A stretch of 33,872 nt of DNA, from assembly GCA_036881865.1 (NCBI GenBank), contig JBAJNM010000019.1, forward strand, positions 1-33,872. The letters run 5' to 3'. Within the stretch, counting starts at the first letter, position 1, and the number at the start of each line of letters is the position of its first letter. Source of the DNA: Parvularculales bacterium. GTDB lineage: Bacteria > Pseudomonadota > Alphaproteobacteria > JAPOUT01 > JBAJNM01. This document shows, piece by piece, positions 1-33,872 of the stretch. Both the position numbers and the translations under genes were made by a program. The notes under the pieces were generated by a model. That model was not told the origin of the DNA, ran no database searches, and saw only the letters and a program-made list of their open reading frames with translations.

Positions 1-267
1 GCGCTTGGCCGTCGTCTTGCGCTTAGCCGTCGTTTTACGTCTGGCTGTTTTGCGCTTGGCCGTCGTCTTGCGCTTAGCCGTCGTTTTACGTCTGGCTGTT
101 TTGCGCTTGGCCGTCGTCTTGCGCTTAGCCGTCGTTTTACGTCTGGCTGTCTTGCGTTTGGCCGTTGTTTTACGCTTAGCCGTTGTTTTACGCTTAGCCG
201 TTGTTTTACGCTTAGCCGTTGTTTTACGCCTAGCCGTTGTTTTACGCCTAGCCGTTGTTTTACGTTT
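1..267. repeat. Nested tandem repeat (51-base units over 18-base units) inside the basic protein gene
   Basis: Three nearly identical 51-base units lie at 1-51, 52-102 and 103-153, with one mismatch seen at the end of the third. Each encodes 17 residues (KTARR plus two KTTAKR). From about 154 to 267 the array changes to 18-base units, each encoding one KTTAKR or KTTARR. Both unit lengths are multiples of three, so copy-number changes keep the reading frame. The near-identity of the 51-base units at the DNA level suggests recent amplification by slippage or recombination. Confidence 0.9.
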
Positions 268-282
268 CGATCTTGTAGCCAT
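1..282 (-). CDS. Histone H1-like lysine/arginine-rich repeat protein (5' part, runs off the window)
   Basis: The reading frame starts at ATG 282-280, directly after a strong ribosome binding site (GAGGAGGAA), and stays open for 94 codons to the left edge, so the C-terminus is not visible. After a short leader (MATRSKR) the protein consists only of KTTAKR, KTTARR and KTARR units. There are no acidic or aromatic residues, so the visible part is extremely basic and of very low complexity. Such composition is known from bacterial H1-like and AlgP-like DNA-binding proteins, so a nucleoid or nucleic-acid-binding role is inferred, not shown. The plus-strand frame over the same bases is also open (AVVLRL repeats), but it has no ribosome binding site and is a by-product of the repeat. 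The full length is unknown, and a longer protein with a folded domain beyond the edge cannot be excluded. Confidence 0.8.
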   Translation of the reverse strand, partial: MATRSKRKTTARRKTTARRKTTAKRKTTAKRKTTAKRKTTAKRKTARRKTTAKRKTTAKRKTARRKTTAKRKTTAKRKTARRKTTAKRKTTAKR

Positions 283-362
283 TTCCTCCTCGTCAAAGTA
301 GTTATTACATCATGTTATTCACAAAGCAGTCGTTGCTTCATGCGTTAATCGAAAACTACAAC

Positions 363-379
363 TGATTCGTCATGAATCA
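363..379. other. Interrupted palindrome in the gatB / basic-protein gap
   Basis: TGATTC at 363-368 and GAATCA at 374-379 form a perfect 6-base inverted repeat around a 5-base spacer. It lies 81 bases upstream of the basic-protein start and downstream of the gatB stop, in a 230-base gap. Read on the minus strand it is followed by GTTGTAGTTTTC, so it could be a weak gatB terminator or an operator for the basic-protein gene. A second, weaker inverted repeat (ATGCA/TGCAT, 466-481) lies closer to gatB. I see no convincing -35/-10 pair in this gap. Confidence 0.3.
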
Positions 380-512
380 ATTAACACACAAATCAACCAC
401 ACATCTAATAGTATAAGCAAGAACATAGACAACGTAAGTGACGCAACACCATCAACGCTTTGTTAATGCATTGCAGTGCATGACAACAACAATGAACACC
501 GAATACGTTAAT

Positions 513-2003
513 TTATGCGTCTTCAGAAGGCTCAGAGATATTTAGTTTTTGACGAAGTAATCCGTTTACGGATTGAGGATTTGCCTTGCCTTTACTGGAT
601 TTCATAACCTGCCCTACAAACCAGCCCAACATTTGCGGCTTGTTTTGAACCTGCGCTACTTTATCCGGATTAGAGGCTATAACCTCATCAACAATCGCTT
701 CAATAACGCTCATGTCCGTTACTTGACGTAATCCATACTCATCTACAATTTTTTGTGCGCTGTTGCCAGATTCTAACATTTTTTCAAAAATGTCCTTAGC
801 GATTCGCCCCGAGATAGTTTCATCAGCAATCAAATCAAGCAACTCACCAAGACCATCTGCCGTAACAGGTGTTGCTTCTATGGTGAGGTTTAGATGGTTA
901 AGAGCTGCTGATAATTCCCCCGTTACCCAATTGGCTACTAACTTCGCATCACGTCCCTGCGCTACAGTTTCATAATAATCAGCCAGCGCCCGGCCGGTGA
1001 TCAACACACCCGCATCATAAGCAGACAAACCATAGTCCGCTATCAACCGCTCTTTCTTGTCGTCCGGTAACTCCGGCAGATTACTTGCAATGTCATCTAC
1101 CCACGCCTGATCTAACCGTAACGGCAATAAATCCGGATCAGGAAAATACCTATAATCATGCGCCTCTTCTTTAGTACGCATAGGCCGGGTCTCCCCAAGA
1201 CGGGCATCAAACAGGCGGGTTTCCTGCACTATTTCACCCCCCTCCTCCAGTACAGAAATCTGGCGACGAGATTCATACTCTATCGCCTGACCAATAAACC
1301 GTATGGAGTTTATATTCTTAATCTCACAGCGTGTTCCCAAGGCCTCCCCCGGACGACGCACCGAGACATTAACATCGGCCCTCAAAGACCCCTGCTCCAT
1401 GTTGCCGTCACAACTGCCAAGATAACGTAAAACCGTGCGCAGTTTGCGCATGTACGTCTGAGCCTGAGTTGCAGAACGCATATCGGGACGAGAGACAATC
1501 TCCATTAAGGCAACACCGGCTCGATTCAAATCAACAAAGCTTAAATCGGGATCCTGATCATGGAGGCTTTTTCCTGCATCCTGCTCTAAATGCAGCCGCT
1601 CAATGCCCACCACGATGCTTTGACCATCGGGCATATCAAGAGATATCTGCCCCTCCCCTACAATCGGGTTTTTATATTGAGAAATCTGATAGCCCTGAGG
1701 CTGATCAGGATAAAAATAATTCTTGCGGTCAAAGACAGAATAAAGATTGATTTGAGCCCGCAAACCAAGACCTGTACGTATCGCTTGCTCAACACAATAC
1801 TGATTAATGACCGGCAACATACCGGGCATAGCGGCATCCACAAGGCTTACCTGAGTGTTCGGCTCTGCGCCAAAATCCGTACACGCACCCGAAAACAGTT
1901 TCGCGGAAGACGTTATCTGCGCGTGAGTTTCAAGACCGATGACAATCTCCCAGTCTCCGATAGCTCCGGCAATCAAATCACCTGTGTTATCCGCCACGCT
2001 CAT
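513..2003 (-). CDS. gatB: Aspartyl/glutamyl-tRNA amidotransferase subunit B
   Basis: GatB is the kinase and tRNA-binding subunit of GatCAB. That complex phosphorylates misacylated Glu-tRNA(Gln) or Asp-tRNA(Asn) and amidates it with ammonia supplied by GatA. The protein has the family N-terminus ([12 protein letters not shown], then SSAKLFSG), the Asp/Asn-rich core with [10 protein letters not shown], and the C-terminal tail domain ending in NGLLRQKL. I place the start at ATG 2003-2001, giving 496 residues, because it overlaps the gatA stop in an ATGA arrangement typical of translational coupling. A longer frame begins at 2018. The order gatC-gatA-gatB on the minus strand indicates one operon. 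Its presence implies that GlnRS, AsnRS or both are absent, which cannot be checked here. Confidence 0.96.
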
Positions 2004-3484
2004 GAGGCCCGCCACCACGGAGCAGGGGCTGCCTTAAAGCCCGCCGCCGTTTCCAGAGCACCAGCCAAACGTAGCAAAGTCTCTTCGTCAAAAGCCCTTC
2101 CTACCAATTGAAGAGATAGAGGCAACCCTGTTGCATCCTGTCCTACCGGCACAGTAATACCCGGCAAGCCTGCCATATTCGCGGGCACCGTAAAAATGTC
2201 ATTGAAATACATAGACAACGGATCTGCCTTATCCCCGCGAGAAAAGGCTGCCGAAGGGGTGGCTGGTGTCAAAATAGCATCCACTTTTTCATAAGCAGCG
2301 GCAAAATCCTGTGCTATCAGCGTACGTACCTTCTGGGCTTTTAGATAATACGCATCATAATACCCCTGAGAGAGCACGTACGTTCCAATCAGGATGCGCC
2401 GTTTGACCTCATCACCAAAGCCTGCAGCCCTTGTGTTCTCGTAAAGTGTGTCGATCTCATCGGCAGGAACCCGCAGCCCATAACGTACTCCGTCATAGCG
2501 TGCCAAATTAGAAGAAGCCTCTGCCGGTGCTACAATATAATAAGCCGGAAGAGCATACGTGATATGGGGCAGATCAACTTCTACAATTTCAGCGCCTGCC
2601 TCCTGTAACCATTGTTCCCCTTGCGACCACAATGCTTCCATTTCATCGGGCAAGCCCTCTATTCGACACTGCTTCGGGAGCCCTATCCGCAATCCTTTGA
2701 CATCACCGGTGAGGGCCTTCTCATAATGAGATATGGGATGATCGGCACAAGTAGAATCTTTCTCATCCGGTCCCGCCATGGCTTCGAGCATAATTGCCGC
2801 ATCCCGAACATCACGGGTCAACGGCCCAGCCTGATCAAGAGATGAAGCAAATGCCACAATGCCCCAGCGTGAGCATCGACCATAGCTGGGCTTCAACCCA
2901 ACAATCCCCGTAAGAGCGGCAGGCTGCCTAATAGACCCTCCCGTATCTGTTCCCACGGCTGCTACCGCCAAGCGCGCCGCCACCGCCGCCGAAGCTCCTC
3001 CTGATGAACCACCGGGCGACAAGGGCGTCTCATCCCCCTTCCGCCGCCAAGGATTGGTCACCGGTCCAAAATAGCTGCTCTCATTAGAAGAGCCCATAGC
3101 AAACTCATCATTATTGAGCTTGCCCAGTAAAACCGCACCGCTTTGCCACAAGCGCCCAGTAACGGTTGACTCATATGTAGGTGTGAAATTCTCCAGAATG
3201 TGGCTACAAGCCGTTGTCTTTACGCCCTTGGTGCAGAACATATCTTTGATACCCAGAGGCATGCCTTCCAGCACGCCACCCTCACCTGCGCCGAGACGCT
3301 CATCGGACTCCCGAGCCATATCAAGCGCCCGCTCCGGTGTAACGGTGATATAGGCGTTCAAACTATCTGCCTCTTCAATAGATTGAAGATAGGCTTGTGC
3401 CAGTTCAACAGCGCTGAACTCCCGCTTCAGGAGACCTGACCGTGCATCCGCCAGACTAAGGGCTGTCAAATCAGACGCAGACAT
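2000..3484 (-). CDS. gatA: Aspartyl/glutamyl-tRNA amidotransferase subunit A
   Basis: GatA is the amidase-signature glutaminase of GatCAB and releases ammonia from glutamine for transamidation. The predicted Ser-cisSer-Lys triad is visible: Lys80 in GIKDMF, Ser160 in SPGGSSGG and Ser184 in [11 protein letters not shown]. The 24-residue gap between the two serines fits the family. The protein is 494 residues, the normal length. ATG 3484-3482 is preferred; a TTG codon just before it is an alternative. It lies 28 bases downstream of gatC and overlaps gatB by four bases. Confidence 0.97.
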
Positions 3485-3512
3485 CAAAAATTCTCATCAC
3501 ACATGTTGCTTT

Positions 3513-3809
3513 TTATTCAACAATTTTGGGTGTGGTGAAAAAACCATCTTCTACCGCCGGTGCATTTGCCAAAACCTGCCGCCTATCACCACCATCGGTT
3601 ACTTTGTCCTTCCGCATCGGCAAATCCATAGTGAATACCGCCGTCATAGGCTGCACACCCTCTGTGTCTACCTCTTCCAGCTGACGCACCCACTCCAGAA
3701 TAGTGACTATATCCAGCGCCATGGCATCCAGAGCATCGTCCGGCAAGGTAAGACGTGCAAGATGGGCAATGTGGCGGACCATTTCTCGATCTTCAATCAC
3801 CATAGGCAT
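3513..3809 (-). CDS. gatC: Aspartyl/glutamyl-tRNA amidotransferase subunit C
   Basis: GatC is the small subunit that wraps around GatA and stabilises its contact with GatB. The 98-residue protein carries the family hallmarks: VRHIAHLARL near the N-terminus, then ILEWVRQLEEVDTEGVQPM, and a C-terminal FFTTPKIVE. Two in-frame ATGs exist, at 3809 and 3803. An AGGAG sequence lies two bases before the first and about eight before the second, so the second, giving a 96-residue protein, may be the real start. It is the first gene of the gatCAB operon and is divergent from ruvX. Confidence 0.95.
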   Translation of the reverse strand: MPMVIEDREMVRHIAHLARLTLPDDALDAMALDIVTILEWVRQLEEVDTEGVQPMTAVFTMDLPMRKDKVTDGGDRRQVLANAPAVEDGFFTTPKIVE

Positions 3810-3941
3810 TTCTCCTACGAACGAGCGGAATCAATAAAGAGCGTACCATCATCCCCGCCTTTACAGGCCGACGCCACTCAATCGTGATATGATAGCGCTC
3901 CCCGCATCATAAGTCATCCTTGTGTTCCAACATATAAAATC
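3810..3941. promoter_or_regulatory. Divergent gatC / ruvX promoter region
   Basis: These 132 bases separate gatC (minus) from ruvX (plus), so promoters for both operons should lie here. On the plus strand TATGAT (in GTGATATGATAGC, near 3893-3898) is a possible -10 element, and a TATAAA lies only a few bases before the ruvX ATG. No clear Shine-Dalgarno sequence precedes ruvX. I could not identify a convincing -35 element on either strand. Confidence 0.35.
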
Positions 3942-4430
3942 ATGCCTGCTCACTTGTTTGATATTGACACCGAACTCACAGCCCTGCGCCAAGACACACC
4001 CCCGGGACAACGACTGCTGGGTTTTGACGTAGGCAGTAAAACTTTGGGATTGGCGCTTTCCGATAGTCGTCTCGTGATCGCAACCCCTATAGAGACCATA
4101 CATCGAAGCCGGTTTAGCGATGATATCGTGCGCATAAGCACTTTAGTGAGCGAACACCATATCGGCGGATTCATCGTAGGATTGCCCCTTAATATGAACG
4201 GCAGTGAGGGTCCACGCTGTCAATCGGTACGGGCGTTTGCCTCTAACCTTACCGCTCATCTCCCTTTGCCTCTGGCTTTTTGGGATGAGCGTTTATCCAC
4301 GGCGGTGGTAACCCGTACTCTCATTGAGGCCGATGCCAGCCGTAAACGCCGCCAGATATTAGTGGATAAAATGGCCGCCGCATATATTCTTCAAGGCGCG
4401 CTAGACCGCCTCGGGCAAATGGTACCCTGA
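3942..4430 (+). CDS. ruvX: YqgF/RuvX family Holliday-junction-resolvase-like nuclease
   Basis: This RNase H-fold protein (162 residues) belongs to the YqgF/RuvX family, linked to processing of the 16S rRNA 5' end and proposed as a Holliday junction resolvase. The visible motifs are LLGFDVGSKTLGLALSD (first strand with the catalytic Asp), GGFIVGLPLNMNGSEGP, the WDERLST motif with the second acidic residue, and DKMAAAYILQ near the C-terminus with the third. The ATG at 3942 lacks an obvious ribosome binding site. There is a roughly 20-residue N-terminal extension before the core fold. It leads the plus-strand block and is followed by pyrB. Confidence 0.92.
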   Translation: MPAHLFDIDTELTALRQDTPPGQRLLGFDVGSKTLGLALSDSRLVIATPIETIHRSRFSDDIVRISTLVSEHHIGGFIVGLPLNMNGSEGPRCQSVRAFASNLTAHLPLPLAFWDERLSTAVVTRTLIEADASRKRRQILVDKMAAAYILQGALDRLGQMVP

Positions 4431-4487
4431 AATGACCGCCTTTATACCTTGCCACCCTCTGTCTATTCCTTATATGATGCCTCTTTG

Positions 4488-5468
4488 ATGAATGCGTCAA
4501 ATCAAGCTCGCTCCCAAGTCTTCCCTCATCAGCATCTTCTGGGGATTGGCGACCTTTCTGTTTCTGACATTACAAACCTGCTTGATCTAGCCGATAGCTA
4601 CGTCGCTTATAACCGTCAGACAGACAAAAAAAACGCTCTGTTAAGAGGGCGCACATTGATAAACCTGTTTTTTGAAGCTTCTACCCGAACTCAAAGCTCG
4701 TTTGAGTTGGCAGGCAAGCGCCTTGGCGCTGACGTCATGACTATGCCGATGCAGAAGTCATCTCTCAATAAAGGAGAAACTCTGCTTGATACCGCCGCAA
4801 CTCTCAACGCTATGAGACCTGATTTGCTGGTTATTCGACATAGTCAATCGGGGGTGGTTGAGTTGCTGGCACAAAAAGTAGAGTGCAGCGTTGTCAATGC
4901 CGGTGACGGTAGTCATGAACATCCCACACAAGCTCTGTTGGATGCCCTTACCATACGCCATGCCCTGGGACGAATAGAAGGTTTATCGGTGGCTATCTGC
5001 GGCGACATCCGTCACAGTCGGGTGGCACGCTCCAACATACATCTGCTCACGGCCATGGGCGCAAGAGTGCGGGCGATAGCCCCTTCAACCCTGCTGCCTC
5101 CCGGTCTTGAAGAGTTAGGCGTTGAGGTTTTTCACACCATGAAAGAAGGCCTTCAGGGGTGCGACATTGTTATGATGTTGCGTCTGCAAAAAGAACGTAT
5201 GGAGAGCTCGTTGATACCATCTTCCCGCGAATATTTTCATCGATATGGGTTAGATCGCGCGAAACTATCCTATGCCCGTCCCGAGGCACTGGTGATGCAC
5301 CCCGGGCCGCTTAACCGGGGTATGGAAATTGACAGCGATGTCGCTGATGACCCGACCCGCAGCCTCATCCACAAACAAGTTGAAATGGGCGTAGCGGTGC
5401 GCATGGCGGTGCTGGACATGCTGAGCCGAACGGCTCCGGTCGACACCCCATCAGAGATACCCTTATGA
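4488..5468 (+). CDS. pyrB: Aspartate carbamoyltransferase catalytic subunit
   Basis: PyrB catalyses carbamoyl phosphate plus aspartate to N-carbamoyl-aspartate, the committed step of pyrimidine synthesis. The carbamoyl-phosphate loop [13 protein letters not shown], the [11 protein letters not shown] motif and the C-terminal MHPGPLNRG motif are all present. ATG 4488 gives 326 residues and fits the family start ([11 protein letters not shown] soon after). A TTG at 4449 would add 13 residues with no family match. The stop overlaps the pyrC-like start as ATGA, so the two are translationally coupled. In several bacteria the partner of this PyrB class is a dihydroorotase-like protein, as here. Confidence 0.96.
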
Positions 5469-6802
5469 CAGATGACAGGCACGCTAACACTGTGGTCTTT
5501 GTTAACGCCCGACTGATTGACGGGGTAAGTGAACAAGAGCAATCCGGCGGCATGGTTGTTCAGGATGGCCACATCAGCGCTATGGGGCCAGACATTGATG
5601 CAGCAGCAGTTCCTGAGGCAAGCCGCATTATTGATTGTGGTGGGCATATTCTCTGCCCGGGTCTTGTGGATATGCAGGTTTCGACCGGCGAGCCGGGTGC
5701 CGAGCATCGGGAAACTCTGGCCAGTGCCAGTCAAGCCGCTGCCCGTGGAGGGGTTACGTCTTTTGCGGTCATGCCAGATACAATGCCGGTGATTGACGAT
5801 GTGGCTCTGGTTGATTTTCTATCCCGACGGGCACGGGATACAGCGGTGGTCAATATTTACCCCACCGCCGCTCTCACCAAAAACCTGGACGGAGAGCACG
5901 TAACAGAAATCGCCCTGCTCAGTGAAGCCGGCGCCATTGCCTTCACCGATGGCCCCCACGCCCTCAAGGATGCCCAACTCATGCGTTACGCCATGACCCA
6001 TGCCGCCGACTGTGATGCACTTATCATCCATCACCCTGAAGAGCCATCGCTGTCTAAGAACGGCGTTATCAATGAAGGGACTCTATCCACCCGTCTTGGG
6101 TTACCGGGTATTCCGGCGGAAGCTGAAATTATCATGCTAGAACGCGACATACGGCTCGTGGCCATGACCGGTGCGCGATACCATGCCGGGCAAATCTCCT
6201 GCGCTGAATCCGTTGACTTGATATACAAGGCTAAACAAGACGGCTTGCCGGTTTCTTGTAGCGTGTCGGCCAATCATCTGGTGCTCAATGAAAGCGATAT
6301 CATGGGGTATCGCACTTTTTTGAAACTCTCGCCTCCCCTTCGCCGCGAAGAAGATAGACAATCTCTGCTGTCTGGTGTTGCTGAAGGTATTATTGACACC
6401 ATCGTTTCCGGTCATCTACCTGAAGATGCCGAGACCAAGCGCCGGCCCTTTGAGGAGGCCGCCTTTGGCTCCGTTGGTTTAGAAACCCTGTTGCCCGCCG
6501 CTTTGACTCTTGTGCATGGAGGCCTGATAAGGCTCCCCCATGTTTTACGCGCTTTAAGTACTACTCCAGCTGCTCATCTGGACCTTCAGGCAGGGGTTCT
6601 TGCTCCCGGACGCCCCGCCGATATCATTATCGTAGATCTCAATACCCCCGTTGTAATTGAAACAGAACGGTTGCAATCCAAATCCAAAAACGCAGCCCTT
6701 GATGGACGACTACTTCAAGGAGACGTGTTGCTTACCATGGTAGAGGGTCGTATCGTCTTCCATTCTGACAAACTCAACAACACGGGTCTCAACCATGCCT
6801 GA
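5465..6802 (+). CDS. pyrX: Dihydroorotase-like protein, probably non-catalytic (PyrC' / PyrX type)
   Basis: The 445-residue protein has the class I dihydroorotase fold signature (CPGLVDM near 64-70, [12 protein letters not shown], a conserved [13 protein letters not shown] near the C-terminus). The metal-binding HxH that normally follows PGLVDM is replaced by Gln71-Val-Ser73. The later HxxHxS element reads HAGQIS (second His to Gln243). The catalytic Asp before His-x-Pro is missing (SGHLPE, 315-320). These losses match the inactive homologues that some bacteria keep as structural partners of aspartate carbamoyltransferase. I therefore infer a scaffold role with PyrB; an active dihydroorotase should exist elsewhere. 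It overlaps pyrB by four bases and plsY by eight. Confidence 0.85.
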
Positions 6803-7481
6803 CCCTATCTCCTGGAGTTTTGCCTTGCCGTGGTATATGGCCGCCCTTGCGGGTGGGTATATTCTGGGTTCTATTCCGTTTGGGGTTATCCTCACCCGAA
6901 TTGTAGGCACTCCCGATATACGCACTGCCGGCTCGGGCAACATTGGAGCTACCAATGTTCTGCGCACCGGCAACCGATGGCTGGCAGCGGGAACCCTGCT
7001 GGGCGATATGCTCAAGGGAAGTCTCGCCGTGTTTATTGCCCAACGGTGGGGGCCGGACATAACGGTCATCGCTGCAATGGGTGCTTTCCTAGGACATCTC
7101 TTTCCGGTATGGCTAAACTTCAAAGGCGGCAAGGGCATCTCCACCGTCATTGGCATATTGCTGGTCTTATATTGGCCCGTTTGTGTTTTCTTCTGCGTGG
7201 TCTGGTTGCTGGCAGCTATTGTCACGCGATATTCTTCCGTAGCCTCACTGTCCGCGGTTGCCCTCACCCCTTTGTTTCTAGTGGCGGTGGATTATGGGTC
7301 TTACGAAGCACTACTGTGGCGAATGGCAGAGTTTAGATGGCAATATGTAGAACTCATGACGTTTATCGCTGTTATGGTCTTTATTCGTCACGGCCCCAAT
7401 ATCGTGCGCCTCTATCAAGGAGTAGAAACGAAAATTGGCCAAAAAGATAATCCTCCGCCTCCCGAACACAAAAAACAATGA
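6795..7481 (+). CDS. plsY: Glycerol-3-phosphate acyltransferase PlsY
   Basis: PlsY is an integral membrane enzyme that transfers acyl groups from acyl-phosphate to glycerol-3-phosphate, the first step of phospholipid synthesis. Recognisable motifs are GYILGSIPFGVIL, then GSGNIGATNVLR (glycerol-phosphate loop) and HLFPVWLNFKGGKG (conserved His and Lys loop). Several hydrophobic segments follow. At 228 residues it is slightly long for the family because of a Pro/Lys-rich cytoplasmic tail. It starts inside the end of the pyrC-like gene and its stop overlaps the dprA start (ATGA). Confidence 0.96.
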   Translation: MPDPISWSFALPWYMAALAGGYILGSIPFGVILTRIVGTPDIRTAGSGNIGATNVLRTGNRWLAAGTLLGDMLKGSLAVFIAQRWGPDITVIAAMGAFLGHLFPVWLNFKGGKGISTVIGILLVLYWPVCVFFCVVWLLAAIVTRYSSVASLSAVALTPLFLVAVDYGSYEALLWRMAEFRWQYVELMTFIAVMVFIRHGPNIVRLYQGVETKIGQKDNPPPPEHKKQ

Positions 7482-8596
7482 ATACTCGCGTATTAGGGCT
7501 GGAAGAAAAATTGGACTGGATGCAACTCATCCGTAGCGAAAACATCGGGCCGCTCACGTTTTATCATCTACTCAATCACTATGGAAACGCTACAGCTGCT
7601 TTAGAAGCCGCTCCCGAACTCGCATGGCGTGGCGGCAAGCGCCACCCCTTACAATTGGAAAGCCGTAGCAAGATTGAAAAGGAACTAGAAAATGCCACAA
7701 AGCAAGGTATTGAAATTATAGCCCTGCCGGAACCTTCTTACCCACCCCTCTTGCGCTCTTTGGATGATGCACCACCGCTTTTGTTGGTATATGGCAATAA
7801 ACATCTGCTTCTTAAAGATAGTGTGGCTATTGTCGGTGCCCGCAATGCCTCGGCCGGTGCGCGACGGCTAGCGGAAGATTTAGCCCGCGATCTTTCATCT
7901 CACGGCCTTATAGTTATCTCCGGATTAGCGCGCGGCATTGACACTATGGCTCACAACGGTTCTCTCAAGGGAGGTACCATTGCTGTGTTGGCCGGGGGTG
8001 TGGATGTCATATACCCCAAAGAAAATACCGACCTTTACGGACACATCCGACAAAAGGGCGTGTTAGTCAGTGAGATGCCTCTGGGGACGGAACCTCTGGC
8101 GCGATACTTTCCCCGCCGTAACCGAATTATTTCCGGCTGTGCTCTAGGCGTGATCGTGGTTGAGGCGGCCTTGCGGTCCGGCTCTCTTATCACTGCACGT
8201 TTAGCACTAGAGCAAGGACGAGACGTATTTGCCATACCCGGCTCTCCTCTTGACCCGCGCTCACGAGGTACCAACAATCTCATCCGCAATGGAGCCATGC
8301 TGGCTGAGAGCGCTCAAGATATTATAACGGCCCTTGAGCCTATGCGGGAGAGTCCTTTGGAAAGCCCCACCCTAGATATGAAGTCAGGAGAGACATGCCC
8401 AGCACCTGATATCAGCGACAAAGACCGTGCTCTAATTGTGGATTTGCTTAGTACAACGCCAGTCGAAATTGATGAGCTCACCCGACAAAGCGGCCTTGAT
8501 GTGGCCACCGTCATGGTGACTCTGCTGGAGATGGAGTTAGCCGGACGATTAGTCCGTGAGCCGGGCCAGAAAGTTTGTCTATCGGTTGAGAACTAA
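7478..8596 (+). CDS. dprA: DNA-processing protein DprA
   Basis: DprA (Smf) binds incoming single-stranded DNA during natural transformation and loads RecA. The Rossmann-like core begins at VAIVGARNAS and contains SGLARGIDTMAHNGSL, GGTIAVLAGGVDVIYP and FPRRNRIISG. The C-terminal winged-helix domain (about residues 305-372) is present, ending in LEMELAGRLVREPGQK. The N-terminal 70 residues resemble the SAM/HhH-like region. At 372 residues it is full length. It overlaps plsY by four bases and is followed by a 324-base gap before topA. Confidence 0.95.
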   Translation: MNTRVLGLEEKLDWMQLIRSENIGPLTFYHLLNHYGNATAALEAAPELAWRGGKRHPLQLESRSKIEKELENATKQGIEIIALPEPSYPPLLRSLDDAPPLLLVYGNKHLLLKDSVAIVGARNASAGARRLAEDLARDLSSHGLIVISGLARGIDTMAHNGSLKGGTIAVLAGGVDVIYPKENTDLYGHIRQKGVLVSEMPLGTEPLARYFPRRNRIISGCALGVIVVEAALRSGSLITARLALEQGRDVFAIPGSPLDPRSRGTNNLIRNGAMLAESAQDIITALEPMRESPLESPTLDMKSGETCPAPDISDKDRALIVDLLSTTPVEIDELTRQSGLDVATVMVTLLEMELAGRLVREPGQKVCLSVEN

Positions 8597-8920
8597 TAGA
8601 CGGACCAGAAAACGAGAAAGCATTATCAATGTGGGCTGCATGTTTTAGTGCAGTAACTCGTTTCTAGGCATTATCCAATATTGTTTTGTCCTGAATTTTG
8701 TCGGAGTCTATAGCTCCGTTTACGCCATAGTCAGTTGCAGTTTTCTATAAAACCAGTCAAAAAACGCTTAATTTATAGCCAAAACACCCTATATTACTGC
8801 TTAAAAACGCCTTTCGATTTGACAGCGTCTCTTGTTTTTTCCATGGTGCAGACGCAAAATCTGCCAAACCAATAGCACCTGACACTGAAAAACTAAAGGA
8901 ATCGGATATATTTTTCTCCC
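8597..8920. other. dprA-topA intergenic region with inverted repeats and a possible promoter
   Basis: This AT-rich gap of 324 bases holds no supported gene. Near dprA, AAACGAG (8610-8616) and CTCGTTT (8657-8663) enclose CTGCA (8636-8640) and TGCAG (8649-8653), which could fold into a two-part stem-loop acting as a terminator or RNA structure. Further on, TTGACA at 8819-8824 is a perfect -35 hexamer. The hexamer 17 bases later (CATGGT) is a poor -10, so the topA promoter is only tentatively placed. An AAAGGA at 8895-8900 is the nearest purine-rich stretch but lies 20 bases before the topA ATG. Confidence 0.4.
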
Positions 8921-11551
8921 ATGGACGTTGTCATCGTAGAATCACCTGCCAAGGCCAAAACTATCAATAAATATTTGGGCAACAATTACACCGTTGTAGC
9001 CTCCTACGGGCACGTGCGGGATTTACCTTCTAAAAATAACTCCGTCATGCCAGATGACAATTTCGCTATGATCTGGGAGACAGATGACCGATCAGCCAAA
9101 CGGCTCAACGATATCGCCGCCAAAGTCAAACAAGCAGACCGCCTCATCCTTGCGACCGACCCGGATCGCGAAGGAGAAGCTATCTCCTGGCACATGCTAG
9201 AAGTGCTGACCGAAAAGCGCGCCCTTAAAGAACAGCCCGTCGAAAGAGTGGTCTTCAATGCCATCACCAAGTCTGCCGTGTTGGAGGCTATGGCGCATCC
9301 CCGCACTTTGGACCACCAACTAATTGATGCCTATCTCGCACGGCGCGCTCTTGATTATCTCGTGGGCTTTACCTTATCACCTGTCTTGTGGCGAAAATTG
9401 CCAGGATCACGATCCGCCGGACGAGTGCAATCCGTAGCCTTGCGTCTGGTATGTGAACGAGAACTCGCCATTGAAACCTTCAAACCACAAGAATATTGGT
9501 CTCTTGAAGCGTTACTCAAAACAGCCCAAGGCGCTGACATAACAGCAAGGCTGGTACGCTTGAATGGCAAAAAGATAGACCGCCTAAGTATAGAGAATAA
9601 AGAAGCCGCCACACGAGCACGGGATGCTGTACGGGCGGCAACCTTACGGGTGTACTCTGTTACCAGTAAGCCGGGTCGGCGTCATCCGTCGCCGCCCTTT
9701 ACCACCTCCACCCTACAGCAAGAAGCCGCTCGAAAACTAGGCTACACAACCAAACGCACCATGCAGATTGCTCAAAAACTCTATGAGGGTCAAGACATCA
9801 ACGGTGAGACTACCGGACTCATCACCTATATGCGGACCGATGGCGTTCAAATTGCCACCGAAGCGATTAGCGATGTGAGAGCTAACATTACCCGCATGTT
9901 CGGTGATAGTTATACGCCCTCTGCACCACGCCAATATAAAAGCAAAGCCAAGAATGCCCAGGAAGCTCACGAAGCCATCCGCCCCACGGACAGCTCTCGG
10001 CTACCCACCGATATGGAAAACTATCTTAGCAATGAAGAGTTTCGCTTATACGATCTCATCTGGAAACGCACCATGGCCAGCCAGATGGAGAGTGCACGTC
10101 TTGAGCGCACTACAGTTGAGATTGATGATGAAGATAAGGCTGTAGAATTGCGGATTACAGGATCTGTTGTAGCCTTTGATGGCTTTTTGCGTCTCTATCA
10201 AGAGGGCCAAGACGATGGTGACGATGATTCAGAGCAAGAAAATCGTCTACCCAAACTAACAGAAGGTGAGAGTCTCACTTTGGACAAGGCTCTGATTGCC
10301 CAACATTTCACCGAGCCGCCCCCTCGCTTCACAGAAGCTACATTGGTTAAACGTCTTGAAGAATTGGGTATTGGACGACCTTCTACGTATGCGTCTACTT
10401 TATCTGTGTTACGGGATCGCAATTATGTGCGCATGGACAAGACACGTTTTATTCCGGAAGACAGGGGACGTCTGGTCACGGCCTTTCTGGAAAGTTTCTT
10501 TGAACGCTACGTAGAATATGACTTCACGGCAGCCTTAGAAGAGAAGCTCGATAAAATCAGCGCCGGTGAGATGGAATGGAAACAGGTTCTTGAAGATTTT
10601 TGGCGGGAGTTCACACATTCAGTCGAAGATATTGCCGATTTGCGCATTAGCGAGGTGCTAGATCATCTAAACGATGAACTTGGCCCCCATGTGTTTCCCC
10701 CCCAAGAAGAGGCCGAAGACCCCCGTCAGTGCCCGCAATGCAATGAAGGGCGCCTCAGTATCAAGGTCGGTCGTTATGGAGTTTTTGTTGGCTGTTCACG
10801 CTATCCCGATTGTCGTCACACCCGTCCTCTAACAACGCAAAATGATGAACAGAGCAGCATAGGAGGAGACCGCACCATAGGTCGCGATGAAGCCAGTGGG
10901 CTGGACGTCTTCTTAAAGACAGGCCGGTTTGGCCCTTATGTTCAGCTAGGAGAAGTTGAAGATGACAATAAGCCCAAACGCGCCGGTATTCCACGGGGTA
11001 TTGATCTCAATACTCTGGACTTAAAACAAGCTCTTGATTTGTTATCCTTACCCCGCGAGTTGGGGATGCATCCCGAAACAGGCAAAATCATTAAAGCCGG
11101 ACTGGGGCGCTATGGCCCCTTTGTGTTGCACAATGGCGTTTACGCCAGTCTGCCCTCTGTTGAAGAAGTATTCACTGTTGGTCTTAACCGAGCGGTTACT
11201 CTGCTAGCAGAAAAGAAACCCCGTTCGTGGGGGTCTAAAACGTTGCGCGAATTGGGAGAACATCCTGATGATGGCGCGCCTGTCAATGTTATGGAAGGCC
11301 GCTATGGACCCTATGTCAAACATGGCAAAATTAATGCCACCTTACCCCATGATACACCCCCTAAAGATATAACCCTTGAACAAGCACTGTCCCTTATTGC
11401 TGCAAAGGCTGTTAAAGGTATTACCGGCAAGCGCACTAAGAAGGCAGCAACCAAGAAGAAAACTACCGCTAAGAAAAAAACCACCGTAAAGAAGAAAACC
11501 ACCACCAATAAAGTAAAAACGACTGTAAAAAGAGATGCCGCCGCCGAATGA
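8921..11551 (+). CDS. topA: DNA topoisomerase I with a lysine-rich tail
   Basis: TopA relaxes negative supercoils by a type IA mechanism. The TOPRIM acidic residues are visible (Glu7 in VESPAKAKT; Asp80, Asp82 and Glu84 in TDPDREGE), and the active-site Tyr303 sits in TYMRTDG. One four-cysteine zinc finger (Cys604, Cys607, Cys625, Cys631) is followed by C-terminal repeat elements of the form GRYGPFV or GRYGPYV. The last 40 or so residues are a lysine-rich tail built on KKKTTAKKKTTV, resembling the basic repeat protein at 1-282. At 876 residues it is within the alphaproteobacterial range. The end overlaps rnr by 17 bases. Confidence 0.97.
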   Translation: MDVVIVESPAKAKTINKYLGNNYTVVASYGHVRDLPSKNNSVMPDDNFAMIWETDDRSAKRLNDIAAKVKQADRLILATDPDREGEAISWHMLEVLTEKRALKEQPVERVVFNAITKSAVLEAMAHPRTLDHQLIDAYLARRALDYLVGFTLSPVLWRKLPGSRSAGRVQSVALRLVCERELAIETFKPQEYWSLEALLKTAQGADITARLVRLNGKKIDRLSIENKEAATRARDAVRAATLRVYSVTSKPGRRHPSPPFTTSTLQQEAARKLGYTTKRTMQIAQKLYEGQDINGETTGLITYMRTDGVQIATEAISDVRANITRMFGDSYTPSAPRQYKSKAKNAQEAHEAIRPTDSSRLPTDMENYLSNEEFRLYDLIWKRTMASQMESARLERTTVEIDDEDKAVELRITGSVVAFDGFLRLYQEGQDDGDDDSEQENRLPKLTEGESLTLDKALIAQHFTEPPPRFTEATLVKRLEELGIGRPSTYASTLSVLRDRNYVRMDKTRFIPEDRGRLVTAFLESFFERYVEYDFTAALEEKLDKISAGEMEWKQVLEDFWREFTHSVEDIADLRISEVLDHLNDELGPHVFPPQEEAEDPRQCPQCNEGRLSIKVGRYGVFVGCSRYPDCRHTRPLTTQNDEQSSIGGDRTIGRDEASGLDVFLKTGRFGPYVQLGEVEDDNKPKRAGIPRGIDLNTLDLKQALDLLSLPRELGMHPETGKIIKAGLGRYGPFVLHNGVYASLPSVEEVFTVGLNRAVTLLAEKKPRSWGSKTLRELGEHPDDGAPVNVMEGRYGPYVKHGKINATLPHDTPPKDITLEQALSLIAAKAVKGITGKRTKKAATKKKTTAKKKTTVKKKTTTNKVKTTVKRDAAAE

Positions 11552-13709
11552 TGCCAGAGTTTATGATGTAAAACGGCGACGTCAAAAGCGCTCAAGAAAT
11601 CATCAAAAGAAACATCAGTCACACTCTCGTTCATCTTCAGCGCTGGCACCGGTAACAGTGATTATTATTACCGGTGAAACAGAGGATGGTGATTTATTGG
11701 CTGCACCGGCACGCTGGTATCATGATGACCCGCCACCGATACTCTGGGTCTCCGGTGTCATATCCCCAAGAGGCCGTATGCCCTCCATGGAGCGTGGCGA
11801 TAAAGCCGTTGCCCGAATCATGGCCTATCAAGCCGATCATGCATTCCCCCTTGCCACACCCCCCGACTATGAAGCCCGCATTATTCGGTGCCTTAATCAA
11901 GAGAGACATCCGGAAGAAACACACCGCATGGGTGTTTTTCGCCAAACCGATGATCAAGGTGGGCGACTTGCCCCCATCGTCAAGGGTGACCGCCAAGAGA
12001 TTATTATTCCGCCTGATGCCTGTGGCGATGCTCAAGACGAAGATTTGGTGCTGGTGGAAATCACATCCGAACCCTCCCGCTACCGCAGGAGAATAAAACA
12101 GGGCCGCGTTTTAGCTGTGCGTGGAGCCGTCAACACCGCCAGCGCCTTGAGCCTCATTGCCCTTGAGCAACATAATATTCCGGTAGAGTTTCCCGATGAC
12201 GTTCTTGCAGAAGCCGCACAAGCAACACTGCCGGATATGACCGGACGGGAAGATTTGTGTAACCTCGATTTTATCACCATTGACCCTCAAGATGCCAGAG
12301 ATCACGATGATGCTCTCTGGGTTACAGCCGACGATGACCCTACCAATGCTGGTGGCTGGCGGGCTATTGTAGCTATTGCTGATGTAGCGGCCCTCGTCAC
12401 TCCTGACAGCGCTCTGGACAGAGAGGCCGCCCGGCGGGGCAATTCTGTTTATTTTCCCGATAGAGTCGTGCCCATGTTTCCCGAACGCCTGTCCACCGAC
12501 TTATGCTCTCTCAAAGCCCATAATGAACGTCCCTCTCTTGCGGCTCATCTAATATTTGACGCGCGCGGCATTTTGCAATCCCACCACTTCACCCGCGCCA
12601 TCATTAAGCCTGCCGCCCGCCTTACCTACACTCAAGTGCAAAACGCCATCAACGGTTCACCAGATGCAACCACAAAACCTCTTGTAGAAACCACCCTAAA
12701 ACCTCTTTGGGCTGCCTGGAGTGCTCTTGATAAAGCCCGACAACACCGCCAGCCTCTTGATTTGGAACTACCAGAATATCGCATCACTCTGGATGACGTG
12801 GGGAGCCCTACAGGCTTTGAACACCGCACCCGCCTTGAAGCTCACCGCCTGGTAGAAGAGTTTATGATTGCCGCTAATGTTGCTGCAGCCGAAACACTTA
12901 CCCGCAAAAAGATTCCCGCTCTTTACAGGATCCACGAAGCACCAACGAAAGAAAAATTAGATGACCTTGAGTTGTTTCTCCGGACCTTAGGCATTAAGTT
13001 TAATCAAGGAACTACCCTTAAGCCCGCGCAGTTCAATACCATCCTCACACAAACCAAAGACGGGCCTTTTGACGCTCTGGCAGGAGAAATCATCCTGCGT
13101 GCACAATCTCAAGCCATATACAGCCCCCTAAATCTTGGCCATTTTGGCCTTAACTTACGACGCTACATTCACTTTACCTCCCCCATTCGGCGCTATGCCG
13201 ATTTGGTTGTCCACCGTGCCCTCATCCAAACCCTTAGTTCCAACAAAACCCCAGTTGAAGAACCCGGACCTCTGGCAGACATTGCCGAACACATCAGCCA
13301 GACAGAACGCCGCGCTATGGCCGCAGAACGCGATACGCTAGACCGATACAGGGCTTGCTTTATGGAGCACAACATCGGCCACAATTATGAAGCACGCATT
13401 ACCGGCGTTACCCGCGCCGGCCTCTTTGTACGCCTTGAGAATACGGGAGGTGACGGGCTTGTTCCTATCAGGCGCTTGAAGCCAAGTGGATTTTATCGCC
13501 ATGATGAAACACGCAACGCCTTATTTGACAAAAGCACCAGATACGTATTCCAAACCGGCATGAGTGTTACCGTACAGGTAATAGAGGTGGCTCCTTTTTC
13601 AGGAGGGGTAGTGCTTGACCTTATAGATGGAGGCGAACGACAATCGTGGGCGAAAAACACCGCAAAGCAAAAACACTCCCGCCGAAAATACTCCCGAAGA
13701 CGTAATTGA
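11535..13709 (+). CDS. rnr: Ribonuclease R lacking the usual N-terminal helix-turn-helix
   Basis: RNase R is a processive 3'-5' exoribonuclease that degrades structured RNA. The RNB catalytic cluster DPQDARDHDDALW begins at Asp250, the family signature HFTSPIRRYADLVVHR is intact, and an S1 domain (about 600-690) is followed by a basic tail rich in Lys and Arg. The expected N-terminal winged-helix/HTH domain is absent: a basic stretch of about 38 residues leads straight into the first cold-shock-like domain. The frame is closed by a TAA at 11526-11528, so the domain cannot be recovered upstream. The start lies inside topA, preceded directly by AAAAAGAG. Confidence 0.93.
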   Translation: MPPPNDARVYDVKRRRQKRSRNHQKKHQSHSRSSSALAPVTVIIITGETEDGDLLAAPARWYHDDPPPILWVSGVISPRGRMPSMERGDKAVARIMAYQADHAFPLATPPDYEARIIRCLNQERHPEETHRMGVFRQTDDQGGRLAPIVKGDRQEIIIPPDACGDAQDEDLVLVEITSEPSRYRRRIKQGRVLAVRGAVNTASALSLIALEQHNIPVEFPDDVLAEAAQATLPDMTGREDLCNLDFITIDPQDARDHDDALWVTADDDPTNAGGWRAIVAIADVAALVTPDSALDREAARRGNSVYFPDRVVPMFPERLSTDLCSLKAHNERPSLAAHLIFDARGILQSHHFTRAIIKPAARLTYTQVQNAINGSPDATTKPLVETTLKPLWAAWSALDKARQHRQPLDLELPEYRITLDDVGSPTGFEHRTRLEAHRLVEEFMIAANVAAAETLTRKKIPALYRIHEAPTKEKLDDLELFLRTLGIKFNQGTTLKPAQFNTILTQTKDGPFDALAGEIILRAQSQAIYSPLNLGHFGLNLRRYIHFTSPIRRYADLVVHRALIQTLSSNKTPVEEPGPLADIAEHISQTERRAMAAERDTLDRYRACFMEHNIGHNYEARITGVTRAGLFVRLENTGGDGLVPIRRLKPSGFYRHDETRNALFDKSTRYVFQTGMSVTVQVIEVAPFSGGVVLDLIDGGERQSWAKNTAKQKHSRRKYSRRRN

Positions 13710-13724
13710 GGAGGCGTAACCAAC

Positions 13725-14489
13725 ATGACACAGGCCTTTGACAGCAAAGATAGCCGTAAACAAGAAATGCGCCACCCAGATGAGAAAGTTGCCCGCCCGA
13801 AAGATGCCTCCACTCTTATCATCATGCGCCACGACGAAGATGCCACCCGCATTCTCATGGGCCAACGTCATAGCAATCACACTTTTATGCCTGATAAATA
13901 CGTGTTTCCCGGAGGCCGAGTTGATCGCGCTGATAGTCGGATACGCTATGGCACAGATTTGCGACCCGCCGTGGAAAAACACTTACTCTCCCATGTGCGT
14001 GGAAACCCCTCTCCGACGCGCGCACGGACTTGGGCCTTGGCTGCCATCCGAGAGACCTTTGAAGAGACAGGTCTCCTTCTTGGGCGCCCTACAAACCGCA
14101 AAGTCTTAGGGCAATCTTTTAAATCTCGCCACGAGGGATGGCAACACTATCTATCGCAAGGCGTAGAGCCAGACCTCTCTTGCTTGGATTTTATCGCCCG
14201 CGCCATCACTCCTCCCTATCGAGCACGACGCTTTGATACCCGCTTCTTCCTCACTACAGCAGAAACCATCGTTAATGACTCGTCAGATATGTCGGGGGCC
14301 TCGGGCGAGTTGGTAGGATTACGCTGGTTCACCCTTGATGAAGCGCTTACCCTTGACTTACCCAATATCACCCGCATTGTGTTAGGCGAGGTGGCAACAC
14401 GTCTTTCCCTAACCCCTGCACAAAGGGCACGGCATCCTGTGCCGTTTATTTTCTTCCGAAAACCCGGCCCCATGCGAATCAATCTATAG
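13725..14489 (+). CDS. NUDIX hydrolase (first paralogue)
   Basis: NUDIX enzymes hydrolyse nucleoside diphosphates linked to another group X. The core starts with KYVFPGGRVD (58-67). The NUDIX box is split by an insertion, with its catalytic half at 109-116 (RETFEETG) holding the metal-binding glutamates. This split arrangement resembles the NUDT19-like, possibly CoA-directed, subgroup, but the substrate cannot be read from sequence. A strong GAGGAGG ribosome binding site lies before the ATG, 15 bases after rnr. A second, shorter paralogue follows at 14978. Confidence 0.87.
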   Translation: MTQAFDSKDSRKQEMRHPDEKVARPKDASTLIIMRHDEDATRILMGQRHSNHTFMPDKYVFPGGRVDRADSRIRYGTDLRPAVEKHLLSHVRGNPSPTRARTWALAAIRETFEETGLLLGRPTNRKVLGQSFKSRHEGWQHYLSQGVEPDLSCLDFIARAITPPYRARRFDTRFFLTTAETIVNDSSDMSGASGELVGLRWFTLDEALTLDLPNITRIVLGEVATRLSLTPAQRARHPVPFIFFRKPGPMRINL

Positions 14490-14849
14490 CGCTCAAACAA
14501 AAAAGAATCCTTGGTTACCCTAAACCAGACTCCAGTATCGCAACAGCTAGGCAACCCGGTTTTTCTCAAAGGGAGTAGCGCAAGATTTAGCAATAACAGA
14601 AACCTATACGGTGTCAAAGACGATGCCCCTACTGTTTGAACAAACGATTGATTCTTACAATAGCGAGGAGGCTCGTTTTAGTGCCAGGGTTGCTACAGGA
14701 GTGGATATACCGTTGACAGAAAAGTTGACAGCTTTACCCAATTTGAATACGTCCGATTTTATGACAAAAAACATCAAATCACGGGCAATGATGCTAAACT
14801 AAGTTCTAAAGTTGTTAATGCCCACATTGGTTTGTTGTATGGCTTTTAG
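14490..14849 (+). pseudogene. Decayed C-terminal remnant of an outer-membrane beta-barrel protein
   Basis: Protein-like sequence continues across two reading frames. Frame 1 (14490-14636) ends RFSNNRNLYGVKDDAP. The shifted frame (about 14640-14732) reads EEARFSARVATGVDIPLTEK. The first frame then resumes from about 14733 with FTQFEYVRFYDKKHQ and ends in NAHIGLLYGF followed by TAG at 14847-14849. Alternating hydrophobic and polar residues and a terminal Phe are hallmarks of barrel proteins. One extra base near 14625-14640 and one missing base in the T run at 14733-14735 would explain the shifts. There is no start codon or N-terminal part. A GTG-started frame (14611-14802) is a product of this decay, not a likely gene. 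Sequencing error is a possible alternative. Confidence 0.5.
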
Positions 14850-14872
14850 CCTCTACCCTATCCTATTCAGCT

Positions 14873-14878
14873 TATAAT
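14873..14878 (+). promoter_or_regulatory. Possible -10 element of the second NUDIX gene
   Basis: TATAAT, a perfect -10 hexamer, lies about 100 bases before the ATG at 14978. No good -35 hexamer is found 16-18 bases upstream. A GGAGG ribosome binding site is present at 14966-14970, seven bases before the ATG. Confidence 0.35.
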
Positions 14879-14977
14879 CTCCCACCCGTTATCATTATAC
14901 AACCCCCACGGAACATATCGTGCGTAATGGGGTGTGCGTCTTTGTAGTGCATTATTACCAATCATGGAGGTTCACCC

Positions 14978-15640
14978 ATGAACAATTCCGTCCGCCCCCG
15001 TGACGCTGCTAGTCTGGTACTGATATGCCGTGAGGGAGAGCGCATTTTTGTCCTTATGGGACGCCGCCCGAGGGCCATGGCCTTCGCACCAGATATTTTT
15101 GTATTTCCGGGCGGCAAATTGGACGCCAATGATAAAACCATATCTCCTGTGACACCCCTACACAAAACAACCCTCTCTCGTCTTACCACAAGCACGACCT
15201 CTGCCTCCCTCGCAACAGCCCTTGCTATAACGGCCACCCGTGAAACTTATGAAGAAACAGGTTTAGTGGTGAGCAAAACTGGCGTGGGATACACAACAGC
15301 CAGCCACCAAGAATCGTGGCCTCCACACGATTACCCACCCTTTTTGGACAGGTTTGGCATTTTAGCGCGGGCCATTACGCCTACCTCAAGCCCTGTGCGC
15401 TTTCACGCCCGCTTTTTCTCTATAATGGTTCAGTCGGGTGCTACACAAATCAAACCCAGAAGTAACGGGGAGTTGCTGGACTTGGACTGGTGGCCACTTG
15501 AAAAAGCACGCACCCTGCCTCTGTTTGATGTTACAGAGTATGTTCTAAGCCTTGTGGCTCAGGGCCGGACCGGGTTTGATACCGGACCTGTTCCCTTGTG
15601 TCACTATAAAAACGACCGCCTCCTGATACACAACCGCTAG
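14978..15640 (+). CDS. NUDIX hydrolase (second paralogue)
   Basis: This 220-residue protein has the same plan as the NUDIX protein upstream: DIFVFPGGKLDA at 39-50, an insertion, then the catalytic half of the box RETYEETG at 88-95, and a matching ARAITPTSSPVRFHARFF segment (ARAITPPYRARRFDTRFF in the first). The two are clearly homologous but diverged, so this is an old duplication or two related acquisitions. The N-terminal leader is shorter. The substrate is unknown. A good ribosome binding site (GGAGG) precedes the ATG. It is followed after 18 bases by an MFS transporter gene. Confidence 0.87.
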   Translation: MNNSVRPRDAASLVLICREGERIFVLMGRRPRAMAFAPDIFVFPGGKLDANDKTISPVTPLHKTTLSRLTTSTTSASLATALAITATRETYEETGLVVSKTGVGYTTASHQESWPPHDYPPFLDRFGILARAITPTSSPVRFHARFFSIMVQSGATQIKPRSNGELLDLDWWPLEKARTLPLFDVTEYVLSLVAQGRTGFDTGPVPLCHYKNDRLLIHNR

Positions 15641-15658
15641 TACCTCCCGTTACCGACA

Positions 15659-16861
15659 ATGACAACGCCCTCTATCAGGCCTGACGCTCCTCCAGAGGAG
15701 ACGTCTCTTTCCCGAAAAGACTATCGCCTTAGCCTTACCGCCGTTATCTCTTGTACTGCCATTGCAGGTGTCGGCCTTGGCATTACCCTCCCCTTGCTGG
15801 CGGTTGCTATTGAGCGTATGGGCGTATCCAGCACTCTGCTGGGCCTCAACACGGCTATGCCAGCGCTTGCCTCCTTGATCTTCGTTCCCATCATCCCCTA
15901 CCTGCTGCGCTTTATTCCCGCTGTGCCTTTTCTATTGACGTGTATATGCGTCTCCACCGTTTGCATGATCACCTATCCCCTGTTTCCCGATATTGGTTCA
16001 TGGTTCATCATCCGGTTTATCAATGGTGTCGCCATTGCCGGGTTATTCATGGTAAGTGAGACGTGGATTAACGAATTAGCACGCGAAACCCACAGAGGCC
16101 GCATGATCGGGCTTTATGCCGCTATTTTGTCCGGCGGCTTCGCCCTTGGCCCCATCCTGCTTCTCATTGTTGGCTATGATGGTATCGCTCCTTACGTCAC
16201 TATCTCTGCTTTGATTGCTCTTGGAGCTATTCCGCTCGTGATGGCGCGTCATTTAGCACCCAATCTTGTTCAAAGACCAAACCGCAACATGCTGTCCATT
16301 ATCACCCTTGCGCCTACCGCTATTCTGGGGGCGCTGATGTATGGAGCTCTGGAAGCAGAGATGCTATCTCTCATGACAGTCTATGGCTTGCGGGTAGGTT
16401 TACCTCTTGATTTAAGCACGTTGGTTCTGACAATTTTTGGAGCGGGCAACATTGCTTGCCAAATTCCCATTGGCATGTTGGCAGACAGAATAGACCGGCG
16501 ACTGCTATTGCTACTTTGTGCCGGCGTCAGTTTTCTTGGTGCACTCTCTCTGCCTTTTGTTATCACTAACCCATGGATTTTTGTGCCCACTTTTTTCATA
16601 TTCGGTGGGGTTGTCACTGGTCTTTATACTGTTGGGCTTATCCTTGTAGGTCAGCGTTTTAAGGGTAGCAACCTAGCCTTGGCCAATGCAGCTTATATTT
16701 TACTCTACAGCGTTGGCTCTCTGGCGGGGCCGGTTCTGGGAGGCGTTTTCATGGATATATGGGACCCACACGGGCTTGCCGTTTCCATGGTTTTGTTGAC
16801 GGGCATCTATATTCTCCTTGCCGGATATCGCTATTTTTCTTCTCCCACGCAGAAGATTTAA
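15659..16861 (+). CDS. MFS transporter, YcaD-like
   Basis: The 400-residue protein has about twelve hydrophobic segments and a cytoplasmic N-terminus of about 25 residues, as in the major facilitator superfamily. The MFS loop 2-3 signature is weak. The second half contains GMLADRIDRRLLLL, the equivalent motif between helices 8 and 9. Overall resemblance is to the YcaD-type subgroup of putative drug or metabolite transporters; the substrate is not inferable. The ATG has no strong ribosome binding site. It lies 18 bases after the NUDIX gene and may be cotranscribed. Confidence 0.85.
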   Translation: MTTPSIRPDAPPEETSLSRKDYRLSLTAVISCTAIAGVGLGITLPLLAVAIERMGVSSTLLGLNTAMPALASLIFVPIIPYLLRFIPAVPFLLTCICVSTVCMITYPLFPDIGSWFIIRFINGVAIAGLFMVSETWINELARETHRGRMIGLYAAILSGGFALGPILLLIVGYDGIAPYVTISALIALGAIPLVMARHLAPNLVQRPNRNMLSIITLAPTAILGALMYGALEAEMLSLMTVYGLRVGLPLDLSTLVLTIFGAGNIACQIPIGMLADRIDRRLLLLLCAGVSFLGALSLPFVITNPWIFVPTFFIFGGVVTGLYTVGLILVGQRFKGSNLALANAAYILLYSVGSLAGPVLGGVFMDIWDPHGLAVSMVLLTGIYILLAGYRYFSSPTQKI

Positions 16862-16903
16862 TCCCAGTACCCCTTTAGGGTTTTAGCTTGGGTTTTGCCG
16901 CCT

Positions 16904-16929
16904 GTGCCTTTTATGATATAAAGGGGCAC
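16904..16929 (+). promoter_or_regulatory. Hairpin and possible promoter before rpmG
   Basis: GTGCC (16904-16908) pairs with GGCAC (16925-16929), extended by T-G and T-A pairs around an AT-rich loop. The loop contains TATGAT (16912-16917), a plausible -10 hexamer with a weak TTGGGT (16888-16893) 18 bases upstream. The element could be the rpmG promoter, a leader hairpin, or the end of the MFS transcript; sequence alone does not decide. Confidence 0.3.
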
Positions 16930-16965
16930 CCGCCAAAGGGCGTCATCATAAGGGAGTATCTCCTC

Positions 16966-17133
16966 ATGGCTAAATCCACCACCGTTAAAATCAAACTGGA
17001 AAGCACCGCAGACACCGGGTATTTCTACGTGACTAAGAAGAATACCCGCACTATGACGGATAAAATGGTCGTCAAGAAATATGACCCCATTGCCCGCCGT
17101 CATGTAGAGTTTAAGGAATCTAAAATCAAATAG
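16966..17133 (+). CDS. rpmG: 50S ribosomal protein L33
   Basis: This 55-residue basic protein is L33 of the large ribosomal subunit, located near the E site. The sequence [18 protein letters not shown], then [11 protein letters not shown] and the end [10 protein letters not shown] match the proteobacterial form. It lacks the CxxC zinc-binding cysteines found in some paralogues. A longer frame starts at 16888, but ATG 16966 is chosen because it gives the exact family start and follows an AGGGAG sequence at 16951-16956. It is separated from the MFS gene by 104 bases holding a putative promoter. Confidence 0.97.
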
Positions 17134-17160
17134 CCTTTGAGGCCTTGTAGATTTTGTTTT
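17133..17160 (+). terminator. Weak terminator-like hairpin after rpmG
   Basis: GCCT (17133-17136) and AGGC (17140-17143) form a short stem with a 3-base loop directly after the rpmG stop. A T-rich stretch (ATTTTGTTTT) follows about eight bases later. The stem is short and the T run is offset, so this is a weak candidate. Confidence 0.25.
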
Positions 17161-17194
17161 TTGTGCCCCGCATCTCCCGAGTCCCTTTCGCCTC

Positions 17195-17470
17195 ATGAAT
17201 CAGGAGATGGCTGAGACCATAGCTCTTCAGGCACTCGGAGCCATGGTAGATAATAGCGACACCCTCAGCGCCTTCCTGACCATAAGCGGCCTTAATCCTT
17301 CAAGCCTTTATGACCATATCTCGGACCCATCCTTTCTGGGTGGGGTGATGGATTTTCTTGCAACTCATGAAAACCATCTCATGGCTGTATGTTCAACGGC
17401 TGACATGGACCCAGAGCAAATTATTCAAGCGCGGCGTTATTTGCCAGGCGCATCTTTGGATGCCTTATGA
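17195..17470 (+). CDS. DUF3572 family protein
   Basis: This 91-residue protein resembles DUF3572, a small uncharacterised alphaproteobacterial family: ALGAMVDNSDTLSAFLTISGL, then DPSFLGGVMDFLATHE, then DPEQIIQARRYLPG. It looks all-helical with no membrane segment and no catalytic motif. A second in-frame ATG at 17207 is directly preceded by AGGAG; the first ATG has no clear ribosome binding site. Its end overlaps the next gene by four bases (ATGA), so the two are coupled. No function is known to me. Confidence 0.82.
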   Translation: MNQEMAETIALQALGAMVDNSDTLSAFLTISGLNPSSLYDHISDPSFLGGVMDFLATHENHLMAVCSTADMDPEQIIQARRYLPGASLDAL

Positions 17471-18165
17471 CACCCCCACCACTCCCCGATGAAGCTGTTC
17501 AAGCACAAATTGATAAAATCTCTATAGACCACCATCACCCGTTAATTATTTGCGATGCTGATGAAGTTTTGTTGCAATTTATCGTCGGGTTGGAAGATTA
17601 TCTTGAGTGTCAGGGCTTATGGCTTGACCTCACCAGCTACGCGATCACCGGCAACATCAAGCAGCGCGATACGGGCGAGCCGGTTTCTGATGACGATGTC
17701 AAAACCCTGTTGGAAGATTTTTTTGCAACCCAAACTGAGCACATCAAAGCTATGCCGGGGGCTGCCGTGGCACTCCAACGCCTGACACAACAGAATGCAC
17801 AAATTGTCGTACTCAGCAATCTTCCAAGCACTCAGCGCGCCGCCCGGCAGCGCTGTCTTCAGGCACAAGGCATGGATTATCCGGTGATTACCAATCAAGG
17901 TCTTAAGGGAGCCGCTGTCGCTTACTTAAGCCGTGCCATGCGCGCACCGGTGTTTTTTCTAGATGACCTTTACCATCACCTCACCGATGCTTTCAAATGG
18001 CGGGAGGATTTATATTATGTTCATTTTATCGCTGATTCCCGTCTTGCTGGTTTTGCCAAGAAAGCCTTAAAAAATGATACATCTACCACTAAAATAGTGT
18101 TTCAAGAGACAAATTGGCCTGATACCTATAACAAGATAAGCAAGCTGCTGGACAAGAACCTATAG
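17467..18165 (+). CDS. HAD-superfamily-like protein
   Basis: The 232-residue protein carries degenerate haloacid dehalogenase motifs: IICDADEVL with Asp30 and Asp32 (motif I), IVVLSNLP near 112-119 (motif II) and FFLDDLYHH near 163-171 (motif IV acidic pair). A lysine-containing GLKGAAVAYLSRAM precedes motif IV. A phosphatase-like activity is possible but the substrate is unknown. It is translationally coupled to the DUF3572 gene by a 4-base overlap, which suggests shared regulation. Confidence 0.68.
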   Translation: MTPPPLPDEAVQAQIDKISIDHHHPLIICDADEVLLQFIVGLEDYLECQGLWLDLTSYAITGNIKQRDTGEPVSDDDVKTLLEDFFATQTEHIKAMPGAAVALQRLTQQNAQIVVLSNLPSTQRAARQRCLQAQGMDYPVITNQGLKGAAVAYLSRAMRAPVFFLDDLYHHLTDAFKWREDLYYVHFIADSRLAGFAKKALKNDTSTTKIVFQETNWPDTYNKISKLLDKNL

Positions 18166-18216
18166 GCTCTGCTAGCATAAATGTTGTTGCGATGGTAAAG
18201 TCTGAGGAGAGATCCC

Positions 18217-18567
18217 ATGCCATTTAATAGAAAACTCATGAGCGGTATCGCCATACTGGCCCTGCTCGTCGTGACCAGTTACCAAACCCTTTCAAGTGAG
18301 TTTCCCCAATATTTTCATCAACCTATCTGGCTAATTCTGGATAGTGCCCTCGTTATCATTTTTGTCATATCAGGCCAAATGCTAGCGAAAGACTATTCAA
18401 CTGTTAGCACCTTTATCTGGTCGGTAGCAGCCGCTCTCGCTATCTTCACTGTCATTCAAAACACCGTGGGAGATCTCGGCCCTGTGTTCTGGTTGTTTGC
18501 AGCCATGTTGTACAATCTCACCACGGTGGTTTGCGCCATCTATCTACATAAAGAGCAAAAAGCATAA
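18217..18567 (+). CDS. Small membrane protein of unknown function
   Basis: I do not recognise the family. The 116-residue protein shows four hydrophobic segments, roughly at residues 8-24, 38-56, 65-82 and 88-108, with short loops and a basic C-terminus (LHKEQKA). A clear GAGGAG ribosome binding site precedes the ATG. Its TAA stop at 18565-18567 overlaps an ATA codon that may be the former start of the downstream RidA-family gene. Confidence 0.72.
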   Translation: MPFNRKLMSGIAILALLVVTSYQTLSSEFPQYFHQPIWLILDSALVIIFVISGQMLAKDYSTVSTFIWSVAAALAIFTVIQNTVGDLGPVFWLFAAMLYNLTTVVCAIYLHKEQKA

Positions 18568-18587
18568 CCAAGACCCTTAAAGATAGA

Positions 18588-19031
18588 TTGGAAGCTCTGG
18601 AGCTAGCCCTTCCTGCCCCGGCAGCCCCGGCGGCCAACTATAAACCTTTCGTCAAAACCGGATCGCTGGTGTTTATCTCCGGCCAAGTACCCATTGGGCC
18701 CGATGGCATTGAGTTTCAAGGCAGACTGGGCAGAGATTTTAGTATAGAAGAAGGTCAGGCGGCTGCCCGACTGTGCGCTCTTAATATTCTTTCCCAAGTC
18801 AATGCCGCCTGCAATGGTGATTTTTCACAGGTTAAATCCTGCGTCAAACTGGGAGGCTTTGTGAATTGTACACCGGATTTTGACCAGCATCCTGCTGTCA
18901 TTAACGGTGCATCAGACCTCGTCGTCAATGTGATGGGAGAAGCCGGACAACATACACGTTTTGCTGTTGGGGTGAGCAGTTTGCCTTTCAATGTGGCTGT
19001 AGAGGTGGATGCCATTTTTGACGTTAGCTGA
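18588..19031 (+). CDS. RidA (YjgF/YER057c/UK114) family protein
   Basis: RidA-family proteins are small trimeric deaminases; the best known hydrolyse reactive enamine/imine intermediates. Visible family features are NYKPFVKTGSLVFISGQVP, the central GFVNCTPDFDQHPAVINGAS, and a C-terminal FAVGVSSLPFNVAVEVDAIF. The last of these has Val where the archetypal RidA has its key Arg, so activity may differ. The annotated start is TTG 18588. In the same frame, eight more codons (reading ITKTLKDR) extend back to ATA 18564, which overlaps the previous stop. No ATG, GTG or CTG exists between the preceding stop codon at 18549 and this TTG. Confidence 0.85.
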   Translation: MEALELALPAPAAPAANYKPFVKTGSLVFISGQVPIGPDGIEFQGRLGRDFSIEEGQAAARLCALNILSQVNAACNGDFSQVKSCVKLGGFVNCTPDFDQHPAVINGASDLVVNVMGEAGQHTRFAVGVSSLPFNVAVEVDAIFDVS

Positions 19032-19046
19032 CGCCAAGGGGCATTT

Positions 19047-20261
19047 ATGTCAGATAAATCAAACCTACAACTGCGCATGGTAAATTCGTTGCGGGAGATT
19101 GCTCCCGAACGCTGGGATGCCTGTGCTCAGCCACAAAAGGGAACGCCGTGCAACCCTTTCTTATCTCATGCTTTCCTGTCGTCCCTTGAAGAAAGCGGCT
19201 CGGCAGCGCCTGAAACCGGTTGGGGAGCATGTCATGTGCTTCTTGAAGACACAACAAACAATACTCTTATTGGCTGTGTTCCTCTTTACCTGAAAGGACA
19301 CTCTCAAGGAGAATATGTGTTTGACTATGGCTGGGCAAGTGCCTTTGAACAAGCCGGTGGACGGTATTACCCTAAACTTCAAAGCTGCGTACCTTTTACA
19401 CCTGTGCCGGGACGACGACTGTTAACTTATCCTGATAACAACGCCGAAACCATAGAAAATCAACTGCTGGCCGGTTGCCTTACGGTTGCCGAAAAACTCA
19501 AAGTTTCTTCTCTTCATTTCACTTTTTTACCAAAAAGCCAATGGGCTCTCATGGGCGAAAACACACTGCTTCAGAGAACAGACCAGCAATTCCACTGGAG
19601 CAATGAGGACTATAACAGTTTTGATGATTTTCTTACCGTCCTTGCCTCTCGCAAACGCAAATCTATACGCAAAGAGCGCGCCGAGGTGCAACAATCTGGT
19701 TTACAGATCGAGTGTCTCACAGGAAGCGATATTAAAGAACATCACTGGGATAGTTTCTTTGCCTTTTATATGGATACAAGTTCACGAAAATGGGGGCATT
19801 CCTATTTGACACGCACATTTTTCAGCCTCATTGGTGAGCGCATGGCCGACAATATTCTTCTTGTAATGGCCTATCGTAAGGGACAACCCATTGCCGGATC
19901 TTTGAACATTATCGGTTCAGATTGCCTTTATGGCCGCAATTGGGGTTGCCTTGAAGACCACCGCTTTTTACACTTTGAAATGTGCTACTATCAAGCCATT
20001 GAGTTTGCCATTGCGCATCGGCTCAAACGGGTTGAAGCGGGAGCACAGGGGGCGCATAAACTGGCACGGGGCTATCTGCCGACCCCCACCTATAGTGCTC
20101 ACCACATAGCCCATCCGCAATTTAGGGAGGCCGTTGCCCGCTATTTAGATCATGAACGAGAAGATGTCTCGCACACCATTGAAGCCCTTGAGGTCATGTC
20201 GCCATTTCGGCATGATACGCTCAACCTCTCAGTTCAAACTCCTCTAATTCAGGAAAAATGA
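19047..20261 (+). CDS. COG3146 family protein (putative GNAT-fold acyltransferase)
   Basis: This 404-residue protein resembles the COG3146/DUF482 family, described as peptidoglycan-biosynthesis-like or GNAT-fold N-acyltransferases of uncertain substrate. Family-like segments are NPFLSHAFLSSLEESG near the start, FDYGWASAFEQAGGRYYPKLQ, RKSIRKERAEVQ in the middle, and GAQGAHKLARGYLPTPTYSAH near the C-terminus. No signal peptide or membrane helix is seen, so it is probably cytoplasmic. An AAGGGG ribosome binding site precedes the ATG. It is followed five bases later by the HIT gene. Confidence 0.82.
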   Translation: MSDKSNLQLRMVNSLREIAPERWDACAQPQKGTPCNPFLSHAFLSSLEESGSAAPETGWGACHVLLEDTTNNTLIGCVPLYLKGHSQGEYVFDYGWASAFEQAGGRYYPKLQSCVPFTPVPGRRLLTYPDNNAETIENQLLAGCLTVAEKLKVSSLHFTFLPKSQWALMGENTLLQRTDQQFHWSNEDYNSFDDFLTVLASRKRKSIRKERAEVQQSGLQIECLTGSDIKEHHWDSFFAFYMDTSSRKWGHSYLTRTFFSLIGERMADNILLVMAYRKGQPIAGSLNIIGSDCLYGRNWGCLEDHRFLHFEMCYYQAIEFAIAHRLKRVEAGAQGAHKLARGYLPTPTYSAHHIAHPQFREAVARYLDHEREDVSHTIEALEVMSPFRHDTLNLSVQTPLIQEK

Positions 20262-20265
20262 CCCC

Positions 20266-20688
20266 ATGAGTTACGATAATAATAATATTTTCGCTAAAAT
20301 TCTGCGTGGTGAAGCGCCCTGCTTTCAAGTCCATAGCGATGAGCACACTCTCGCTTTTATGGATGTTATGCCTCAGGTACCGGGTCATACTCTTGTTATT
20401 CCCCGTCATCCGGCTGAAAATCTTTTTGACCTACCACCAGATTATGCCGCCGCCATGGCGAAAAGTGTGAAAATAGTAGCCCACGCTGTCAGACAAGCCT
20501 TTGAAGCGCCGGGCATTCTAATTGCTCAACTCAATGGAGCGGCTGCCGGGCAGACAGTCTTTCACATTCATACACACATTATTCCACGCCATGACGGTAT
20601 TGACCTGAAGTTTCATGCGAGGGAGATGGAAAATCCGGATACTCTGGAAACCCACGCGCAAATGATACGCAAAGCGCTAAAGTCGTAA
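20266..20688 (+). CDS. HIT family protein
   Basis: This 140-residue histidine-triad protein carries the motif HIHTHIIPR with His100, His102 and His104. It is a Hint-like nucleotidyl hydrolase or transferase acting on AMP-linked substrates. The N-terminus (NIFAKILRGEAPC) and DVMPQVPGHTLVIPR segment are typical. The physiological substrate is not known. It ends 15 bases before the convergent clpA stop. Confidence 0.93.
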   Translation: MSYDNNNIFAKILRGEAPCFQVHSDEHTLAFMDVMPQVPGHTLVIPRHPAENLFDLPPDYAAAMAKSVKIVAHAVRQAFEAPGILIAQLNGAAAGQTVFHIHTHIIPRHDGIDLKFHAREMENPDTLETHAQMIRKALKS

Positions 20689-20689
20689 C

Positions 20690-20703
20690 CCCTTACTCAA
20701 GGG
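20690..20703. terminator. Small hairpin between convergent HIT and clpA genes
   Basis: CCCTT (20690-20694) and AAGGG (20699-20703) form a perfect 5-base stem with a 4-base loop. It fills almost the whole 15-base gap between the convergent genes. There is no T run on either side, so any termination role would be weak. Confidence 0.3.
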
Positions 20704-23037
20704 CTAGGGAGTGGTTTCCGGCGTTTCTTTCTCAGAACGACGAGGCTTACGCGGGTGCTCCGGCGGCTCTATGATTTCGAAGCTCAGATCTCTATTGCTT
20801 TCATTGCCACTCACCAAAACACGCACAACGCCACCATTCACCAATTTGCCAAACAAAATTTCCTCCGCAAGAGGTTTCTTAATGTGCTCCTGTATGACAC
20901 GAGCCAGAGGACGGGCACCCATCTTCTCGTCATAGCCTTTTCCGGCAAGCCAATCATTAGCCTCCGGCGTAAGTTCTATGGTGATATTTCTGTCGCCCAG
21001 TTGAGCCTCCAACTGCAACACGAATTTCTCTACTACCTGCGCTACAACCTCAGATGGCAGGCGGCTAAAACGGATAACTGAATCCAGTCGATTGCGGAAC
21101 TCCGGTGAGAACATCCGTTCAATCGCTTCCTCGTCTTCTCCTTCCCGATCCATACGCCCAAAGCCCACCGGAGCTTTAGCCATATCGCTGGCTCCTGCAT
21201 TGGTGGTCATAATCAAGACAACATTGTGGAAATCTACCTGCTTACCATTATGATCCGTCAGTTTGCCATGATCCATAATTTGCAAAAGAATATTGAACAA
21301 ATCCGGATGAGCTTTTTCAATTTCATCCAAAAGCAAAACACAATGGGGATGTTGGTCAACACCATCGGTCAACAAACCGCCTTGATCAAAACCCACATAG
21401 CCGGGAGGAGCGCCAATAAGACGAGAGACACTGTGACGCTCCATATATTCGGACATATCAAAGCGCAATATTTCAATGCCCATAGCGCTTGCCAGCTGGC
21501 GGGCGACTTCCGTCTTGCCAACACCGGTGGGGCCAGAGAACAAATAACACCCTATGGGCTTTTCAGGTTCCCGCAATCCGGCCCGTGCCATTCTAATGGC
21601 CGAGGCCAGCGCCCCTATCGCCTCATCCTGACCAAATACAACCCGCCGGAGAGTTCCGTCTAAATCCCGTAACCGCTCCGTATCATTGCGGGATATTGCC
21701 TTAGGTGGCACTCGTGCCATGGTGGCAATCACGCGTTCAACCTCACGCACACCTATGGTTTTACGACGCCGTGCGGAGGGTATCAGCATTTGCGATGCGC
21801 CCACCTCGTCAATAACATCTATTGCCTTATCCGGCAGTTTGCGGTTATGCATGTGCCGCGCCGAAAGCTCCACCGCAGCTCTTATTGCCTCGCTTGTGTA
21901 GCGAACTTTATGAAAACCTTCAAAATAAGGCTTTAATCCTTTAAGTATTTTAATAGCATCAGGAATAGATGGTTCAACCACATCAATTTTCTGAAACCGG
22001 CGAGCCAGCGCATGATCTTTTTCAAAATGCTGGCGATATTCTTTATACGTTGTCGAACCTATGCACCGCAACGTACCGCTTTGCAGGGCAGGCTTGAGCA
22101 GATTGGAGGCATCCAGAGAGCCGCCACTAGTGGCTCCTGCCCCAATAATTGTATGGATTTCATCTATAAACAAAATAGCACCCGGGCGGGTTTCCAACTC
22201 TTTCAAGACGTTCTTCAAGCGCTCCTCAAAGTCACCCCGATACCGCGTGCCTGCCAGCAATGCCCCCATATCAAGGGCATAAATTGTATCACCCGATAAT
22301 ACTTCCGGCACTTCATTGCGAACAATCCGCCGTGCCAGACCTTCCGCTATTGCCGTCTTACCCACACCCGGGTCACCCACATAAATGGGGTTGTTCTTCC
22401 GTCGCCGACACAACACCTGTATCGTCCGGTTCACCTCTTGCTCCCGACCAATCAGGGGATCAACCTTGCCATCATGAGCCTTTTGATTGAGATCAACGCA
22501 ATACACCTCAAGAGCGCTTTTTGCCTTACTTGTATCACCACTGCTTTCGTCTCCCTCTTCATCAATCCCACGCACCGGACTGGCCTCAGACATATCAGTC
22601 CGCTTAGCGATACCGTGGCTTACAAAATTAACAGCGTCATACCTTGTCATTTCCTGCTCTTGCAAAAAATACACCGCATGGCTTTCACGCTCGGCAAAAA
22701 GAGCAATTAGCACATTAGCGCCCGTCACCTCCTCGCGGCCCGACGACTGGGTATGGATAATGGCCCGCTGCACAACCCTCTGCAGAGCTGCCGTGGGCTT
22801 GGTTTCCTGATTATCTTTGCTCACAAGATTGTGAAAATCATTTTCAAGATAATTACTAAGATCGCGGCGCAAATTATCTATATTCACAGAGCAAGCCCGC
22901 AGGAGCCGCTCGGCATCTTCGTCCTCTGTCAGCGATAAAAGAAGATGTTCCAACGTGGCATATTCATGCTGACGTTCGCCAGCAATCTTTAACGCTCCGC
23001 GTAACGCTTCTTCCAGACTTCTGGATAATGACGGCAT
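20704..23037 (-). CDS. clpA: ATP-dependent Clp protease ATP-binding subunit ClpA
   Basis: ClpA is the AAA+ unfoldase that feeds substrates to ClpP, and with ClpS it degrades N-end rule substrates. The 777-residue protein has the N-terminal repeat domain (about 1-145), AAA-1 with Walker A GDPGVGKT near 221, and AAA-2 with GPTGVGKT near 501. A ClpP-docking tripeptide is seen as Val-Gly-Phe (APVGFGRMD), a variant of the usual IGL or IGF. Walker B sequences (FIDEIH; LLLDEIEKAH) are intact. It follows clpS after 41 bases in the same direction, so the two form an operon. Confidence 0.97.
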   Translation of the reverse strand: MPSLSRSLEEALRGALKIAGERQHEYATLEHLLLSLTEDEDAERLLRACSVNIDNLRRDLSNYLENDFHNLVSKDNQETKPTAALQRVVQRAIIHTQSSGREEVTGANVLIALFAERESHAVYFLQEQEMTRYDAVNFVSHGIAKRTDMSEASPVRGIDEEGDESSGDTSKAKSALEVYCVDLNQKAHDGKVDPLIGREQEVNRTIQVLCRRRKNNPIYVGDPGVGKTAIAEGLARRIVRNEVPEVLSGDTIYALDMGALLAGTRYRGDFEERLKNVLKELETRPGAILFIDEIHTIIGAGATSGGSLDASNLLKPALQSGTLRCIGSTTYKEYRQHFEKDHALARRFQKIDVVEPSIPDAIKILKGLKPYFEGFHKVRYTSEAIRAAVELSARHMHNRKLPDKAIDVIDEVGASQMLIPSARRRKTIGVREVERVIATMARVPPKAISRNDTERLRDLDGTLRRVVFGQDEAIGALASAIRMARAGLREPEKPIGCYLFSGPTGVGKTEVARQLASAMGIEILRFDMSEYMERHSVSRLIGAPPGYVGFDQGGLLTDGVDQHPHCVLLLDEIEKAHPDLFNILLQIMDHGKLTDHNGKQVDFHNVVLIMTTNAGASDMAKAPVGFGRMDREGEDEEAIERMFSPEFRNRLDSVIRFSRLPSEVVAQVVEKFVLQLEAQLGDRNITIELTPEANDWLAGKGYDEKMGARPLARVIQEHIKKPLAEEILFGKLVNGGVVRVLVSGNESNRDLSFEIIEPPEHPRKPRRSEKETPETTP

Positions 23038-23078
23038 ACGTTTTCTCTTTCCCTACTTCTTCCCTTCCCCGTTTCTCT

Positions 23079-23480
23079 CTATTCCTTCTCCATCGTACAT
23101 TGCAAAGGATGCTCATTTTGACGCGAGAAGTCCATCACTTCCATCACCTTGGCCTCAGCAACTTCATAGGTATAAAGACCACACACCCCAATGCCACTTT
23201 GATGCACATGGAGCATAATACGCATAGCCTCCTCATGATTTTTACTGAAAAACTTCTCCAAAATAAAAACAACAAACTCCATCGGCGTATAATCATCGTT
23301 CAGCAACAAAACCCTATACAGAGACGGTTTTTTTGTCCTAGTGCGTGTTTTAGTTAGAACGTCAACCTGACCTGTCCGATTGCTGCCTCCTCCTTCTTCA
23401 TCACTACCCCTGTCCGGCCCGCCAGCACAGAAAAGCACCAGAGTATCGGCTGCATTATACACTGTAGGTGTTCCCAGCAT
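23079..23480 (-). CDS. clpS: ATP-dependent Clp protease adaptor ClpS
   Basis: ClpS binds N-degrons and delivers them to ClpA. The core is strongly conserved: [52 protein letters not shown] and the end [10 protein letters not shown]. The protein has 133 residues because about 45 extra residues precede the core, including a Gly/Asp/Glu-rich stretch ([15 protein letters not shown]). AAAGG lies eight bases before the ATG at 23480, supporting this long start; a GTG inside the extension is an alternative. It is the first gene of the clpS-clpA operon. Confidence 0.95.
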
Positions 23481-23504
23481 AAATCAAACCTTTCGTCAGA
23501 GCTC

Positions 23505-23533
23505 ATTTTATCAAAAAACCCCTCTTTCAACAA
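23505..23533 (-). promoter_or_regulatory. Putative clpS-clpA promoter
   Basis: Read on the minus strand, TTGTTG (23533-23528) and TAAAAT (23510-23505) are separated by exactly 17 bases. The pair lies 25 bases before the clpS ATG. Both hexamers are close to the sigma-70-like consensus. Confidence 0.5.
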
Positions 23534-23587
23534 GAAACATGTTGCACACAGGCTCCAAGACAGAAGGGAGCACGGTCCATTCCGGCG

Positions 23588-24334
23588 TTAGCGGCCTTCC
23601 CCCAGCAAAATATCCCGCGCCTGATTGATACGCGCCGCCAGATAAGCCGTACCACCCTGATCCGGATGAGCCTTTAACATCAAGCGCCTATGGGCGGTGC
23701 GTATATCATTTTCAGAAGCGCCTGCTACAAGGCCCAGCACCGCCAGAGCCTCCTCTTGTGTCATAGACGATGGCGCCCCGTGCATACCATCATCACCGGT
23801 TTCTCTTGTCTTTTCATGACGCCAATCAGCACCATAGGCCCGGTCTAACCACGCTTCCAGCAAAGAGAGAGAATCGACATCATTGTCCGTGATTATCCTT
23901 TCCCGCAGAGAAAGTAATTCAGGCAGAGACAAATCATCCAACATTTTTCCCGCAAAAGAGCCTTGTAAAATACGGCCCGTCATCAAGCCACTATCGTGGT
24001 CTAAACTCATAGAAAACCACGGCGTTTCAATATCAGACGAGGCAGCACTCCCTGACGGGTTTCCTGATGAACGTTGCGCCCGTTGCCCGCCCCATCTGCC
24101 GGCCGCTGCAAACGGGTTACGCCGCCACCCCACAAACCACAACAAAAACGGAATAAGAGGAGCGGCCAAAGCCAGCCTTCCGCTGACAGTTAGCACTACA
24201 ATAGCAACGCCCAAAACCACAACGGTAATGGTGCGCAAAATACGCGCCAGTGTTGAAGGGTCAGTTCGAACAAGGCCATAGGTTATAAGTAGCAGGAGAC
24301 CCAGAACTACAATACCTACGACAAGCCAAATCAT
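23588..24334 (-). CDS. Membrane-anchored J-domain protein
   Basis: The 248-residue protein has two or three N-terminal hydrophobic segments (about 1-19, 32-52 and 55-68), a Ser/Gly/Arg-rich linker, and a C-terminal J-domain (about 193-248) with the HPD motif near His222 (KAHPDQGG). J-domains stimulate DnaK ATPase activity, so it is probably a membrane-tethered DnaK co-chaperone. In many alphaproteobacteria such a protein sits beside a VWA-domain protein, as here. Its ATG overlaps the upstream stop by one base (TAATG), so expression is coupled. Confidence 0.85.
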   Translation of the reverse strand: MIWLVVGIVVLGLLLLITYGLVRTDPSTLARILRTITVVVLGVAIVVLTVSGRLALAAPLIPFLLWFVGWRRNPFAAAGRWGGQRAQRSSGNPSGSAASSDIETPWFSMSLDHDSGLMTGRILQGSFAGKMLDDLSLPELLSLRERIITDNDVDSLSLLEAWLDRAYGADWRHEKTRETGDDGMHGAPSSMTQEEALAVLGLVAGASENDIRTAHRRLMLKAHPDQGGTAYLAARINQARDILLGEGR

Positions 24335-25086
24335 TATTTTATCTGTTTTATCTGTCCGGCAATTTTACGAACCACATCGCCACGGTGGCGACCCAATTTC
24401 TCAAGCGCCTCTCGTCCGGCGGTGGCATAAACCGCTACCGCTGTCAGTAAATCGCGCAACTGAGCGATAGAAGACCCGTCAAACCGGCTCCATGCCCCAC
24501 CGCTTAACCGCGCCATCTCACAAAATATAGACTCAGCGTCTTTATCGTATCCCTCCTGAAAAACAAAAAGCGGCATACCACGCATTCCTAACTGTCCGGC
24601 CTTGTCACACAGAACATCGGCTTCCTCCTCCACACTATCGCCCACATAAACAAGCGCATTGATTTTAACCCCCTGCCCCACCTCATCAAGGGCGTGAGTC
24701 AAGACCCGCTCAATTTGAGTTAAACCCCCACGTACCCCAACACCCGTCATAGTTTGCGCAAGAGCGGTTGCATCATAAACCCACGGGCTCACACGAAACT
24801 CGTGAAAGCCCCGAAACCATACTAACTGCACCGCAAGGCCGCCAATTTTTTCCGTCTCCTCAAACATACCCGCCTGTATCTGAAGAGCGCTATCCCATGC
24901 CAGAGCGCGACTCATGGTGGCATCCATAGCAAACATAAGCCGCCCGCGTCCGGCAACAGAGGTGGCAGAAGCCACCGGAGCCGGTGTACGCGCTACCTTA
25001 TCCAGAAAACGCCGCACATCCGTGCGTACATTCTGATTGGCCCGGCTAACACTCCCCGGGTATGGCTTATCGGTGCTCTTGTCCAT
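24334..25086 (-). CDS. VWA domain-containing protein
   Basis: The 250-residue protein has a von Willebrand factor A-like fold. RGRLMFAMDATMSR holds a DxTxS version of the metal-ion-dependent adhesion site, and ALVYVGDSVEEEAD is a later acidic strand end. No signal peptide or membrane segment is seen, so it is likely cytoplasmic. ATG 25086 is chosen, with AAGAGA just upstream; a GTG at 25098 would add four residues. It is coupled by a one-base overlap to the J-domain gene. A joint role in protein quality control or complex assembly is only an inference. Confidence 0.83.
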   Translation of the reverse strand: MDKSTDKPYPGSVSRANQNVRTDVRRFLDKVARTPAPVASATSVAGRGRLMFAMDATMSRALAWDSALQIQAGMFEETEKIGGLAVQLVWFRGFHEFRVSPWVYDATALAQTMTGVGVRGGLTQIERVLTHALDEVGQGVKINALVYVGDSVEEEADVLCDKAGQLGMRGMPLFVFQEGYDKDAESIFCEMARLSGGAWSRFDGSSIAQLRDLLTAVAVYATAGREALEKLGRHRGDVVRKIAGQIKQIK

Positions 25087-25188
25087 GATCTCTTGCACTC
25101 ACTACAAAGTTGACCGCAAGAATAGCACCTTGCCGAACAACGCAACAAGCGCTACAAGGGTTGGCTTTCCCTGATGTCATAGTTTGTC

Positions 25189-26058
25189 ATGTCTTCCCGG
25201 CTTCCCTTTTCTGTTGCTCATACGTGTGCCGACCTACGCACCCACACGGCTTCATGGCGGACGGACAACAAAACCATCGGCCTTGTTCCCACCATGGGAG
25301 CACTCCACGAGGGACATTTATCTCTGATCGAAACAGCCACCCGGCATTGCGAACGTATCATTGTCAGTATATTTGTTAATCCATCCCAGTTTGCACCCCA
25401 TGAAGACTTCTCCGCCTACCCGCGCACCCTTGAAGAAGACATAGAAAAACTTAAATCTCTACCGGTGCATCTTCTCTATGCCCCCACAACCGACGAGGTC
25501 TATCCGTCCGGCTTTGCCACCACCATAAAAGTATCCGGCCTCACCGATGATATGGAAGGCGCAGTGCGACCTCATTTTTTTGATGGTGTGGCAACAATCG
25601 TCGCTAAATTGTTTAGCCAGTGTCAACCGGATATTGCTATCTTCGGGGAGAAAGACTATCAACAACTCGCCATGATTAAGCGCCTCGCGCAAGACATGGA
25701 TATGCCCATCAAGATTATCGGTTCCCCTACTATACGCGACCCCGATGGTCTTGCCCTATCCTCCCGCAATGCCTACCTCACCACCGAAGAACGACCCATA
25801 GCCTGTGAACTGCATCAAACATTGCAACAGATTGCAACAGAAGTTCGGCGGGGAGATGACGTAAGAAAAAGCACCACCAAAGGCATAAATCACCTTCACT
25901 CTGTGGGGTTTTCGCCGGTGGATTACCTAGAGGTACGAGATGCCGAAACCCTTGACCCGCTTAAAGCCTATACCCATAGTCAACCGGCGCGCATTCTGGT
26001 TGCCGCTACCCTTGGCACAACACGGCTTATTGACAATATCGCCCTTAACTCACAATAG
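25189..26058 (+). CDS. panC: Pantothenate synthetase (pantoate-beta-alanine ligase)
   Basis: PanC joins pantoate and beta-alanine with ATP to make pantothenate, the precursor of coenzyme A. The nucleotidyltransferase HIGH-type motif is in VPTMGALHEGHLSLI. VNPSQFAPHEDF and YPRTLEEDIEKL are typical, as is FGEKDYQQL. LSSRNAYL corresponds to the KMSKS-like loop. At 289 residues it is full length. No panB is next to it. It is convergent with the DUF1489 gene, with only four bases between their stops. Confidence 0.97.
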   Translation: MSSRLPFSVAHTCADLRTHTASWRTDNKTIGLVPTMGALHEGHLSLIETATRHCERIIVSIFVNPSQFAPHEDFSAYPRTLEEDIEKLKSLPVHLLYAPTTDEVYPSGFATTIKVSGLTDDMEGAVRPHFFDGVATIVAKLFSQCQPDIAIFGEKDYQQLAMIKRLAQDMDMPIKIIGSPTIRDPDGLALSSRNAYLTTEERPIACELHQTLQQIATEVRRGDDVRKSTTKGINHLHSVGFSPVDYLEVRDAETLDPLKAYTHSQPARILVAATLGTTRLIDNIALNSQ

Positions 26059-26062
26059 GTAC

Positions 26063-26515
26063 TCATAACAAGCCTAATGTCGCCAACTCGGCACGCATGG
26101 CTTCGGGCATATCATCCTCGCCGTCCTCTCCCTCCGCTATGTCATCGGGAGCATCCTGAGGGTTAAGATAACGCCATCCCTGAAAAGGGCGGCGCGGTTG
26201 TGGCCTCGTCAACACCACAGCAGGGTCCAGCACTAAATAGCAATACCGCTTCTGCGTCCCCTCTTCAACGGTGCGAATATCCACTAATGTCTGGCGTGCC
26301 TGTATCAAACCCTTAATAACCCAATAAAGAGAGCCACCCGCCAGCAATTCCTCCTTTCGAGACGGAGTCATACGGGTGCCGTGATATGGCTCCCGCGGTT
26401 TGCCTAGCTCTGGCTTTTCTCCCGCACGGCGTTGTTGCACACGGCGCAACTGATCAACACTATCAATGCCAACGCACAGTTTCACCAGATGCAAACGGGG
26501 AGTTTCGCCACTCAT
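26063..26515 (-). CDS. DUF1489 family protein
   Basis: This 150-residue protein matches DUF1489, an uncharacterised alphaproteobacterial family: LVKLCVGIDSVDQL, TRMTPSRKEELLAGGSLYWVIKG, and RPFQGWRYLNPQDAP. The start ATG 26515 gives the usual family start (MSGETPRLHL). The frame extends upstream to 26731, but those residues come from the antisense of the next gene's Gln/Glu tract and are not family-like. The end is acidic (EGEDGEDD). No function is known to me. Confidence 0.88.
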   Translation of the reverse strand: MSGETPRLHLVKLCVGIDSVDQLRRVQQRRAGEKPELGKPREPYHGTRMTPSRKEELLAGGSLYWVIKGLIQARQTLVDIRTVEEGTQKRYCYLVLDPAVVLTRPQPRRPFQGWRYLNPQDAPDDIAEGEDGEDDMPEAMRAELATLGLL

Positions 26516-26627
26516 CACAATATCCGCATAGCAACCAGTGAGTCCAATCCTGCAACGTCCAAAACAAGACCCTCTATAATCCAAAATAGTCTTCGTCTCT
26601 TTGCATAAACGCAAACCCCTAAAAGAA

Positions 26628-27653
26628 TTATACTGCGTCCTCTTCTTCTTGTTCTTCTTGTTCTTCTTGTTCTTCTTGCTCCAATTGCTCAGGGTCAATA
26701 TCCCGCACCCGATCCCTAAACGCTCTATCAAAGGCTTCTATCCTATCCTTAAACCAAGTATTCAGAGAGGGCCAATCATTCTCATCTGTTGGATTCGCAT
26801 CCTTAGACTGGAGAATCTTCGAGGAGTTTCTTGCAGGCAATTCTTTCCATTCCAGAGCCGCTCCAATTTCTTGCTCAATGGCGCTCTTGTCCTTTTTTAG
26901 GATATGAAAATAGGTCTTTGCATGCACGGGATCTGTGATAAATAGCTCTACACGAATGCGTTTATCACGCGTACCCAGTACAGCATCGATAGTGAAGTGA
27001 CTACGGCTTAAGGAAAAACTTTTCCAATGCCGCGGTTTTGGATTTGTTAGACGAAGGTGTGATCCGCTGGACTTTAGATACTCCAGAAATTGTTGCCAGT
27101 AGCGAAATTGTAGTTTTTTGGTTTCACTAATGGGTTCATCGCTAATGTGTTGAGCAGCGTGTAAAACAGACTGACTCCAGTCATTTGGCTTTGAGACAAT
27201 ATTAAATTTTGGAGCGGCTATGGAACCATTGATGCTCCACAACTCTACCTCTAAGGCAAAAAACCGAAACCGCTCGTCTGTAATTTTATTCAGCCAATCC
27301 AAGGTTGCTTGATGTTCTTCCGTAAATTTGGATGCAATCCAGACAATAGTGACGGCTTGTAATCCCGCAGCGTAGGTCAATATCTGACCTAAATGGCGGT
27401 GATCGGAACGCTCAATCTGATTTTCAATAAGCACCCAAGAATCATCATCCCTATCCCCGTTCTTACATAGAATGTCTGCACGGAATGGCCCTACATTCTT
27501 TTCCACCGCTTCAAGCTCCAGATCTATGCCGAGAGTCTCGGCCAACAATTCCAGATTGGATTCTTCAGCGAGCCAAGGAGTGAAATGCTTGTCTTCCGTT
27601 TCCCATATATCACGCAGTTCCACGCGTTCTAATTTACCAAGAGGTTTAGTCAT
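26628..27653 (-). CDS. DUF4268 / PD-(D/E)xK nuclease-like protein
   Basis: The 341-residue protein has an N-terminal nuclease-like segment: Asp60 (FRADILC), then VLIENQIERSDHRHLGQILTYAAG with Glu77-x-Gln79 in place of the usual ExK. This D...ExQ pattern is that of DUF4268-type restriction-endonuclease-like proteins found singly in many genomes. The C-terminal half contains the DUF4268-like region (LQFRYWQQFLEYLKSSG) and an acidic tail of Glu-Glu-Gln repeats. No partner methyltransferase is in the window. No clear ribosome binding site precedes the ATG at 27653. Its place beside a tRNA gene and its scattered family distribution suggest horizontal transfer, which is inferred. Confidence 0.8.
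   Translation of the reverse strand: MTKPLGKLERVELRDIWETEDKHFTPWLAEESNLELLAETLGIDLELEAVEKNVGPFRADILCKNGDRDDDSWVLIENQIERSDHRHLGQILTYAAGLQAVTIVWIASKFTEEHQATLDWLNKITDERFRFFALEVELWSINGSIAAPKFNIVSKPNDWSQSVLHAAQHISDEPISETKKLQFRYWQQFLEYLKSSGSHLRLTNPKPRHWKSFSLSRSHFTIDAVLGTRDKRIRVELFITDPVHAKTYFHILKKDKSAIEQEIGAALEWKELPARNSSKILQSKDANPTDENDWPSLNTWFKDRIEAFDRAFRDRVRDIDPEQLEQEEQEEQEEQEEEDAV
26643..26678. repeat. 9-base microsatellite in the nuclease-like gene
   Basis: Four perfect copies of TTCTTCTTG lie end to end. On the coding minus strand they encode Gln-Glu-Glu repeats in the acidic C-terminal tail. The unit is three codons, so slippage would change tail length without shifting the frame. Confidence 0.9.
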
Positions 27654-27687
27654 AATTCACAGTATCAGTATCAAACCGTATTTAAAA

Positions 27688-27706
27688 GAGATGGAGAAAC
27701 CATCTC
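27688..27706 (-). terminator. Terminator-like hairpin upstream of the DUF4268 gene
   Basis: GAGATGG (27688-27694) and CCATCTC (27700-27706) form a perfect 7-base stem with a 5-base loop. On the minus strand the stem is followed by TTTTAAAT. It could terminate transcription coming from the tRNA-Leu direction before the DUF4268 gene. Confidence 0.5.
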
Positions 27707-27750
27707 CTCGTTCATAACTCTCATCCCAATCAGAAACACGCTCCTTAACT

Positions 27751-27764
27751 AGAGAAAGTTCTCT
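27751..27764. other. Short inverted repeat in the tRNA-adjacent gap
   Basis: AGAGAA and TTCTCT face each other across two bases. It lies between two larger inverted repeats (27688-27706 and 27787-27818). No function is assigned. Confidence 0.35.
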
Positions 27765-27786
27765 TTAGGCCTCTCTTAGGCATCGA

Positions 27787-27818
27787 TGTCAGATTCCAAT
27801 TCTAAGTGGAATCTGACA
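27787..27818. other. Perfect 12-base inverted repeat downstream of tRNA-Leu
   Basis: TGTCAGATTCCA (27787-27798) and TGGAATCTGACA (27807-27818) are perfect reverse complements separated by eight bases. It sits 30 bases past the 3' end of the tRNA. There is no T run on either side, so it is not a classic terminator. It could be a processing hairpin, a protein-binding site or the trace of a mobile element. Confidence 0.6.
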
Positions 27819-27848
27819 ATCATTCTTAGTGCAAATTGATACAAAGGT

Positions 27849-27935
27849 TGGTGCGGTCGAGAAGACTCGAACTTCCACGGGTTTTACCCCACAGCGACCT
27901 CAACGCTGCGCGTCTACCTATTCCGCCACGACCGC
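27849..27935 (-). tRNA. tRNA-Leu (anticodon GAG)
   Basis: On the minus strand the acceptor arms GCGGTCG and CGACCGC pair perfectly, followed by discriminator A and an encoded CCA (27851-27849). The anticodon stem CAGCG/CGCTG encloses the loop TTGAGGT, giving anticodon GAG for CUC and CUU. The long variable arm (GTGGGGTAAAACCCG) is that of a class II tRNA-Leu. The T arm contains GTTCGAGTC. Confidence 0.96.
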
Positions 27936-28016
27936 ATTCCGACAACCGGTTTTAGGCGAGGACAACGCAACTGTCAAAGCCCCCAAAAAGCCAGAAAATA
28001 CCCCTAAACCCCTACA

Positions 28017-28811
28017 TTAAATTCCGTCACCGTCACGAAATGCCGGTAAATGAATACCACATTCATCCTTATCGCGTCCGGCCCATCGCCCTTCACGATA
28101 ATCTCCACCCTCCGAGACCCTGTCCGTACAAGGCATGCAGCCTATAGACAAATAACCATCCTTCACCAAAGGATGAGCCGGCAGACGATGAGTCTCCTGA
28201 TAGTGCTGTAACTCTTCTTCACCCCAAAGAGCCAAGGGATTAATTTTAATGCGGTGGTCAACAACCGGTTTCGGCAATCCCGGCAAGACGGCTACAGTCT
28301 CCTCCTCAATTAAAGGCATCGTCATGCGAGCACCAGTCTGAAATCTCTTGCGGCCGGTCACCACCGCCTCAAAACCCGCCAATGCCCGCGCCTGAGGTAA
28401 CACTTTGCGAAAATGACAACATGCATCAGGATTGCTGTTCCACAAACCCCCATCAGAATCCAAAGAGTGCTCATCATCCGGATGAGGTCCCATAACCCGT
28501 ATTTCCGCTAACCCTAACTTTGCCTGCAACCGGTCACGGTAACGCAACGTCTCAGGAAACAACTTGCCGGTGTTGAGAAAAATTACCGGTGTCGCCGGAT
28601 CAACCTCTGCTACCATGTGGAGCAATACCGCCGACTCTGCCCCGAAAGACGAAATCACCGCAAGGCGGCCAGAAAACTCATCGCGTATCATAACCTCAAG
28701 CAATGCTGCCCCCGACAGCCCCTCACACCGCTGCCGTAACGCCCCCAAACGCCCATTCTCTCCACTATCGGAAACAGGCCGGGCCTTTGCTAAAGGTACT
28801 ACGTCAACCAT
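28017..28811 (-). CDS. cysH: Assimilatory (phospho)adenylylsulfate reductase, iron-sulfur type
   Basis: CysH reduces activated sulfate to sulfite with thioredoxin or glutaredoxin. The 264-residue protein has VISSFGAES (phosphosulfate-binding, about 53-60), the cysteine pair Cys131-Cys132, Cys225-x2-Cys228, and the catalytic Cys251 in ECGIH. The CC...CxxC set binds a [4Fe-4S] cluster and marks the type that prefers adenylylsulfate (APS), rather than the cluster-free enzyme of enteric bacteria. No other sulfate-assimilation gene is nearby. It is divergent from lipB. Confidence 0.93.
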   Translation of the reverse strand: MVDVVPLAKARPVSDSGENGRLGALRQRCEGLSGAALLEVMIRDEFSGRLAVISSFGAESAVLLHMVAEVDPATPVIFLNTGKLFPETLRYRDRLQAKLGLAEIRVMGPHPDDEHSLDSDGGLWNSNPDACCHFRKVLPQARALAGFEAVVTGRKRFQTGARMTMPLIEEETVAVLPGLPKPVVDHRIKINPLALWGEEELQHYQETHRLPAHPLVKDGYLSIGCMPCTDRVSEGGDYREGRWAGRDKDECGIHLPAFRDGDGI

Positions 28812-28842
28812 TCACTCAATACTCCGTAATCATCGAGTCCTG

Positions 28843-28871
28843 AATCTAAGAATATGGCCCTTATTTTTCAA
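28843..28871 (-). promoter_or_regulatory. Putative cysH promoter
   Basis: On the minus strand TTGAAA (28871-28866) and TAGATT (28848-28843) are separated by 17 bases. They lie about 32 bases before the cysH ATG. The -35 is good and the -10 matches four of six consensus bases. Confidence 0.4.
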
Positions 28872-28884
28872 TAAAAAAATGTAA

Positions 28885-28898
28885 TTTAATTAATTAAA
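28885..28898. promoter_or_regulatory. 14-base perfect palindrome between cysH and lipB
   Basis: TTTAATTAATTAAA is a perfect palindrome located just upstream of the putative cysH -35 and about 80 bases before lipB. Its position between divergent genes is operator-like, but an AT-rich palindrome can also arise by chance. Confidence 0.35.
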
Positions 28899-28960
28899 CT
28901 GTTTTTAAGTGTTATTTATGTGCGGCCAAAAACTACACAAAAACAACGATATCACCTCTA

Positions 28961-28969
28961 TGCTATAAC
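28961..28969 (+). promoter_or_regulatory. Putative extended -10 of lipB
   Basis: TGCTATAAC combines an extended TG with a near-consensus -10 hexamer (TATAAC, 28964-28969). Transcription would start about seven bases later, near 28976, almost at the ATG (28978). No Shine-Dalgarno sequence lies before the ATG, so the transcript may be leaderless. Confidence 0.4.
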
Positions 28970-28977
28970 AACATCCC

Positions 28978-29664
28978 ATGACTACTCACCCAACCTCTCC
29001 CGGCCCTGAATGGCGCATCAGCACCGGCCTGACACCCTATCGTGAGGCCGAACATGAGATGATGGCTCGTGCTACAGCCATTGCCAAGGGCTCCATGGAG
29101 GAGTTGGTATGGTTGCTGGAGCACGAACCTCTCTACACGGCGGGCACTAGCGCCAAACCGGAAGACATACTAACGCCAGATCGCTTTCCGGTATACAAAA
29201 CAGGGCGCGGCGGACAATACACGTACCACGGCCCCGGGCAACGGGTCGTTTATGTCACGTTGAATCTTAAACGGCGTAACCCTGATGTACGCGCCTTTGT
29301 GTGTAATTTAGAGACATGGCTTATCAAGACCCTCGCGCATTTTGATGTTATCGGCGAAACCAGAAAAGATCGCATTGGCGTTTGGGTACAACGCGGAGAG
29401 GGCCTAAATACCCGTGAGGATAAAATTGCCGCTATCGGTATCCGATTGCGCCGCTGGGTCAGCTTTCATGGCATCAGTTTGAATGTAAACCCGAACCTTG
29501 AGCATTTCTCGGGCATTGTACCGTGCGGTATCACCAGCCACGGTGTTACAAGTCTAGCGGATTTAGGAATTACAGCCTCTATGGCAGACGTAGACGATGC
29601 CCTAAAAGAAACATTTCAAGATGTATTCGGCCCCGTGACCGAACCAAACCAGTTCAAAACATAA
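28978..29664 (+). CDS. lipB: Octanoyl-[acyl carrier protein] transferase LipB
   Basis: LipB transfers octanoyl groups from acyl carrier protein to lipoyl domains, the first step of lipoate synthesis. The family signature [12 protein letters not shown] is intact. The catalytic pair is Lys149 (in [10 protein letters not shown]) and Cys183 (in GIVPCGI), with the 34-residue spacing of the family. [14 protein letters not shown] is also typical. At 228 residues it is full length. It has no clear ribosome binding site and is convergent with pccA, 17 bases away. Confidence 0.97.
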
Positions 29665-29681
29665 GATAAATCAGCCGTGGA

Positions 29682-31691
29682 CTATTCAAGTTCCATCATG
29701 ACGTCGTCTACCGACAAATTATCGCCCGGAGCGCATTTTATCTTGCTTACAGTGCAATCCCGCTCAGCCCGCAAAATATTTTCCATCTTCATAGCCTCTA
29801 CCACCGCCAGAGGCTCACCAGCCTTAACCTCCTGCCCCTCAACAACACCTATAGAAACAACAAGCCCCGGCATCGGACACAGCAAAAACCCCCCACCACC
29901 ACTGCTATCTTCACGAGGCACAAAATCTACCAGTTCACAAGCTCCCGGCGTCATGACAACCGCCTTAATCATCGTGCCACGATAGGTAAGCGTCATGCTC
30001 CCCGTAATGTCACGGGTCATCTGCACAACCAGATAATCACTCCCAACCTTACCCTCAAAAATCGTCATGCCGGGCTTCCAGTCACTTGAAACAAGTACAC
30101 CGTTTTTCTGCTCTCCTACATCTCCTTCACGCCAGAAAATATGCAGACCATCACTTCCGGGCTTAATACGCCCATGGTGAAACTCATCATCCATACGAAC
30201 AGTAAGAACATGTTCTTCTCTTCCTGTTGCAACCGCTATACCCTGTGCGCGCAGCATCTCAATATGAGTCACGAACAATGCAACAGCTGCCAGCGCCTTG
30301 GATCTCGTGCTATCAAGGGCTACCCCCTGAAAACCGGAGGGATATTCCTCCGCTATGAAATTGGTCGTCAAAGTGCCTGCCCGAAACCTCTCATGTTCCA
30401 TAACCGCACTCAAAAATGGAATGTTATGACGAATACCCTCAATGCGAAAACCATCTAACGCATCAGACATAGCATCAATCGCCTGCATACGGTCCGGTGA
30501 CCATGTGCATAATTTGGCAATCATGGGGTCGTAATAGATAGAAATCTCTCCACCCTCATAGACCCCCGTATCATTTCGCACCACCAACGACTCGCCTGCT
30601 CTCTCCTCCGGCGGGTGATACCGCACAAGACGTCCTACCGAGGGTAAAAAAGACCGATAAGGGTCTTCAGCGTAGATCCGGCCTTCCATAGCCCATCCCT
30701 TAAGGCTGACATCTTTCTGCGTAAGAGATAATTTCTCACCGGCCGCAATGCGTATCATCTGCTCTACCAAATCAATGCCGGTAATAAGTTCCGTTATAGG
30801 ATGCTCAACCTGAAGCCGTGTATTCATCTCCAGGAAATAGAAGTTCCGGCTTTCATCTACGATAAACTCAACCGTGCCAGCGCTTTGATAAGAGGCTGCC
30901 TTAGCAAGCGCCACTGCCTGTGCGCCCATGGCTTCTCTTGTTTTGTCATCCAGAAAAGGGCTGGGAGCTTCCTCGATCACTTTCTGATTGCGCCGTTGAA
31001 TAGAACATTCCCTCTCACCCAGATAAATAGCATTGCCATGCCCATCAGCCAGCACCTGTATTTCAATATGACGGGGTGAGGTTACAAATTTTTCTATATA
31101 GACGCGATCATCGCCAAAACTCGCGCGTGCCTCATTCATGGAGGACGTAAAACCCTCCTCCACCTCCCGGGCCGTGTGGGCTATACGCATGCCCTTTCCG
31201 CCCCCTCCGGCGGCGGCTTTTATCATCACCGGATAGCCTATATCTTCCGCTATGCCTATGGCCTGTTTTGCACCTGTTATAACATCCGAGCATCCCGGAA
31301 CCGTATTAACACCCGCCTCCATGGCGAAATCACGAGCGCTGATTTTATCACCCATAAGCCGCACAGCATCCGCATTAGGCCCGATAAACGTAATATTTTC
31401 AGTAGACAAAGCCTCTACAAAGGCGGCATTCTCAGAAAGAAATCCATATCCGGGATGAATGGCACCGGCTCCTGTCTGCCTGGCCGCTTCAATAATGCGC
31501 TCCATAACCAGATAAGACTCAGATGCAGGTGGCGGACCAATGGCTACCGCCTCATCCGCCATCTCTACATGAAGCGCCCGGCTATCAGCCTCAGAATAAA
31601 CTGCAACTGTCTTGATACCCATACGCCGTGCGGTTTTGATAACCCGACAGGCGATTTCCCCCCGGTTGGCAATTAAGATTTTTTCAAACAC
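29682..31691 (-). CDS. pccA: Propionyl-CoA carboxylase alpha subunit (biotin carboxylase plus biotin carrier)
   Basis: This 669-residue subunit carboxylates biotin and carries it. It shows the biotin carboxylase domain (KILIANRGEIACRVIKTARR, GGGGKGMRI, EMNTRLQVEHPITE), a connecting BT-type region (about 460-590), and a C-terminal biotinyl domain with Lys635 in AMKMEN. The length and the BT region fit PccA better than plain AccC. The start is GTG at 31691. It follows pccB by 11 bases, so the two form an operon. Propionyl-CoA carboxylase feeds methylmalonyl-CoA formation; the mutase is not in this window. Confidence 0.93.
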   Translation of the reverse strand: MFEKILIANRGEIACRVIKTARRMGIKTVAVYSEADSRALHVEMADEAVAIGPPPASESYLVMERIIEAARQTGAGAIHPGYGFLSENAAFVEALSTENITFIGPNADAVRLMGDKISARDFAMEAGVNTVPGCSDVITGAKQAIGIAEDIGYPVMIKAAAGGGGKGMRIAHTAREVEEGFTSSMNEARASFGDDRVYIEKFVTSPRHIEIQVLADGHGNAIYLGERECSIQRRNQKVIEEAPSPFLDDKTREAMGAQAVALAKAASYQSAGTVEFIVDESRNFYFLEMNTRLQVEHPITELITGIDLVEQMIRIAAGEKLSLTQKDVSLKGWAMEGRIYAEDPYRSFLPSVGRLVRYHPPEERAGESLVVRNDTGVYEGGEISIYYDPMIAKLCTWSPDRMQAIDAMSDALDGFRIEGIRHNIPFLSAVMEHERFRAGTLTTNFIAEEYPSGFQGVALDSTRSKALAAVALFVTHIEMLRAQGIAVATGREEHVLTVRMDDEFHHGRIKPGSDGLHIFWREGDVGEQKNGVLVSSDWKPGMTIFEGKVGSDYLVVQMTRDITGSMTLTYRGTMIKAVVMTPGACELVDFVPREDSSGGGGFLLCPMPGLVVSIGVVEGQEVKAGEPLAVVEAMKMENILRAERDCTVSKIKCAPGDNLSVDDVMMELE

Positions 31692-31702
31692 GCCACACTC
31701 TC

Positions 31703-33235
31703 TTATAGGGGGATGTTATCGTGTTTTTTCCACGGGTTAGAGACGTTTTTGTGACGTAACAACCGCAAAGCTCTTACAAGACGGGGTCTGGTCTCACGCG
31801 GCATAATAACATCGTCAATATATCCCCGCTCTGCCGCAATGAAAGGATTCAAAAAACGCTCTTCATATTCCCCGGTCAGTGTTTTGATTTTTTCCTCATC
31901 GCCTATATCCCGACGATGTATAATCTCCACCGCTCCCTTAGCTCCCACAACGGCAATCTCTGCACTGGGCCATGCATAATTGATATCACCACGAACATGC
32001 TTGGACGACATCACATCATAAGCCCCCCCATAAGCTTTTCGGGTGATAACCGTAACGCGTGGCGTTGTAGCCTCAGCATAAGCAAATAGCAATTTTGCCC
32101 CATTTTTAATCAAGCCGCCATATTCTTGCGCTGTGCCAGGCAAAAAACCCGGAACATCCACAAAAGTTATAATAGGAATGTCATAACAATCACAAAAACG
32201 CACGAAGCGTGCTCCCTTGCGGCTAGCATCAGAATCCAAAACCCCTGCCAATATCATCGGCTGATTGGCAACAATACCCACCGTACGACCCTCCATGCGA
32301 GCAAAGCCGGTTATAATATTTTTTGCGAATGCCTCTTGTATCTCGTAAAAATCCCCCTCATCCACAATCTTAAAGATGAGTTCTTTAATATCATAAGGCA
32401 TGTTGGGATTTTCAGGGGTGAGGGTATCAAGAGAGGGTTCCTGCCTATCCGGCTCATCAAATGAGTGGCGCTCCGGCAGTTCAGCCCGATTAGACAACGG
32501 CAGAAAATCCACCAATCGACGAATACCCGCCATAGCGTCCATATCATTATCAAATGCGCCATCAGCCACAGAGGATTTTGTCGTATGCACACTGGCTCCC
32601 CCCAGTTCCTCTGCCGTTACTTCCTCATTGGTAACCGTCTTCACGACATCCGGTCCCGTCACAAACATATAAGATGTATGGCGCACCATAAAAATGAAAT
32701 CCGTTATGGCCGGAGAATAAACATCACCTCCAGCACACGGTCCCATGATCACCGAGATTTGAGGAACAACCCCCGATGACAATACATTGCGGGTGAACAC
32801 CTCACCGTATCCACCAAGAGCATCAACGCCCTCCTGAATACGCGCCCCACCTGCATCAAAAAGACCAATAATTGGTGAACCATTGCGTAGTGCCATATCT
32901 TGTATCTTGTTAATTTTGCGGGCGTGAGATTTGGAAAGAGAGCCACCAAATACTGTGAAATCTTTCACGAACAAATAGACCGGACGGCCACTAACCGTGC
33001 CCCAGCCTGTCACCACGCCATCACCCGGTATTTTTTGTCCGGCCATGCCAAAGTCCTGACAATCATGTTCCACAAAGGTATCGAACTCTTCAAACGATCC
33101 CTCATCCAGAAGCAAATCTATACGCTCACGTGCTGTCAACTTGCCACGCCGGTGCTGAGCCTCTATGCGCTTCAGGCCGCCACCTAAATGCGCAACGCTT
33201 CGGCGTCTTTTTATTTCTTCAATAATATCTTTCAC
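31703..33235 (-). CDS. pccB: Propionyl-CoA carboxylase beta subunit (carboxyltransferase)
   Basis: The 510-residue carboxyltransferase moves the carboxyl group from biotin to propionyl-CoA. Typical features are the N-terminal [29 protein letters not shown] (positions 11-39), [27 protein letters not shown] with the oxyanion glycines, [17 protein letters not shown] and [13 protein letters not shown]. The start is GTG at 33235, with GAGGAG six bases upstream. It heads the pccB-pccA pair. Substrate choice (propionyl rather than another acyl-CoA) is inferred from overall resemblance. Confidence 0.93.
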
Positions 33236-33297
33236 AGGCGCTCCTCATCATGATAGCCATAGTATAGCCACATAACACGCCCAAATCCCCTCTGCCC

Positions 33298-33872
33298 TTA
33301 GTCGGACGGGGAGTTGAGGCACTCAAAAAACCGCTCAATTTCAATCATATCCTGATGACGACTATCAAGCAACGCCTGCGCCTCCTCATCCTGCCCCCAT
33401 GTTTTTTGCTGATATAATTCCTCCAGAAAGGCCGCCTGAAACAAAGCCTCCCCCCCCACCTGCCCATGATAGCAAGCCAACGCCAACAGACCTGACCCCG
33501 TGAGCCCCGCCATAGCCCGCAGACCGGCCAGGCTCAGGGATGAATATGAGGTCAAAAGCGTGGCCGCGCTTTTTAACATCTGTGATGCCTGAGGGCGATG
33601 GGTAGCCCCCATGACAGTATCAAGATCAAGCCCAAGATAAACCTGACCCCATTCCAGAATGGGGTGCCAATGCGCCTCTTGTAGCGCTACAAGAGGCGCA
33701 GGGGTATCAGCCCAATAACACAAAAGGTCGCTATCTAACCCCCCCACTATCTCGTCAATGGCAGAGGTCGGGTCAGGCTCAATATAATCAAGGGCCGTAG
33801 TGACAAGAGGACTCAAAACTCTTGTAGCTTGTTTCTCAGATAAAGCCATCGCCAAATCTTGTGAAGGTAACC
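33298..33872 (-). CDS. ATP12-family F1-ATPase assembly protein (3' part, runs off the window)
   Basis: Atp12 is a chaperone for the F1-ATPase alpha subunit in mitochondria and is common in alphaproteobacteria. The visible part (about 190 residues) has SPLVTTALDYIE, then SDLLCYWAD, HWHPILEWGQVYLG, and a SGLLALACYHGQVGGEALFQAAFLEELYQQ-like helical C-terminus (positions near 120-150). A TTG at 33855 was the first possible start, but the frame stays open to the right edge and the residues there (LPSQDLAMALSE) still resemble the family. The N-terminal domain is therefore outside the window. It lies 62 bases before pccB. Confidence 0.85.
   Translation of the reverse strand, partial: LPSQDLAMALSEKQATRVLSPLVTTALDYIEPDPTSAIDEIVGGLDSDLLCYWADTPAPLVALQEAHWHPILEWGQVYLGLDLDTVMGATHRPQASQMLKSAATLLTSYSSLSLAGLRAMAGLTGSGLLALACYHGQVGGEALFQAAFLEELYQQKTWGQDEEAQALLDSRHQDMIEIERFFECLNSPSD

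Follow-up and report, generated by a model that had tools for sequence, protein, structure and literature searches.

The open reading frame at the start of the window, the whole stretch of 33,872 nucleotides from a Parvularculales bacterium that was analysed here, would encode a free-standing, histone-H1-like polycation of the Hc2/BpH1/AlgP-tail type that binds and condenses nucleic acid. This reading is given a probability of about 0.65. The features of the locus are as follows.

Positions 1 to 282, minus strand: Lys/Arg/Thr/Ala repeat protein, histone-H1-like in composition (open reading frame, translation, unit table).
Positions 1 to 153, minus strand: three 51-base units, each 18+18+15 bases (Tandem Repeats Finder, direct comparison).
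Positions 154 to 261, minus strand: six 18-base units, two KTTARR and four KTTAKR (unit table, window coordinates).
Positions 285 to 291, minus strand: putative ribosome-binding site, the purine-rich GAGGAGG just before the ATG (read from the sequence).
Positions 283 to 512, minus strand: gap of 230 bases separating the repeat gene from gatB (222 bases in the relatives G002 and G003).
Positions 513 to 2018, minus strand: gatB, the conserved upstream neighbour (relatives by search).
Positions 2000 to 3487, minus strand: presumably gatA, arranged as in L018 and L019.
Positions 3513 to 3809, minus strand: presumably gatC (open reading frame listing).

The repeat frame runs on the minus strand from 282 to 1. 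It starts with ATG and is stop-free up to the contig end, with 94 codons visible; the 3' end of the gene and the C-terminus of the protein lie beyond the contig. The visible residues are 26 K, 22 R, 28 T, 16 A, 1 M and 1 S, with zero acidic and zero aromatic residues and a net charge of +0.51 per residue, and K or R stands at about one in two positions, evenly spaced. The peptide MATRSKR is followed by 15 units starting with KT, of which 12 have six residues (KTTAKR or KTTARR) and three have five (KTARR). An earlier reading made from the sequence only had described the visible codons as consisting almost entirely of KTTAKR-type units, with three near-identical 51-base units beside 18-base units, and the unit table bears out both descriptions. 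The six 18-base units are start-proximal (154-261) and the 51-base units distal (1-153); positions 1-51 equal 52-102 exactly, and 103-153 has one base different. Tandem Repeats Finder reported period 18 (15.1 copies) and period 51 (4.8 copies, 91% matches). A nested-repeat anatomy is already known in kind from Hc2 and Hc2-like proteins. The motif GAGGAGG is likely to be the ribosome-binding site of the gene; in G002 and G003, the corresponding AGAGG stands somewhat farther upstream of the start than in the window. A weakly informative scan of window positions 1 to 700 matched no sigma-70-like promoter and no terminator.

The longest exact repeat in the array is 99 bases. In 1000 synonymous-codon permutations that preserve the protein the longest repeat reached at most 44 bases (mean 20.3), and in 1000 codon shuffles at most 23. 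As the observed repeat exceeds all synonymous permutations, the DNA itself has been amplified, beyond what a repetitive protein gives as a by-product. Together with the 18- and 51-base units, this agrees with the earlier proposal of amplification at two scales with the frame kept. Among the 12 six-codon units, read in the minus frame, 0, 1 and 5 columns are variable at codon positions 1, 2 and 3, respectively, and the pairwise codon differences comprise 139 synonymous and 20 non-synonymous ones. Since the variation is mostly at third positions, the minus frame is coding and constrained. Several further frames of the array are also open, the repeat unit being without stops.

Four genomes of the order were compared, the window's own (G000) and G001, G002 and G003, with GatB identities to the window of 61-65%. 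In G002 and G003 a single strand carries gatB, 222 bp, the repeat gene and a gene which, from its sequence, we take to encode a glutathione S-transferase (GST). The relatives in G002 (127 aa) and G003 (105 aa) have the same make-up as the window protein and begin with MAT like it; both are complete and low-complexity throughout. In G001 gatB and GST are present with no basic repeat gene between them, and the gene is therefore dispensable there.

Base 1 of the window is the contig end. Bases 1-99 are identical to 52-150, where the match stops. Because the contig starts on a repeated 99-mer, the copy number in the window is a lower bound; a break at this point would be expected from a short-read assembler halted at an unresolved loop. 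A search of the same genome with the array and with the G003 GST gene found no contig end that continues the array, and the array search found it on none of the other contigs. Contigs C86 and C2 of this genome carry GST relatives, with no array in the stretches read there. The sequence-only reading had named an assembly artefact as a possible objection; same-place relatives in the separately assembled G002 and G003 speak against this.

Named genomes of other Alphaproteobacteria were surveyed in the best 80 of 590 gatB loci, 77 of them with at least 1 kb downstream. Open reading frames were counted from Met with a length of at least 25, K at least 20%, K+R at least 32% and KRATVPS at least 78%; these looser thresholds, applied with match coordinates to all 80 loci, were set after some matches were already known. 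A Lys-rich frame lies within 1.5 kb downstream of gatB in 7/77 loci, always on the gatB strand and beginning 485-867 bases past the GatB match. The positive loci belong to a Xanthobacteraceae MAG, Rhodopseudomonas, Nitrobacter, two Bradyrhizobium, a Proteobacteria MAG and a Hyphomicrobiales MAG. Over the same 80 loci, seven frames pass the rule in 115.5 kb downstream versus one in the remaining 591.7 kb. A Poisson estimate for this excess is 2e-9, or 2e-7 at doubled background, and the true enrichment is weaker than these figures, since related taxa were counted and the thresholds were relaxed once first results were in. An earlier scan with a stricter composition rule, from which 41 of the 80 loci had dropped because the gatB motif failed, gave five downstream and none elsewhere. 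Frames of only 27-30 codons follow gatB at L032:6334-6417, L047:6043-6132 and L048:6050-6142, in the Xanthobacteraceae MAG and the two Bradyrhizobium, and frames of this size may be skipped by annotation.

The GatB search matched 236 of 241 genomes. A second set of 100 regions downstream of gatB was hand-picked among the matches listed (to about E 1e-196) and represents the closer genomes, the distant ones being unrepresented; 96 regions (59/60 and 37/40) have at least 1 kb. Ten regions are positive, all on the gatB strand, nine of them among the 96. A Lys-rich frame begins less than 900 bases from gatB in 8/96 (G232, G115, G012, G122, G007, G141, G194 and G138); the one in G220 begins at 1,121 bases and was not counted as adjacent. 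The tenth positive, G217, has a region of only 512 bases, which run from gatB to the contig end (L181, contig C531) with the array frame open to that end. As the window and G217 contigs both end inside an array, short-read assemblies may often miss arrays of this kind. Another alphaproteobacterium, G004, has an HC2-type protein that is cut by the end of its contig (L009:1318-1935; this part scores 105.7 bits against Pfam HC2), and a similar array is cut by the start of another contig (L006:2-418). L009 and L006, on contigs C116 and C10, may hold parts of one gene split by assembly at repeats. This gene lies away from gatB, which in G004 is on C119.

The Lys-rich frames of the other Alphaproteobacteria share with the window gene the strand and the site shortly downstream of gatB, and in six of the ten positive regions of the second set (G232, G115, G012, G122, G141 and G138; by motif search only) a GST gene follows. 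GST is found in 22/59 regions downstream of gatB, mostly without a basic gene. The frames differ from the window gene in length, spanning 26-196 aa, and in having other unit types. K+R amounts to 40-57%, with no D/E and no aromatics, in 10/10 genes compared (G000, G002, G003, G012, G115, G122, G141, G194, G217 and G232). The sequence-only reading had suggested that the protein length may vary between strains; length does vary, at the level of related species rather than strains. The genes of G012 (143 aa) and G141 (138 aa), which share a genus code, differ by one 15-base, five-codon in-frame gap and by 21 mismatches in 420 aligned bases, distributed 3/5/13 over the codon positions, a third-position excess which indicates that the coding frame is constrained. 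Between the genes of G002 and G003 the gaps are one of 75 bases and some smaller ones. In-frame change of repeat number between relatives, a mark of H1-like proteins, is found in both pairs.

A quick GatB tree of 110 rows covered 46/80 named loci, 20/60 and 40/40 regions of the second set and the four order genomes; its rows were hand-chosen and include all seven named positives and all five positives of the first 60 regions. Of these hand-chosen rows, 19/108 labelled ones are positive, and at least eight state changes are needed. All 19 positives fall into one 59-row group (SH-aLRT 83, weak), none outside it. The order genomes do not form one group, so the tree is not a species tree, and the window's row stands at an open fork. 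The distribution is compatible with an old locus that was lost many times and with repeated gain alike. Common descent of the gatB-linked frames would have place and composition as its basis, not alignable sequence. No description of a gatB-linked H1-like locus was found in the literature, in a search covering few subscription papers, and the locus may be new.

The window protein is H1-like by composition, being Lys-rich and acid-free with evenly spaced charge and short tandem units; formal Pfam or NCBIfam membership is not reached. It scores 8.9 bits (E 2.1) against Pfam HC2 (PF07382), below the gathering score of 40, and has no match in NCBIfam, including NF038052 (cut-off 135 bits) and NF038053 (80 bits), none in PHROGs and no PDB chain at E 1. 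The G002 and G003 proteins have no match in Pfam (at E 1), NCBIfam or PHROGs. The gatB-linked G122 protein passes Pfam HC2 with 84.3 bits versus the cut-off of 40, and reaches 76.2 and 47.6 bits with NF038052 and NF038053, under their cut-offs of 135 and 80. Sub-cut-off matches to Pfam HC2 are given by the G012, G115, G194 and L053 proteins, and no Pfam family was matched by those of G232 and L037. A folded domain with another role, which would have contradicted the sequence-only reading, was found neither in Pfam, NCBIfam, PHROGs and PDB nor in the complete, low-complexity G002 and G003 proteins. A folded N-terminal domain of the AlgP/PhaF type is absent from the window protein, where seven residues precede the first unit. 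Structure prediction from the single low-complexity sequence returned one long helix and no globular fold, which is not evidence of helicity (mean pLDDT 90.3 for the best model and 55.0 for the worst; pTM 0.45). An H1-like profile search of 241 genomes gave a match in six, outside the order none beside gatB. This search is insensitive, since reading the gatB flanks found members that it missed, such as the gatB-linked G012 gene, probably owing to HMMER's composition filter; 6/241 is no measure of rarity. A phage origin of the repeat gene, also considered, is unsupported, with no PHROGs match.

Two further repeats were observed in the window. The gene at 8921-11551, which we take to be that of topoisomerase I, has a Lys-rich tail, KKKTTAKKKTTVKKKTTT, similar in flavour to the repeat protein; a short tandem repeat with an 18-base unit (11453-11520) encodes this tail. 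For actinobacterial TopA, lysine repeats of the C-terminal domain are reported to give processivity (PMC7398561). The minus-strand frame at 26628-27653 has an EQEEQEEQEE tail from four exact 9-base units (26643-26678), a possible slippage site, and is overlapped by a frame at 26063-26731.

The comparison with known systems follows PMC2848022 and PMC9239181. Both Hc2 and the Hc2-like proteins bind DNA, and in-frame repeat elements make them vary; in Chlamydia Hc2 these are 36-aa elements of pentamers and a hexamer, and among Hc2-like proteins, those of Bordetella and Burkholderia included, size varies too (PMC2848022). The window gene resembles Chlamydia Hc2 (hctB; PF07382) in its short Lys/Arg-rich units nested in longer elements, duplicated or deleted in frame, and in its evenly spread positive charge (PMC2848022). 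Its element is of 17 aa (6+6+5) rather than 36, and in Hc2 the terminal 24 and 69 aa stay outside the repeats. The score of the window protein lies under the Pfam HC2 cut-off. With Bordetella BpH1 and the Burkholderia Hc2-like proteins (the latter being NF038053) it shares free-standing, size-variable, Lys-rich repeats in Proteobacteria (PMC2848022). Unlike the Burkholderia proteins, those of the window, G002 and G003 have no NF038053 match, and the BpH1 and Burkholderia proteins of PMC2848022 are betaproteobacterial whereas the window gene is alphaproteobacterial. The AlgP and PhaF tails are likewise disordered Lys-rich repeats, with a repeat number that varies between isolates (PMC9239181); there, however, a KPAA tail follows a separate N-terminal domain, whereas in the window the repeat is the whole protein and its unit is KTTAKR. 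Basic low-complexity sequence can converge, and the resemblance to H1-like proteins is therefore no proof of shared ancestry.

By analogy, the polycation would probably be disordered, with K or R evenly spaced at about every second residue, and would act like the Lys-rich parts of Hc2, BpH1 and the AlgP tail, by charge-based DNA binding without sequence preference. Bound DNA would be condensed or bridged, and RNA would probably be bound too. In-frame gain or loss of units would change the protein length and, through it, the valency. We infer nucleic-acid binding, condensation and length as a tuned property from these systems; the charge pattern would equally suit RNA or polyphosphate.

That the protein has polyphosphate or some other storage granule as its chief partner, tethered to the nucleoid as by AlgP and PhaF, rather than bulk DNA, is unlikely. 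AlgP has a Lys-rich repeat tail similar to the one in PhaF and a separate 124-aa N-terminal domain; it is found with polyP granules, whose even spacing depends on it (PMC9239181). The complete G002 and G003 relatives, however, are without one, and no granule genes were seen adjoining the window locus. The gatCAB product makes Gln-tRNA and Asn-tRNA, and the adjacency would be functional if the target were RNA or the ribosome and the polycation packed RNA or repressed translation, which we regard as rather improbable. Hc2 reportedly binds RNA with higher affinity than Hc1 does and represses translation (PMC2848022), and the gatB-adjacent position recurs in the order, the named loci and the second set; but gaps of 222-230 bases in the order and 485-867 in the named loci do not point to a single operon, a Lys-rich gene is missing from most gatB loci, and the position may only be inherited. 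A selfish or assembly-made tandem array, stop-free by chance and no gene at all, is very improbable and largely refuted, for although the contig breaks inside the array and several other frames of the stop-free unit are open too, the third-position variation among the units in the minus frame, the same-strand, same-place relatives starting with MAT in other assemblies and the third-position excess between G012 and G141 count against it.

Family models miss such proteins, as none is passed by the window protein or by its closest relatives, and the recurrent gatB-adjacent position is a way to find and name their genes. The natural length series from 26 to 196 aa is one in which repeat number could be tested against DNA condensation; according to PMC2848022, there is no study comparing shorter with longer BpH1, and PMC9239181 asks for work in which the number of KPAA repeats is varied. 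More tentatively, the gatB-GST interval of Alphaproteobacteria may hold one ancestral, hitherto undescribed gene for an H1-like nucleoid protein, often lost and built anew out of other kinds of repeat, in which position, charge and frame alone are conserved and valency evolves by in-frame amplification. If true, the defining marks of this protein family would be its place and composition, not its sequence.
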